NCBI RefSeq assembly: GCF_000165465.1
Contig: NC_017455.1
Coordinates: 1,860,001-1,924,000, forward strand
Source of the DNA: Halanaerobium praevalens DSM 2228
Lineage (GTDB): Bacteria > Bacillota > Halanaerobiia > Halanaerobiales > Halanaerobiaceae
DNA length: 64,000 bases
Direction of reading: 5' to 3'
A program made the position numbers and the translations under genes. This document shows positions 1 to 64,000 of the stretch, in pieces. The notes below the pieces were generated by a model. That model did not search any database, was not told the DNA's origin, and saw only the letters and a program-made list of their open reading frames with translations. The stretch's first letter is position 1; each line of letters opens with the position of its first letter.

Positions 1-124
1 ATGCTTTACAAAATTCCATAATATTCACACCATGTTGTCCTAAAGCAGGACCTACAGGTGGTGCTGGATTAGCTTGACCTCCAGGAATTTGCAATTTAAT
101 AGTTGTCATAATCTTTTTAGCCAT
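1..124 (-). CDS. rplK: 50S ribosomal protein L11 (N-terminal part, cut by window edge)
   Basis: The reverse strand reads ATG GCT AAA AAG from 124 and gives a protein opening [16 protein letters not shown], with the proline-rich stretch [17 protein letters not shown] typical of ribosomal protein L11. Only about 41 codons are in the window; the rest lies beyond position 1. L11 binds the GTPase-associated region of 23S rRNA and takes part in factor binding and the stringent response. A good ribosome binding site (AGAAAGGGGTG) lies just upstream at about 131-141. It follows nusG, the usual secE-nusG-rplK order, so it is probably cotranscribed with it. Confidence 0.95.
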
Positions 125-180
125 TTAAAACACCCCTTTCTTTTGTCTTTTAAAATTATTATCTATATAAATAAAACAAA

Positions 181-750
181 CTAGTGTTTTTCGAATTGAT
201 CAAACTCTAGTTCAACAGGAGTTTCACGTCCAAACATTGAAACTAAAATTTTAGCTTTACCCTGTTCTGGATGAATTTCTTTAATAACTCCATCAAAATC
301 TTCAAAAGGACCATGTTTTACAGTTACTTGATCCCCAATTTCAAAGTCAACAGAAACTTTTTTAGCTTTTTCACCCATACTACTTAAAATTGCATCAACT
401 TCTTCTTTAGCAACGGGTAAAGGTTTAGTACCTCCACTAACAAAACCAATAACTCCAGGTGTATTTTTGACAACATACCAAGATTTATCGTTCATTTTCA
501 TTTGCAATAAAATATAGCCGGGAAAAATCCTTTTTTTAACAACTTCATCTTTCCCTTTTTTCTTTTCAATCTTTTTTTCAGTTGGAACTAATATTCTAAA
601 AATACTATCTTCCATACCTGTACTGGCTATTCTTTTTTCAAGATTTGCCTTAACTTTTCTTTCATGACTTGAGTATGTATGAACAACATACCAAGGAATA
701 TCATCTTTTCCTTTTTCCATTTCTTGATTAAACTTACTTTCTTCACTCAT
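181..750 (-). CDS. nusG: Transcription termination/antitermination protein NusG
   Basis: This 189-residue protein has the NusG layout: an N-terminal NGN domain (WYVVHTYSSHERKV near residue 20, KKRIFPGYILLQM near 73, TPGVIGFVSG near 97) and a C-terminal KOW domain (GDQVTVKHGPFEDFDGVIKE, about 134-160). NusG binds RNA polymerase and modulates pausing, Rho termination and coupling to the ribosome. The first 17 residues are a charged extension. The gene follows secE and precedes rplK. Its start is unusual: no good ribosome binding site lies right before the ATG, but a strong one sits beyond a small hairpin (separate entry). Spacing to secE is 36 bp. Confidence 0.97.
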   Translation of the reverse strand: MSEESKFNQEMEKGKDDIPWYVVHTYSSHERKVKANLEKRIASTGMEDSIFRILVPTEKKIEKKKGKDEVVKKRIFPGYILLQMKMNDKSWYVVKNTPGVIGFVSGGTKPLPVAKEEVDAILSSMGEKAKKVSVDFEIGDQVTVKHGPFEDFDGVIKEIHPEQGKAKILVSMFGRETPVELEFDQFEKH

Positions 751-756
751 ATTTAA

Positions 757-784
757 GGATTCACTTAAGAATCCTCACCTCCTC
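757..784 (-). promoter_or_regulatory. Distant Shine-Dalgarno plus bridging hairpin before nusG
   Basis: On the minus strand, GAGGAGGTGA (775-784) is followed directly by GGATTC-TTAAGT-GAATCC (757-774), a perfect 6-bp stem with a 6-nt loop, then TTAAAT and the nusG ATG (748-750). Linear spacing from GGAGG to ATG is about 27 nt, too long for normal initiation. Folding out the 18-nt hairpin leaves about 9 nt, which is ideal. The GTG inside the hairpin region meets a stop after two codons, so it is not an alternative start. Confidence 0.6.
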
Positions 785-786
785 AA

Positions 787-990
787 TTAGGAAATTAATG
801 GAGTAATTATATTAGCCAGTGCAAAATCTATGACACCAATAAATGATATTAAAGCAACTACTGTTACAATTACAACTAAAGTATTTGAAGTAATATCTTC
901 TTTATTTGGCCAGTTAACTTTTTTTAATTCAGATTTAACTGATTTAAAAAATTTGGATATTTTACCAAAAAAACCGAGTTCTTTTGCCAT
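787..990 (-). CDS. secE: Preprotein translocase subunit SecE
   Basis: A 67-residue protein with a basic amphipathic N-terminal half (FFGKISKFFKSVKSELKKVNWPNKEDI) and one C-terminal membrane segment (about residues 37-60). The KKVNWP motif before the helix is the SecE signature. SecE clamps the SecY channel in the inner membrane. It is the short, single-span Gram-positive form. The ATG is preceded by GAGGAAGTGA. It sits between rpmG and nusG, the standard order in Firmicutes. Confidence 0.95.
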   Translation of the reverse strand: MAKELGFFGKISKFFKSVKSELKKVNWPNKEDITSNTLVVIVTVVALISFIGVIDFALANIITPLIS

Positions 991-1025
991 CTTTAAATCA
1001 CTTCCTCAGCTAAAGTATTAATAAT

Positions 1026-1175
1026 CTACTTTGTTTCACGATGGAGTGTGTGTTCTTTACAAAACTTACAATATTTTTTTAATTCTAATCTATCACGAGT
1101 ATTTTTTTTATTTTTTTTGGTAGAATAATTGCGGTTTTTGCATTCTGTACATTCAAGTGTAATAATCTCTCTCAC
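1026..1175 (-). CDS. rpmG: 50S ribosomal protein L33
   Basis: A 49-codon gene that begins with GTG at 1175 and ends with TAG at 1026. The product opens [19 protein letters not shown] and ends [10 protein letters not shown]. Two Cys-x2-Cys pairs (CTEC and CKFC) form the zinc ribbon of the zinc-binding type of L33, a small protein of the large ribosomal subunit near the E site. A strong GAGGAGGTGG ribosome binding site with 8-nt spacing supports the GTG start. It lies between tuf and secE. The zinc-dependent form is often replaced by a cysteine-free paralogue under zinc limitation in other Firmicutes; none is visible here. Confidence 0.93.
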
Positions 1176-1299
1176 CGTAAATCCACCTCCTCAATCAAAC
1201 AGCTACTGCTTGAAAATTATATATTTAAAATCAAATTATTATTTTAGATTGTTAACCTTAATTAATTTACCACATTTCAGAACTAATGTCAATGTTTTT

Positions 1300-1338
1300 T
1301 TAGAAAAAAAGCACGTGCAGTCTGTTCTGCACATGCTT
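1300..1338 (-). terminator. Rho-independent terminator after tuf
   Basis: On the minus strand AAGCATGTGCAG / CTGCACGTGCTT (1309-1338) form a 12-bp stem with one mismatch around a 6-nt loop, followed by a T-rich run. It lies 47 bp past the tuf stop and separates tuf from rpmG-secE-nusG. Confidence 0.9.
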
Positions 1339-1384
1339 ATGGAATTAAATTTAAGTTTTTATAAACTAAAATTTAAAGCTTAAC

Positions 1385-2578
1385 TTACTCAATAATTTCA
1401 GTTACAACTCCAGCTCCTACTGTGTGACCACCTTCACGGATTGCAAAACGTAGTCCTTCTTCCATAGCTATTGGAGTAATTAGTTCTCCTGTCATTTCAA
1501 TGTTATCTCCAGGCATTACCATGTCTACTCCTTCTGGTAATTGAATGTTTCCTGTTACATCTGTTGTACGGAAATAGAACTGTGGTCTATATCCATCAAA
1601 GAATGGAGTATGTCTTCCACCCTCATCTTTACTTAATACATATACTTCAGCATAAAACTTAGTATGTGGAGTAATACTTCCTGGTGCTGCTAGAACTTGA
1701 CCTCTTTCAATGTCTTCTCTTTTTACACCTCTTAATAATGCTCCAATGTTATCTCCTGCTTGTGCTTCATCTAACATCTTACGGAACATTTCTACTCCTG
1801 TTACTACTGTTGTTTCTGTATCTTTAATTCCTACTAATTCTACCTCGTCTTGTGGGTGTAGCACTCCTCTTTCAATTCTTCCTGTTGCTACTGTTCCACG
1901 TCCTGTAATTGAGAATACATCCTCTACAGGCATTAAGAATGGTTTGTCTGTATCTCTTTCTGGCTCTGGAATATAGCTGTCTACATTGTCCATAAGCTCA
2001 ATAATCTTCTTACCCCATTCTCCTTCTGGATCTCCATTTTCTGCAGCTTTAAGAGCTGATCCTACTACTACAGGAATGTCATCTCCAGGGAAATCGTATT
2101 CGTCTAAGAGTTCTCTTACTTCCATTTCTACAAGTTCGATTAACTCTTCATCGTCTACCATATCTGCTTTGTTTAAAAAGACTACGATTGAGGGTACTCC
2201 AACCTGTCTTGCTAATAGAATATGCTCTCTTGTTTGAGGCATTGGTCCATCTGCTGCAGATACTACTAGAATTGCTCCATCCATCTGAGCTGCACCTGTA
2301 ATCATATTCTTTACATAGTCAGCGTGTCCTGGGCAATCTACGTGAGCATAGTGTCTTAATTCTGTTTCATACTCTACGTGAGAGGTTGCGATTGTAATTC
2401 CTCTCTCTTTTTCTTCTGGAGCATTATCAATTGTATCAAATGCTCTTACTTCTGCTCCACCATAGTTTGCTAACACATTTGTGATTGCTGCTGTTAGTGT
2501 TGTTTTACCATGGTCAACATGTCCTATTGTTCCTATGTTAACATGTGGTTTATTTCTCTCAAATTTTTCTTTTGCCAT
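1385..2578 (-). CDS. tuf: Elongation factor Tu
   Basis: A full-length 397-residue EF-Tu. Visible GTPase motifs are GHVDHGKTT (P-loop, near 18), DCPGHADY (G3, near 80) and NKAD (G4, near 135), with the switch I region at RGITI. The C-terminal domains carry the usual [13 protein letters not shown] and the ending [10 protein letters not shown]-Tu delivers aminoacyl-tRNA to the ribosomal A site. The gene stands between sigH and rpmG, apart from rpsL-rpsG-fusA, with a terminator on both sides, so it is probably its own transcription unit. The ribosome binding site is AAGGGGGA. Codon use looks strongly optimised compared with its neighbours. Confidence 0.98.
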
Positions 2579-2639
2579 TTTCTTTTCCCCCTTAAAAATT
2601 TAATTGATTTTTTATGTAGCTATTAGAATAAAATTCTCA

Positions 2640-2669
2640 CAAAAAAGAGTTGGCGGTTATTTGCCAACT
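2640..2669 (-). terminator. Rho-independent terminator after sigH
   Basis: AGTTGGC / GCCAACT (2648-2669) with an 8-nt loop, followed on the minus strand by CTTTTTTG. It separates sigH from tuf. Confidence 0.85.
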
Positions 2670-2727
2670 GCTGTCAATTCTAACAGCCATATTTATTTAA
2701 ATTAAAAGTGATTAAAATAATCCATAA

Positions 2728-3387
2728 TTAAATATTATGTTTTTCTAAAAACACTTCTAATTTTCTTTTAACTCTCTGTAAAGCATTATCTACAGATTTT
2801 ACATGCTTACCTAAACTATCAGCAATTTTCTGATATGATTTACCATCTAAGTATTCTTGCAAAACATCAAATTCTAAATCACTTAGCATTGAAGAAATTT
2901 CAGATTCTATTAAATCATAAGTTTCATTACTAATAAATAAAGCTTCTGGATTAGATAATTTACCACCTTTTAAAATATCTAAAAGTGTTCTATCTGATTC
3001 TTCATCATAAATCGGTTTATTTAAAGATATATAAGTATTTAAAGGCTGGTGTTTCTGGCGAGTAGCAGCTTTAATTGCAGTAATGATCTGACGTGTTATA
3101 CATAATTCTGCAAAAGCTCTAAAAGAAGCTAATCTCTCAATTTTATAATCACGCACTGCTTTATAAAGGCCGATCATGCCTTCTTGCACTATATCTTCGC
3201 GATCAGCACCGACTAAAAAATAAGAGCGTGATTTAGCAAGTACAAAATTTTTATAACGTTTAATCAGAGTTTCCTGAGCTTCCATATCCCCTTGATGTAC
3301 CAGCTCGACTAGTTCATCATCGGACATCTGTTGATACTCTTCTAAACTGATATCATCAAAATCAAGTTCATGAGCATTCATCTTCAA
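2728..3387 (-). CDS. sigH: RNA polymerase sigma-H factor (Spo0H family)
   Basis: The 219-residue product has sigma-70 region 2 (LIKRYKNFVLAKSRSYF, then GADREDIVQEGMIGLYKAVRDY) and region 4 with a helix-turn-helix (YQKIADSLGKHVKSVDNALQRVKRKLE). The spacing and the GADREDIVQEGMIGL segment match SigH, which directs early stationary-phase and sporulation genes in Bacillus. I take the TTG at 3387 as the start because AGGGAGGGG lies 7-9 nt upstream; an ATG two codons further in is possible. It follows rlmB, as in other Firmicutes, but has its own promoter. Its role in this organism may not include spore formation, since many Halanaerobiales do not sporulate. Confidence 0.93.
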   Translation of the reverse strand: MKMNAHELDFDDISLEEYQQMSDDELVELVHQGDMEAQETLIKRYKNFVLAKSRSYFLVGADREDIVQEGMIGLYKAVRDYKIERLASFRAFAELCITRQIITAIKAATRQKHQPLNTYISLNKPIYDEESDRTLLDILKGGKLSNPEALFISNETYDLIESEISSMLSDLEFDVLQEYLDGKSYQKIADSLGKHVKSVDNALQRVKRKLEVFLEKHNI

Positions 3388-3419
3388 CCAGAATCCCCTC
3401 CCTTATCCATCACATTACT

Positions 3420-3448
3420 ATTATACTTGCTAAAAAAACTTTCGTCAA
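3420..3448 (-). promoter_or_regulatory. Sigma-A type promoter of sigH
   Basis: The minus strand carries TTGACG (3443-3448), a 17-nt spacer and TATAAT (3420-3425). The -35 overlaps the rlmB stop codon. This is a near-consensus vegetative promoter 33 bp before the sigH start. Confidence 0.8.
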
Positions 3449-4185
3449 GAAATATCTTTTCCACGCTGACGGAAAATTTCATAGATAATAACAGAGGCTG
3501 CTACAGAAGCATTAAGCGAACCTAATTTACCACTCATTGGGATTTTAACTAAAAAATCGCAATTTTCTCGCACTAGTCTTCTCAGTCCACTTCCTTCACT
3601 TCCAATTACTAGGCCAATAGAACCACCAAAATCAGCTTCAAAATGAGTTTGGTCAGCTGCTGCATCAGCACCTGCAATCCAAAAATTAGCTTCTTTAAGA
3701 TCACGAATAGCATAATTAATATTAGAAACTTGAACTAAAGGTAAATGTTCGGCAGCTCCAGCTGCCGCTTTTAAAACAACAGGTGTTATACCTACAGCCC
3801 TTCTTTCTTGATAAACTACTGCATCTGCTCCTGCTGCATAAGCTGTTCTAATTATTGCTCCAAAATTATGTGGATCTTTAATTTCATCGAGAATCACAAC
3901 TAAAGAATCTCCATCTTTTTGAGCTTTAATCTCAATTACATCTTCTAACTGATAGGATTCTAAAGCATCAGCTTCTGCAATTACTCCTTGATGGGCATGT
4001 GATTGAGCACTTTCATTAAGTTTTTGAGAAGAAATTCTACTAATTGGAATATTTTTTTCTGCTGCTAATTCCAAAATATCTTCTATAATTTTAGCAGTTA
4101 TTTCTTCTTGAATAAAAATACGGTGTATTTTCCTTTTTCCTTTTAAGGCTTCATAAACTGGATTTCTTCCTTCAATTTTTGGCAT
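3445..4185 (-). CDS. rlmB: 23S rRNA (guanosine-2'-O-)-methyltransferase RlmB (TrmH/SpoU family)
   Basis: 246 residues with an N-terminal substrate-binding domain (IEGRNPVYEALKGKRKIHRIFI) and a C-terminal SPOUT knot: DEIKDPHNFGAIIRTAYAAGADAV (motif 1), VIGSEGSGL (motif 2) and IPMSGKLGSLNASVAASVIIYE (motif 3). The family methylates G2251 of 23S rRNA in E. coli, in the P-loop. The ATG follows the thyX stop codon directly, so the two are translationally coupled, and the end of thyX supplies the ribosome binding site (AAAGGAATG). The gene yacP, which usually follows it in Bacillus, is absent. Confidence 0.93.
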   Translation of the reverse strand: MPKIEGRNPVYEALKGKRKIHRIFIQEEITAKIIEDILELAAEKNIPISRISSQKLNESAQSHAHQGVIAEADALESYQLEDVIEIKAQKDGDSLVVILDEIKDPHNFGAIIRTAYAAGADAVVYQERRAVGITPVVLKAAAGAAEHLPLVQVSNINYAIRDLKEANFWIAGADAAADQTHFEADFGGSIGLVIGSEGSGLRRLVRENCDFLVKIPMSGKLGSLNASVAASVIIYEIFRQRGKDIS

Positions 4186-4881
4186 TTATTTATCATTCCT
4201 TTTTTTAATCGAATCAATCCGTCCACAGGACATTTCCCCTTCTGGACAATAAGCTTCTGCTTCACAGACTGGGCCAGCTTTTTCAAATAAAACTGGCGCT
4301 ACTTCTTTAACTTGTTTTAACATTTGATTGGCTAAACTTCTAATTTCCCATTGAGCTCTAGTACAACAACGAAGATTGAAAAAATGATAAAGGGAACGAG
4401 CATTAAAAGATACCATCAAATTAGTCTTAACTGTCGGTAGAACAAATCTTGCATCCTCTGCTGGTATATCTTTTGCTAACATTTGATTATACATTTTCCG
4501 TCCTTTTTCCATCCACGCTTTATATTCTGCAACAGCTTTTTTATCTTTAGCAATTTTAGGTGGAATAATATAATCAAAGTTATCTTCTTTTACATAACGT
4601 TGAGATCTCTGACTATAGGACACTCCAACTCTATGCCTTACTAACTGGTGGCTTGCAACTCTACTACAAACTAAATGAAAATAAAAATAGCTATGTTCTA
4701 AAGTAGAGTAATGACCCAATCCAACAACTTTACGCACTAAGTTATTCATATCTTCCTGTGACATTCTAGCTTCTAATTCTTCTGCTCCAGCTTCTGAATA
4801 ACAAAGACGAGCTGCTAAAGCAACATTTTTTTCTGGGTTTTCACTATAATTAATCAATTTTGCTTTAGGTCTTATTTCCAT
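4186..4881 (-). CDS. thyX: Flavin-dependent thymidylate synthase ThyX
   Basis: The product carries the ThyX signature RHRVGVSYSQRSQRY (RHR-x7-S form), followed by RFVLPT and an arginine-rich C-terminal half (RCCTRAQWEIRSLANQML). ThyX methylates dUMP to dTMP using FAD, NADPH and methylene-tetrahydrofolate, and releases tetrahydrofolate, not dihydrofolate. I start at the ATG at 4881 (231 residues, MEIRPKAKLINYSENPEKN), because GAGGAG lies 7 nt upstream and the longer reading would overlap cysS. It sits one base after the cysS stop and abuts rlmB. In many Firmicutes mrnC (mini-RNase III) occupies this slot. Confidence 0.95.
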   Translation of the reverse strand: MEIRPKAKLINYSENPEKNVALAARLCYSEAGAEELEARMSQEDMNNLVRKVVGLGHYSTLEHSYFYFHLVCSRVASHQLVRHRVGVSYSQRSQRYVKEDNFDYIIPPKIAKDKKAVAEYKAWMEKGRKMYNQMLAKDIPAEDARFVLPTVKTNLMVSFNARSLYHFFNLRCCTRAQWEIRSLANQMLKQVKEVAPVLFEKAGPVCEAEAYCPEGEMSCGRIDSIKKRNDK

Positions 4882-4882
4882 T

Positions 4883-6334
4883 TTATTTCTCCTCAACCTT
4901 ATTAATTTCCCATTCAGTTCCATGGGGACTATCTATTACTTCAATCCCTATTTCTTCTAATTGGTCTCTAATTAAATCTGCTTCTTGCCAATTCTTGTTT
5001 TCTCTTGCCTTATTTCTTAATTTTATTAATAAATTTACTAAGGGAGAAACTAATTCACTTTCTGATTCACTAGCTGATTCCAACTTAAATTCAAGTCCTA
5101 AAATTTCTATTAATTCTAAAAATATTTTCTCTGTTTTTGTTAATAAAGCAAAATTCTTTTCATTAAGATCAAATTCTTTACGATTAATATAAGAATTTAT
5201 CTCTCCAGCTAAATCATGAATAACACCAATTGCCTCAGCTGTATTGAAATCATCTTTAAGAGCAGCTATAAATTCTTTTTTCTTAGAAATAATATTCTCA
5301 AAAAATTCTTGCTCTATTTTATTTTCTGCAGCTGAATTTATATCTAAACTCAAAACCTTTGCCAATTGCTTTCTAGTATTTTTTATTCTAGTTAAAGAAG
5401 TTGCTGCTTCTTCTAATTTCTCATAAGAAAAGTCAATTGGACTACGATAATGTCTGGTTAAAAGAAAATAGCGAACTACTTCTGCTGAAAATTCTTTTAA
5501 AACTTCACGGCTAGTAAAAAAGTTACCTTGTGACTTAGACATTTTTTCTCCACTCAAGTTAACAGTTCCATTATGCAGCCAATAATTAACAAATTTTTGA
5601 TCACTATATGCTTCAGATTGAGCTATTTCATTTTCATGATGAGGAAAAATTAAATCAACTCCACCACCATGGATATCAAATGTTGATCCCAATCTCTTCA
5701 TTGACATTGCTGAACACTCAATATGCCAACCAGGCCAACCTTCTCCCCAAGGACTATCCCAGCCAGTTTCACTTTCAACTTTTTTCCAAAGCCCAAAATC
5801 TAGTGGATTTCTTTTTTCCTTATTAACAGCAATTCTAGCTCCAGCTTGCATTTCGTCTAAATTACGTCCAGAAAGTTTTCCATAATCTGCAAAGCTCTCT
5901 ACACTAAAATAAACATTACCATTTACTTCATAAGCATATCCTTTTTCAATCAAAGTTGTTACCATTTCTATAATTTCAGCAACATTTTCACTTACTCTCA
6001 AATACTTATCTGCTGGTTTTACATTAAATTCTCTTAAATCTTCTAAAAAAGCATTTGCATATTTATTAGCTAATGCTGCCGGTTTTAAATCTTCTTCTGC
6101 TGCTCTTTGGACTATTTTTTCATTGATATCAGTAAAATTAGATATATAATCAACTTGATAACCTAAATATTCTAAAAAACGTCTAATAACATCATAATTA
6201 ATAACACTTCTAATATGTCCAATATGAGAATAGTTTTGAACTGTTAACCCACAGACATACATTTTTACCTTATCTTTTTCAACTGGCTTAAATTCCTCTT
6301 TTTCACCAGTCAGAGTATTATAAACTTTTATCAT
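4883..6334 (-). CDS. cysS: Cysteinyl-tRNA synthetase
   Basis: 483 residues, a class I synthetase. Motifs seen are the zinc-ligand CGL at residue 28, HIGHIRS (HIGH, near 36), GGGVDLIFPHHENE with further zinc ligands (near 220), and KMSKS in GEKMSKSQGN (near 265). It charges tRNA-Cys. The C-terminal part holds the DALR-like helical domain. The ribosome binding site is AAGGGG. A promoter overlaps the preceding terminator, and cysS probably heads a cysS-thyX-rlmB transcript. Confidence 0.97.
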   Translation of the reverse strand: MIKVYNTLTGEKEEFKPVEKDKVKMYVCGLTVQNYSHIGHIRSVINYDVIRRFLEYLGYQVDYISNFTDINEKIVQRAAEEDLKPAALANKYANAFLEDLREFNVKPADKYLRVSENVAEIIEMVTTLIEKGYAYEVNGNVYFSVESFADYGKLSGRNLDEMQAGARIAVNKEKRNPLDFGLWKKVESETGWDSPWGEGWPGWHIECSAMSMKRLGSTFDIHGGGVDLIFPHHENEIAQSEAYSDQKFVNYWLHNGTVNLSGEKMSKSQGNFFTSREVLKEFSAEVVRYFLLTRHYRSPIDFSYEKLEEAATSLTRIKNTRKQLAKVLSLDINSAAENKIEQEFFENIISKKKEFIAALKDDFNTAEAIGVIHDLAGEINSYINRKEFDLNEKNFALLTKTEKIFLELIEILGLEFKLESASESESELVSPLVNLLIKLRNKARENKNWQEADLIRDQLEEIGIEVIDSPHGTEWEINKVEEK

Positions 6335-6362
6335 CTTAACACCCCTTACTGAATAATATTAT

Positions 6363-6391
6363 TTTATATCTAACTAAATTATTTATTTCAA
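6363..6391 (-). promoter_or_regulatory. Promoter of cysS
   Basis: On the minus strand TTGAAA (6386-6391), a 17-nt spacer and TATAAA (6363-6368), 29 bp before the cysS start. The -35 begins inside the T-run of the gltX terminator. Confidence 0.65.
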
Positions 6392-6424
6392 AAAAGAGCC
6401 TTCTCCAAGTGAGAAGACTCTTTT
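6389..6424 (-). terminator. Rho-independent terminator after gltX
   Basis: AGAGTCTTCTC / GAGAAGGCTCT (11-bp stem with one G-T pair, loop ACTTG) followed by TTTTTTG on the minus strand. It starts about 12 bp after the gltX stop. Confidence 0.9.
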
Positions 6425-6435
6425 ATTATAGTTCT

Positions 6436-7911
6436 TTAACTGTTTTGAGCTAAATTTAAAGCAGAATCTAATCTATTAGCAGTTTCTTCAGCTCCAAAAA
6501 TTGAAATTACACTAGTCATTTCAGGACCAGAAGTCTTGCCTGTTATAGCAAGTCTTGTTGGATGATAAATTGTTCTACCACCAACATCAAGTTCATTTTT
6601 TAATTCTTTGAAAATTTCTCCAACCGCTGCAGCAGTTAATTCTGAACGAGAAAACATTTTTTCTTTTAGAGTTTCAAAAACTAATTTAACATCTTCTCCT
6701 TTAAATTCTGCAGCAGCCTCAGCTGAATCATTAAATTCAATTTCTGTTAAGAAAAGCTCAGCTTCAGCTGGAATTTGAGCTAAATAATCAAGACCTGTCC
6801 TAGTTTCATCAATCACTTTAGCTAACCATTCTCGATTATTGGCTACATATTCTTCATCAACGAGCTCGGCTTCTAACAAAAATGGAATTGCTAAATCTAC
6901 TATTCGATCTAATTCAGCTGCTCTAATATATTTACCATTCATCCAATTTAGCTTTTCTCGATCAAATACAGCTCCACTTTTATTTACATCTTCAATTGCA
7001 AAACGTTCAATAATCTCACTTTGAGAAAGTATTTCTTCCTCATCACCACTTGACCAACCCAAAAGAGCCATAAAATTAAATAATGCTTCTGGTAAATATC
7101 CCTGTTCTCTAAATTCTCCGATATAAACAGAATCCTTACCTCTTTTTTTAAGCTTAGCTTTATTTTCATCTAAAATCAAAGGTAAATGAGCAAATTTAGG
7201 TAGTTCAAAATCTAAAGCTTCATAAATTAAGATTTGTTTTGGAGTATTAGAAAGATGATCTTCACCTCTAATAACATGTGAAATTTTCATTAGAGCATCA
7301 TCAATAACTACTGCAAAATTATAAGTAGGCATTCCATCTGATTTAAAAATTATAAAATCATCTAAAACAGAAGAATTGAAACTAACATCACCCCTAATTA
7401 AGTCTTGAACAATTATTTCTCTTTCTTTCTCAGGTAATTTAAAGCGTAATACTGGCTTTCTGCCCTCTTTTTCATAAGCCTTTTGCTCAGATTCAGTTAG
7501 ATGTCTACAAGAACCATCATAACGAGGCATCTGATCATTATCGATAGCTTTTTGTCTCATTTGATCAAGCTCATCTTTAGTACAATAACACTTATATGCA
7601 TAGCCTTTTTCTAATAATTTATCGGCATATTCTTGATAAAGATCAATTCTTTCAGTCTGTCGATAAGGACCATAATCTCCACCAATACCAACACCTTCAT
7701 CGGCATCAAGATTTAACCATTCCATTTCTTGAATAATAATTTCTTCAAACTCTTTAGTTGATCTAGCCTGATCTGTATCTTCAATTCTTAAAACGAGTTC
7801 CCCATCTTTTTGTTTTGTCACTAACCAATTAAAAAGCGCTGTTCTCATATTACCAATATGAATTTTCCCAGTCGGACTTGGGGGAAAACGCAATCTTATA
7901 TTATTACTCAT
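6436..7911 (-). CDS. gltX: Glutamyl-tRNA synthetase
   Basis: 491 residues. PPSPTGKIHIGNMRTALFNWL near the N-terminus holds the HIGH-type motif, and KLKKRGKDS (near 250) is the KMSKS equivalent. Cysteines in CYCTKDEL and a downstream Cys-His (GSCRH) resemble the zinc-binding insertion. Class I synthetase charging tRNA-Glu; in most Firmicutes it is non-discriminating and also loads tRNA-Gln for amidation by GatCAB, which I cannot confirm here. The ribosome binding site is AGGAGG with a rather long spacing (about 12 nt). It lies 40 bp after the CBS-HutP gene. Confidence 0.96.
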   Translation of the reverse strand: MSNNIRLRFPPSPTGKIHIGNMRTALFNWLVTKQKDGELVLRIEDTDQARSTKEFEEIIIQEMEWLNLDADEGVGIGGDYGPYRQTERIDLYQEYADKLLEKGYAYKCYCTKDELDQMRQKAIDNDQMPRYDGSCRHLTESEQKAYEKEGRKPVLRFKLPEKEREIIVQDLIRGDVSFNSSVLDDFIIFKSDGMPTYNFAVVIDDALMKISHVIRGEDHLSNTPKQILIYEALDFELPKFAHLPLILDENKAKLKKRGKDSVYIGEFREQGYLPEALFNFMALLGWSSGDEEEILSQSEIIERFAIEDVNKSGAVFDREKLNWMNGKYIRAAELDRIVDLAIPFLLEAELVDEEYVANNREWLAKVIDETRTGLDYLAQIPAEAELFLTEIEFNDSAEAAAEFKGEDVKLVFETLKEKMFSRSELTAAAVGEIFKELKNELDVGGRTIYHPTRLAITGKTSGPEMTSVISIFGAEETANRLDSALNLAQNS

Positions 7912-7951
7912 AACCTTATTATTCCTCCTAAATAAATTTAAAATTTAAAAA

Positions 7952-8743
7952 CTATATTACACTAGTACCAACTGTTAATTGTTCTGGGCCATCAACCAAA
8001 GCATGACCAAATTTACCAAAAATGGCTACAGAAACATGACCATCTCCTCTAACAATAGCTATTTTAAATCCTCCACCAAGGCCAGGATTAATAAGAGCTA
8101 ATTGACTATAAGCATCCTTAACTGCATTAGAAACTGCCATTTTTTCACGAGAATTTTCACTAATTACTCCTCTTGCAATAGCAGCGACTGTAGTACTTTC
8201 TCTTAATTTGATCGGTAATTTTTCTGCACTAGCCCCAGTTTGAGTAATAGCTCCACGATAACCATAACCCTCAATCTTTTTTAGCCAATACTCTTCATAA
8301 TCTCGACTTCTAGTCATAGAAAGATAAATAGCAGAACTCTCAGGAGTTATAGTCTTTTTTTCCATTTCTATTTCTTCTTCTTCATCTTTTAGATATCCAT
8401 AAACTATATCTTCAGAAGTAACAATACCTACTAATCTCTTTTTATCATCAAAAACAGGTAAACCACCAATATGGTTATCTGATAATTTTTTTGCTGCTTG
8501 TTGGACTGTACTATTTTCATTGATAGTTATTAAGTCATCAGACATAAAATCACTAACAGGTGCTTCTAAATCCCTCTCAGAAATTATATCACCATCTGTT
8601 AACATTCCAAAAACTTTACCATCTTCTTCAACTAATAATCTTCCAATTTTATTAATAGAAAGTATTTTTTCTGCTTCCATAATTGTTGCATTTAAAGAAA
8701 TTGTTATTGGATCATTTGTCATTATATTTTTTACTAACATCAT
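7952..8743 (-). CDS. CBS-domain pair fused to a HutP-like domain
   Basis: 263 residues in two parts. Residues 1-120 are a tandem CBS pair (MLVKNIMTNDPITISLNATI, then VSDFMSDDLITINENSTVQQAA), a module that usually binds adenine nucleotides. Residues 135-263 resemble HutP, the antiterminator RNA-binding protein of the Bacillus histidine-use operon: RGVISENSREKMAVSNAVKDAY, FKIAIVRG, then HVSVAIFGKFGHALVDGPEQLTVGTSVI, which parallels the HutP C-terminus as I remember it. The histidines that bind the metal ion in HutP appear replaced by Met, Asn and Gln. No hut genes are nearby. It overlaps ispF by 4 bp (ATGA) and precedes gltX, so it is probably cotranscribed with ispD-ispF. Nucleotide-controlled RNA or ligand binding is possible, but unproven. 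Confidence 0.72.
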   Translation of the reverse strand: MMLVKNIMTNDPITISLNATIMEAEKILSINKIGRLLVEEDGKVFGMLTDGDIISERDLEAPVSDFMSDDLITINENSTVQQAAKKLSDNHIGGLPVFDDKKRLVGIVTSEDIVYGYLKDEEEEIEMEKKTITPESSAIYLSMTRSRDYEEYWLKKIEGYGYRGAITQTGASAEKLPIKLRESTTVAAIARGVISENSREKMAVSNAVKDAYSQLALINPGLGGGFKIAIVRGDGHVSVAIFGKFGHALVDGPEQLTVGTSVI

Positions 8744-9264
8744 TTAATACTCCCTTCCCCTTTCAAGTTCTTAAAAAAGCGCCAAAGTTTTTGCTCTACT
8801 ACACTTACAACAGCATAAGCTGCCATACCTTCTTTGCGACCAACAAAACCCATTTTTTCATTTGTTGTTGCTTTAAAATTTATATCATTATTTTTTAAAA
8901 CTAAATGTTCTGCAATAGAGTTAACAATTTGACTGCGATAGGGTTTTAATTTTGGTTTTTCAGCTACAACTACTAAATCACAATTACTAATTATAAATCT
9001 TTTTGCAGCTACTTCTGCTTTAACTTCAGCTAAAAGTTCTAAACTACTAATATCTTTGTATTTAGGATCATCATCTGGAAAATGACTACCGATATCACAA
9101 CTTCCAATTGCTCCTAATAAAGCATCCATCAGAGCATGAAGCAATACATCAGCATCAGAATGACCTGCTAAACCAAAATTTGATTCAATTTCAACTCCAC
9201 CTAAAAAAAGCTTTCTATTTTCACTAAATCGATGACTGTCATAACCAAAACCAACTTTAAACAT
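8740..9264 (-). CDS. ispF: 2-C-methyl-D-erythritol 2,4-cyclodiphosphate synthase
   Basis: 174 residues from the ATG at 9264 (MFKVGFGYDSHRF). An upstream in-frame ATG at 9270 is only one base from the AAAGGAG site, so the second ATG (7-nt spacing) is the better start. Metal ligands are visible in GYDSH and AGHSDADVLLHALMDALLGA, and DIGSHFPDDD and ATTNEKMGFVGRKEG are family signatures. IspF closes CDP-ME 2-phosphate to ME-cPP in the MEP isoprenoid pathway. It overlaps ispD by 8 bp. The C-terminus has a short basic tail (KLWRFFKNLKGEGSIK) beyond the usual end. Confidence 0.96.
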   Translation of the reverse strand: MFKVGFGYDSHRFSENRKLFLGGVEIESNFGLAGHSDADVLLHALMDALLGAIGSCDIGSHFPDDDPKYKDISSLELLAEVKAEVAAKRFIISNCDLVVVAEKPKLKPYRSQIVNSIAEHLVLKNNDINFKATTNEKMGFVGRKEGMAAYAVVSVVEQKLWRFFKNLKGEGSIK

Positions 9265-9952
9265 CAGCATACTCCTTTAAAATAATTTCTGCCGGTTTTA
9301 AATCTTCTGGGGTTGTAATTTTAAAATTATTATAATCTCCCTCAACAATATACACTTTTTCTCCTAATTTTTCAACCAAAGTGGCATCATCAAGCGCTTT
9401 GTTTCCATTATAATTTTTGTGTGCTTTTTTGATTAATTCCAGCTCAAAAGCCTGTGGAGTTTGAATAGCTCTTAAATTGTTGCGATCTAAAGTCTGATTA
9501 ACCAAAGAATCTTCAACAACTTTTATTGTATCTTTAACTTTAACTCCACAACTAACTGCATTATGCTTTTTTACTGCTTGATAAACTTTTTCAATCAATT
9601 CTTTTTTTAGCATTGGACGAGCTCCATCATGAATTATAACATAATCAATTTCTTTACTAAAACTAGTTAAACCTCTTCCAACTGATTCCTGCCTGCTTTT
9701 TCCCCCAGCTACTAATTTGAATTCCATATTTTCAAAATCAGAAAACAGGGGTATTATATTTTTTTTAAAATAATTTATTTCAGTAGCTGCTAAAACTATA
9801 TTTAATTCAAAATCTCTTTCCCAATCTAAAAAACTCTTTATGGTATGATAGATAATTGGTTTTTTTAAAATATTCAAAAATTGTTTATTAACTTTCCTTT
9901 TCATCCTGCTACCTTGACCAGCAGCTGCAATTAAAACACCTATTTTAGACAT
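9257..9952 (-). CDS. ispD: 2-C-methyl-D-erythritol 4-phosphate cytidylyltransferase
   Basis: 231 residues from the ATG at 9952 (MSKIGVLIAAAGQGSRM), chosen over a longer frame because GAGGGTGAT lies just upstream and the nucleotidyltransferase signature AAAGQGSRMKRKVNKQF then starts at residue 8. VIIHDGARPML (near 95) and TPQAFELELIKKAH are further IspD motifs. It makes CDP-ME in the MEP pathway. It follows the PIN/TRAM gene by 4 bp and overlaps ispF. The pairing with a PIN/TRAM gene is conserved in Firmicutes. Confidence 0.95.
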   Translation of the reverse strand: MSKIGVLIAAAGQGSRMKRKVNKQFLNILKKPIIYHTIKSFLDWERDFELNIVLAATEINYFKKNIIPLFSDFENMEFKLVAGGKSRQESVGRGLTSFSKEIDYVIIHDGARPMLKKELIEKVYQAVKKHNAVSCGVKVKDTIKVVEDSLVNQTLDRNNLRAIQTPQAFELELIKKAHKNYNGNKALDDATLVEKLGEKVYIVEGDYNNFKITTPEDLKPAEIILKEYADV

Positions 9953-9956
9953 TAGA

Positions 9957-11045
9957 TCACCCTCTAATATTTTTAGGACGAGCAAAGATCATTCTCCCAG
10001 CAGCTGTCTGTAAAATACTAGTAACAAGTACTGAAATATCATCTCCTAAGTATTTAACCCCTTTTTCAATTACAATCATTGTTCCATCGTCTAAGTAGGC
10101 AACTCCCTGACCTTCTTCTTTACCTTCTTTTATTACTTTAACCTGCATTTCTTCTCCAGGTAGTACTACTGGTTTAACTGCATTAGCTAATTCATTAATA
10201 TTTAAAACAGTTACTCCCTGCAGCTCAGCCACTTTATTTAAATTATAATCATTTGTTAAAACCTTAGCTGAAGTAAGTTTTGCTAATTTAACTAATTTGC
10301 TATCTACTTCTGAAATTTCTTCAAAGTCACGATTAATTATTTTGACTTTTATTTTCGGATCATTTTGCATTTGTCTTAGAATATCGAGTCCTCTTCGGCC
10401 TCTATTTCTCTTTAAATCATCAGCAGAATCAGCAATATGCTGTAGTTCTTCTAAAACAAATTCTGGAATAATAAAATTACCTTCTATAAATCCAGTTTTA
10501 CAAATATCAAAAATACGTCCATCAATAATAACACTGGTATCTAAAATTTTATCACTACCTGTTTTATTTTCTGGACATTCCTTTTCTTTCTTTTTCTTAG
10601 CAAATAAAAAAGAACGTAAATCTGCTTCTTTATGACCTGCAAGAGCAAAACCAATATAAATAAAAGTAACATTAATGAAAATTTGTAAAGGTAAACCAAA
10701 ACGAGGTATTTTAGAGATAGAAAATATAAAATTTATAATAGCACCAGTTATAAGACCAATTATAAGACCAATTACAGCTATTAAAATTTTTTTCCAGCTT
10801 ATTTCTTTAAATTTAAGTTCAAAATCCATAATAAAATTCAGTAATTTTTCTAACAAATAAAATAATAAAAAATAACCCAACAAGGCACCTAAAAACACAG
10901 CATAAAATTGCTTGGTAAAAAAGAATCCCCCAACATTTCCCCAGCTGAAATTATATTCATTTGCAAAACCAAACATATCAACTAGGTGATAAGCAATAAC
11001 TCCGCCAAAAATCCCAAAAATAAACCGCATTATTTTCTTTAGCAC
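9957..11045 (-). CDS. PIN/TRAM domain membrane protein (YacL type)
   Basis: 362 residues. The first 150 contain four hydrophobic spans (starting at about 3, 48, 87 and 122). A PIN nuclease-like domain follows ([18 protein letters not shown] with the first conserved Asp, then [12 protein letters not shown] and [14 protein letters not shown] with further acidic residues). The C-terminus is a TRAM RNA-binding domain ([31 protein letters not shown]). This is the YacL family, found between disA/carD and ispD in Firmicutes; its biochemical role is not settled. I chose the GTG at 11045, which has GGAGG 7 nt upstream; an ATG at 11030 is an alternative. Confidence 0.88.
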
Positions 11046-11072
11046 TCACTCACCTCCTCCAAAAACTTTAAA

Positions 11073-11579
11073 TTAATTTTCGGAATCAACTTCTTCTTCA
11101 CTAAGTGTAAATAAATCATCCATTTTTTCAGATACACTTTCTTCATCCATATCTTTAGCTAAAACCAATTCACTAATTAAAATCTGACGAGCATTACTTA
11201 ACATCTTTTTTTCTCCTGTAGAAAGGCCCTTATCTCGATCTCTAATACTTAAATTTCTAACAACCTCAGCTACTTCGAATATATCACCAGTTTTTAGCTT
11301 TTCTTGATTAGCCCGAAAACGTCTATTCCAATTTTGAGACATTTTACTTTTTTCTCCATCTAATAATTCAAAAACTTCATCTGCTTTTTCTTCTGAAATA
11401 ACATCTCGAATTCCAATTTTATCGATTTTATCAACTGGAATCATAACTTTCATTTCTCCAATTGGCAGCTTCATAATATAATACTCTTTTTTTTCATCTA
11501 AAATAGTCTTAGTGTCAATACCGACAATAGTTCCTGCACCATGATTTGGATAAACGACTTTGTCTCCAATTTTATACAT
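11073..11579 (-). CDS. carD: CarD family transcriptional regulator
   Basis: 168 residues from the ATG at 11579 (MYKIGDKVVYPNHGAGTI), with AGAGGAG upstream; a longer frame begins inside the spacer. The N-terminal half is the CarD/CdnL RNA-polymerase-interacting Tudor-like domain (GDKVVYPNHGAGTIVGI, then YYIMKLP); the C-terminal half is helical (ELLDGEKSKMSQNWNRRFRA) with a conserved Trp. CarD proteins bind the RNAP beta subunit and stabilise open complexes at rRNA and other promoters. It lies between disA and the PIN/TRAM gene, as in clostridia. The acidic tail (DDLFTLSEEEVDSEN) is notable. Confidence 0.92.
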   Translation of the reverse strand: MYKIGDKVVYPNHGAGTIVGIDTKTILDEKKEYYIMKLPIGEMKVMIPVDKIDKIGIRDVISEEKADEVFELLDGEKSKMSQNWNRRFRANQEKLKTGDIFEVAEVVRNLSIRDRDKGLSTGEKKMLSNARQILISELVLAKDMDEESVSEKMDDLFTLSEEEVDSEN

Positions 11580-11687
11580 CTTATCCACTCCTCTTTTATG
11601 AAAGCAATAAAAATCCACCTTATAATTATATCATTTAGCAAAGCAGCAGTCAATTTAAGCATTTTTTAGTTTAAGTAATTAATAAAT

Positions 11688-12767
11688 TTAGATATGTCGA
11701 TCAAGCAAAACCTGATCTCTTAGTCTTCGCAGCCCATCTTTAATAGCTTGAGCTCTTACTTCCCCAATTCCATCAACATCATCTAAGTCATCAACTGAAG
11801 CCCTAATAATTGCCTGTAAATTTTCAAAGTGTTCAACTAAATTTTCTATAACTGGCATTGGCAAACGGGGTATTTTCCTCATTATTCGATAACCACGAGG
11901 AGATACTGTTTCTTCTAAAGCATTAACACTACCACTATAACCTAAGGCTTTACTAATAGTATTTAAAGTTAAAATTTCATCTGAAGACCAATCAGTTAAG
12001 TTTTCTAATACTTCTTCTGGATCAGAAGTATCTTCTTCTAACTCTTCTGATATATAATCTTCAATTAAAAGAATTCCTTCTTTTTTAACATTGTTTACTA
12101 GTTCTTCTAATTGCATTTTAATTAATCTACCTTCAGATCCTAACTCAGAAATATACTTTTCAATTTCTCTTTGAATTTTCAAAACCATTTCTGTTCTTTG
12201 AATAACTGTAACTACATCTGATAAAGTTACTAAATCTTCAAACTCTAAAGCCCCTAAATTTGTTAAAGCTTGATCAAAAACAGAACGATACTTTTCTAAA
12301 GTTTGAATAGCCTGATTAGCTTTAACTAAAACTACTCTAATATCTTCTAGAATATGTTTTGAGTCGCTTTTATAAATAGTAATAATTGAACGTCTTTGTG
12401 AAATTGCAATTACTAATTCTCCAGTTTGACGTGCTACTCTCTCTGCAGTCTTATGTCTAGTCCCTGTTTCAGAAGATTTAACCGTAGGATCAGGTATTAA
12501 TTGTGCATTAGCAAATAAAATGTTTTTTGCATCTTGATCTAAAACAATCGCCCCATCCATTTTAGCTAATTCATATAACCTGGCAGGTGAGATAGGACTA
12601 TTAATTTGAAAACCATCATTAACTAAATCTAATACTTCTTTTTTATCACTAACCACTATTAAACCACCAGTTTGTGCTCTTAAAATATTTTCTAAACCAT
12701 TTCTAAACACAGTTCCTGGAGCTAAAATTTTAAGAATTTCTAGTAATTTTCCATCAATTTCTTCCAT
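11688..12767 (-). CDS. disA: Diadenylate cyclase DisA (DNA integrity scanning protein)
   Basis: 359 residues from the ATG at 12767 (MEEIDGKLLEIL), preceded by AGAGGTGA; a longer frame adds six residues from within that site. The DAC domain shows KMDGAIVLD (near 90) and GTRHKTAERVARQTGELVIAISQRR (near 120). A helical linker follows, and a helix-hairpin-helix domain at the C-terminus (DDLDDVDGIGEVRAQAIKDGLRRL). DisA makes cyclic di-AMP from ATP and scans DNA for branched structures. It follows radA by 33 bp, the usual pairing; in Bacillus RadA inhibits DisA. Confidence 0.97.
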   Translation of the reverse strand: MEEIDGKLLEILKILAPGTVFRNGLENILRAQTGGLIVVSDKKEVLDLVNDGFQINSPISPARLYELAKMDGAIVLDQDAKNILFANAQLIPDPTVKSSETGTRHKTAERVARQTGELVIAISQRRSIITIYKSDSKHILEDIRVVLVKANQAIQTLEKYRSVFDQALTNLGALEFEDLVTLSDVVTVIQRTEMVLKIQREIEKYISELGSEGRLIKMQLEELVNNVKKEGILLIEDYISEELEEDTSDPEEVLENLTDWSSDEILTLNTISKALGYSGSVNALEETVSPRGYRIMRKIPRLPMPVIENLVEHFENLQAIIRASVDDLDDVDGIGEVRAQAIKDGLRRLRDQVLLDRHI

Positions 12768-12800
12768 TAGTTCACCTCTTTTCATAAGCTTAATTAACTA

Positions 12801-14168
12801 TTATAAAATAATTTTAACAAACTCAGCTATATCTTTAACTGCGTCAATCTTAAGTTCAGGATCAAAAGCTAAATTATTAGCATTTGCTGCTGGAATAATA
12901 ACTTTTTTAAATGATAATTTTTTTAATTCATTAATTCTTTTTTCAATCTGCCCAACAGCTCTAACTTCACCACCAAGACCAACTTCACCAATAACAGCTA
13001 AATCATTAGCCAGAGGTTTATCTTTATAGCTAGATACTACAGCAGCTATAATTGCCAGATCAAGACCTGGTTCTTCGACATCAATTCCACCTGTAATATT
13101 TAGGTTAACATCATGTTCTTTAAAGTTTGCTCCTAAACGTTTTTCTAAAACAGCTAAAAGTAAAGATAATCTTTTGTAATCAACACCTTTTGCTAGTCTT
13201 TGAGGAGAAGGAAAGGCTGCATCAGTTACCAAAGATTGAACTTCTACCAACAGTACTCTACTTCCTTCTAAAACTGGAGTAATAATTGAACCAGAAACAT
13301 CTGCAGAACGTTCATTAATAAAGAAACTAGAAGGATTAGCCACCTCTTTAATACCATTTTTCTTCATTTCAAAAACACCAATTTCATTTGTAGAACCAAA
13401 ACGATTCTTTTTAGCCCTCAACATCCTATACATATGGTAATTATCACCTTCAAACTGTAAAACTGTATCAACTAAATGCTCTAAAACTCTTGGTCCTGCT
13501 AACTCACCTTCTTTAGTTACATGTCCAATTAAAACAACTGGAATACCTGTTGTTTTAGCTAATTTAACTAATCTATTTGTAACCTCTTTTATTTGAGTTA
13601 AATTACCAGGAGCTGCATCAATTTCGGGAATATGAACAGTTTGAATAGAATCTACTACTATTAAAGCATAATCCTTATTTTGAGCTATATGATTTTCTAA
13701 AACCATATAATCTCGTTCATCTAAAATATTTAAATTTTCTTCCATACAATCAAGTCTTTCTGCTCTCATTTTAAGTTGGGAAGCAGATTCTTCACCAGAA
13801 AGATAAAGAGTTTTTCCATATTTTTGACTAAAAAGAGAAGCCACCTGAAGTATCAATGTTGATTTACCGATACCAGGGGCTCCACCAATTAAAATTAAAG
13901 AGCCAGAAACAACCCCACCACCAAGCACTCGGTCAAGTTCAGTTATATTTGTTTGATAACGCTGTCTCTTCACCGAAGAAACCTTTGTGATTGGCTGTGG
14001 TTCTTTCTCCTCTCTTCTTAAATCATATTTATTTTTATTAGTATTTGAATTATCTTCAATAATTTCTTCCAAACTATCCCAGGAACCACAATTAGGACAT
14101 TTTCCCATCCAATTAACTGATTTAGATCCGCATTCTTGACATAAGTAATATTTTTTCGCTTTTGCCAT
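12801..14168 (-). CDS. radA: DNA repair protein RadA (Sms)
   Basis: 455 residues: N-terminal zinc ribbon (CQECGSKSVNWMGKCPNCGSW), RecA-like core with Walker A (GGAPGIGKST, near 95), the RadA-specific KKNRFGSTNE motif (near 255), and a C-terminal Lon-protease-like fold (about 280-455; VEEPGLDLAIIAAVVSSY). RadA is a DnaB-like helicase that promotes branch migration in recombination. The ribosome binding site is AGGAG. It sits between clpC and disA, the standard Firmicute order. Confidence 0.97.
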   Translation of the reverse strand: MAKAKKYYLCQECGSKSVNWMGKCPNCGSWDSLEEIIEDNSNTNKNKYDLRREEKEPQPITKVSSVKRQRYQTNITELDRVLGGGVVSGSLILIGGAPGIGKSTLILQVASLFSQKYGKTLYLSGEESASQLKMRAERLDCMEENLNILDERDYMVLENHIAQNKDYALIVVDSIQTVHIPEIDAAPGNLTQIKEVTNRLVKLAKTTGIPVVLIGHVTKEGELAGPRVLEHLVDTVLQFEGDNYHMYRMLRAKKNRFGSTNEIGVFEMKKNGIKEVANPSSFFINERSADVSGSIITPVLEGSRVLLVEVQSLVTDAAFPSPQRLAKGVDYKRLSLLLAVLEKRLGANFKEHDVNLNITGGIDVEEPGLDLAIIAAVVSSYKDKPLANDLAVIGEVGLGGEVRAVGQIEKRINELKKLSFKKVIIPAANANNLAFDPELKIDAVKDIAEFVKIIL

Positions 14169-14265
14169 TGTTAATAGCTCCTACTTGTAAATTTTACTCT
14201 TATTTAGCTTTAATTATATCATTTTTTACATCATTTTACAAGAAGCCTTCAGCTGATAACAAAGC

Positions 14266-16686
14266 TTAGCTAACTATAAAATCAAATTCATTTTCAACAA
14301 CATCTATAGTAACTTTTTTATTATTTTCAAATTCTTTATCTAAAATCTTAACTGCTAAAGTATTTTCAATTTGACGCTGAATTTCTCTTCTTAAGGGGCG
14401 AGCACCAAATTCTGAATCATATCCATCTTCTGCTAATTTTTCTTTAGCTTTTTCAGTCATTTCTAATTCAATCTCTTTTTCAGCCAATCTTTCTTTAAGT
14501 TCATCCAACATTAAATCTACAATTTTTTTGATATGCTCTTGATTTAAAGCATGAAAAACAATTGTTTCATCTAATCTATTCAAAAATTCTGGTTTAAATG
14601 TTTTTCTGAGCTTAGACATTACATTATCTTTCATATTTTCATAATTATCTTTTTCATCATTTTCTGCTTTAAAACCTAATTGTGATTGTTTTTCTATAAA
14701 GTCCGCACCCACATTAGATGTCATCACCACAATTGTATTTTTAAAATCTACTTTACGTCCATGACTATCTGTTAAAACTCCATCTTCTAGAATTTGCAGT
14801 AAAATATTAAAAACATCAGGATGAGCCTTTTCTATTTCATCAAATAAAATAACCGAATAAGGTCTTCTCCGAACAGGTTCAGTCAATTGTCCTCCCTCAT
14901 CATGACCAACATAACCTGGAGGAGAGCCTACAAGTCTAGAGACTGAATGTTTTTCCATATATTCTGACATATCAACTCTAATCATTGCTTCTTCATCATT
15001 AAACATTGTTTCAGCTAAAGTTTTAGCTAACTCAGTTTTTCCAACACCTGTAGGTCCTAAGAAAATAAAAGAGCCTATTGGTCGCTTAGGGGCTTTTAAA
15101 CCAGCTCTAGCTCTACGTACAGCCTCAGAGACAGCATTTATTGCTTCATCTTGACCAATTACTCGCTCATGTAACTCAGATTCTAATCTTAATAATTTTT
15201 CAGTTTCTGCTTCTTCTAATTTAGTCACTGGAATACCAGTCCAACTAGAAACTATTTCAGCTATATCTTCACTAATAACAACTGCATCTGCTTTCCCTTT
15301 TTCATTTTCCCAGCTATTTTTTAATTCTTCTAATTCTTGACTAAATTCTTTTTCTTGATCTCTCATCCTAGCAGCTTTTTCAAATTCTTGATTTTTTATT
15401 GCTGCTTCTTTTTCTTTTTCAACTTCTTCTAGTTTTTTTCTTAACTGTTTAAATTCTGGAGGTCTAGTGCTTTTACTTAAGCGGACTTTAGATGCTGCTT
15501 CATCAATTAAATCAATTGCTTTATCAGGTAAAAATCTGTCTGAAATATAGCGATTTGATAATAAAACTGCATCTTTAATTGCTTGATCAGTAATTTTAAC
15601 CTTATGATGAGCTTCATAAGGATCTCTTAAACCTTTAAGAATATCAATTGCTTCTTCAATTGAATTTTCTTCAACTAGAACAGATTGAAACCTTCTTTCT
15701 AAAGCTGCATCTTTTTCGATATATTTACGATATTCATCTAAAGTAGTTGCTCCTATTGCTTGTAATTCTCCTCTAGCTAAAGCAGGCTTCAAAATATTTG
15801 CCGCATCAATTGCACCTTCGGCTGCTCCTGCTCCCACTAAAGTATGCATTTCATCAATAAACAAAATAATATTTCCATTTTCAATAATTTCATTCATTAC
15901 TGATTTTAAACGTTTTTCAAACTCACCTCTATATTTAGAACCTGCTACTAGCGAGCTCAAATCTAAAGAAACAACTCTTTTATTTAATAAAAGTTCAGGT
16001 ACACTTTCACTAATTATACGCTGAGCTAGTCCCTCAATAATAGCTGTCTTACCAACACCAGGCTCTCCAATTAAAACTGGATTATTTTTAGTTCGTCTAC
16101 TTAAAACTTGAATAACTCTATTAATTTCCTCATCCCGACCAACAACTGGATCTAATTTGTTTTCTTTTGCCATTTCAGTTAAATCACGACTATATTCATC
16201 TAAATTTTTAGTATTATTATTTATTTTTTTGCTTTTTCTTCTTCTATTAATTTTCCCACCAAGTAGATCTATAATTTCTTCTTTAATATTACTTATATCA
16301 GTATCTAAGTCCATTAGAATTCTAACTGCAACACCTTCTCCTTCTCGAATTAACCCTAATAAAAGGTGCTCCGTCCCTATATAATTATGACCCATTTTTC
16401 GAGCCTCATCCATTGCTAAATTCAAAACTTTTTTACTGCGAGGTGTGAGACCAATAGAACCTTCTACTTCATCCTCTCCTTCACCAATCATTTCTATTAT
16501 TTTACTTTCTACAATTTCTTCTTTTAGACCATTATCTATTAATGACCGAGCAGCTATTGCTTGTCCTTCTGCCACTAAACCATATAAAATATGCTCAGTA
16601 CCAACATAACTATGTTTCAATTTTAAAGCTTCCTGCTCAGCAATACTTAAAACTTTTCTTGCTCTTTCTGTAAACTTTGCAAACAT
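14266..16686 (-). CDS. clpC: ATP-dependent Clp protease ATP-binding subunit ClpC
   Basis: 806 residues from the ATG at 16686 ([13 protein letters not shown]), with AAGGGG 8 nt before it; a GTG three codons upstream lies within that site. Order: two Clp N-repeats (1-145), AAA-1 with Walker [10 protein letters not shown], a UVR motif in the middle domain ([18 protein letters not shown]), and AAA-2 with Walker [10 protein letters not shown] plus [14 protein letters not shown]. ClpC unfolds substrates for ClpP, with adaptors such as MecA or McsB. It follows ctsR after 56 bp; mcsA and mcsB, which stand between them in Bacillus, are missing. CtsR probably represses the pair. Confidence 0.96.
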
Positions 16687-16742
16687 TACTGCCACCCCTT
16701 ATTTGATATATTCTAAAAAATTTAATTTATAAAAATTGATTT

Positions 16743-17204
16743 TTAATTAACTTTAAAAATAACTTCCAACATATTTTTTAATATTCTCCCTCTTAAATAA
16801 TCTCTTTCTGGTAGAGAAGTTTCTAAAACATTTCGATCAACTGCTCTTTTCATTAAATGGAATTCTCTTTTTGAAATTAATGAGTTTTCATATAATCTTT
16901 TTATAATTCCTTTAGCTTCACGCTGGTTAATTGCATTATCTAATTTATTAATAACTTTTTGAATAACCTCAGTTTCTGAATTTAAAGTTACTTTAATAAT
17001 TTTAATAAAACCACCACCACCACGCTGACTTTCAACAACATATCCTTTTTCTACTGTAAATCTTGTATTAAGTACATAATTTATTTGGGAAGGAGCACAA
17101 TCAAAATTCTCAGCTAATTGATTTCTTTTAATTTTAACTTTGCCCTGATATTCAGAAATTTTTTTACTCAAATATTTTTCAATTTGATCAGATAAACTTG
17201 ACAT
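16743..17204 (-). CDS. ctsR: Transcriptional repressor CtsR
   Basis: 153 residues. The N-terminal winged helix-turn-helix region (AENFDCAPSQINYVLNTRFT, then GYVVESQRGGGGFIKI) contains the glycine-rich wing that acts as thermosensor in CtsR. The C-terminal domain (NQREAKGIIKRLYENSLISKREFHLMKRAV) mediates dimerisation. CtsR represses clp heat-shock genes. The ribosome binding site is AGGAGGAGGAG. A perfect CtsR operator lies 18 bp upstream, so it is autoregulated. No mcsA/mcsB is present downstream, so the arginine-kinase branch of CtsR control may be missing. Confidence 0.95.
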   Translation of the reverse strand: MSSLSDQIEKYLSKKISEYQGKVKIKRNQLAENFDCAPSQINYVLNTRFTVEKGYVVESQRGGGGFIKIIKVTLNSETEVIQKVINKLDNAINQREAKGIIKRLYENSLISKREFHLMKRAVDRNVLETSLPERDYLRGRILKNMLEVIFKVN

Positions 17205-17221
17205 ATTCTCCTCCTCCTAAC

Positions 17222-17238
17222 TTTGACTTATTTTGACC
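17222..17238 (-). promoter_or_regulatory. CtsR operator (heptamer direct repeat)
   Basis: The minus strand reads GGTCAAA-ATA-AGTCAAA, a match to the CtsR consensus of two RGTCAAA heptamers separated by 3 nt. It lies directly before the ctsR ribosome binding site. The promoter itself is not clear: several weak -10-like hexamers (for example TATAGT) lie upstream at 17240-17290. Confidence 0.92.
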
Positions 17239-17290
17239 TTCAATTACATGATACTATATTTATATAAAAATGCAAGTAATTATAATACAA

Positions 17291-17320
17291 AAAAAGCAGC
17301 TACAATTAAGTAGCTGCTTT
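17291..17320 (-). terminator. Second terminator of rRNA operon A
   Basis: AAAGCAGCTAC / GTAGCTGCTTT (17293-17320) with loop TTAATT, followed on the minus strand by TTTTG. It backs up the terminator at 17361-17383 and insulates ctsR from rRNA readthrough. Confidence 0.85.
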
Positions 17321-17360
17321 ACAAAACTATATTTTTTATTAAAAATTTAATTTTTATAAT

Positions 17361-17383
17361 AAAAAAAGACCTTATTTAAGGTC
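17361..17383 (-). terminator. First terminator of rRNA operon A
   Basis: GACCTT-AAAT-AAGGTC followed by TTTTTTT on the minus strand, 11 bp after the end of tRNA-Asn. Confidence 0.85.
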
Positions 17384-17393
17384 ATCAAAAAAA

Positions 17394-17469
17394 TGGCTCC
17401 CCGAGCAAGACTCGAACTTGCGACAAGATGATTAACAGTCATCTGCTCTACCAACTGAGCTATCGGGGA
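17394..17469 (-). tRNA. tRNA-Asn (GTT)
   Basis: 76-nt cloverleaf: acceptor TCCCCGA/TCGGGGA, D-arm AGCTCAGTTGGTAGAGC, anticodon loop CTGTTAA, T-arm GCAAGTTCGAGTCTTGC, and encoded CCA. It is the last gene of rRNA operon A, 12 bp after the 5S. Confidence 0.96.
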
Positions 17470-17481
17470 GTATTTAAAAAA

Positions 17482-17599
17482 GGACCGGCAGCGACCTACT
17501 CTCCCACATCGTTACCAATGCAGTACCATAGGCGCAGGAGGACTTAACTTTTGTGTTCGAGATGGGAACAAGTGTTGCCCCTCCGCTATTACCACCGGA
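17482..17599 (-). rRNA. 5S ribosomal RNA, operon A
   Basis: About 118 nt; starts TCCGGTGGTAATAGCGGAGG and ends GCTGCCGG, with the conserved CCCATCTCGAACACAAAAGT loop region. The end positions are estimated from pairing of the terminal stem. Within the gene the sequence is the same as the operon B copy. Confidence 0.95.
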
Positions 17600-17659
17600 A
17601 AGCTATTAAAATGTCATATTGTATAAACTATACAATCAAAAACACATATAGGAAATAAT

Positions 17660-22446
<4,787 letters not shown>

Positions 22447-22793
22447 AAAGAATTTGAATTTGGCTCATATTATTTAATATAAGCTTTAAACTATAATAAT
22501 TACTTTTAAGTTTTAACACTCAAAGTATATTAACGTTGGCTTGCTGTTTAATTTTCAAGGTTCACAAAATCTTCTTTTTATGACGCATTGTCGATTTTGC
22601 GTTAGCACATCGAGTGCGTCACCTGCATCTTCTTTTGTAGAACAAAAGGATGATGCCTTGCTAGGGGATTGACCCCTTCGCATAAAACTCTTTTATTAAA
22701 ACAAATTTTAAATTTACACTTACTTATTAAAAGCAGTATGTAGAAGTAATTTGTTTTTATAATTCGCTGCGTTTTTTATCAGCGACAATTAAT

Positions 22794-22822
22794 ATTGTAT
22801 CAACTCACACTCAATTTGTCAA
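22794..22822 (-). promoter_or_regulatory. rRNA operon A promoter, proximal
   Basis: Minus strand TTGACA (22817-22822), 17-nt spacer, TACAAT (22794-22799). Upstream of the -35 is AAAAAGTTC, an AT-rich UP-like run. The same promoter is found at 56486-56514. Confidence 0.85.
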
Positions 22823-22993
22823 GAACTTTTTAGAAAAACTTTAAAAAAGATTTTCTTTATTTTTTAAAACTTTTAACTTGCGTTATTTCCCTTATATATA
22901 AAGAAGAGAAATTTTTAAGCTTTAAAAAATGAAGTTCTTCAAATCTCTAAAACTAAACTTTAAAAACTAGAGATTATTTGTGCGACATCTATT

Positions 22994-23022
22994 ATCATAT
23001 CAAGTTCTTTTTAGTTTGTCAA
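22994..23022 (-). promoter_or_regulatory. rRNA operon A promoter, middle
   Basis: TTGACA (23017-23022), 17-nt spacer, TATGAT (22994-22999). The stretch AAAAAGTTCTTGACAAA is identical to that at the proximal promoter, suggesting a local duplication. Confidence 0.85.
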
Positions 23023-23087
23023 GAACTTTTTAAGATAATAATATTAAAACAAATAATTTTTAAATCTCTTTTGCTTCGACTTTTAAT

Positions 23088-23116
23088 ATGATAGCATTAA
23101 ATTTATTATTTGTCAA
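23088..23116 (-). promoter_or_regulatory. rRNA operon A promoter, distal
   Basis: TTGACA (23111-23116), 17-nt spacer, TATCAT (23088-23093). Its -35 lies 16 bp after the yjbQ stop. Confidence 0.85.
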
Positions 23117-23131
23117 GCAATTTAAGACAAA

Positions 23132-23530
23132 TTAAGCTTTAATAATTTTTAAATTAACTAGTCTTTTTCTTGGACCATCAAATTCACAAAAATAAATCCC
23201 CTGCCAAGTCCCTAATTTTAATTTTCCATCTTCAAAAATAATACTTTGATCATTGCCAAATAAACTAGATTTAATATGTGCAGCAGAATTACCTTCTAAA
23301 TGTTGATAATCATCTTGAAATGGAATCAATTTATTAATTTCTTTTTTTATATCCTCTTTGACATCTGGATCTGCATTTTCATTAATAGTTACTGCTGCAG
23401 TAGTATGAGGGATATTTATTTGAATTAAACCAGACTTAATTTTTGAATCGCTAATCTTTTTTTTGATTTCAGCAGTTAAATCAACAAAATCTATTTTTTT
23501 ATTAGTTTTAATTGTCAATTGACTAAACAT
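23132..23530 (-). CDS. YjbQ/UPF0047 family protein
   Basis: 132 residues from the ATG at 23530 (MFSQLTIKTNKKIDFVDLT), with AAGGGAG upstream; a longer frame starts within the ribosome binding site. The family signature is visible: LIQINIPHTTAAVTINENADPDVKEDI and HLEGNSAAHIKSSLFG, with conserved His residues, and LGTWQGIYFCEFDGPR at the end. Members have been reported with weak thiamine-phosphate synthase activity; their physiological role is unclear. It stands between lysS and rRNA operon A, 110 bp after a terminator-like repeat, so it is probably transcribed alone. Confidence 0.9.
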   Translation of the reverse strand: MFSQLTIKTNKKIDFVDLTAEIKKKISDSKIKSGLIQINIPHTTAAVTINENADPDVKEDIKKEINKLIPFQDDYQHLEGNSAAHIKSSLFGNDQSIIFEDGKLKLGTWQGIYFCEFDGPRKRLVNLKIIKA

Positions 23531-23607
23531 TAAAACATCTCCCTTAATCATAATATATTCAAGTTAAATCGATCTTTTTAAAAACTGAAAATTAAAATAA
23601 ATAAAAT

Positions 23608-23647
23608 CAAAAATATAACCAAGATTTTACTCTTAGCTATATTTTTG
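23608..23647 (-). terminator. Terminator-like inverted repeat after lysS
   Basis: A 17-bp stem with G-T pairs (CAAAAATATAGCTAAGA / TCTTGGTTATATTTTTG) around a 6-nt loop, followed by an A/T-rich tract on the minus strand. It is AT-rich, so termination strength is uncertain. Confidence 0.6.
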
Positions 23648-23659
23648 AATTTTTAATAT

Positions 23660-25141
23660 CTATTCATTACTTTCTGGTCTCATAGTTGGAAAAAGAATTA
23701 CATCTCTAATTGAACTTGAATTAGTTAAAAACATAATTAATCTATCAATCCCAATCCCTAATCCACCTGTAGGTGGCATACCATATTCTAAAGCTCGAAT
23801 GAAATCATAATCCATCATCTGAGCTTCTTCATCACCAGCTTCACGCATTTCAACTTGTTTTTCAAATCTTCGTTTTTGTTCTTCTGGATCATTTAACTCA
23901 CTAAATGCATTTGCAATCTCTCTTCCATAAACAAAAGCTTCAAACCTATAAGTAAAACGAGGGTCTTCATCCATTTTCTTTGCTAATGGAGAAACTTCAA
24001 TGGGATAGTCCATAATAAAAGTAGGCTGAATTAATTTTTCTTCAACTCTCTCTTCAAAAACCTCATTAATAACTTCACCATAAGAAAGACCTGGTTCTGG
24101 TTTTACCCCTACAGAAGCTGCAAGTTCATATGCTTCTTCAGCTGATTCTATTGCTGAAAAATCAACTTTTGCATATTTTTTAATGGCATCTACCATAGTA
24201 ATTCTATCCCAAGGAGCAGTAAAATCAATTTCAGTCTCTTCATATTCTACTACTTGAGTATCTAAAACTTCAGCAGCTAAATAGCTAATTAGGTTTTCAG
24301 TTAATTCCATCATATCATGGTAATCAGCTTGAGCTTGGTAAAGCTCCATCGTTGTAAATTCTGGATTATGTTTATAAGACATCCCCTCATTACGGAAGTT
24401 TCTATTAATTTCAAATACTTTTTCAAAACCTCCAACAATTAATTTCTTGAGATATAGTTCTGGGGCAATCCTTAGATATAAATCCATATCTAAAGCATTA
24501 TGATGAGTAACAAAAGGACGAGCAGTTGCTCCACCTGCAATTGGATGCATCATAGGAGTTTCTACTTCTAAAAATCCTTTATCTTCTAAATATCTTCTCA
24601 TTTCTTTAATAATCTTACTTCTAATTACAAAAGTTTCTTTTACATCTGGGTTCACTATTAAATCTAAATATCTTTGGCGATAACGAATATCTTTATCCTT
24701 TAAACCATGAAATTTTTCAGGTAAAGGTCTTAATGATTTAGTTAAAAGCTCAAAAGAAGCTACTCTAATTGAAATTTGACCTCTATTGGTTTTAAATACG
24801 GTACCAGTAATACCTACGACATCTCCCAGATCCAAATCTTGAAAAAATTCATAGCGATCTTCACCAATATTATTTTGCTTAACATATAATTGTACTTTTC
24901 CACTCATATCAACTAAATCAGCAAAACTTGCCTTCCCATGAGTACGAATAGCCATTAATCTTCCAGCTAGTCTAACTTCTTTTTCTTCTAATTCTGCAAA
25001 ATTGCTTTCTACTTCTGCAGCATGATGAGTTACTTTATATTTTTCAGCAAAAGCATTTTCTTTTTCTTTTCTTAGTTCAGATAGCTTGTCTCTTCTTTGG
25101 ATCATTAATTCATTCATATCTTCGAGTATATTATCACTCAT
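23660..25141 (-). CDS. lysS: Lysyl-tRNA synthetase (class II)
   Basis: 493 residues from the ATG at 25141 ([12 protein letters not shown]). AAGGAG is 12 nt upstream; the TTG next to that site would have no spacing. The N-terminal OB fold binds the anticodon (about 60-160). The class II core shows motif 2 ([21 protein letters not shown], near 265) and motif 3 ([14 protein letters not shown], near 470). It charges tRNA-Lys. It follows greA by 78 bp, the order found in many Firmicutes, and ends at a terminator-like repeat. Confidence 0.97.
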
Positions 25142-25219
25142 ATAAATATCCAACTCCTTATTTGATTATAATCATTCTTTAAATATACAATTAGTGACTA
25201 CTCAATTAAAGTTATTAAA

Positions 25220-25702
25220 TTATTTTTTAACCTTTTTGATTGATATAATTTCATAGTTAACTTCTCCACCTGGAGTATCAACTTTAACTTGATCTCCAAT
25301 TGCATGGCCTAAAATTGCTTTTCCAATCGGTGATTCATTAGAAATTTTATAATTTAAAGGGTCTGCTTCTGCAGAACCAACTAAAGTATAGCTGATTTGC
25401 TCATCATTATCAAGATCATTTAACATAACAGTTGTACCTAAATTAACTTTTTTATCAGTTACTTCATCATCTTTTACTACATGAGCATCACTCAACATAT
25501 TTTTAATCTCTTGAATTCTACCTTCAACAAAAGCTTGCTCATTTTTAGCATCATCATATTCTGAGTTCTCACTAATATCTCCAAATTCTCTTGCAACTTT
25601 AATTCTTTTTGCTACTTCACGCCTTTTTTCAGTTTCCAAATATTCTAGTTCTTGCTCTAATTTTTCAAATCCTTCTTCAGTCAGCATTACCTGATCTGCC
25701 AT
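25220..25702 (-). CDS. greA: Transcription elongation factor GreA
   Basis: 160 residues with the two GreA domains: an N-terminal coiled coil (LTEEGFEKLEQELEYLETEKRREVAKRIKVAREFGDISENSEYDDAKNEQ is the family core; the acidic tip residues DISENSEYD are visible near 42) and a C-terminal FKBP-like domain (ISNESPIGKAILGHAIGDQVKVDTPGGEVNYEI). It rescues backtracked RNA polymerase by stimulating transcript cleavage. AGAGGTAG serves as ribosome binding site. Confidence 0.97.
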   Translation of the reverse strand: MADQVMLTEEGFEKLEQELEYLETEKRREVAKRIKVAREFGDISENSEYDDAKNEQAFVEGRIQEIKNMLSDAHVVKDDEVTDKKVNLGTTVMLNDLDNDEQISYTLVGSAEADPLNYKISNESPIGKAILGHAIGDQVKVDTPGGEVNYEIISIKKVKK

Positions 25703-25777
25703 AATTATCTACCTCTGCTTTCTAAATTAATATTTTTAAATTATCTAAATTATCTAATATCTATAAAATTATCAAAT

Positions 25778-25799
25778 GGGCCAGCACAATCAGGCCCAA
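25778..25799 (-). terminator. Possible terminator after the dus gene
   Basis: GGGCC / GGCCC around a 10-nt loop on the minus strand, followed by a weak T-run (ATTTG). It lies between the dus stop and greA. Confidence 0.4.
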
Positions 25800-25906
25800 A
25801 ATAAAATAAGTTAGATTATATTTCCTAACAATAATATAAAGCTACAATTATTAATATTATAAAGAACTTTAGTTTTTTTGTCAAGCAAGACTTTTTAAGC
25901 TACACC

Positions 25907-26881
25907 TTAATTTCTTAAGTTTTTTTGATACTTTTGTAACAATTCAATTAGCTCATCAGCCTTAGTTAACTGATTAACTTTGTTTTTCATTTCACTAGCA
26001 TTAGCCAAACCCTTTAAATACCAAGAAATATGTTTTCGCATAATAGGAACACCATGTCTTTCGCCATAATAATTAACAGCTAATTTTAAATGTCTAATAG
26101 CCATTTCAATTTTTTGATAAGCAGCAGGAGAGTCAATTATTTTGCCAGTTTTCAAATATTGAATAACCTCTTTAAAAATCCAGGGATAACCTTGGGCTGC
26201 TCTTCCAATCATTATTCCTTGACACTTTGTTTGTTCAAAAATCGCTTTAGCTGCAGCTGCTGAAAAAATATCTCCATTTCCAATCACTGGAATCTCAACT
26301 GCCGCTACAACAGCTTTAATTATCTCCCAATCTGCCTCACCTTTATAAAACTGATTTCTTGTTCTACCATGAACAGCTACTGCAGCTGCTCCAGCTTCTG
26401 CTGCAACTTTTGCTAATTCTACAGCATTAATATTTTTTTGATCCCAACCACTTCTCATTTTTACTGTTACGGGCACCTTAGCTGAATCAACTACAGCTTC
26501 TATAACTTCAGCTGCAAGGTTTAAGTTTTTCATTAAAGCAGATCCTGCTCCATTTTTTACAATTTTTCTTGCAGGACAACCCATATTAATATCTATCAGA
26601 TCAGCACCATATTCTTCCACAATACCAGCTGCAGCTTGAGCCATAAATTTAGGGTCTTCACCAAAAATCTGAACAGCAATTTTAGCTTGTGGCTTTTCAC
26701 TAAAAGTTATTAATTCAGAAGTTCTTCGATTACCATACTCATAACCTTTAGCACTAACCATTTCTGTATAAAGAAGTTCTACTCCCATTTCTCTAATCAA
26801 CTGGCGATACGGATAATCACTTACTCCAGCCATTGGAGCTAAAAAAACAGGTGTTTCTACCTTTAAATCATTAAATTCCAT
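25907..26881 (-). CDS. dusB: tRNA-dihydrouridine synthase (DusB type)
   Basis: 324 residues in a TIM-barrel flavoprotein. Signatures are APMAGVSDYPYRQL (near 17), DINMGCPARKIVKNGAGSALMKN with the catalytic Cys (near 97-120), VKMRSGWD (near 140) and IGNGDIFSAA (near 197). It reduces uridines in the tRNA D-loop with FMN and NADPH. The C-terminal helical domain binds tRNA. Its ATG directly follows the coaX stop codon, indicating coupled translation. The exact paralogue (DusB against DusA or C) is inferred from Firmicute context. Confidence 0.93.
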   Translation of the reverse strand: MEFNDLKVETPVFLAPMAGVSDYPYRQLIREMGVELLYTEMVSAKGYEYGNRRTSELITFSEKPQAKIAVQIFGEDPKFMAQAAAGIVEEYGADLIDINMGCPARKIVKNGAGSALMKNLNLAAEVIEAVVDSAKVPVTVKMRSGWDQKNINAVELAKVAAEAGAAAVAVHGRTRNQFYKGEADWEIIKAVVAAVEIPVIGNGDIFSAAAAKAIFEQTKCQGIMIGRAAQGYPWIFKEVIQYLKTGKIIDSPAAYQKIEMAIRHLKLAVNYYGERHGVPIMRKHISWYLKGLANASEMKNKVNQLTKADELIELLQKYQKNLRN

Positions 26882-27655
26882 TTAAGAAACCACTCCATTT
26901 ACATTAGCAATATATTTTAAACCTTTTAAAGTTAAAAAGGGTTCAACATAGTCAATTAAATCAGTTTCAGCAGCAATTAGACTAACTAAACCACCTGTTG
27001 CAATTACAGTTGCTTCTTCTGATAACTCACTCTTTAACCTTTTAATTAAATATTCAACTTGACCAACAAAACCATAAACTATTCCAGCTTTCATACCATC
27101 AATAGTGTTTTTTCCAATGGCCTTTCCAGGCTCAATTAATTCAATCCTGGGCAATTTAGCTGACTGTCTAAATAATGCTTCTGCAGAAATTCCAATTCCA
27201 GGTGCTATTGAGCCACCAAGATATTCTTTTTTTCTTGAAACAGCACAAAAAGTTGTAGCTGTTCCAAAATCTACAATTATTAGTGGGCCATCATAAAGGT
27301 GACCAGCAGCAACTGCATTTACTATTCTATCAGCTCCAACTTCTTTGGGATTGTCTGTTTTAATATTCATTCCAGTCTTAATTCCTGGGCCAATTACCAA
27401 AGGATTAACATCAAAATAACGGTAAGCAGTTTTCTTTAAAATCCTCAAAATTGGTGGTACAACACTAGAAATAATAATTGAATTAACTGCTTGATTACTT
27501 ATGTTTTCTGATTGAAATAAATTTTTAAAAAGCATTCCATATTCATCTGGAGTTTTATTTCTATCAGTAGCAATTCTCCAGTGAGTTTTTAACTCTTCCC
27601 CTTGATATAAACCTAATACTGTATTAGTATTACCAATATCCATTGTTAAAATCAT
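26882..27655 (-). CDS. coaX: Type III pantothenate kinase
   Basis: 257 residues. The ASKHA-fold signatures are [13 protein letters not shown] at the start, [13 protein letters not shown] (near 100), [14 protein letters not shown] (near 120) and [11 protein letters not shown] (near 145). It phosphorylates pantothenate with ATP, the first step of coenzyme A synthesis; type III enzymes need a monovalent cation and are not inhibited by CoA. The ribosome binding site is AAGGGAG. It is directly coupled to dusB downstream. Confidence 0.96.
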
Positions 27656-27724
27656 TTTTTTGCTCCCTTATAATTTATATTTATAACTAACTATAATTTA
27701 AAATAAACTAAAGTAAAATTAAAA

Positions 27725-27755
27725 GCTGCAGTTATATATTAAAATAAACTGCAGC
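27725..27755 (-). terminator. Rho-independent terminator after the nitronate monooxygenase-like gene
   Basis: GCTGCAGTT / AACTGCAGC, a perfect 9-bp stem with a 13-nt loop, followed by TTTTAATTTT on the minus strand. Confidence 0.8.
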
Positions 27756-27773
27756 AAAATGTCAAATTAATTT

Positions 27774-28715
27774 TTAAGCTTTAAAATATTCTTTAATTCT
27801 CTGGAAAATTTCTTTAGTGGATAAAATTTCTTTAACCCTACCAATTCCAGCTCCTGTAAAAAAGACTCCTGTTTCTAAATTACCTGCTTTAGCGTTAACT
27901 AAAGCATCTTTTATACAAAATTTCTTAGTACAATTTTTTAAACATTGATTACAATTAGCTGGAGCAGGGGCTCGACCAGCCTTAATTAGGTCTGCAAACC
28001 TAGTTTTGATAGCATTTGCCTTATACCCAACTGAACTCATTATTTTCATTACATCTTCTCCAGAAGCACTAACACATAATTCTTTAAATTTTTCTGAAAC
28101 AGATGCTTCTTTACTCGCTAAAAATCTAGTTCCCATTTGTATTCCATCAACACCTAATTTAAACATTGCTTCCATGTCAGGTGGATTAACGGCTTCTCCA
28201 GCTCCAATAACAGGAATTTTTACTTTAGTTACAATTTTTTTGATTAAATCAAAACTATGTTCATTACTTCCTAAGTGACCGCCAGCATTTCCACCTTCAA
28301 CTACTACTGCAGCTGCTCCTAATTTTTCTGAAATTCGTGCCAATTTCAAAGAGGAAACTATAGGAATTACTGGAGTATTATATTTTTTACCAACTGTAAA
28401 CATATCTCGAGAAAAACCAGCTCCAGAAATTATACAATCTATCCCAGCTTCGACCGAAGCCTTCAACAGTTCACTAAAACCAGAAGCAGCAAACATAATA
28501 TTTACTCCAATTATACCATCACTTAAACTTCTAGCTTTTTTAATTTCAGCTTTTAATTCTTGAGGGCTCATCACAGAGGCTCCAATAACTCCAATACCAC
28601 CTTCATTGGCAACAGCAGCAGCCAATTCTGCCATTGAAACTCTAATCGCCATTCCTCCTTGAATAACAGGAATTTTAACTTTCAAATCAGCAATCTCTAA
28701 TTTAGGTAATTTCAA
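27774..28715 (-). CDS. Nitronate monooxygenase / FabK-like flavoprotein
   Basis: 313 residues from a TTG at 28715 (MKLPKLEIADLKVKIPVIQGGMA). AGGAG lies 7 nt upstream, which argues against the longer open frame. The FMN barrel shows IQGGMAIRVSMAELAAAVANEGG, GVNIMFAASG, VIGAGEAVNPPDMEAMFKLGVDGIQMGTRF and a final GVFFTGAGIGRVKEI. The family includes nitronate monooxygenase and enoyl-ACP reductase II (FabK). A C-terminal cysteine cluster (CNQCLKNCTKKFC, near 255) could bind a metal or cluster; variants with such a tail are common in clostridia. No fatty acid genes are adjacent, so FabK is less likely. The substrate is unknown. Confidence 0.8.
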   Translation of the reverse strand: MKLPKLEIADLKVKIPVIQGGMAIRVSMAELAAAVANEGGIGVIGASVMSPQELKAEIKKARSLSDGIIGVNIMFAASGFSELLKASVEAGIDCIISGAGFSRDMFTVGKKYNTPVIPIVSSLKLARISEKLGAAAVVVEGGNAGGHLGSNEHSFDLIKKIVTKVKIPVIGAGEAVNPPDMEAMFKLGVDGIQMGTRFLASKEASVSEKFKELCVSASGEDVMKIMSSVGYKANAIKTRFADLIKAGRAPAPANCNQCLKNCTKKFCIKDALVNAKAGNLETGVFFTGAGIGRVKEILSTKEIFQRIKEYFKA

Positions 28716-28855
28716 TTTATCACTCCTAAAAATATTCTTAAAACTATTCTTCTTTATCTTATCACAAATCAAAAAAGATTTAAATACTTTTTTGACTTCA
28801 AGTCATATTTGCTAAGTTGAAAATCTAATTCCTACTAATTTATACTATTTAATTA

Positions 28856-29806
28856 TTATTTTATTTCATTACTAAGATAACGCTGTTTGTATTCTTCAAT
28901 CTTCTTTATGTTTTTAGTAATCATCATATCTTTTGCTTGGTCTTGATCAATAATCAAAGCATTTTCCGCTAAGCCATATTCCTTTACTCCATTTTCATAA
29001 TTAGAATTTTGGTAATCAGTAATTACTTTTTTTACTAAATAATCAGTATTTTTTAAGATAACAGTTAACATATTATTAGGAGCCAAATTGATATCAGCAG
29101 CAGCTAAAGAAATTAGTTTTAAGTTTTCCTGCAAAGCAGTCTCAATAATCCCTTGACCAGAAGCTCCAGCAGCATAAAATACTATATCTACTTTTTTTAC
29201 TGCTAATTTTTTAGTAACTTTTTTAGCTCGAGAAAAATCATTAAAACTAGCTAAATACTCATTATAAATTTTTATTTCAGCATTGACTGCTTTAACACCT
29301 TTTTCAAAACCTAATTGATATTCTGTTATTTCTTTATTATTTTTACCACCTATAAAAGCAACATTTTTAGTATTTGTTTCAAAACCAGCTACAAGTCCTG
29401 CCAAAAAGCCTGCTTCTTTTTTATTAAAAATAATTGATTTAACATTTTCTTCTTTTACTCTACCATCAAATAACACAAAATTACGCTTTGGGTACATCTG
29501 GGCTGCTTCTCTAATTGCTTGCTCCATGGTAAAGCCAAGCCCCCAAATTAAATCAAATCTATTTTCAGCATAACCATTAATTTTCTCTAAGTACTCAGAC
29601 ATTAAATTTGATTCTTCAAATTTAACTACCAGATCAAAATCATTGGCAGCTTTAATTAAGGAATCTTTTAACTGTTGATTATAATTATAATCTTCAAAAC
29701 CACCAATATCGCTTACTAAAGCAACTTCTAAAGTTTGAGCAGAAACTAGATTAGAAAATAAAAATAGAATTAAAATAATTAAAATTAAATTAAATTTATA
29801 TTTCAT
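28856..29806 (-). CDS. BMP-family substrate-binding protein (PnrA/Med-like), orphan
   Basis: 316 residues from the ATG at 29806 (MKYKFNLILIILILFLF), with GAAAGGAT 8 nt upstream inside the end of birA. A signal peptide ends near SNLVSAQT. There is no cysteine lipobox, so the protein is either released or kept by the hydrophobic helix. The rest matches the BMP family (SDIGGFEDYNYNQQLKDSL, DLIWGLGFTMEQAI, NFVLFDG, AGFLAGLVAG, GKNNKEITEYQLGFEKGVKAVN, DIVFYAAGASGQGI). Family members bind nucleosides or regulate competence (Med). No ABC permease or ATPase partner is encoded next to it. Confidence 0.85.
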   Translation of the reverse strand: MKYKFNLILIILILFLFSNLVSAQTLEVALVSDIGGFEDYNYNQQLKDSLIKAANDFDLVVKFEESNLMSEYLEKINGYAENRFDLIWGLGFTMEQAIREAAQMYPKRNFVLFDGRVKEENVKSIIFNKKEAGFLAGLVAGFETNTKNVAFIGGKNNKEITEYQLGFEKGVKAVNAEIKIYNEYLASFNDFSRAKKVTKKLAVKKVDIVFYAAGASGQGIIETALQENLKLISLAAADINLAPNNMLTVILKNTDYLVKKVITDYQNSNYENGVKEYGLAENALIIDQDQAKDMMITKNIKKIEEYKQRYLSNEIK

Positions 29807-29810
29807 TTTT

Positions 29811-30653
29811 TTAGATCCTTTCTTCAAAATCAGTTAAAGTTTTATAATCTAAAGTTGTATGTAATGATTGTAATTTTTTTTGACTTCCATCAGCAAAAAC
29901 AACTAAAAGCTCACCAGTGTTTAGAACTGCTTTAATTAAAACCCTATATTTATTACCTTTATATACCAAGTCTACTTTCTTATTTTTTAAAGCCAACTTT
30001 TTTTTCCAAAGTTCAATAATTTTTTGTTGATTATCATTTAGGTATGACTTAAGCTTAATTTCCATTTCTAAAATTAATTCAGCTAAAAATAAACTCTTAT
30101 CTAATTTTTTGGCTTTTTCTAAATAATAAGAAGTTGCAATTTTATTTATTTCTTTTTTGAAATTAATATTATTTAAATTTATTCCACAGCCAATTATAAC
30201 AAAAGTTCCTTGTTTTTTATCAAAAACTAGTTCAGATAAAATGCCACATATCTTTTTATTTTTAACTAAAATATCATTAGGCCATTTAATTTTTGTTTGG
30301 AGACCAAAATTTACCAAAGTTTTATGAACTGCTAAAGCCGCTGCAGCTGTTATTTGAGGAATATTTTCTAAGTCCTTATTTATTTTAAATAAAAATGAAA
30401 CTGCTAAACTAGCTGGATCATCAGAAAACCAAGAATGACCCTTTCTACCACGCCCTGCTATTTGCCGATTAGCAGTAAAAATAATGATATTATTTAAAGA
30501 ATTTGCTGCTAAAGCTTTTTGCTGTAAATATTCTTTTGCTATTTTATTTGTGGATCCTATTTCTTCATATATTTTTAACTCAAAATTATGAGCTAAATTA
30601 TTTTTTAATTTTTTCTCTATTCTTTTCCTATTCAAATGATTTAAATCTTGCAT
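29811..30653 (-). CDS. birA: Biotin-[acetyl-CoA-carboxylase] ligase, without DNA-binding domain
   Basis: 280 residues from the ATG at 30653; the TTG two codons upstream is too close to AGGAG. Catalytic motifs are seen: NRQIAGRGRKGHSWFSDDPASLAVSF (biotin/ATP loop, near 65), KWPNDILV (near 123) and KICGILSEL. It biotinylates carrier protein lysines. The first 25 residues cannot hold the winged helix found in repressor-type BirA, so it is a monofunctional ligase. A terminator hairpin lies directly before its ribosome binding site, so it is either read through from folT or has its own weak promoter. It precedes the BMP gene and is possibly cotranscribed with it. Confidence 0.92.
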   Translation of the reverse strand: MQDLNHLNRKRIEKKLKNNLAHNFELKIYEEIGSTNKIAKEYLQQKALAANSLNNIIIFTANRQIAGRGRKGHSWFSDDPASLAVSFLFKINKDLENIPQITAAAALAVHKTLVNFGLQTKIKWPNDILVKNKKICGILSELVFDKKQGTFVIIGCGINLNNINFKKEINKIATSYYLEKAKKLDKSLFLAELILEMEIKLKSYLNDNQQKIIELWKKKLALKNKKVDLVYKGNKYRVLIKAVLNTGELLVVFADGSQKKLQSLHTTLDYKTLTDFEERI

Positions 30654-30667
30654 TATCAACTCTCCTA

Positions 30668-30694
30668 GAAAAAGGACCCGAAACGGGTCCTTTT
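30668..30694 (-). terminator. Terminator between folT and birA
   Basis: AAAAGGACCCG-TTT-CGGGTCCTTTT, a perfect 11-bp stem ending in a T-run on the minus strand, 18 bp after the folT stop and next to the birA ribosome binding site. Confidence 0.85.
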
Positions 30695-30712
30695 AATTTA
30701 TTATTTAATTTT

Positions 30713-31255
30713 CTAGCAGTTACTTCCTGCCTTTACTTTTTTTATCTCAACACTTTTATAATTAATTAAAGTTTTAATAAAATAGACATAAATTGGAACA
30801 TTAATTAACTGACTTAATACCCTTGGAGGCATTAAAATAGCAAATGATACTTCAAACAAATTATTTATAAAATAAGGAACCAAGATTAAAGAAGAAATAA
30901 CTTGTCCTACTGAAATAGCAATCAAAATTACTGGTAAAGTTCTACAACGTTTGAGTACATAAAAAATCATAAAACCTGGAATAAAACCAGTTAATAATGA
31001 TGTAAAAGTAAAATGAGGCATATAAGCACCAATAGGATTAATAAAATACCCTAAAATATCACCAAGTGCGCCTACAATGGCTCCTGCTAGTGGTCCAAAA
31101 GCTATACCAGCAAATATAATTGGCAAAGCTCCAAAACCAATTCTAACACCTTCAACCCCAGCAACTGGAATTCTAATACTTAAAACTCTAGTTAAAATAA
31201 CGGTCAAAGCAATTAAAAAAGATAAATAAGCAATCTTTTTTGTACTTATTTTCAT
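30713..31255 (-). CDS. folT: Folate ECF transporter substrate-binding subunit FolT
   Basis: 180 residues and about six hydrophobic spans. The pattern RVLSIRIPVAGVEGVRIGFGALPIIFAGIAFGPLAGAIVGALGDILGYFINPIGAYMPHFTFTSLLTGFIPG is characteristic of the FolT S component. It would capture folates and pair with the shared ECF energising module (EcfA, EcfA', EcfT), which is not in this window. A tetrahydrofolate riboswitch in the leader strongly supports folate as substrate. The ribosome binding site is GGGAGGGAGG. fhs, the formate-tetrahydrofolate ligase, lies upstream in the same direction. Confidence 0.9.
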   Translation of the reverse strand: MKISTKKIAYLSFLIALTVILTRVLSIRIPVAGVEGVRIGFGALPIIFAGIAFGPLAGAIVGALGDILGYFINPIGAYMPHFTFTSLLTGFIPGFMIFYVLKRCRTLPVILIAISVGQVISSLILVPYFINNLFEVSFAILMPPRVLSQLINVPIYVYFIKTLINYKSVEIKKVKAGSNC

Positions 31256-31258
31256 GTT

Positions 31259-31325
31259 TCCACCTCCCTCCCTCTCTGGTTAGCTGATAGTTTAACCTGC
31301 ACCAAAGAAAGAGGAAACTTTGGTG
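31259..31325 (-). promoter_or_regulatory. folT expression platform
   Basis: Right after the aptamer, CACCAAAG/CTTTGGTG (31300-31325) forms a hairpin with the loop TTTCCTCTTT. The CCTC in the loop can pair with the purine-rich ribosome binding site (about 31262-31273). There is no T-run, so control is probably at translation initiation. This is inference from sequence only. Confidence 0.5.
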
Positions 31326-31409
31326 ACAGCGGACGCGACAGCAAGACCGCAGCTTTAAGCTTTCGTTTCAGAGCGACGTCCCATCTCTGAACACTCTACG
31401 CCTTCTGTC
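31325..31409 (-). promoter_or_regulatory. Tetrahydrofolate (THF) riboswitch aptamer
   Basis: The minus strand reads GACAG...CTGTC (P1 ends) enclosing GGCGTAGAGTG, GAGATGGGACGTCGCTCT, AACGAAAGC, GCTGCGGT and GCGTCCGC. These match, in order, the conserved blocks of the THF riboswitch as I remember them from Firmicute folT leaders (GGGATGTCG, ACGAAGCG, GCGGT, GCATCCGC). It lies upstream of folT. Confidence 0.85.
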
Positions 31410-31437
31410 TACTCTATCACTATATTATCTTATTTTT

Positions 31438-31466
31438 ATTATAACTTATTTATTCATCTTTTTAAA
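31438..31466 (-). promoter_or_regulatory. Probable promoter of folT
   Basis: Minus strand TTTAAA (31461-31466), 17-nt spacer, TATAAT (31438-31443), just upstream of the riboswitch and 6 bp after the fhs stop. Confidence 0.55.
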
Positions 31467-31471
31467 GTTAT

Positions 31472-33142
31472 TTAAAACAATCCAGTAATTTTGCCCTGAG
31501 CATCAATATCTATTTCTTCAGCTGAAGGTCTTTTAGGTAAACCTGGCATTGTTAATACAGGCCCTGTCATCACAACTAAAAAGCCAGCTCCTGCTGAAAG
31601 ATTTATTGATTTAACACTAATTTTAAATCCACTTGGGTGACCTTTTAAATTAGGATTATCTGAAATTGAACTCTGAGTCTTGGCCATACAAACTGGTATC
31701 TTAGCATAACCGTTTTCTTTATACTTTTCAATCTGCTGTAATGCTTGCTCACTATAATCGACACCATCAGCTCCATAAATTTCAGCAGCAATAGTTTCAA
31801 TTTTAGTCTTAATTGAAGAATTTTGATCATAAAGATATTCAAATTTACTTTCTTCGTTTTCTAAAAGCTCAACAACTGCTTGAGCAAGTTCTTCTCCACC
31901 TGCTCCTCCTGCAGCCCACACTTCAGATAAAGCTACTTTAACTCCTAACTTTTCACATTTTTCTCTTACTAATTCAAGCTCTGCTTCAGTATCATCAGGA
32001 AATCTATTAATAGCTACAACAATTGGAACTCCAAATTTATTCATATTTTCTATATGTTTTTCTAAGTTTTCTATTCCCTGTGCTAAAGCTGCTAAATTTT
32101 CCGTTTTCAATTCTTCTTTTGCTACTCCCCCGTGCATTTTTAAGGCCCTAATTGTTGCAACAAGTACAGTTGCATCAGCTTTTAAATTAGCAAACCTAGA
32201 CTTTATATTATAAAATTTTTCAGCTCCCAAATCAGCTCCAAAACCAGCTTCTGTAACAGTTATATCACCTAACTTCATTGCTAACTTAGTTGCCATCACA
32301 CTATTACAGCCATGGGCAATATTAGCAAAAGGTCCTCCATGGATAAAAGCTGGCGTATTTTCTAAAGTTTGAACTAAATTAGGTTTAATTGCATCTTTTA
32401 ATAATGCTGTCATAGCTCCTGCTACTTTTAAATCATTAGCAGTTACACTTTCGCCCGCATAATTATAACCAATTACAATTTTACTTAATTTCTTTTTTAA
32501 TTCCATTAAATCATTTGCTAAACATAAAATTGCCATAATTTCCGAAGCAACTGTAATTAAAAAACCATCTTCTCTTGGATAGCCATTTTTAGAACCCCCA
32601 AGCCCAACAATAGTATTCCTTAAAGCTCGATCATTCATATCTACTGCCCTTTTAAAAGTAACTTGAGTTGGATCAATATCTAATTCATTCCCTTGTTTAA
32701 TGTGATTATCAATTGCTGCTGCTAATAAGTTATGGGCAATACCTATAGCGTGAATATCTCCAGTGAAATGTAAATTTATATCTTCCATTGGAATTACCTG
32801 AGCATAACCACCTCCTGCAGCTCCTCCCTTGATCCCCATTGTTGGCCCTAAAGAAGGTTCTCTAATTGCAATCACAGCTTTTTTACCAATCCTATTTAAA
32901 GCTTGACCTAAACCAACTGTAGTAGTAGTTTTACCTTCTCCAGCAGGTGTTGGGGTTATAGCAGTAACTAATACTAATTTTCCATCTTTTTTTTCAGAAT
33001 ATTTTTCGAAAACATCTAATTTAACCTTAGCTTTATATTTTCCATATAATTCTAAATCATCTTCTTTTAAACCAAGTTTTTGAGCTATTCCTACTATTTC
33101 TTTGATTTCTGCCTCTTGTGCAATTTGAATATCACTTTTCAA
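31472..33142 (-). CDS. fhs: Formate-tetrahydrofolate ligase
   Basis: 556 residues, full length for the family. The nucleotide-binding loop is [18 protein letters not shown] (near 65). Other signatures are [36 protein letters not shown] and the C-terminal [15 protein letters not shown]. It makes 10-formyl-THF from formate, THF and ATP, for purines, fMet-tRNA or the methyl branch of one-carbon metabolism. The start is TTG at 33142 with GAGGGGG 6-7 nt upstream. It is followed by folT and its riboswitch. Acetogenic or serine-fermenting metabolism cannot be inferred from this gene alone. Confidence 0.97.
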
Positions 33143-33277
33143 TATTTTTCCCCCTCAAATTATTTAATAAAAATTTAGATTATAATTAATTCCTTATTTA
33201 AATATTTCAATATAATCTAATTAATTCCTGCTTTAATTAATTACTACTTAATATTTTAGACCAAGTTTAATTTTAAT

Positions 33278-34060
33278 TTAGATATCCAATTGTTTTCTAG
33301 AATTAAAAAAAGTTAAGGCACCACGATTAACCATAAAAAAGACAGTCAATGTTACACTCCCCAGAATACCTAGCATTATTGCAATTTGATATTTAATAGC
33401 AATTAAAGGTGAAGCTCCAGCTAAAATTTGGCCTGTCATCATTCCAGGCAAAAAAACAATACCAATTCCCATCATTGAATTAATAGTTGGCAAAATTGCA
33501 TTATAAAAAGCACGGTCACTAATTTCTTTGGCAGCAGTTTCTGGTTCTGCCCCTAACATTAAATAATTTTCAATTAGAGCCTGATTATCTTTAAAGCCAT
33601 CTATCAAATAATTAACACCTAGTGAAATACCAGTCATTGAATTTCCAATCAACATTCCTGAAAGTGGTATAAAATAATCAGATCTAAACCAAGGACTTAA
33701 TCCAACTACTACTATAACAAAGAAAATAATACTAATTGTTGTACCTAAAAACATTGAGCTTGCAATAATAATTTTTAATTGTTTAGAAATTTGTGACTGA
33801 ACTCTACTATATATATTATAGATAGCAAATGATTCCATAATTAATAAAATTGAAATACTATAATATGGATTTTGGTTCGCAAAAATATATTCCAAAATAA
33901 AACCAACTGCAACTAATTGAATGGTCATTCTCAATGAAACAAGTAAAATTTCACTTTTATGACCTATGTTTTTCTTTTTAACAATTAATAATAAGACTAA
34001 AACAAAAAGATAAGCAAAAAAAAGTTGACTAATCTGAATACTCAAAATATCATTTTGCAT
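33278..34060 (-). CDS. fetB: FetB-type ABC permease (UPF0014)
   Basis: 260 residues with about seven hydrophobic spans. The sequences LRMTIQLVAVGFILEYIF, PLSGMLIGNSMTGISLGV, and LPTINSMMGIGIVFLPGMMTGQILAGASPLIAIKYQIAIM are hallmarks of UPF0014, known from E. coli FetB (iron export, oxidative stress resistance). It follows its ATPase by 51 bp. The substrate here is inferred from the family only. The ribosome binding site is AAAGGAGAG. Confidence 0.85.
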   Translation of the reverse strand: MQNDILSIQISQLFFAYLFVLVLLLIVKKKNIGHKSEILLVSLRMTIQLVAVGFILEYIFANQNPYYSISILLIMESFAIYNIYSRVQSQISKQLKIIIASSMFLGTTISIIFFVIVVVGLSPWFRSDYFIPLSGMLIGNSMTGISLGVNYLIDGFKDNQALIENYLMLGAEPETAAKEISDRAFYNAILPTINSMMGIGIVFLPGMMTGQILAGASPLIAIKYQIAIMLGILGSVTLTVFFMVNRGALTFFNSRKQLDI

Positions 34061-34111
34061 AAACTTCTCTCCTTTTTTAAAGTCTAAATTAAAATATCTT
34101 ACTTAATATTC

Positions 34112-34741
34112 TTATTTATTATTTATTTTACCATTTTCAATTTCAATAATTCGATCAGCAAAGACTTCAGCAAGCTGAAGACTATGAGTTACCATAATTA
34201 AAGTTCTATTATTTTTTTTGATATAGTTAACTACCATTTTAATAATTTTTTCCTCTGTTTTTTGATCTAAAGCAGAAGATGGCTCATCCAAAAGTAAAAC
34301 TTTAGGTTCTAAAAGTATAATCCTTGCTAAAGCTAAACGTTGTTTTTCTCCCCCAGATAAATTATTAGCTTGTTCATTTAAGCTATTAGTTAAAGCAACT
34401 TGAACTAACAGCTGATTATATCTCTCAGGTGAAGAAAGATTTCCACCCCTAATTAATTCAGCTTTTTCAAAGTTATCTCTGATTGTTCCTTTAAAAATTT
34501 TGGGATTTTGAGGTAACATCATAACTTCTCTTCTTAATAAAGCAGGATCAAAATCTTTAATATTTTTTTCTTTATAAGTTATTTTACCTTTTTCTGGAGT
34601 AATCATATTATTTAAAAGTTTTAAAAATGTTGTTTTACCTCCACCACTACTTCCTTTAATTGCAGTTATTTTGTTTTGTTCAAGCCTTAAACTTTCAATA
34701 TTTAAAATATTTTTAAATTGAACTTTATCTAACTTAAACAT
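34112..34741 (-). CDS. fetA: FetA-type ABC transporter ATPase
   Basis: 209 residues from the ATG at 34741 (MFKLDKVQFKNILNIESL), chosen because AGGGGAGG stands right upstream; a longer frame starts inside the spacer. Walker A GSSGGGKTT (near 36), signature LSGGEKQRLALARI (near 130) and Walker B VLLLDEPSSALD are present. The small size and pairing with a UPF0014 permease indicate the FetAB exporter. The two genes form a short operon. Confidence 0.87.
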   Translation of the reverse strand: MFKLDKVQFKNILNIESLRLEQNKITAIKGSSGGGKTTFLKLLNNMITPEKGKITYKEKNIKDFDPALLRREVMMLPQNPKIFKGTIRDNFEKAELIRGGNLSSPERYNQLLVQVALTNSLNEQANNLSGGEKQRLALARIILLEPKVLLLDEPSSALDQKTEEKIIKMVVNYIKKNNRTLIMVTHSLQLAEVFADRIIEIENGKINNK

Positions 34742-34878
34742 TATTGCCTCCCCTAAAATCAAATTTTAACTGAATTCAAAATAAAGATTAATAATTAAAA
34801 TGTTGCTAATCTAAATTATTAATTGAATCTAATTAAACTAATTTTAACAATTTCAAATAAAAAATAAAAGTAAATAAA

Positions 34879-34905
34879 AAACCAGCCACTAAAAATGACT
34901 GGTTT
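34879..34905 (-). terminator. Rho-independent terminator after ftsH
   Basis: AAACCAGTCA / TGGCTGGTTT (one G-T pair) with a 7-nt loop and a following TTTATTT on the minus strand. It separates ftsH from fetAB. Confidence 0.85.
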
Positions 34906-34923
34906 ATAAAAATATCTATCTAT

Positions 34924-36825
34924 TTATTTTTCTTCTGTTTCTGGCTTAAAAGTAGTAATTAACTCATCACTTTCAGCTTGATTACTAGAATCCTCTTCTA
35001 TTCTATCTTTATCTGGATCACCAGTAATCTCTTCACCTCTCATTATTCTCTTAATCTGATCAGCATTTAAAGTTTCATACTCTTTTAAAGCAGTTACAAT
35101 TTTTTCAACTGTTTCAGAATTATCTTTTAGTAATCGTTCAGCTTTACTATAAGATTCTTCAACCATTTTACTAATTTCTTTATCAATTCTAGCAGCCACT
35201 TCTTCACTATAATTTCTCTGACGAGAAATATCTCTGCCTAAAAATACCTGTTGATCATGTTTTTGACCAAGGGTTAATGGACCTAAGTTTTCGCTCATTC
35301 CATACTCAGTTACCATTGCTCTAATAATTTGAGTTGCTCTTTCAATATCATTTTGAGCTCCTGTACTTATATCATCAAGGAAAATAGCTTCTGCTGCTCT
35401 TCCTCCTAATAAACTAGTAACTTTATCTAAAAGTTGTCCTTTAGTCATAAAGTTTTGATCATCTGAAGGTAAAGGCACTGTAAATCCACCTGCTCTACCG
35501 CGAGGAATAATTGTAACTTTATGAGTTCGATCAGCATGTTCTAATAGTTCACCTAAGAGAGCATGTCCTGTTTCATGATAAGAAACAAGGTTTTTCTCTT
35601 CCTCTGAAACAACTTTACTCTTTCGAGCAGGTCCAGCAATTACTCTATCAATTGCATCATCAAATTCTTTCATAGCAATTATCTTTTTAGCTCTTCTAGC
35701 AGCTAAAATGGCAGCTTCATTAGCTAAGTTCTCCATATCTGCCCCAGTAAAACCAGGTGTTCTTTTAGCTAGAACTTCAAGATCAATATCATCAGCTAAT
35801 GGTTTATCTTTAACATGAATTTCTAATATTTTTTGTCTTCCTAATCTATCTGGTTTATCAACCATTACTTGTCTATCAAAACGACCAGGTCTTAATAAAG
35901 CAGGATCTAAGACATCAGGTCTATTTGTAGCAGCCATCAAAATAATACCTTCATTTGGCTCAAAACCATCCATTTCAACAAGTAACTGATTTAAAGTTTG
36001 TTCTCTTTCATCATGACCTCCACCAAGTCCAGCTCCACGCTGACGACCTACAGCATCAAGCTCATCGATAAAGATAATACAGGGAGAATTTTTCTTTCCC
36101 TTTTCAAATAAATCTCTAACTCGAGAAGCACCTACCCCTACAAACATCTCCACAAAATCTGAACCACTGATAAAGTAGAAAGGAACTCCTGCTTCACCTG
36201 CAACAGCTTTTGCCATTAAGGTTTTACCAGTTCCTGGAGGACCAACCATCAGTACTCCTTTAGGAACCTCTGCCCCGAGTTCTGTAAACTTATCAGGTTT
36301 CTTTAAAAATTGAATTACCTCTTGTAACTCTTCTTTTACTTCTTCATAATTTGCTACATCAGCAAAAGTTATATCTACATCACTTTCATTTAGCTTAGCT
36401 TTACTTTTGCCAAATGACATCATTTTACTGCCGCCACCTTGCATTTTCTGCATAATGAAAATCCAAGCTACAATTAAAATAACCACTGGTAATATATAAC
36501 TTAAAATATTTATCCACCAGGGTGTAGTTGGTTGAGGCTTAGTTTTAATATTAACTTTACCAGCTCTCAACTCCTGCATTAATGAAGGAATAGCTTCCGG
36601 TGGTACTGGAACTTTAAATTCTTTATTATCAATTTCACCTGTAACTTCTTGATTACCAATAATAGTTACCCTATTAATCTTATCAGCAGCAACTTCTTCT
36701 AGAAGATCTGTGTATGTAAACTCTTCTAAAGCAGTTGGCCCCTGCTGCATAAAAAATTGAGCTACTAAAATAGATATAGCAATCAAAATTAAATAAAATC
36801 CTATATTCTTAACAAACTTATTCAA
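34924..36825 (-). CDS. ftsH: ATP-dependent zinc metalloprotease FtsH
   Basis: 633 residues. Two membrane spans (about 8-25 and 105-125) flank an extracytoplasmic segment. The AAA domain has Walker [10 protein letters not shown] (near 195), Walker [13 protein letters not shown] and the second region of homology [20 protein letters not shown]. The protease domain has the zinc motif HETGH (near 415). FtsH degrades membrane proteins and regulators. I use the TTG at 36825, which has GGGAGG upstream. The hydrophilic acidic tail is unremarkable. It follows hpt and tilS, the order conserved across Firmicutes, with its own promoter. Confidence 0.97.
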
Positions 36826-36868
36826 ATTTCTTTACCTCCCCTACGACTTAAATCATATACAGTAAAAT

Positions 36869-36897
36869 ATTATAACATAATATTTATATTTTGTAAA
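36869..36897 (-). promoter_or_regulatory. Probable promoter of ftsH
   Basis: Minus strand TTTACA (36892-36897), 17-nt spacer, TATAAT (36869-36874), 44 bp before the ftsH start. The rest of 36898-37036 is AT-rich and holds nothing I can name. Confidence 0.65.
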
Positions 36898-37036
36898 TAT
36901 TCAAGTTCTATATCTTATTAATGAAATTTAATTAAAATTTAGCTAAATAGTCAGCTAATTTTAATTATAAATGATGAATATTAAATTTAAATTAAAATAA
37001 TAAAATTCAAATATTTTTTAAGTCGTGAGTATTTTT

Positions 37037-37597
37037 TTATTTATATAACTTTTCTTTTAAAACACCAATGAATGAAAGATTTCTATATTTTTCAGCAAAA
37101 TCTAAACCATATCCAACTACAAATTCATCTGGTATTTCAAAACCATTGAAATCTGCATCAATTTTTTTCTGCACTCTACGATCTGGTTTATCTAATAAAG
37201 TAACCACTTTAATACTTTTAGGATCACGAGTTTGTAACATATCAATAACATGTTTTAAAGTCCTACCAGTATCTATTATATCTTCTACAATAATTAAATG
37301 TCTACCTTCAATATTTTCTTCCATATCTTTAACAATTCTAACAACCCCAGATGATTCTGTAGAAGCACCATAACTAGAAACATCCATAAAATCGAAAACA
37401 ACTGGCAAATCAATTTCTCTTGCCAAATCAGCCATAAATAAAATAGCTCCCCTTAAAATACATAACATCACTATATCGGCATCATCATCATAACTAGCAG
37501 TAATTTCTTTACCCAGTTCTTCAATTCTCTTTTCTATTGCCTTTTCGTCAATAATCACTTCTTTAATATCATCTGCAAAAATAGTATTTTCACCCAT
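37037..37597 (-). CDS. hpt: Hypoxanthine-guanine phosphoribosyltransferase
   Basis: 186 residues. The PRPP-binding loop IIVEDIIDTGRTLKH (near 100) is clear, and LCILRGAILFMADLAREI (near 47) and LLDKPDRR (near 133) are typical. It converts hypoxanthine and guanine to IMP and GMP. The gene follows tilS by 10 bp, and the AGGAGG site overlaps the tilS end, so the two are coupled. In Bacillus tilS and hprT also act together to control ftsH. Confidence 0.96.
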   Translation of the reverse strand: MGENTIFADDIKEVIIDEKAIEKRIEELGKEITASYDDDADIVMLCILRGAILFMADLAREIDLPVVFDFMDVSSYGASTESSGVVRIVKDMEENIEGRHLIIVEDIIDTGRTLKHVIDMLQTRDPKSIKVVTLLDKPDRRVQKKIDADFNGFEIPDEFVVGYGLDFAEKYRNLSFIGVLKEKLYK

Positions 37598-37607
37598 TGT
37601 GATCCTC

Positions 37608-39002
37608 CTAATTATATTCTAATTCTAAAATTAAAATCTTATCTGTTTTTACAGTTACTTTAAATTTATCAGAAAGCTTATAAGGGGCCAGCCAAAGCAG
37701 ATTATCATTTCCATCCACAATAACAGGAACTTGATCTCTTTGATACTTTGGTACTTTTGCATCAATTAGAATATCTTTAATTTTTTTCTGGCCTTTCATC
37801 CCCAGAGGTCTTAACTTATCTCCAGCTTTTCTATTTCTAATAAATAAAGGGCCATCTATTTTTTCATAATCAAATGCTGCCCTTTTGGGATCGGAAACAA
37901 AAGCAAAATCTTTTTCATTTACAACTTTAGCTTTTAAACTATATTTCTTATTAATCTTAATTTTTTGCCCTAAATTGATTTTTATTTTATTTTCTAATTT
38001 TTGTTTTGACTGAGATCCTTTTGAAAAAATTAAATTTGAATAACTAATTTCAACTCTAATGCCAGAGGCAATATCAACTCCTCTACCAGTTTTTTTATCA
38101 GCAATTAATTTTTCTATTTCAAAAATATGCTCAAGGTATAAATCATCAAGATTATTATTTAATCTTTTATAAATCTGTCTATAAATTCTCCGTTGTATAA
38201 CCTGATCTAGAGCTAAAAGAGAATTAAAGTCTATAATAATTTTAGTTGATTTTTCTTTAACTAAAAGTTCTTTGTATTTTTTTTTAGCTAATTTTTCTAA
38301 AAATTCAGCTTCAGAAGCAATTAATTTACTGTTTTTAGCAATTACTTCTTTTACTTTTGGATTTATCTTCTTCTCTATTAATGGCAAAATTTCATTTCTA
38401 ATTATATTCCGACTATAAATATTTTCTTGGTTACTACTATCAAAACTAGGGCTTAATTTTTGCTGCTGACAGTAAGCTAAAATTTCTTTTTTAGTGAAAA
38501 TTAACATCGGATGTATTAACTCTAACTCTTTAAATTTTGCTTGGAGCTCAATTCCTCCTAAACCTTTTAGACCACAACCTCTAAATAGATTTAATAAAAC
38601 AGTTTCAGCTTGATCTCCTTTATGATGAGCTAAAGCTAATAAGTCAAAATTTTCTTTTGCAATAATATTTTTAAAAAAAGTAAATCTTTCTTGACGGGCT
38701 GCTGCTTCTGCCGAAACTTTATTAGTTTTTATTATTTGAGGTAGATTAACTCTTTTACTAAAAAATTGAATCCCTCTTTTTTTAGCAAATCGTTCAATAA
38801 AATCTGCTTCTGATTTTGACTCTTTACGAAACATATGGTCTAGATGGGCAACAGCTATTTCGATTTTAAGCTCTTCTTTTAATTTATCAAAAAGGTCTAA
38901 CATTGCTAAAGAATCAGGCCCTCCAGAAACAGCTAAAAGAATTCTACTAGAATTAAGAAGTAGATTGTTTTTTTGAATAAATTCTTTAAATCGAGCTTTC
39001 AT
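37608..39002 (-). CDS. tilS: tRNA(Ile)-lysidine synthase TilS
   Basis: 464 residues. The PP-loop SGGPDSLAML (near 27) and AHLDHMFRKESKSEADF (near 52) are present, as is LALAHHKGDQAETVLLNLFRG (near 121). The C-terminal TilS domain (PLFIRNRKAGDKLRPLGMKGQKKIKDILID) recognises the tRNA acceptor stem. It changes C34 of tRNA-Ile(CAT) to lysidine, so AUA codons are read as isoleucine. The tRNA-Ile2 itself is not in this window. The ribosome binding site is GGAGG. Confidence 0.96.
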   Translation of the reverse strand: MKARFKEFIQKNNLLLNSSRILLAVSGGPDSLAMLDLFDKLKEELKIEIAVAHLDHMFRKESKSEADFIERFAKKRGIQFFSKRVNLPQIIKTNKVSAEAAARQERFTFFKNIIAKENFDLLALAHHKGDQAETVLLNLFRGCGLKGLGGIELQAKFKELELIHPMLIFTKKEILAYCQQQKLSPSFDSSNQENIYSRNIIRNEILPLIEKKINPKVKEVIAKNSKLIASEAEFLEKLAKKKYKELLVKEKSTKIIIDFNSLLALDQVIQRRIYRQIYKRLNNNLDDLYLEHIFEIEKLIADKKTGRGVDIASGIRVEISYSNLIFSKGSQSKQKLENKIKINLGQKIKINKKYSLKAKVVNEKDFAFVSDPKRAAFDYEKIDGPLFIRNRKAGDKLRPLGMKGQKKIKDILIDAKVPKYQRDQVPVIVDGNDNLLWLAPYKLSDKFKVTVKTDKILILELEYN

Positions 39003-39055
39003 TATTCAAGCCTCCATCATCTTATCTTTAATTAGAATTATTTAAATCTAGTTTT

Positions 39056-39964
39056 TTAATTAACTAATTCTTCTTTTAAAAGCCCATAAAGTAAATCTTG
39101 ATCACTTACAACTAAATTTTCACTGCCAAAATAATCTAAAATACTATTTAAGATAATTAGACCAGCTACTATAATATCTGCCCTTTTTGCCTGCAGACCT
39201 TTTATCATTGCTCTTTTTTCTAATTTTAGCTCAGTCAATTTAGAAATTATTTGTTCTAATTCAATTTTAGTTATTTCTAGATTCTCAATTTTTTCACTTA
39301 AATATTCTGTTAACTCTAATTTAATTGCAGCTAAAGTAGTTATCGTACCACCTACACCTTTAATCCTAAAATTTTGCTTTAATTTCAAACTTGATTTTAA
39401 TAAATTTTCAACATATTTTTTAATATTTTCAATTTCTTTTGCTGAAACTTTTTTAGCTGGTGAATCAATAAATCGTTCTGTCAGTCTCACACAACCTATA
39501 TCAAGACTTTTAAAATTAATTTTATTTTGATTAGCCCAAATAAACTCAGTACTTCCTCCCCCAATATCAATTAAGAGAAAATTAGCTTCTAAATTAGAAC
39601 TAGCACCCAAATAATTTAGCTCTGCTTCTTCTTCCCCACTAATAATTTCTAATTTAAAGCCCATTTTTTCAATGCTTTCAGCTAATAAATCAGAATTATT
39701 TACATCTCTTAAAGCACTTGTACCTATAATTCTAACTTTTTCAACCTCGTATTTTTCAATTATATTTTTATATTTTTTAAGTGCCGCTTCAACTCTTTTG
39801 ACAGCACTTTTATTTAAATTTTTGTTTTCATCTACACCTTCACCTAAACGGGTTATCTCTACTTCTCTGACTAAAATATTAAAAGAATTATTTGAATTCT
39901 TTTCTCCAATCAATAATCGACAAGAATTTGTTCCAATATCAATTGCAGCTGCTTTCAAATCCAT
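39056..39964 (-). CDS. Ppx/GppA family phosphatase
   Basis: About 302 residues from the ATG at 39964 (MDLKAAAIDIGTNSCRLLI). A TTG two codons later has better spacing to AAAGGG and could be the true start. The ASKHA family motifs are IDIGTNSCRLLI, FLLIDIGGGSTEF (near 128) and VRIIGTSALRDV. Members hydrolyse exopolyphosphate or pppGpp. It overlaps the DUF501 gene by 26 bp, so the two are translationally linked. It is short compared with E. coli Ppx (about 510 residues) because the C-terminal HD-like domain is missing; the activity is not decided. Confidence 0.88.
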   Translation of the reverse strand: MDLKAAAIDIGTNSCRLLIGEKNSNNSFNILVREVEITRLGEGVDENKNLNKSAVKRVEAALKKYKNIIEKYEVEKVRIIGTSALRDVNNSDLLAESIEKMGFKLEIISGEEEAELNYLGASSNLEANFLLIDIGGGSTEFIWANQNKINFKSLDIGCVRLTERFIDSPAKKVSAKEIENIKKYVENLLKSSLKLKQNFRIKGVGGTITTLAAIKLELTEYLSEKIENLEITKIELEQIISKLTELKLEKRAMIKGLQAKRADIIVAGLIILNSILDYFGSENLVVSDQDLLYGLLKEELVN

Positions 39965-40484
39965 CAACCCTTTCTTGACAAATATTACATTTTTTAGGCC
40001 AATTAATTTTATTAAAAACAATTTTTCCAACTGGATTAAAATGATCCACCAAAAAGTCAGCAAGATGAGTATGTAAACATTTTATTCCTTTTTTATCCCG
40101 AATCCCTCCTACTCCAGATTCAGTTAAAGTTTTATATAAATCTTCAGAAATATTTTTGGCCTTTGATTTTTGTTCATTTGAAAGTAATTCTAATCTATTT
40201 TTAGCATATTTACTATGTGTTTTGTCCATTTTATTTTTAAAATTAATATTTCCTTGCAACTTTTTACCTAATTTACTAATCAAATCACTCTCAGCTTCTA
40301 AGCGATCAACTTGATAAGTCAAATAAGGACAACTAAGCCAATAAATAGTAGGTGCTGCAATTTTATTGATAAATGGATTTACAGTAATAACTGCTGGAAA
40401 AGAAAAAGGACATCTTACTGCAGTCTCTAAAAAATTATTTATTTTTCTGTCTAATTGCAATTCTATAATTTTTTTATCATTCAT
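39939..40484 (-). CDS. DUF501 family protein
   Basis: 181 residues. The family pattern is visible: VRCPFSFPAVITVNPFINKIAAPTIYWLSCPYLTYQVDRLEAES near the start and ESGVGGIRDKKGIKCLHTHLADFLVDHFNPVGKIV near residue 125. A C-terminal CNIC plus a late Cys could add a metal site. DUF501 proteins have no established function. They often stand next to ftsB/divIC and ppx genes, as in actinobacteria, and this holds here. It overlaps the phosphatase gene. The ribosome binding site is AGAGGAG. Confidence 0.85.
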   Translation of the reverse strand: MNDKKIIELQLDRKINNFLETAVRCPFSFPAVITVNPFINKIAAPTIYWLSCPYLTYQVDRLEAESDLISKLGKKLQGNINFKNKMDKTHSKYAKNRLELLSNEQKSKAKNISEDLYKTLTESGVGGIRDKKGIKCLHTHLADFLVDHFNPVGKIVFNKINWPKKCNICQERVDGFESSCN

Positions 40485-40529
40485 AATTACTGCTCCTCTA
40501 AATTATTTGTCTAACTTGAAATTTATATT

Positions 40530-40572
40530 AAAAAAAGAGAAAACACCCCTTAAACGAATTAAAGGATGTTTA
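40530..40572 (-). terminator. Rho-independent terminator after the S1 gene
   Basis: AAACATCCTTTAA-TTCG-TTTAAGGGGTGTTT, with a TTCG tetraloop and one or two G-T pairs, followed by TCTCTTTTTTT on the minus strand. It separates the S1 gene from DUF501-ppx. Confidence 0.9.
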
Positions 40573-40599
40573 AAAAGTTAATAAAAAATTGGCAAATAT

Positions 40600-40965
40600 T
40601 TATTTGGAACTACCACCATTTTTTGCCTCTCTACTTTTTAGATCCTGCTGACGCTCACTGCTCTGCTTCAAGAAACGATCCATTTTTTCTTCAAAAGACA
40701 TTTCTGGAGCATGATCAATTCTGTCATCTGGATCCTCCAATTGTTTAATAGAAAGACCTATTTTCCCGTCATTGTCAACATTAATGACCTTAACTTTAAC
40801 GTCATCTCCTTCTTTTAAAAAATTGCTAATGTCTTTTACATAAGTATTAGCAACCTCAGAGATATGAACAAGACCTGTCTCTCCACTTTCCAATTCAACA
40901 AAAGCACCGAAATTTGTTATCCCTGTAATTTCTCCTACAACTATACTTCCAACTTCAATGGACAT
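40600..40965 (-). CDS. S1 RNA-binding domain protein (YabR/GSP13-like)
   Basis: 121 residues. Residues 1-75 form one S1 domain (VGSIVVGEITGITNFGAFVELESGETGLVHISEVANTYV, then VKVINVDNDGKIGLSIKQ). The tail is charged and ends KNGGSSK. Small S1 proteins like this associate with ribosomes or mRNA in Firmicutes (YabR and YugI in Bacillus). It lies between tex and DUF501, in the position of yabR near divIC. GGGAGG is 13 nt before the ATG, a long spacing. Confidence 0.88.
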   Translation of the reverse strand: MSIEVGSIVVGEITGITNFGAFVELESGETGLVHISEVANTYVKDISNFLKEGDDVKVKVINVDNDGKIGLSIKQLEDPDDRIDHAPEMSFEEKMDRFLKQSSERQQDLKSREAKNGGSSK

Positions 40966-41041
40966 GCTTAAAAAATTCCTCCCTAGATATTATATTGTAC
41001 TCATTATAACTTAATTACATTATAACTGTCAAATTTATTGA

Positions 41042-43213
41042 CTAAAATTTTAAGGTTAAAGAAATTCTACCTCTACTTTGATCAACAGCTAGAACTTGAA
41101 CATCTATATTTTGACCAATTTCGACAATTTCAAATGGATCATTAACATACATCTGACTCATTTCTGAAATATGTAATAAACCATCTTGTTTTAAACCAAT
41201 ATCAATAAAAGCCCCAAAATCTACTATATTTCGCACTTTACCCTTAAAAATCAGACCAGGCTTAATATCTTCAATTTTCAAGATATCTTTTCTAAAAATT
41301 GGAGCTGGCATTGAAGCTCTTGGATCACGCCCTGGCTGTTTTAGAGATTTTATTATATCTCGAGCAGTTGGAATTCCAATCTCTAATTTAGAAACTATTT
41401 TAGTTAAATTTATTTCAGTTAATTTTTTTCTCAATTCTTCTACTTTATTTTTATCTCTAATATCAGCCATTTTAAAATTAATCTCTTTTAAAATATTTTG
41501 AGCTGCTTGATAAGATTCAGGATGAATTGGAGTTAAAGCTAAAGGATCTAAGGCTGAATCTAAACGAAGAAAACCAGCTGCCTGTTCATAAGTTTTAGGT
41601 CCAAAGCCATAAACTTCAAATAATTCTTCTCTTTTGTTAAAATCACCATTCTGATCTCTATATTCAATTATCTTTTGAGCATTATTAGAGCTAATACCTG
41701 CTACATATGTTAAAAGGGCAGCTGAAGCAGTATTAATTTCTACACCTACATGGTTAACCGCATCTACAACAACTTGATTTAAAGCCTTTTCTAAGCGTTT
41801 TTGAGAGATATCATGTTGGTACATCCCCACCCCAAGTGATTTGGGATCTATTTTTACAAGTTCAGCTAATGGATCTTGTAATCTTCTCCCAATAGAAATT
41901 GCACCTCTAATTGAAACATCTAATTGGGGAAATTCTTTTCTTGCCATTTTGGAAGCTGAATATACAGAAGCTCCTGCCTCACTTACAATAGTATATTCTA
42001 CTTCAAGTCCATTTTTAATAAGTTCAGCAATAAAAGTTTCGGTCTCTCTACTAGCAGTTCCATTACCAATTACAATTAAATCAATTTTATGTTCTTTAAC
42101 TAAGTTTTCAATAGTCTTAGCAGCTGTTTCTGGCTTGTTAATTGGTGGATGAGGATAAATAGCACCTGTTTCTAAAAGTGAACCTTTTTCTGTCAAAGCA
42201 GCTAACTTACAACCTGTTCTAAAAGCAGGATCAACAGCCAAAACTTTTTTACCTTCTAATGGTGGCTGCATTAATAAAGATTTTAGATTTGTCGAAAAAT
42301 TATTAAGCGCCTTTATTTCAGCTTTTTCAGTTAGCTCATTTCTAATTTCTCTTTCTAGAGCAGGAAAAATTAATCTTTTATAAGCATAATCAACTGCCTT
42401 AATTAAATTTTCGAATGTACTACTTTTTTTGTTCTCAAACTCATAAAAATTATAAATCATATTAACTGCTCGTTCATCATCAACTTCAGCTTTAACTCTT
42501 AAAACATCATCTTTTTCACCTCTATTTAAGGCTAAAATTCTATGTGGTGGTATTTTATTAATTGATTCTTTGAAATCATAATAATCTTGGTATTTTCCTG
42601 TTTCATCTTCATTTTTTTGAACAGCAACTATTTTAGCATTTTGGAAAACATATTCTCTTAATTTTTTACGCAAATCAGCATCATCAGAAATATCACCTGC
42701 TATAATATCTTCAGCCCCACTTAAAACTTCTTCTATAGTTTTTAACTTTTTTTCAGGGTCAATATATTTTAGGGCGATATTTTCTATTTCAGTTTTATTT
42801 TTTTGCTGCTCAAAAATCATTTTTGCTAAAGGCTTTAAACCTTTTGCTAATGCCTTAGCAGCTTTAGTTTGTTTTTTAACTTTAAATGGTCTGTATAAAT
42901 CTTCTACTTCTTGTAAAGTCTTTGCCTTTTTAAGTTTATTTAAGATTTCTTTATTTAATTTATCTTGTTTATCTGCAGCATTTGCTACTTCATTTTTTCG
43001 CTCATATAATCTTCTTAAATAATTTACTTTTTCTTCTACATTCCTTATTTCTTCTTCATCTAAACTACCTGTCATTTCTTTACGATAGCGAGCTATAAAA
43101 GGAACTGTATTCCCCGAATCTAAGAGCTCAACTGTTGCTTTAACTTTATTTGACTTCAATTTTAATTTTTTTGCTGCTAATTCAATTAAATCTACACTAA
43201 TATATTCTGTCAT
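41042..43213 (-). CDS. tex: Tex family RNA-binding protein
   Basis: 723 residues. The order is a helical N-terminus, a YqgF/RNase H-like domain (VLAVDPAFRTGCKLAALTEKG, near 330), helix-hairpin-helix repeats (VNTAS-like EINTASAALLTYVAGISSNNAQKIIEYRDQNGDF, near 500), and a C-terminal S1 domain (GLIFKGKVRNIVDFGAFIDIGLKQDGLLHISEMS, near 650). Tex is the bacterial relative of Spt6 and binds nucleic acids during transcription. The gene follows ftsB and precedes the S1 gene. It is slightly shorter than the common 720-780 residues. Confidence 0.95.
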   Translation of the reverse strand: MTEYISVDLIELAAKKLKLKSNKVKATVELLDSGNTVPFIARYRKEMTGSLDEEEIRNVEEKVNYLRRLYERKNEVANAADKQDKLNKEILNKLKKAKTLQEVEDLYRPFKVKKQTKAAKALAKGLKPLAKMIFEQQKNKTEIENIALKYIDPEKKLKTIEEVLSGAEDIIAGDISDDADLRKKLREYVFQNAKIVAVQKNEDETGKYQDYYDFKESINKIPPHRILALNRGEKDDVLRVKAEVDDERAVNMIYNFYEFENKKSSTFENLIKAVDYAYKRLIFPALEREIRNELTEKAEIKALNNFSTNLKSLLMQPPLEGKKVLAVDPAFRTGCKLAALTEKGSLLETGAIYPHPPINKPETAAKTIENLVKEHKIDLIVIGNGTASRETETFIAELIKNGLEVEYTIVSEAGASVYSASKMARKEFPQLDVSIRGAISIGRRLQDPLAELVKIDPKSLGVGMYQHDISQKRLEKALNQVVVDAVNHVGVEINTASAALLTYVAGISSNNAQKIIEYRDQNGDFNKREELFEVYGFGPKTYEQAAGFLRLDSALDPLALTPIHPESYQAAQNILKEINFKMADIRDKNKVEELRKKLTEINLTKIVSKLEIGIPTARDIIKSLKQPGRDPRASMPAPIFRKDILKIEDIKPGLIFKGKVRNIVDFGAFIDIGLKQDGLLHISEMSQMYVNDPFEIVEIGQNIDVQVLAVDQSRGRISLTLKF

Positions 43214-43271
43214 TGAAAAACTCCTTTATTTTACAAAATTATTAATATTTAATTATAAACGGAAATAACTT

Positions 43272-43595
43272 TTAGTCTCCTTTATTTTCCTTCTGATTAG
43301 AATTATTCTCTTCAACAGGTATAAAGACTTTTTCTCCTTTTTTGACTAAACCTAATTTTTCTCTTGCCACTTCTTCAATATATTCATCACTATTACTATT
43401 CTTAATTTTTGCTTCCAAATCTTTTTGCTTAGCTTCAGATTCAGCAATTTGTAATTCTATCTTTTCAATTCTATTTTCAATTTTATTTAATTTAACCATA
43501 TTTTGATAAAAATTAAATCCAGCAAAGATAACTATTATTAAAATAAATATAATTACAAAGGGGTTTAATAAAAAATCCTTTTTTTGGCGAGGCAT
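43272..43595 (-). CDS. FtsB/DivIC family septum formation initiator
   Basis: 107 residues: a basic start (MPRQKKDF), one membrane span (about 12-28), then a coiled coil (KLNKIENRIEKIELQIAESEAKQKDLEAKI) and the short conserved block DEYIEEVAREKLGLVKKGEKVFIPV. These are the FtsB/DivIC hallmarks. It belongs to the division complex with FtsL and FtsQ/DivIB. The gene heads the tex-S1-DUF501-ppx-tilS-hpt group, each element of which recurs in Firmicutes. Confidence 0.9.
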   Translation of the reverse strand: MPRQKKDFLLNPFVIIFILIIVIFAGFNFYQNMVKLNKIENRIEKIELQIAESEAKQKDLEAKIKNSNSDEYIEEVAREKLGLVKKGEKVFIPVEENNSNQKENKGD

Positions 43596-43644
43596 TATTG
43601 TTCCTCCTTAATTAGCAACTGCTTGTATTACAATTCTAAATATA

Positions 43645-43673
43645 ATTATACTTTAAATTTATAGATTAATCAA
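43645..43673 (-). promoter_or_regulatory. Promoter of the ftsB/divIC gene
   Basis: Minus strand TTGATT (43668-43673), 17-nt spacer, TATAAT (43645-43650). The -35 is inside the T-run of the msmK terminator, as at cysS. Confidence 0.7.
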
Positions 43674-43701
43674 AAAACAGCCGTAGTTTTAACGGCTGTT
43701 T
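43671..43701 (-). terminator. Rho-independent terminator after the MsmK-like ATPase gene
   Basis: AAACAGCCGT / ACGGCTGTTT with a 7-nt loop, then TTTG on the minus strand. Confidence 0.88.
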
Positions 43702-43731
43702 GAGTGAACTTATTAATTTTAGTTTAATTTA

Positions 43732-44841
43732 TTAAAATATTACTGCTTCAGTTTGAGCATCAAAAATATGAATTTTTCTTAAGTCAACTCCTAATGAAAT
43801 TGTATCTCCAACTTGAGCTTGACTTTCAGCTTCAACTCTAGCAATTAAGGAATGACCAGCTTCTGCTAAATATAAATAAATTTCTGAACCCATTGGTTCT
43901 ACAACATCTACATCTGCCTTAAAAGAATTATCAGCTTTAACTTCAAAATCATGATTTATATTAGTATCAACTATATCTTCAGGTCTAACCCCAAAAACAA
44001 CATCTTTTTCGACATAATCTTTCACATAATCTTTTTTATCTTCAGGAACTCTAATTTTAAAAGTACCGTCACCATCAATAAAATAATCATCCGCTTCTTT
44101 AATTATAGTTGCATCCATAAAATTCATTGCAGGTGAACCAATAAACCCAGCGACAAACATATTATTAGGGTGATTGTAAAGAGATAAAGGGTCATCAACC
44201 TGCTGAATTAGACCATCTTTAAGTACAACAATGCGATCTCCCATCGTCATTGCTTCTGTTTGATCATGAGTTACATAGATCATTGTAGTTTGTAATTCAT
44301 CATGCAATTTAGAAAGCTCAGTCCGCATCTGCACTCTTAATTTAGCATCTAAATTTGAAAGAGGTTCATCCATTAAAAAAACTTTAGGTTCCCGGACAAT
44401 AGCTCTTCCTAATGCTACTCTCTGTCTTTGACCTCCAGATAGCTGTTTGGGTTTTCTATTTAATAACTGCTCTATCCCTAATATTTCGGCAGCTTCTTGG
44501 ACTCTTCGCTCTATCTCTTCTTTCGGAAATTTACGCAATTTAAGCCCAAAAGCCATATTATCATAAACATTCATATGTGGATAAAGAGCATAATTTTGAA
44601 AAACCATGGCAATATCTCTATCTTTTGGAGCTACATCATTTACTACTTGATCACCAATTTTTAAAGTCCCTTCACTAATTTCTTCTAAGCCTGCAATCAT
44701 TCTTAAGGTAGTTGACTTTCCGCAACCAGATGGTCCAACTAAAACTACAAATTCTTTATCCTTAATCTCTAAATTTTGATCCTTAACTGCTGTAACATCA
44801 CCAAAATGTTTTGTTATATGTTCTAAAGTTACACTTGCCAT
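43732..44841 (-). CDS. Sugar ABC transporter ATPase, MsmK/UgpC (CUT1) family
   Basis: 369 residues. Walker A GPSGCGKSTTLRMIAGL (near 36), Q-loop VFQNYALYPHM, signature LSGGQRQRVALGRAI, Walker B VFLMDEPLSNLDAKLR and H-loop THDQTEAMT are all present. A C-terminal OB-type regulatory domain follows (GVRPEDIVDT, then VVEPMGSEIYLYL). CUT1 ATPases often serve several sugar importers, and none of their permeases or binding proteins is nearby. It follows the LacI gene by 20 bp, so it is probably controlled by it. It ends in a terminator. Confidence 0.92.
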   Translation of the reverse strand: MASVTLEHITKHFGDVTAVKDQNLEIKDKEFVVLVGPSGCGKSTTLRMIAGLEEISEGTLKIGDQVVNDVAPKDRDIAMVFQNYALYPHMNVYDNMAFGLKLRKFPKEEIERRVQEAAEILGIEQLLNRKPKQLSGGQRQRVALGRAIVREPKVFLMDEPLSNLDAKLRVQMRTELSKLHDELQTTMIYVTHDQTEAMTMGDRIVVLKDGLIQQVDDPLSLYNHPNNMFVAGFIGSPAMNFMDATIIKEADDYFIDGDGTFKIRVPEDKKDYVKDYVEKDVVFGVRPEDIVDTNINHDFEVKADNSFKADVDVVEPMGSEIYLYLAEAGHSLIARVEAESQAQVGDTISLGVDLRKIHIFDAQTEAVIF

Positions 44842-44861
44842 TGAAAATCCTCCTCTAGATT

Positions 44862-45872
44862 TTAATTATATTTTGCTATTGATGATTCTCTTACAATTAA
44901 TTTAGGACTTAAAACTTTAATTTGGGGTTCAGCTAAATTATTATTAATCAAATTTAATAAAAAAGCAAAAGAAAAACTACCTAATTTTGCTATTGGTTCA
45001 CTCAAAACACTAAGTGGAGGTTCAATTATGGAACTCAAAATAGTATCTGCATAACCTATAAGAGCAAAATCATCTGGAATAAAATATCCTCCTGTTTTAA
45101 TAGCCTCAACTAAGCCAATTGTAGTTAATTCCTGAGTTGAAATAAAAGCATCTGGAATCAAGTTCATTTTACATAATTTTAAAAAAGAATTATAACCTGC
45201 CTTTCTACCAGCAGTATTTTTAAAAATCAGATCATGATTAAGCTTTAAATCTGAATTTTTTAAAGCCTTTTTATATCCTTTTAGTTTTTCAGCCTCGATT
45301 AAACTATTTTCTGAACCAGCTAAAATAGCGATATTTTTAAAACCTTGTTCTATTAAATGTTTTGTAGCTTTAAAAATACCATGACTATAATCAGTCAAAA
45401 CTGAAGTGAAAAAATTTTCTTCTGCTAAGCGATTAACTAAAACTATATTATTTTCAGAACTTAAGCTAGCTTTTAAAAGTGCACTGCCAACTAGTTGGTC
45501 CCCAATGAAAATTGCTCCTTCTACTTGATTTGACTCTAACAAAGAAAGGTATGACTTCTCTTTTTCAGGATTTTGCTTTGTATTACAGAGTATAATTTGA
45601 TAACCAGCTTTTTCAGCTTCTTTTTCGATCTCTTTTACAATTTTAATTTGTCCCTGATTGTCTAATTCATCTGTAATAACTGCTATCATATTTGTTTTTT
45701 TAATTGCTAAACCTCTAGCTAATTGATTCGGACGATAATTGTTTTTTTTAGCAATTTTCAAAATTTTTATTTTAGTACTCTGGCTTACACCAGCTTTATC
45801 ATTAAGAGCTCTCGAAACAGTAGATTCTGCCACATTTGCTTTTTGGGCTATATCTTTCAGTGTTATTGACAA
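44862..45872 (-). CDS. LacI family transcriptional regulator
   Basis: 336 residues. The N-terminal helix-turn-helix and hinge (ITLKDIAQKANVAESTVSRALND, then NYRPNQLARGLA) are classical; the sugar-binding core starts near 60 (NMIAVITDELDNQGQ). The start is TTG at 45872 with AAGGGGG upstream. A 30-bp perfect palindrome (45888-45917) just upstream fits the operator of this family, so it is probably autoregulated. It precedes the sugar ATPase gene. The effector is not known; beta-phosphoglucomutase on its other side suggests a disaccharide phosphorylase pathway (maltose or trehalose), which is inference. Confidence 0.92.
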   Translation of the reverse strand: MSITLKDIAQKANVAESTVSRALNDKAGVSQSTKIKILKIAKKNNYRPNQLARGLAIKKTNMIAVITDELDNQGQIKIVKEIEKEAEKAGYQIILCNTKQNPEKEKSYLSLLESNQVEGAIFIGDQLVGSALLKASLSSENNIVLVNRLAEENFFTSVLTDYSHGIFKATKHLIEQGFKNIAILAGSENSLIEAEKLKGYKKALKNSDLKLNHDLIFKNTAGRKAGYNSFLKLCKMNLIPDAFISTQELTTIGLVEAIKTGGYFIPDDFALIGYADTILSSIIEPPLSVLSEPIAKLGSFSFAFLLNLINNNLAEPQIKVLSPKLIVRESSIAKYN

Positions 45873-45887
45873 TAGCTTTGCCCCCTT

Positions 45888-45917
45888 TTTATTTACGCAA
45901 GCGCTTGCGTAAATAAA
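45888..45917. promoter_or_regulatory. 30-bp perfect palindrome, probable LacI-family operator
   Basis: The central part is ACGCAAGCGCTTGCGT, flanked by AT-rich arms that also pair. The CG centre and the AAGCGCTT core resemble LacI/CcpA-family operators. It lies 15 bp upstream of the TTG start of the adjacent regulator. Confidence 0.75.
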
Positions 45918-45919
45918 TA

Positions 45920-45974
45920 AGAAAAAGAGTCTGAAATATACACTCTAATATAATTATTCTAGACAGACTCTTTA
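45920..45974 (-). terminator. Long-loop terminator after pgmB
   Basis: AAAGAGTCTG / CAGACTCTTT enclose a loop of about 33 nt and are followed by TTC on the minus strand. The stem is a perfect 10 bp, but the loop is longer than usual and could hold part of the lacI promoter. Confidence 0.6.
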
Positions 45975-45997
45975 ATTCCTTCTTTTTATTATATTTT

Positions 45998-46654
45998 TTA
46001 CAATTTTTTTATAATTTCTTCAAAATTAATTTCACTCACATTGGCATAAACTAAATCTGCTTTACCAACTCTACTTTCTGGTCCAAGACCAATAACTCTC
46101 ATCTCAGCAGCTAAAGCTGCTTCAACTCCAGACTCTGCATCTTCTAAAACAACACATTCAGCTGCTTTTAACCCTAATCCTTGAGCAGCATATAAAAATA
46201 AATCTGGGGCTGGCTTTGCCCGCTCAACACTATTTCCATCAGCTATTATATCAAATAAATTAGTTATTTTTAATTGTTTTAAAACTTTTTTTGCATTTCT
46301 ACTTGAAGAACCAACAGCTAGTTTGTAACCTTCTGCTTTTAATTTTTCTAATTTAGCTTCCATATTATCTAAAATATCGGCTTTAGATATTTCTGTTAAA
46401 TATTTTTGATAATATTCATTTTTGCGATCTGTCCACTCCTTTTTTTTAGCAGCTGGAATATCTTGATCAGCCAAAATAATATTTAAAGATTCCATTCTTG
46501 AAACTCCACGTAATTTTTCATTTACCTCACGATTAAAAAATAAATCTTCTTCATCAGCTAATTTTTGCCAACTTTTATAATGAAATTCTGCTGTATCTGT
46601 AATTACTCCATCAAGATCAAAAATAAACCCTTTAATTTTAGTTTGCTTTTGCAT
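45998..46654 (-). CDS. pgmB: Beta-phosphoglucomutase
   Basis: 218 residues of the HAD superfamily. FIFDLDGVITDTAEFHYKSWQKLA near the start contains the nucleophile Asp and the acid/base Asp, and LRGVSRMESLNIIL (near 50) is the substrate loop of beta-PGM. VGSSSRNAKKVLKQL (near 115), ERAKPAPDLFLYAA (near 145) and VVLEDAESGVEAALAA (near 165) are motifs II-IV. It interconverts beta-glucose 1- and 6-phosphate. It is transcribed toward the lacI gene. The usual partner, a maltose or trehalose phosphorylase, is not in the window. Confidence 0.94.
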   Translation of the reverse strand: MQKQTKIKGFIFDLDGVITDTAEFHYKSWQKLADEEDLFFNREVNEKLRGVSRMESLNIILADQDIPAAKKKEWTDRKNEYYQKYLTEISKADILDNMEAKLEKLKAEGYKLAVGSSSRNAKKVLKQLKITNLFDIIADGNSVERAKPAPDLFLYAAQGLGLKAAECVVLEDAESGVEAALAAEMRVIGLGPESRVGKADLVYANVSEINFEEIIKKL

Positions 46655-46700
46655 ATTATTTCACTTCCTCTTTTTATTAAATTTAGTCTAAAATTAATTT

Positions 46701-47276
46701 CTAACTTAATTCAAAACTTCTAATAACTTTTTTAACTGGATCTAAAGTTGGTCTCCAAATTTCTAACTTTTCTGCTGCAGCTGCTAAAGGACGAGACATT
46801 CCTTCCATAAATAAACAAATTTCAGTTAGCTCATCAACAGGAATCGGATTTTTAGCAAATATATTACTAATAATTGTAATATGAAACATCCACTCTTCAT
46901 AATTATCAATTGTAGATATTGCTTCAGCAGCCAGTTTTTTATGCAGATTTTCAGAAAAATGTTTTAAAGATTCTGTTTCATTAACTTCAAGAACTAATTG
47001 ATGTTGATTAGAAAATTTAATACAACTAAATCTATCTACCTCTATTTCAATTTTATCAATATTTTTTAAGCTATTTGCAAGTATTTTTTTCGCTTTTTCA
47101 ACTTTGTTTTTATTAATTCTATCAATGGTAATATGTAACTGAGGATGTATCTGATCTGGATACAAGTTATAATGTTCAGCAACAATTTCTTGAACTTGCA
47201 AGGCAGTTTCAATTAACTCTTCTCCAGGAATTAGTACTAAAAAATATTCATTATTTAAATCTGCAGCTTTAATCAT
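46701..47276 (-). CDS. 2H phosphoesterase (2'-5' RNA ligase-like) protein
   Basis: 191 residues. Two HxT motifs are visible: LHITI near residue 46 and FHITI near 130, which is the 2H phosphoesterase catalytic pattern. The first is in a stretch (HYNLYPDQIHPQLHITIDRI) found in this superfamily. Members act on 2',5' or cyclic nucleotide phosphates. The substrate here is unknown. It lies between pgmB and the BtuD-like ATPase gene, 15 bp after the latter, so it may be in the same transcript. Confidence 0.7.
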   Translation of the reverse strand: MIKAADLNNEYFLVLIPGEELIETALQVQEIVAEHYNLYPDQIHPQLHITIDRINKNKVEKAKKILANSLKNIDKIEIEVDRFSCIKFSNQHQLVLEVNETESLKHFSENLHKKLAAEAISTIDNYEEWMFHITIISNIFAKNPIPVDELTEICLFMEGMSRPLAAAAEKLEIWRPTLDPVKKVIRSFELS

Positions 47277-47291
47277 AGTACTTCTTCCTTT

Positions 47292-48554
47292 CTAATTTTC
47301 CAATTTTTTTATTTCAGAAACTAAATTATCTTTATTTTTTAATAAAATTATATTTTCATCTTCTTTTATTAACTTATTCCAAACTTTTTTAGCTGCTCCA
47401 CCAATATAATCTCTTTCATCTATACTAAGATTATTAAGTAAAATTTTATTTTTATTAGGAACAGTAGTTAACACTTCTAAATTTGCAAGATTTCCATGCC
47501 CAAATGGCAAATCACTTAAAATAATTAAATCTGCCTCAGTAATTAGTTTCTTATTCTGAACTATTTCTTTTTTTGAAATATCTATAAAAGGAGGTGCTTC
47601 AACAATCTTTACACCTAATTCTTTAGCAGCTTGCCAATCAGCATCACCAATATTTAACACACCTATACTTAAATCATAACCTAAACTTTCTAATTGATAG
47701 AGGAATTTCTTAGCAGTTCCTCCTCCAGCTATAACATGTATTTTAAAATCTTTTTTAGGTTTTTCAAATTTTTTTAAATTAGATTTTGGTAATATTGTAA
47801 CAAAAGGTTTTTCAGAAAGAGGATTCTTTTTAATCAAAACTTCTGCTTGATAAACTGCTTTAATGTTTTTTTCAGTTAAAACCTCATTTGCAGATCCTAC
47901 AGCAAAAATTTTGCCATCTTTAAGTAATATTAATTCTTCACAATAAAGAGCAGTTAAGTTTAAATCATGAGAAACTGTTATAATTGTGATTTCAAATTCT
48001 TGATTTAGATAATTTAACAAGTCATAAATTTCTCCCTGATAATTAATATCCAAACTAGAAGTCGGCTCATCTAATAAAAGAATATCTGGTTTTTGCGCTA
48101 AAGCTCTAGCAATTATTACTCTTTGTCTTTCTCCTCCAGATAATTCATTAATTAATTTATTTTTTAATTTTAAAGTATGAGTAACCTCCATTGCTTCTTT
48201 TACTATTTTCTTATCTTCTTTGCTTAATCTTGACCATCGTTTTTGATAAGGATGTCTACCCATCATTATAATATCATAAACATTAAAATTAAAGTTTACT
48301 TCCGTATTTTGAGGTACCACAGCCATTTTTTTTGCCAACTCTAAAGAATCATAGTCATTTAACAACTTACGATCAAGATAAACTAATCCACTATCTGATT
48401 TCAAACTTTTACTAATATTTTTCAATAAAGTCGATTTTCCAGAAGCATTCGGACCAATAATCCCAACAAAAGAACCTTTTTTTATTTGTAAATCAATTCC
48501 TTTTAAAATTTTTTCTTGAGCATAACTAAATTTTATGTTATTTGTTTTTAACAT
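47292..48554 (-). CDS. BtuD/FecE-type ABC ATPase with extra C-terminal domain
   Basis: 420 residues from the ATG at 48554 (MLKTNNIKFSY), preceded by GGTGA. Residues 1-255 are a vitamin B12/siderophore-type ATPase: Walker A GPNASGKSTLL, signature LSGGERQRVIIARAL, Walker B ILLLDEPTSSLD. Residues 265-420 form a second domain with HVIAGGGTAKKFLYQLESLGY, GVLNIGDADW, VKIVEAPPF and SDLPFGHGNLANLE. I recall a similar extension on cobalamin-type ATPases of archaea; its role is unknown. It overlaps the permease gene by 4-8 bp in the ribosome binding region. No binding protein gene is adjacent, so the substrate (corrinoid or siderophore) is open. Confidence 0.85.
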   Translation of the reverse strand: MLKTNNIKFSYAQEKILKGIDLQIKKGSFVGIIGPNASGKSTLLKNISKSLKSDSGLVYLDRKLLNDYDSLELAKKMAVVPQNTEVNFNFNVYDIIMMGRHPYQKRWSRLSKEDKKIVKEAMEVTHTLKLKNKLINELSGGERQRVIIARALAQKPDILLLDEPTSSLDINYQGEIYDLLNYLNQEFEITIITVSHDLNLTALYCEELILLKDGKIFAVGSANEVLTEKNIKAVYQAEVLIKKNPLSEKPFVTILPKSNLKKFEKPKKDFKIHVIAGGGTAKKFLYQLESLGYDLSIGVLNIGDADWQAAKELGVKIVEAPPFIDISKKEIVQNKKLITEADLIILSDLPFGHGNLANLEVLTTVPNKNKILLNNLSIDERDYIGGAAKKVWNKLIKEDENIILLKNKDNLVSEIKKLEN

Positions 48555-48559
48555 TATTT

Positions 48560-49573
48560 TCACCAAATATTTTTAGATTTATTACGAAGTAAATAAATAA
48601 AATAAGGACCACCAGCAAGAGCAGTTATAATTCCAACTGGTAATTCCATTGGAGCCATTACAGTTCTAGCAATTGTATCTGCAATTAATAAAAAAGCTCC
48701 ACCAAAAACTGCAGCTAACGGAACCTGTTTTCTATGATCTGCTCCAATAATCATTCTTGCAATATGAGGTACGACTAAACCAATAAAGCCAATACTTCCA
48801 CTAACTGAAACAACAGCAGCTGTCATTAAAGAAGCAGCCCCTAATAAAATAATTTTAGTTTTTTCCACATTAATTCCAAGGTGAGCTGCACTTTCTTCAC
48901 CCAACAATAAAATATTTAAATCTTTTAAATAAAATAAAATAATAAGAAAAGAAAGTGAAAAATAAGGTAAGATCATTTTAAGATCTGCCCAGTTTCCATC
49001 AGCTAAACTTCCCATTAACCAATATACTAATTGCTGTAAATTTTCTGTTCTTAAAACCATCAAAAAAGACATTAATGAATTCAAAATAAAACTAACAGCT
49101 ACTCCAGCTAAAAGAAAGGTTAAAACTGGCAATTTACTGCCGACCTTTGCTAATTGATAAACAATAAAAACGGTTAAAACAGCTCCTAAAAAAGCAAAGG
49201 CAGGTAATGAACTCAAATTAAAAATAGTAATCTCTATTCCTAAAAATAAAGCTAACATCAAACCAGTACCAGCCCCAGCAGAAATACCAATAATATAAGG
49301 ATCAACCATTGGATTCCGAATTATAGCTTGAAATACTGATCCTGCTATAGCTAAACCAGCTCCAACAATAAAAGCTAAAATAATTCTAGGTAAACGTATT
49401 TCTCCTAAAATTATTGACTTTGAAACTGAAATTTGTTTATTAGCCGAAAAATAATCAAAAACATCTGCTAAATTAACAGATGTAGAGCCAATCGATAAGG
49501 CAATAAAAAATAAAAGTAGTAAAACTAAAGTTGTAGTTCCATAAATAACTATCGCATTTTTTTTCTTTTTCAT
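48560..49573 (-). CDS. BtuC/FecCD-family ABC permease
   Basis: 337 residues, about ten hydrophobic spans. The family motifs are LGEIRLPRIILAFIVGAGLAIAGSVFQAIIRNPMVDPYIIGISAGAG (near 55-100), YWLMGSLADGNWADL (near 185), GFIGLVVPHIARMIIGADHRKQVPLA (near 265) and ELPVGIITALAGGPYFIYLL at the end. It imports B12 or ferric siderophores. It forms an operon with the ATPase downstream. A promoter and a Fur-like site lie upstream. There is no adjacent substrate-binding protein. Confidence 0.9.
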   Translation of the reverse strand: MKKKKNAIVIYGTTTLVLLLLFFIALSIGSTSVNLADVFDYFSANKQISVSKSIILGEIRLPRIILAFIVGAGLAIAGSVFQAIIRNPMVDPYIIGISAGAGTGLMLALFLGIEITIFNLSSLPAFAFLGAVLTVFIVYQLAKVGSKLPVLTFLLAGVAVSFILNSLMSFLMVLRTENLQQLVYWLMGSLADGNWADLKMILPYFSLSFLIILFYLKDLNILLLGEESAAHLGINVEKTKIILLGAASLMTAAVVSVSGSIGFIGLVVPHIARMIIGADHRKQVPLAAVFGGAFLLIADTIARTVMAPMELPVGIITALAGGPYFIYLLRNKSKNIW

Positions 49574-49622
49574 AAAATCAATCCTTAATAAACTTTAATT
49601 AAATTATAACTATTTAATTAAA

Positions 49623-49637
49623 ACTTAATTATTATCA
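49623..49637 (-). promoter_or_regulatory. Possible Fur box upstream of the permease gene
   Basis: The minus strand reads TGATAATAATTAAGT, matching 12 of 15 positions of the Bacillus Fur box as I remember it (TGATAATNATTATCA). It lies about 19 bp downstream of the -10 of the promoter at 49656-49684. Suggestive only. Confidence 0.35.
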
Positions 49638-49655
49638 TTAAAACTCTCACTAACC

Positions 49656-49684
49656 ATTATATCTATTTATAACTAAGACAGCAA
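49656..49684 (-). promoter_or_regulatory. Probable promoter of the BtuCD-like operon
   Basis: Minus strand TTGCTG (49679-49684), 17-nt spacer, TATAAT (49656-49661), 83 bp before the permease start. Confidence 0.6.
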
Positions 49685-49751
49685 GCCTCAGGCAGTTTTA
49701 TTTTAAATAAATTTGTTTTTAAAAATTATCTGAATATTGAAAAATATAATA

Positions 49752-49778
49752 AAATAAAAAAAGCACCACAAGGTGCAA
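49752..49778 (-). terminator. Terminator of rRNA operon B and the tRNA cluster
   Basis: GCACC-TTGT-GGTGC followed by TTTTTTTATTTT on the minus strand, 12 bp past the last tRNA. Confidence 0.85.
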
Positions 49779-49787
49779 ACAGATAAA

Positions 49788-49862
49788 TGGAGCGGGAAAC
49801 GAGATTTGAACTCGCGACCCTCACGTTGGCAACGTGATGCTCTACCACTGAGCTATTCCCGC
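49788..49862 (-). tRNA. tRNA-Gly (GCC)
   Basis: 75 nt; acceptor GCGGGAA/TTCCCGC, anticodon loop TTGCCAA, encoded CCA. Last gene of the cluster. Confidence 0.96.
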
Positions 49863-49870
49863 ATATTTAA

Positions 49871-49955
49871 TGGTGGAGGGGAAAGGATTTGAACCTTTGT
49901 AGGCATCGCCGGCAGATTTACAGTCTGCTCCCTTTAACCACTCGGGCACCCCTCC
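49871..49955 (-). tRNA. tRNA-Tyr (GTA)
   Basis: 85 nt with long variable arm; acceptor GGAGGGG/CCCCTCC, anticodon loop CTGTAAA, encoded CCA. Confidence 0.96.
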
Positions 49956-50059
49956 AAATAAAATGTAGGAAGTAAGAGTTAGGAATTAGGAATATTTTCT
50001 ACTAAACTCCTATTCTTCTTCTCATCTGAATATTATTTTTTTCTCCATCCAAATTATTT

Positions 50060-50135
50060 TGGTGGAGATAAAGGGATTCGAACCCTTGGCCTCTACACTG
50101 CCAGTGTAGCGCTCTCCCAGCTGAGCTATATCCCC
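50060..50135 (-). tRNA. tRNA-Ala (GGC)
   Basis: 76 nt; acceptor GGGGATA, anticodon loop CTGGCAG, encoded CCA. A 104-bp AT-rich gap precedes tRNA-Tyr; it holds the repeat described in findings. Confidence 0.95.
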
Positions 50136-50150
50136 ATGGCTAAGAGTTAA

Positions 50151-50227
50151 TGGAGCCGATGACCGGAGTTGAACCGGTGACCTCTTCCTTACCATGGAAG
50201 CGCTGCTACCAACTGAGCTACATCGGC
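50151..50227 (-). tRNA. tRNA-Thr (GGT)
   Basis: 77 nt; acceptor GCCGATG/CATCGGC, anticodon loop ATGGTAA, encoded CCA. Confidence 0.95.
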
Positions 50228-50235
50228 AAAAAAAA

Positions 50236-50312
50236 TGGCGGAGGAGACGGGATTTGAACCCGCGATCTCCGGCTTGACAGGCCGGCGCGTTAAACCGCTA
50301 CGCTACACCTCC
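50236..50312 (-). tRNA. tRNA-Asp (GTC)
   Basis: 77 nt; acceptor GGAGGTG with one T-T mismatch against CTCCTCC, anticodon loop CTGTCAA, encoded CCA. Confidence 0.95.
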
Positions 50313-50383
50313 GTATTTGGATGTAGGAAGTAAGATGCTAATAAGAATCTCTTCTAATCAACAATATACTTCGATTATTTAAA

Positions 50384-50459
50384 TGGTGGGCGAAACAGGG
50401 CTCGAACCTGTGACCCCCTGCTTGTAAGGCAGGTGCTCTCCCAACTGAGCTATTCGCCC
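50384..50459 (-). tRNA. tRNA-Val (TAC)
   Basis: 76 nt; acceptor GGGCGAA/TTCGCCC, anticodon loop CTTACAA, encoded CCA. Confidence 0.96.
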
Positions 50460-50467
50460 GCAAAAAA

Positions 50468-50543
50468 TGGTACCCTCAAGGGGATTCGAACCCCTGCCGC
50501 CAGGATGAAAACCTGGTGTCCTAGACCCCTAGACGATGAGGGC
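50468..50543 (-). tRNA. tRNA-Glu (TTC)
   Basis: 76 nt; acceptor GCCCTCA/TGAGGGT, anticodon loop TTTTCAT, encoded CCA. Confidence 0.95.
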
Positions 50544-50553
50544 ATATATTAAA

Positions 50554-50646
50554 TGGCGGAGAGAGAGGGATTCGAACCCTCGCCAGGGTAAATACCCTGC
50601 TACAGGTTTAGCAAACCCGCCCCTTCAGCCACTTGGGTACCTCTCC
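50554..50646 (-). tRNA. tRNA-Ser (GCT)
   Basis: 93 nt with long variable arm (GCAGGGTATTTACCCTGG), anticodon loop TTGCTAA, encoded CCA. Confidence 0.96.
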
Positions 50647-50657
50647 ATGAATACTTT

Positions 50658-50734
50658 TGGTGGGTCTAAGAGGACTTGAACCTCTGACACTGTGGGTATG
50701 AACCACATGCTCTAGCCAACTGAGCTATAGACCC
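50658..50734 (-). tRNA. tRNA-Met (CAT), elongator
   Basis: 77 nt; acceptor GGGTCTA/TAGACCC, anticodon loop TTCATAC. That loop sequence fits elongator tRNA-Met; the lysidine-type tRNA-Ile usually has CTCATAA. Encoded CCA. Confidence 0.88.
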
Positions 50735-50748
50735 ATGTTATTAATATA

Positions 50749-50825
<77 letters not shown>

Positions 50826-50873
50826 ATCACTACCATCTAATTTTTGCCTGATGTATATATAAAATTTTAAAAA

Positions 50874-50950
50874 TGGTTGCGGGGACCGGATTCGAACCGA
50901 TGACCTCCAGGTTATGAGCCTGACGAGCTACCGGACTGCTCTACCCCGCG
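50874..50950 (-). tRNA. Initiator tRNA-fMet (CAT)
   Basis: 77 nt; begins CGCGGGG with the C1-A72 mismatch of initiators, D-arm GAGCAGTCCGGTAGCTC, anticodon loop CTCATAA, encoded CCA. Confidence 0.96.
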
Positions 50951-50971
50951 CTAAAAATATATAAATTTAAA

Positions 50972-51047
50972 TGGTGAGCCATGGAGGATTCGAACCTCCG
51001 ACAACCTGATTAAAAGTCAGGTGCTCTACCAACTGAGCTAATGGCCC
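50972..51047 (-). tRNA. tRNA-Lys (TTT)
   Basis: 76 nt; acceptor GGGCCAT/ATGGCTC, anticodon loop CTTTTAA, encoded CCA. Confidence 0.96.
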
Positions 51048-51068
51048 AAAAAAGTTGATGAAATTTAA

Positions 51069-51143
51069 TGGCTGGGGCGGTAGGATTCGAACCTACGCGT
51101 CCTGAGACCAAAACCCAGTGCCTTACCGCTTGGCTACACCCCA
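51069..51143 (-). tRNA. tRNA-Gln (TTG)
   Basis: 75 nt; acceptor TGGGGTG, anticodon stem CTGGG/CTCAG with loop TTTTGGT, encoded CCA. First tRNA after 5S. Confidence 0.95.
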
Positions 51144-51170
51144 ATATATTCATCAAGTTTTTTAAAAAAA

Positions 51171-51288
51171 GGACCGGCAGCGACCTACTCTCCCACATCG
51201 TTACCAATGCAGTACCATAGGCGCAGGAGGACTTAACTTTTGTGTTCGAGATGGGAACAAGTGTTGCCCCTCCGCTATTACCACCGGA
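51171..51288 (-). rRNA. 5S ribosomal RNA, operon B
   Basis: Same sequence as 17482-17599. The 23S-5S spacer upstream differs from operon A, but both keep an 8-bp hairpin ATTGTATA/TATACAAT. Confidence 0.95.
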
Positions 51289-51348
51289 AAGCTATAAAAT
51301 TGTATTGTATATTAGACTATACAATCAAAAACACATATAGGAAATAAT

Positions 51349-56138
<4,790 letters not shown>

Positions 56139-56485
56139 AAAGAATTTGAATTTGGCTCATATTATTTAATATAAGCTTTAAACTATAATAATTACTTTTA
56201 AGTTTTAACACTCAAAGTATATTAACGTTGGCTTGCTGTTTAATTTTCAAGGTTCACAAAATCTTCTTTTTATGACGCATTGTCGATTTTGCGTTAGCAC
56301 ATCGAGTGCGTCACCTGCATCTTCTTTTGTAGAACAAAAGGATGATGCCTTGCTAGGGGATTGACCCCTTCGCATAAAACTCTTTTATTAAAACAAATTT
56401 TAAATTTACACTTACTTATTAAAAGCAGTATGTAGAAGTAATTTGTTTTTATAATTCGCTGCGTTTTTTATCAGCGACAATTAAT

Positions 56486-56514
56486 ATTGTATCAACTCAC
56501 ACTCAATTTGTCAA
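56486..56514 (-). promoter_or_regulatory. rRNA operon B promoter, proximal
   Basis: TTGACA (56509-56514), 17-nt spacer, TACAAT (56486-56491); identical to the one at 22794-22822. Confidence 0.85.
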
Positions 56515-56583
56515 GAACTTTTTAGAAAAACTTTAAAAAAGATTTTCTTGCCAAAGCTCATTGATGTCTCAACAACATAAATC

Positions 56584-56612
56584 ATTTTAACATTAAATAT
56601 CTTATTTGTCAA
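56584..56612 (-). promoter_or_regulatory. rRNA operon B promoter, distal
   Basis: TTGACA (56607-56612), 17-nt spacer, TAAAAT (56584-56589). It has no counterpart of the same sequence in operon A. Confidence 0.8.
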
Positions 56613-56694
56613 CAACTATCAACTATTTTTTTTATTTTTTTGAAATTAATAATTAGAAACTTATAAGAAGCAACTTATTTAACTTAGAAAAGAC

Positions 56695-56728
56695 AAAAAT
56701 CTCTACCTATATATAAGTAGAGATTTTT
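56695..56728 (-). terminator. Rho-independent terminator after the dacF-like gene
   Basis: AAAAATCTCTAC / GTAGAGATTTTT, a perfect 12-bp stem with T-run; the symmetry would let it act in both directions. Confidence 0.85.
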
Positions 56729-56775
56729 ACAATAACTAAGTTCAATTATTATTTTTATAATTAATTATAAACTTT

Positions 56776-57912
56776 TTAAATAAGATTAATAAGTTTTCTC
56801 CAAAGGCGAACAATAATATTTGCTTGCTTTATTTCTTCAGCAGCCAATACATTGACTTTAGCGATTTCAGTTTCTCCTCTATATACTTTCAAGTGCCCAA
56901 TAGTTTCACCCTTAGCAATCGGAGCAGTTAAGGAATCATTTACTTCTACTTTTTGAGAAATTTCATTTTCTTTGCCTTTTTGAACCATAATAGATAAATC
57001 TTCAGCTATTTCGCCTACTGCAACTTTATTAGCTGAATTCGCAACTTCTATATTTTGAATTTGCTCACCTGAATTTGCTATCTTCCTTTTAGAAAAACTA
57101 TTAAAACCGTAATCAAGCAGTCTAGTTGTTGCTTCTTCTCTTGCAGTTAATGTTTCTCCCTGCATTACTACAGAGATCAAACGCACATCCCCTTTTTTAG
57201 CAGTTGCAGTTAAACAATAACCTGCTTCTTGAGTATGCCCTGTTTTTAAACCATCCATACTTGGATATTTATTAATTAAACTATTCGTATTTACTAACAT
57301 AGCTTTTCTATTTGGCAAATCAATAGTTTCAGTCCAAATTGAAGCCCAATGTAAAACTTGTGAATGTTTAACTAACTCACGAGCCATAATTGAAATGTCA
57401 TGAGCAGTAGAATAATGATTAGTTGTTGGTAAACCAGTCGAATTAGAAAAATTTGTTGAATCCATTCCTAATTCTTCAGCTCTCTCATTCATCATAGCTA
57501 TAAAATTACTATATGTTCCAGCAATATATTCTCCAATAGCAACACTAGCATCATTACCAGAAGCAATTGTAACTGCCTTAATTAATTTTTCCAATTCTAC
57601 TTGTGTATTTGCAGCTAAAAATATTTGAGATCCTCCCATTGACTCTGCATATCTACTAATTGTTACTTGATCTGTTAAAGAAATACTTCCCTCTTCTAAT
57701 TTTTCCATAGTAATTAAAAGTGGCATAATTTTTGTCATACTTGCGGGAGGTAATTTCCGATCAGCATTTTTTTCAAATAATACTTGACCTGTTTCAGCTT
57801 CTATCAAAAAGGCTGATTCTGGTTTAATATCAAAAGCAAAAGTTGTTGGCAAAATTGTAAGCACCATAAAAATAGTTATTAACAAAATATATAAAACATT
57901 ATTCTTTTTCAT
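56776..57912 (-). CDS. D-alanyl-D-alanine carboxypeptidase (DacF/PBP5 family)
   Basis: 378 residues. A signal peptide (about 1-26) ends near TTFAFD. The penicillin-binding motifs are SMTK in PPASMTKIMPL (near 58), SGN in TIASGNDAS (near 118) and KTG in MDGLKTGHTQEAG (near 223). The C-terminal PBP5-type beta domain follows and ends in an amphipathic helix (IIVRLWRKLINLI) that anchors the enzyme to the membrane. It trims the terminal D-Ala of peptidoglycan stem peptides. It follows mazG by 21 bp. DacF in Bacillus is forespore-specific, but the context does not settle that here. Confidence 0.93.
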   Translation of the reverse strand: MKKNNVLYILLITIFMVLTILPTTFAFDIKPESAFLIEAETGQVLFEKNADRKLPPASMTKIMPLLITMEKLEEGSISLTDQVTISRYAESMGGSQIFLAANTQVELEKLIKAVTIASGNDASVAIGEYIAGTYSNFIAMMNERAEELGMDSTNFSNSTGLPTTNHYSTAHDISIMARELVKHSQVLHWASIWTETIDLPNRKAMLVNTNSLINKYPSMDGLKTGHTQEAGYCLTATAKKGDVRLISVVMQGETLTAREEATTRLLDYGFNSFSKRKIANSGEQIQNIEVANSANKVAVGEIAEDLSIMVQKGKENEISQKVEVNDSLTAPIAKGETIGHLKVYRGETEIAKVNVLAAEEIKQANIIVRLWRKLINLI

Positions 57913-57933
57913 TTTTTAACCTCCTATAAAATT

Positions 57934-58779
57934 TTACTCTTTGGCTTTAGCCTGTTCCCAAAATTGATCCAATTCTACTAAATCATAATCCTCAAAAGTA
58001 GATTTTTTATTTATAATCTTTTTTTCAATAAATTGGAATCTGTTTTTAAATTTCAAAATTGTTTTCAACAAGGCTAATTCAGGATTTATTTTCTTGAATC
58101 TTGCTAAATTAACTACTGCAAAAAGCAAATCACCAATTTCTGTTTCTAACTTTTCTTTTGCACCTGAATCTAAAGTATCTTTATTAAATAAACTATTATC
58201 TGTATTAGCTCCCAAAATTTCTTTGCATTCTGCTAACTCTTCTTCAATCTTATCTAGAACTGGACTTAATTGCTTCCAATCAAATCCAACATCAGCTGCA
58301 ATTTTTTGGATATCATAAGCTTGATTTAAAGCACTTTGACCTTGATTAAACTTATCTAGTATTGATTCAAATTGATTAGTTTTTGCTCTTTCTTCTGCTT
58401 TAATTTTTTCCCAGTTTCTTAAAACAGCTTCTGAGCCAACTATATTTGCTTCAGCAAAAACATGTGGATGACGTCGAATAAGCTTTTCTCTTAAAACAGA
58501 TGCCACATCTCCAAGATCAAAATCTCCCTTTTCATATGCTATTTGAGATTCAAATACAACTTGCAGCAAAAGATCTCCAAGTTCCTCTTTAAATGCTTCT
58601 ATATCATTTTTTTCTAAAGCTTCTACTACTTCATATGCCTCTTCAATAATATTTTCTTTTAAAGAATAATAATCTTGTTTTTTATCCCAAGGACATCCAT
58701 TAGGTCCTCTTAAAACAGACATAACTTGGATCAATTTATCTAGTTCTGCTAAAGTAGCCTCCTTATTTTCTTTATCCAA
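57934..58779 (-). CDS. mazG: Nucleoside triphosphate pyrophosphohydrolase MazG
   Basis: 281 residues from a TTG at 58779 (MDKENKEATLAEL), with AAAGGAGG 7 nt upstream. Two MazG domains: the first has CPWDKKQDYYSLKENIIEEAYEVVEAL with EExxE metal ligands (near 42-60) and EELGDLLLQVVFE (near 75); the second has EIGDLLFAVVNLARF (near 225). It hydrolyses non-canonical or surplus NTPs. It lies between spoVB and dacF, in the mfd-spoVB-mazG group typical of Firmicutes. Confidence 0.94.
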   Translation of the reverse strand: MDKENKEATLAELDKLIQVMSVLRGPNGCPWDKKQDYYSLKENIIEEAYEVVEALEKNDIEAFKEELGDLLLQVVFESQIAYEKGDFDLGDVASVLREKLIRRHPHVFAEANIVGSEAVLRNWEKIKAEERAKTNQFESILDKFNQGQSALNQAYDIQKIAADVGFDWKQLSPVLDKIEEELAECKEILGANTDNSLFNKDTLDSGAKEKLETEIGDLLFAVVNLARFKKINPELALLKTILKFKNRFQFIEKKIINKKSTFEDYDLVELDQFWEQAKAKE

Positions 58780-58841
58780 AATAGTTCCTCCTTTAAATTT
58801 AGCAATCAATAAAAAGATATCATCTAATCATTAAAATACTA

Positions 58842-60473
58842 TTAAATTTCTAAAAATCCTAGTTTGTTTAATAATTTAGCAAGTTTCTTACCTAAAACAG
58901 GTATCATAACTAAGTCATTATATTTAATTTCTTTGAAAATTAAAAGTAAAATAAAATAAAATATAGCAGCTGCCAAAACAGTACTAAAGGTTGCTAGCTG
59001 ATAAAAATAATTAAACTTAAGCATCTCTAGACTATTTAAAGCGATATTATAAAATATTTTAACAAAAAAGCCCATTAAAATAACAGAAACTAAAGGTTTT
59101 AAAATCAAACTTTTAGTATCAATTTTAAATTTACACTCTTTTCTTACATGATATAAATTTAAAAAAGCAGCAATTGCAAAACCAATAGTTGTTCCTAAAG
59201 CAGCTCCTCTAATTCCAAAAGCAGGTATAGCGGTTAAGCTATAATTTATTACAGCATTAAAAATTGCTCCAATCATTAGATTTTTGGCAGGAATTGATGT
59301 TTTACCAATCCCATTCAAAATACCAGTACTTGTTTGTTGTAAAGCAATAAAAAAGACTCCCCAAGCAACAAATTGCAATGGAACTGCTGCTTTTGGCTCA
59401 GCAAAAATAATATCAGTTAATGGTTTTGCTAATAAAAATAATCCAGTAGAAGCTGGCAAAGAAATTAAAACAGTTAACCTTAGAGCAGTCTGAGTTCTAT
59501 AATTAATTAACTTTTGTTTACCAAGAGTAAAAGCCTCTGCAATTGCAGGAACTAAACTGGCTGCTAATGAAACCGTAATAATCGTAGGGAAATTAACCAA
59601 AGGCATTGCTACAGCAGAAAACATTCCATAAAGGGCTGTCGCTTCTCTAACTGCATAACCAGCAGCCTGCAGTCTATTTGGTACAAAAACCAAATCAACA
59701 AGACTCATTATTGGCATCACAAGTGCCCCCAAAGTTATTGGTACAGCAAGTGAAACTATTTTTTGCACAACATCTTTAGTATTTAAGTCAATTGAGTCAT
59801 ACCCTGTTTCTAAAAAAGAAAATATTGTTTCTTTTCGTTTAGAATAAATATATAATAAAATTAATAATCCTGCTAAAGCTCCCGTTACTGCCCCAAAACT
59901 AGCCCCAGCTGCAGCATAATCTAAACCTTGAGGAACTAAAACAATAACTAATCCTACCATTGTAAACATCCGAATAAATTGTTCTAATATTTGTGATTTG
60001 GCAGTTGGAACCATATCCTGTAAGCCTTGAAAAAAACCTCGATAAGCTGCCATAATTGAAACAACAAAAATAGCAGGTGAAATTGCAAGTACAGCATAAT
60101 AAGAACGGGGGTCAAGGGCAAGTAAAGAAATAAGGGGTTTAGCAATTACGGCCATAATTATTGAAATTATTAAACCAACTATAAAACTCATTTTTCTAGC
60201 TACTTTAAATATTTTATAAGCTTCTTTTTTCTTTTCAGCAGCTATTTTATCTGCAATCAATTTAGCTAATGCAACTGGAATCCCAGAACGAGAAATAACT
60301 AATAATACTGTATAAATAGGATAAGCCATTTGATAAAGGCCCATTCCTTCAGCTCCAATAATCCTCGTTAAAATAACCCGGTAACCAAATCCCATCACCC
60401 GGGCTGTTAAGCCTGCTGCTGTTAAAATTGCTGCTCCTTTAATAAAACTTCCTTTTTTGGTGCTTTCCGACAT
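58842..60473 (-). CDS. SpoVB-like polysaccharide/lipid flippase (MVF family)
   Basis: 543 residues from the ATG at 60473, with AAGGGTGG 8 nt upstream. About 14 hydrophobic spans. The start (KGAAILTAAGLTARVMGFGYRVILTRIIGAEGMGLYQMAYPIYTVLLVISRSGIPVALAKLIADK) is that of SpoVB/YtgP/MurJ-type exporters. The likely role is flipping a lipid-linked cell wall precursor, or spore cortex precursors in spore formers. It stands between mfd and mazG as in Bacillus (spoVB next to mazG). Confidence 0.9.
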   Translation of the reverse strand: MSESTKKGSFIKGAAILTAAGLTARVMGFGYRVILTRIIGAEGMGLYQMAYPIYTVLLVISRSGIPVALAKLIADKIAAEKKKEAYKIFKVARKMSFIVGLIISIIMAVIAKPLISLLALDPRSYYAVLAISPAIFVVSIMAAYRGFFQGLQDMVPTAKSQILEQFIRMFTMVGLVIVLVPQGLDYAAAGASFGAVTGALAGLLILLYIYSKRKETIFSFLETGYDSIDLNTKDVVQKIVSLAVPITLGALVMPIMSLVDLVFVPNRLQAAGYAVREATALYGMFSAVAMPLVNFPTIITVSLAASLVPAIAEAFTLGKQKLINYRTQTALRLTVLISLPASTGLFLLAKPLTDIIFAEPKAAVPLQFVAWGVFFIALQQTSTGILNGIGKTSIPAKNLMIGAIFNAVINYSLTAIPAFGIRGAALGTTIGFAIAAFLNLYHVRKECKFKIDTKSLILKPLVSVILMGFFVKIFYNIALNSLEMLKFNYFYQLATFSTVLAAAIFYFILLLIFKEIKYNDLVMIPVLGKKLAKLLNKLGFLEI

Positions 60474-60523
60474 ATTTCCCACCCTTTTAATTAAAACTTA
60501 GTAAATTATAAATAATTTGAAGT

Positions 60524-63500
60524 TTAAATATTTTTTAGAGTTTTTAACATTTTAAATAATTTTTTATCTATCTGTTCTTGCGACTCAATTTTGATTAACA
60601 ACTGGGGTTTCTTAGCAGATTTAATTTTCACTTTTCGCTTATACTTTTGACTAAATTTAACTAATTTACTGCCATTAACAACTTCTGAACTAATAAATTG
60701 ACATTTAATTTTACCCTTTTCTTCTTTGATTAGCTCAATATTTAATTCAGCAGCCAAAAATTTAAGTCGAGATATATTAATCAACCGCATAACTTCTAAA
60801 GGTGGTTCACCAAATCTATCAATTAATTCATCAATTGTATCTAGAGCATCTGCTTCATTTCTTATCGCTTTAATTTTTTTATAAATCTCAATTTTTCTAG
60901 CTTCATATTTAATATATTCATCAGGTATATAAGCATCAAGTTTAAGATCAACTTCTACCTCAATATTTTTCTCTTGCTGCTCACCTTTTAATTCTTCTAT
61001 TGTTCCCTCTAATAATTTAGTGTATAAAGAAAATCCAACTGCTGCAATATGTCCACTTTGTTCTGGCCCTAATAAATTACCAGCACCTCTAATTTCTAAA
61101 TCTCGCATTGCAATTTTAAAACCTGAGCCTAAAGATGAAAATTCTTTAATTGCCTCTAAACGTTTTTCAGCTACTTCAGCCAAAATTCGATCCTTTTCAT
61201 AAAGTAAATAAGCATAAGCAATTCTATTTGTTCTCCCAACTCTACCTCGCAGCTGATATAATTGTGATAAACCCATGCGATCTGCATGATTAATAATAAT
61301 AGTATTGACATTTGGAATATCAAGTCCAGTCTCAATAATTGTTGTACAGACTAGAATATCAAATTTTTGTTGATAAAAATCATACATTATTTTTTCTAAA
61401 CGTTTTTCATTCATTTGTCCATGTGCAACTGCAATTTTTGCTTCAGGCATTAATTTCTGTAATTTACCAGCTGTTTTTTCTATATCCTTAACCCGATTGT
61501 GGACAAAATAAATCTGTCCATTTCTGGCTAATTCCCTTCTAATAGCACTTGTAATTAATTCACTATTATCTTCTTTAATAAAAGTTCTAATTGGATATCT
61601 ATTTTCAGGTGGAGTTTCAATTAAACTCATATCTCTAACCCCAACTAAAGCCATATGTAAAGTTCTAGGAATTGGAGTTGCAGTTAAAGTTAAAACATCC
61701 ACATTTCTTTTTAAATCTTTTAATTTTTCCTTATGAGTAACTCCAAATCTTTGTTCTTCATCAATAATTAATAAACCTAAATCAGCAAAAATAACATCTT
61801 TAGACAAAAGACGATGTGTTCCAATTAAAATATCAATTTCACCCTTAATCAACCTTTTTAATGTTTTTCGCTGTTCAGCGGCAGTATTAAAACGACTTAA
61901 GATCCCAACTCTCACTGGAAATTCTTCAATTCTTTCTGAAAAAGTATTATAATGCTGTTGAGCCAAAATAGTTGTGGGCACTAAAACTGCAGTTTGCTTA
62001 CTTGCCAAAGCAGCTTTAAATGCAGCTCTAATTGCAACTTCAGTTTTTCCATAACCAACATCACCACATAATAATCTATCCATTGGCTTAATTGATTCCA
62101 TATCAGATTTCAAAGCAGAAATCGCTTTTTTCTGATCAGGCGTTTCTTCAAAGGGAAAAGAATCTTCAAATTCTTTTTGCCAAACATCATCTTTTGGAAA
62201 TTGATATCCAGTTAAAGTTTCTCTTTCAGCATATAATTCTAAAAGGCCGACTGCCATTTTTTCTACAGATTGCTGCACTTTTTCTTTAACTTTTTTCCAG
62301 TCACTACTACCTAATTTATATAATTTAGGATTACCAGCATCTGAACCAATATACTTTTGAACAAGATCAATTTTTTCAGTTGGAACATAAAGCTTATCTT
62401 CTCCAGCATATTTCAAAACTAAATAATCTTTATGCTTATTTTGTATTTCTAGAGTTTTAACTCCTAAATATTTACCAATACCATGGTTTTCATGAACAAC
62501 ATAATCACCAGATTTTAAATCATTGACATTAGAAATAGCAACTCCATCTTCAAAATCACCGATTTTTCTTTTTCTTTTCTGTTCATTACCAAAAACTTCT
62601 TTATCACTGAAAACAGCAAGTTTGATATCTTCAAAAATAAAACCTTCAGCTAAACTATTAGCTAAGATAATTATTCTACTTTCTTCAAAATCCTCACCTA
62701 TAATTAAATTTTTTTCTTCCAGAAACATTTTTAAACGTCTTTTTTTACTAGCTGAATTTAAAGTAATAGCTATTTTATATTTCTTTTTTAAAAGTTGAAT
62801 CACTTTTTCACTAAATAATTCTAACTGACCATGAAATGGCTCTAAAGCACTTGTCTTAAAATGAATATCACTTTTTTTAGATTCTTTTTCGTCAAAATCA
62901 GAATTAATAGTAATTATTTGATTTTTTTCAAGTTCAGTTTTCAATTCAGCTTCAGAAATAAAATTGTCTATATATTGGGGAAAAACTATCCCTTGTTCTA
63001 AAAGCCGGTTATATGTTTCTAAAATTTCTTGGTAATAAGAATGAGTTAATTGCTCTATTTTTTTAGGTCTAACTGCAAAAACTATACTTTCTGATAAATA
63101 ATCAAAAAAATTATTAGTCTCTTGATAATAAAAAGGTAAAAATTGTTCAAAACCAGGAAAACGATGTTTTTCTTTTAGATCTTCTAACATTTTTTTTGCT
63201 TTTTCTCTTAAATAACTAGCTTCTTTTTGGCAATTATTTTCTGCAAGCTTTTTGACAGCAGCAGCATAAGCAGCTTCTAGTTTAGGATAAGCTCTTTTAA
63301 TCACCTTTTGATCAATAACTAAATTGGCAAAAGGAGGAATAGTTAGCTTTTCTACTTCTTTTTTAGAACGTTGAGCAGTTAAGTCTATTTTTCTAATTGA
63401 ATCAACTTCATCTCCAAACAGCTCAATTCTAAATGGTTGTTCATCTAAAAGAGTAAAAATATCAATAATTCCACCCCGAATACTATATTGACCTGGAGCT

Positions 63501-64000
63501 TCTACCATTTCTTCTCTTTGGTAACCTAAGGCAAACAGTCTTTCTCTTAATTTTTCAATCTTAACTTCATTATTTTTGCTCAGGTTGATACTTTGTTGAT
63601 TATAAATGGCTTTTGGAGGTAATTTTTTGAAAACAGCAGCTGGAGTTGTCAAAATTATTTTCTTTTTTTGGTCAATAGAAAATACAAGCTCTGTTAATAC
63701 CTGAGTTCTTTCACTCATTGTAGTTAAATCAGGCATTAATTGCTCATGTGGCAATATTTCTTCTTCTGGAAAAACCAAAAATTCATCCTTACCAATCAAT
63801 CTAATTAAATCTTCTTGCATCTGCTGTAAATAATAATTATCAGGCAAAAAGAAAACAATATCTTTTGCTGCTTCTTTTAAAAAATTAACTGCAAAATACG
63901 CAAGTCTACTTCCACTTAAACCACTAATAGATTGACTAGAATTATTTATGTTTTTTGCAATCTTCTTAAATTTTTTGTTTTTTAATAATAAATCTTTAAA
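60524..64000 (-). CDS. mfd: Transcription-repair coupling factor Mfd (5' end outside window)
   Basis: The frame stays open to the right edge (64000), so the start lies outside; GLSGSRLAYFAVNFLKEAAKD is seen before 63847, as expected near the Mfd N-terminus. Then come a UvrB-like module, the RNAP-interacting domain (SGDYVVHENHGIGKYLGV), and RecG-like helicase motifs GDVGYGKTEVAIRAA (Walker A), IDEEQRFGVTHKE and TATPIPRTLHMALVGV. The C-terminal TRCF domain (LIDRFGEPPLEVMRL) ends the protein. Mfd removes stalled RNA polymerase and recruits UvrA. At least 1158 residues are present, near the full length of about 1150-1200. Confidence 0.97.
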   Translation of the reverse strand, partial: FKDLLLKNKKFKKIAKNINNSSQSISGLSGSRLAYFAVNFLKEAAKDIVFFLPDNYYLQQMQEDLIRLIGKDEFLVFPEEEILPHEQLMPDLTTMSERTQVLTELVFSIDQKKKIILTTPAAVFKKLPPKAIYNQQSINLSKNNEVKIEKLRERLFALGYQREEMVEAPGQYSIRGGIIDIFTLLDEQPFRIELFGDEVDSIRKIDLTAQRSKKEVEKLTIPPFANLVIDQKVIKRAYPKLEAAYAAAVKKLAENNCQKEASYLREKAKKMLEDLKEKHRFPGFEQFLPFYYQETNNFFDYLSESIVFAVRPKKIEQLTHSYYQEILETYNRLLEQGIVFPQYIDNFISEAELKTELEKNQIITINSDFDEKESKKSDIHFKTSALEPFHGQLELFSEKVIQLLKKKYKIAITLNSASKKRRLKMFLEEKNLIIGEDFEESRIIILANSLAEGFIFEDIKLAVFSDKEVFGNEQKRKRKIGDFEDGVAISNVNDLKSGDYVVHENHGIGKYLGVKTLEIQNKHKDYLVLKYAGEDKLYVPTEKIDLVQKYIGSDAGNPKLYKLGSSDWKKVKEKVQQSVEKMAVGLLELYAERETLTGYQFPKDDVWQKEFEDSFPFEETPDQKKAISALKSDMESIKPMDRLLCGDVGYGKTEVAIRAAFKAALASKQTAVLVPTTILAQQHYNTFSERIEEFPVRVGILSRFNTAAEQRKTLKRLIKGEIDILIGTHRLLSKDVIFADLGLLIIDEEQRFGVTHKEKLKDLKRNVDVLTLTATPIPRTLHMALVGVRDMSLIETPPENRYPIRTFIKEDNSELITSAIRRELARNGQIYFVHNRVKDIEKTAGKLQKLMPEAKIAVAHGQMNEKRLEKIMYDFYQQKFDILVCTTIIETGLDIPNVNTIIINHADRMGLSQLYQLRGRVGRTNRIAYAYLLYEKDRILAEVAEKRLEAIKEFSSLGSGFKIAMRDLEIRGAGNLLGPEQSGHIAAVGFSLYTKLLEGTIEELKGEQQEKNIEVEVDLKLDAYIPDEYIKYEARKIEIYKKIKAIRNEADALDTIDELIDRFGEPPLEVMRLINISRLKFLAAELNIELIKEEKGKIKCQFISSEVVNGSKLVKFSQKYKRKVKIKSAKKPQLLIKIESQEQIDKKLFKMLKTLKNI

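Follow-up and report, generated by a model that had tools for sequence, protein, structure and literature searches.

The window analysed here, a stretch of 64,000 nt from Halanaerobium praevalens DSM 2228 (NC_017455.1, positions 1,860,001 to 1,924,000), carries a gene whose product joins a pair of CBS modules to a HutP-fold domain and which is coupled to the isoprenoid genes ispD and ispF. CBS-HutP is a real and widely conserved protein that is undescribed in the open literature, in which we found no paper joining HutP with a CBS domain, nor any on HutP-family, HutP-domain or HutP-like proteins. As far as the open literature shows, the combination of CBS and HutP with its fixed position in an operon of the MEP pathway is new, the two parts as such being already known. 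We tentatively favour the view, while holding it open to considerable doubt, that CBS-HutP is an adenine-nucleotide-sensing regulator with a HutP-fold, probably RNA-binding effector, serving the ispD-ispF operon.

A CBS-HutP fusion gene in the ispD-ispF operon

The gene and its domains were located as follows.

7952..8743 (-), CBS-HutP fusion gene, an open reading frame of 263 aa with an ATG start
8576..8734 (-), CBS module 1, PF00571 at 47.8 bits in the genome profile search
8399..8557 (-), CBS module 2, PF00571 at 62 bits in the genome profile search
7967..8335 (-), HutP-fold domain, PF09021 at 114.2 bits in the genome search, with a structure match to HutP

The Pfam search of the 263-aa protein gave the architecture CBS-CBS-HutP from the N to the C terminus. 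PF00571 was detected in two stretches above its cut-off (E 1.6e-29, 102.4 bits), and PF09021 covered residues 137-259 after them, scoring 112.6 bits (E 1.9e-32; cut-off 25). A chance open reading frame or a pseudogene is ruled out by the 48 aligned homologues with an open frame.

The fold was then assessed on AlphaFold models, both of them monomers. The model of full-length CBS-HutP, built from the 48 sequences, had a mean pLDDT of 87.5. Because its best 50 Foldseek matches were solely CBS proteins, the HutP part was modelled separately (pLDDT 91, pTM 0.87). The best Foldseek matches of this second model were all HutP, with E values down to 3.7e-7 and a TM score of 0.76, and its superposition on solved HutP structures (VIA-align) gave Z scores of 16.4-17.9 over 123-128 residues, the next, unrelated fold reaching 6.8. 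The initial annotation had proposed a HutP-like domain joined to two CBS modules; the profile match and the modelled fold together exclude both a C terminus invisible to the HutP profile and an unrelated fold.

The neighbouring genes, all on the same strand, are listed below.

12801..14168 (-), radA, with AAA_25, Lon_C and LapB Zn-ribbon domains, assigned also by synteny
11688..12785 (-), disA, diadenylate cyclase (PF02457, 4.1e-27; DisA-linker, 1.9e-56)
11619..11687 (-), disA-carD gap with a promoter-like TTGACT/TATAAT, noted by eye and similar in most relatives
11073..11618 (-), CarD-family transcription factor (PF21095, PF02559)
9957..11045 (-), PIN/TRAM membrane protein, YacL-like (PF01850, PF01938)
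9257..9985 (-), ispD (PF01128, 1.4e-61)
8740..9270 (-), ispF (PF02542, 1.7e-63)
6436..7911 (-), gltX (PF00749, 4.4e-110)
4883..6334 (-), cysS (PF01406, 1.2e-127)

The start of CBS-HutP overlaps ispF by 4 nt, and its stop lies 40 nt ahead of gltX; no terminator was found between CBS-HutP and gltX in the window. Throughout the host class (Halanaerobiia), with few exceptions, the order is radA-disA-carD-PIN/TRAM-ispD-ispF-CBS-HutP-gltX-(cysE)-cysS-thyX-rlmB. The setting between MEP genes and gltX, read initially from the letters, is thus confirmed by the domain matches of the neighbours and by conserved synteny. The remark that hut genes are missing there also stands: the neighbours are MEP genes, gltX and cysS, and the sole histidine ammonia-lyase homologue of the genome lies far off at C1:113642, adjoining no HutP copy among the three present.

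Almost every examined locus has CBS-HutP after ispD/ispF. Distant lineages retain the upstream side, and in them a MurA-like gene of the EPSP family often comes next, together with an RlpA-like lytic transglycosylase. Since gltX is so often replaced there, ispDF is the constant partner. Across loci CBS-HutP is separated by a median of 4 nt from ispF and of 61 nt from gltX. Furthermore, in six loci of the Halobacteroidales type one terminator stands ahead of gltX, after CBS-HutP, and a second one after carD, so that PIN/TRAM-ispD-ispF-CBS-HutP forms a unit of its own in all six. The gap medians and the paired terminators tie CBS-HutP to PIN/TRAM-ispD-ispF more than to gltX. Evidence from gene neighbourhood is indirect and by itself no proof of a regulatory target.

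The HutP-fold domain and its paralogues

The C-terminal 130 residues of the fusion share the fold of HutP, the Bacillus hut antiterminator (PF09021; 1VEA, 1WPV, 1WMQ, 4OK9), at about 20-23% identity. We take His73, His77 and His138 of HutP to be its metal ligands, Tyr69, Arg88 and Glu90 its histidine-pocket residues, and Glu55 and Thr56 its RNA contacts. An alignment of the HutP part of the fusion with HutP from B. subtilis and from Geobacillus, and with the genome's other two HutP proteins and their relatives, showed the metal positions to be occupied as follows.

8138..8140 (-), Met202, aligned with HutP His73; M, I, S or L across the family
8126..8128 (-), Asn206, aligned with HutP His77; N in 46 of 48
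7979..7984 (-), Glu254-Gln255, aligned with HutP His138; E in 48 of 48, Q in 45 of 48, and H in one sequence at the Gln position

The triad is absent from all 48 fusion homologues in the alignment. The predicted change of the metal histidines to Met, Asn and Gln is borne out, save that the third may be Glu with the register off by one: the placement of a one-residue insertion in the last loop decides whether the counterpart of His138 is Gln255 or Glu254. The counterparts of Glu55 and Thr56 are T/I and V/A, and the positions of Tyr69, Arg88 and Glu90 are also replaced. As the presumed metal, histidine-pocket and RNA-contact positions are all replaced, the histidine-Mg-NAG mechanism of HutP is unlikely to operate in the fusion, which further differs from HutP by its attached CBS pair and by the lack of hut genes nearby. 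An NCBIfam search with the HutP part retrieved no family at E values up to 1, the HutP equivalog NF002838 included.

The loss of the histidines, which the initial annotation noted in the fusion, is not a change peculiar to it. The H. praevalens genome has three HutP copies, namely the fusion and one member each of two further families, hereafter groups A and B. Group A, a common standalone clostridial HutP-family protein, has Gly, Gly and a gap at the places of His73, His77 and His138, and group B has Arg, Arg and His. With the triad missing in all three sampled paralogue families, its absence is not a mark of the fusion, and this comparison rules out a special event. Within the Pfam HutP family as sampled here, a missing triad appears to be usual. 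Among the compared sequences, only two HutP-like copies from the host class (L135:4167-4643 and L140:4427-4867) kept all three metal histidines. In L135 the genes ahead of the copy are those of a nucleobase-type permease and a molybdenum-hydroxylase-like protein, not hut genes.

Group A belongs to the same Pfam family as the fusion and is nearest to it in the tree, with modest support; it differs by having no CBS pair and by its neighbours, which are aro/trp genes and the gene for type I chorismate mutase. Its H. praevalens member (L001) lies at G000:C1:1605064-1605438. In most of 20 sampled Bacillota loci, group A (L001, L144-L160) stands directly upstream of these genes, and the chorismate mutase cluster was seen beside it in 15 loci, which suggests a regulatory role of the HutP fold in the synthesis of aromatic amino acids in these genomes. 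The group B member (L002/L130) lies at G000:C1:296339-296725. In Halanaerobiales, group B (L123-L142) is found beside lipid A/KDO genes (msbA-like, DUF374, lpxK, kdsB-like), and in other families it comes after hprK.

Within the fusion, the HutP domain is the more constrained part. The mean frequency of the majority residue over the 48 homologues was 0.85 in the HutP domain versus 0.56 in the CBS pair, and 57 columns were invariant in the former versus 8 in the latter. Such stronger constraint would be expected if the domain has a single fixed partner, and a linker or a relic would not show it. The near-invariant set comprises TRSR(E/D)YExYW, KLRE, N206, D210, NPGLGGGFK, FGHALxDG and E254, and the conserved core includes the invariant basic residues R145, R147, K179, R181, K201 and K227.

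The CBS pair and the proposed mode of action

In CBS domains that bind adenosyl ligands, the ribose-phosphate site is lined by the motif G-h-h-S/T-x-x-D/N (PMC11172384). Both modules of the fusion carry this motif.

8588..8608 (-), CBS 1 motif G46-M-L-T49-D-G-D52; G46 and D52 invariant in 48 homologues
8408..8428 (-), CBS 2 motif G106-I-V-T109-S-E-D112; G106 and D112 invariant, with T or S in every sequence at position 109

G46, D52, G106 and D112 make up four of the eight invariant CBS residues of the 48 homologues, and 9 of the 48 have G or V in place of T49 in the first motif. The closest CBS structures include ones bound to AMP, ADP, ATP or Ap4A and to SAM or MTA, the AMP/ADP binders reaching Z scores of up to 19. 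The CBS pairs of AcuB, MJ0100 and MJ0922 matched with Z scores of 16.6-19.0; the fusion has the adenosyl-ligand motif in both modules, and the C-terminal domains of these three proteins are other than its own. The ligand of the CBS pair is likely to be an adenosyl compound, the evidence not specifying which one. The possible nucleotide-responsive regulator envisaged at the outset is supported by the conserved motif, with G and D invariant in both modules.

A common design is offered by CcpN, where a CBS pair controls a nucleic-acid-binding domain and whose CBS part matches in fold (3fv6, Z 16.4). The nucleic-acid-binding domain of CcpN is a DNA-binding helix-turn-helix at the N terminus, unlike the HutP fold of the fusion. 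The effector part has a sole solved close relative, HutP, whose hexamer binds RNA (PMC7430163), and CBS-HutP is for this reason taken as probably an RNA-binding regulator. We propose that the adenosyl ligand of the N-terminal CBS pair would be AMP/ADP/ATP, SAM or a related nucleotide, and that its binding would switch the C-terminal HutP-fold assembly, which would no longer use histidine and Mg2+. The HutP domain would be the effector, most likely an RNA-binding oligomer and by analogy with HutP a hexamer; a different RNA target is possible. The protein would probably act on the transcription unit to which its gene belongs (PIN/TRAM-ispD-ispF, followed by gltX or murA) or on related genes, whose expression could in this way be tuned to the energy state. 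A bolder form of the idea, which we consider rather unlikely, is an RNA-binding regulator inherited vertically throughout the class, whose CBS sensor of a second messenger or energy nucleotide, possibly the c-di-AMP made by DisA, would directly control a HutP-fold hexamer and thereby set the expression of the isoprenoid and tRNA-charging genes.

Other readings of the protein were weighed against this one. The HutP-fold domain might not bind RNA at all and might instead regulate IspF/IspD, PIN/TRAM or GltX by contact, as a CBS-linked allosteric adaptor. The gene overlap and fixed order with ispDF would suit such a role, none of the presumed RNA- or histidine-contact residues of HutP is clearly kept, and CBS pairs commonly regulate attached or partner enzymes. 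However, every solved high-Z relative of the fold is an RNA-binding HutP, the invariant basic residues of the core would fit a nucleic-acid or nucleotide surface, and gltX and murA alternate as the downstream gene; we hold contact regulation to be unlikely. About equally unlikely is that the CBS pair is the receptor for c-di-AMP produced by DisA of the same operon, the protein being a c-di-AMP-controlled HutP-fold regulator. Every class locus of sufficient length does have disA within the cluster, and DarB and OpuCA, whose CBS pairs were solved with c-di-AMP, are among the fold matches. Yet the c-di-AMP receptor DarB/CbpB, which shares the CBS pair fold (Z 16.3-16.8), matches no better than the AMP/ADP binders, the fusion is 16% identical to it, and the receptor model NF041630 (CbpB/DarB) gives CBS-HutP 27 bits, below its cut-off of 125. 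The order radA-disA-ispDF-gltX is, moreover, old in Bacillota even without CBS-HutP, and one lineage (L115, L116, L118-L122) has no disA in the cluster yet keeps CBS-HutP. That absence is not decisive against c-di-AMP, since genomes without disA at the locus nearly all keep another diadenylate cyclase.

Two further readings carry far less weight. Among PDB entries the family profile matched best to a CBS protein from a ribosome structure of Methanosarcina (9zni), from which the CBS pair might be thought to target the ribosome, like those archaeal CBS proteins whose structures were solved on it, making the protein a translation or hibernation factor beside gltX/cysS. This is very improbable, because the match is limited to the common CBS part at ordinary CBS identity, and the archaeal ribosome-bound CBS proteins have no HutP domain. 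Hardly credible at all is a HutP proper, that is, a histidine/Mg2+-activated antiterminator with a substituted metal site: the fold and Pfam family are those of HutP, but the three metal histidines and the presumed pocket residues Tyr69, Arg88 and Glu90 are replaced, the equivalog model does not match the domain, hut genes are absent nearby and the sole HAL homologue is distant.

HutP has been studied as a single histidine-responsive antiterminator. Most sampled HutP-fold proteins have no metal site and stand in operons with chorismate mutase/aro, with lipid A/KDO genes or hprK, or with ispDF-gltX; the mostly missing site and the varied operons indicate that the HutP fold is probably a general regulator scaffold. 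CBS-HutP offers a tractable test case, with a guessable sensor class, a fixed operon and naturally lacking genomes for comparison. As the regulation of the MEP pathway in bacteria is poorly understood, a regulator fixed to ispDF would be useful. If CBS-HutP were a nucleotide-controlled HutP-fold hexamer, it would be the first nucleotide-gated HutP and would speak for repeated recruitment of the HutP fold for different metabolites.

Distribution, descent and RNA elements of the locus

PF09021 was detected in 53 of the 59 genomes of the host class, and the fusion type in about 49 of them, as counted from rows with the fusion-type profile range. The fusion is also present in several other deep Bacillota lineages; it is therefore no oddity. 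With the fusion HutP-domain profile at E 1e-30, 36 of 398 phylum genomes were retrieved, 14 in the class and 22 outside it. An open reading frame of at least 256 aa was found in 35 of the 36, so this HutP subfamily goes with the fusion. A genome scan yielded 50 loci in Halanaerobium, Halonatronum, Orenia, Natroniella, Halanaerobacter, Frackibacter and Bacillota MAGs; such loci are related by descent, which makes their counts not independent, and the locus sets partly cover the same genomes. In the tree the fusion formed one group (98/94), with group A nearest at modest support (93/83), the deep order being unsure because of long branches. No relative of CBS-HutP was found on viral contigs, and no match on plasmids. 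An origin from a mobile element or phage was rejected, the phage matches being CBS parts of guaB and one weak, short HutP-like match in an unannotated 4.5 kb record.

Natural absences show that CBS-HutP is dispensable for the operon. One family of the class has no trace of it, with ispDF and gltX side by side, and in genome G049 the ispF-gltX gap of 551 nt has no CBS-HutP and no recognisable remnant. In the same family, which has no HutP protein of any kind, IspD and IspF are fused in one open reading frame of about 390 aa (L164-L168). The gap of G049 (L163:1969-2519) has near-complementary arms at both sides, like a small inverted-repeat element as judged by eye.

The Rfam scan of 12 loci gave nothing in the CBS-HutP-gltX gap; it returned T-boxes and one lysine riboswitch. 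The T-box leaders, assigned by their position between gltX and cysE/cysS, occurred in 6 of the 12 (L035, L039, L041, L042, L058, L065), and none was reported in the window. Evenly spaced AG triplets in the intergenic DNA of the cluster numbered 7, 9 and 8 for spacers of 5-7, versus about 4.4 in shuffles that keep base content only, the loci being homologous and ribosome-binding sites included; the enrichment of NAG-like repeats is not convincing and was not taken as evidence. A link with OLE RNA through c-di-AMP, CBS and RNA was also set aside, the OLE paper making no mention of HutP and the window having no OLE match. Elsewhere the window holds a tetrahydrofolate riboswitch (31325-31418 (-), 69.4 bits) and two rRNA operons (17397-22447 and 49791-56139 (-)), the second followed by a long tRNA array.
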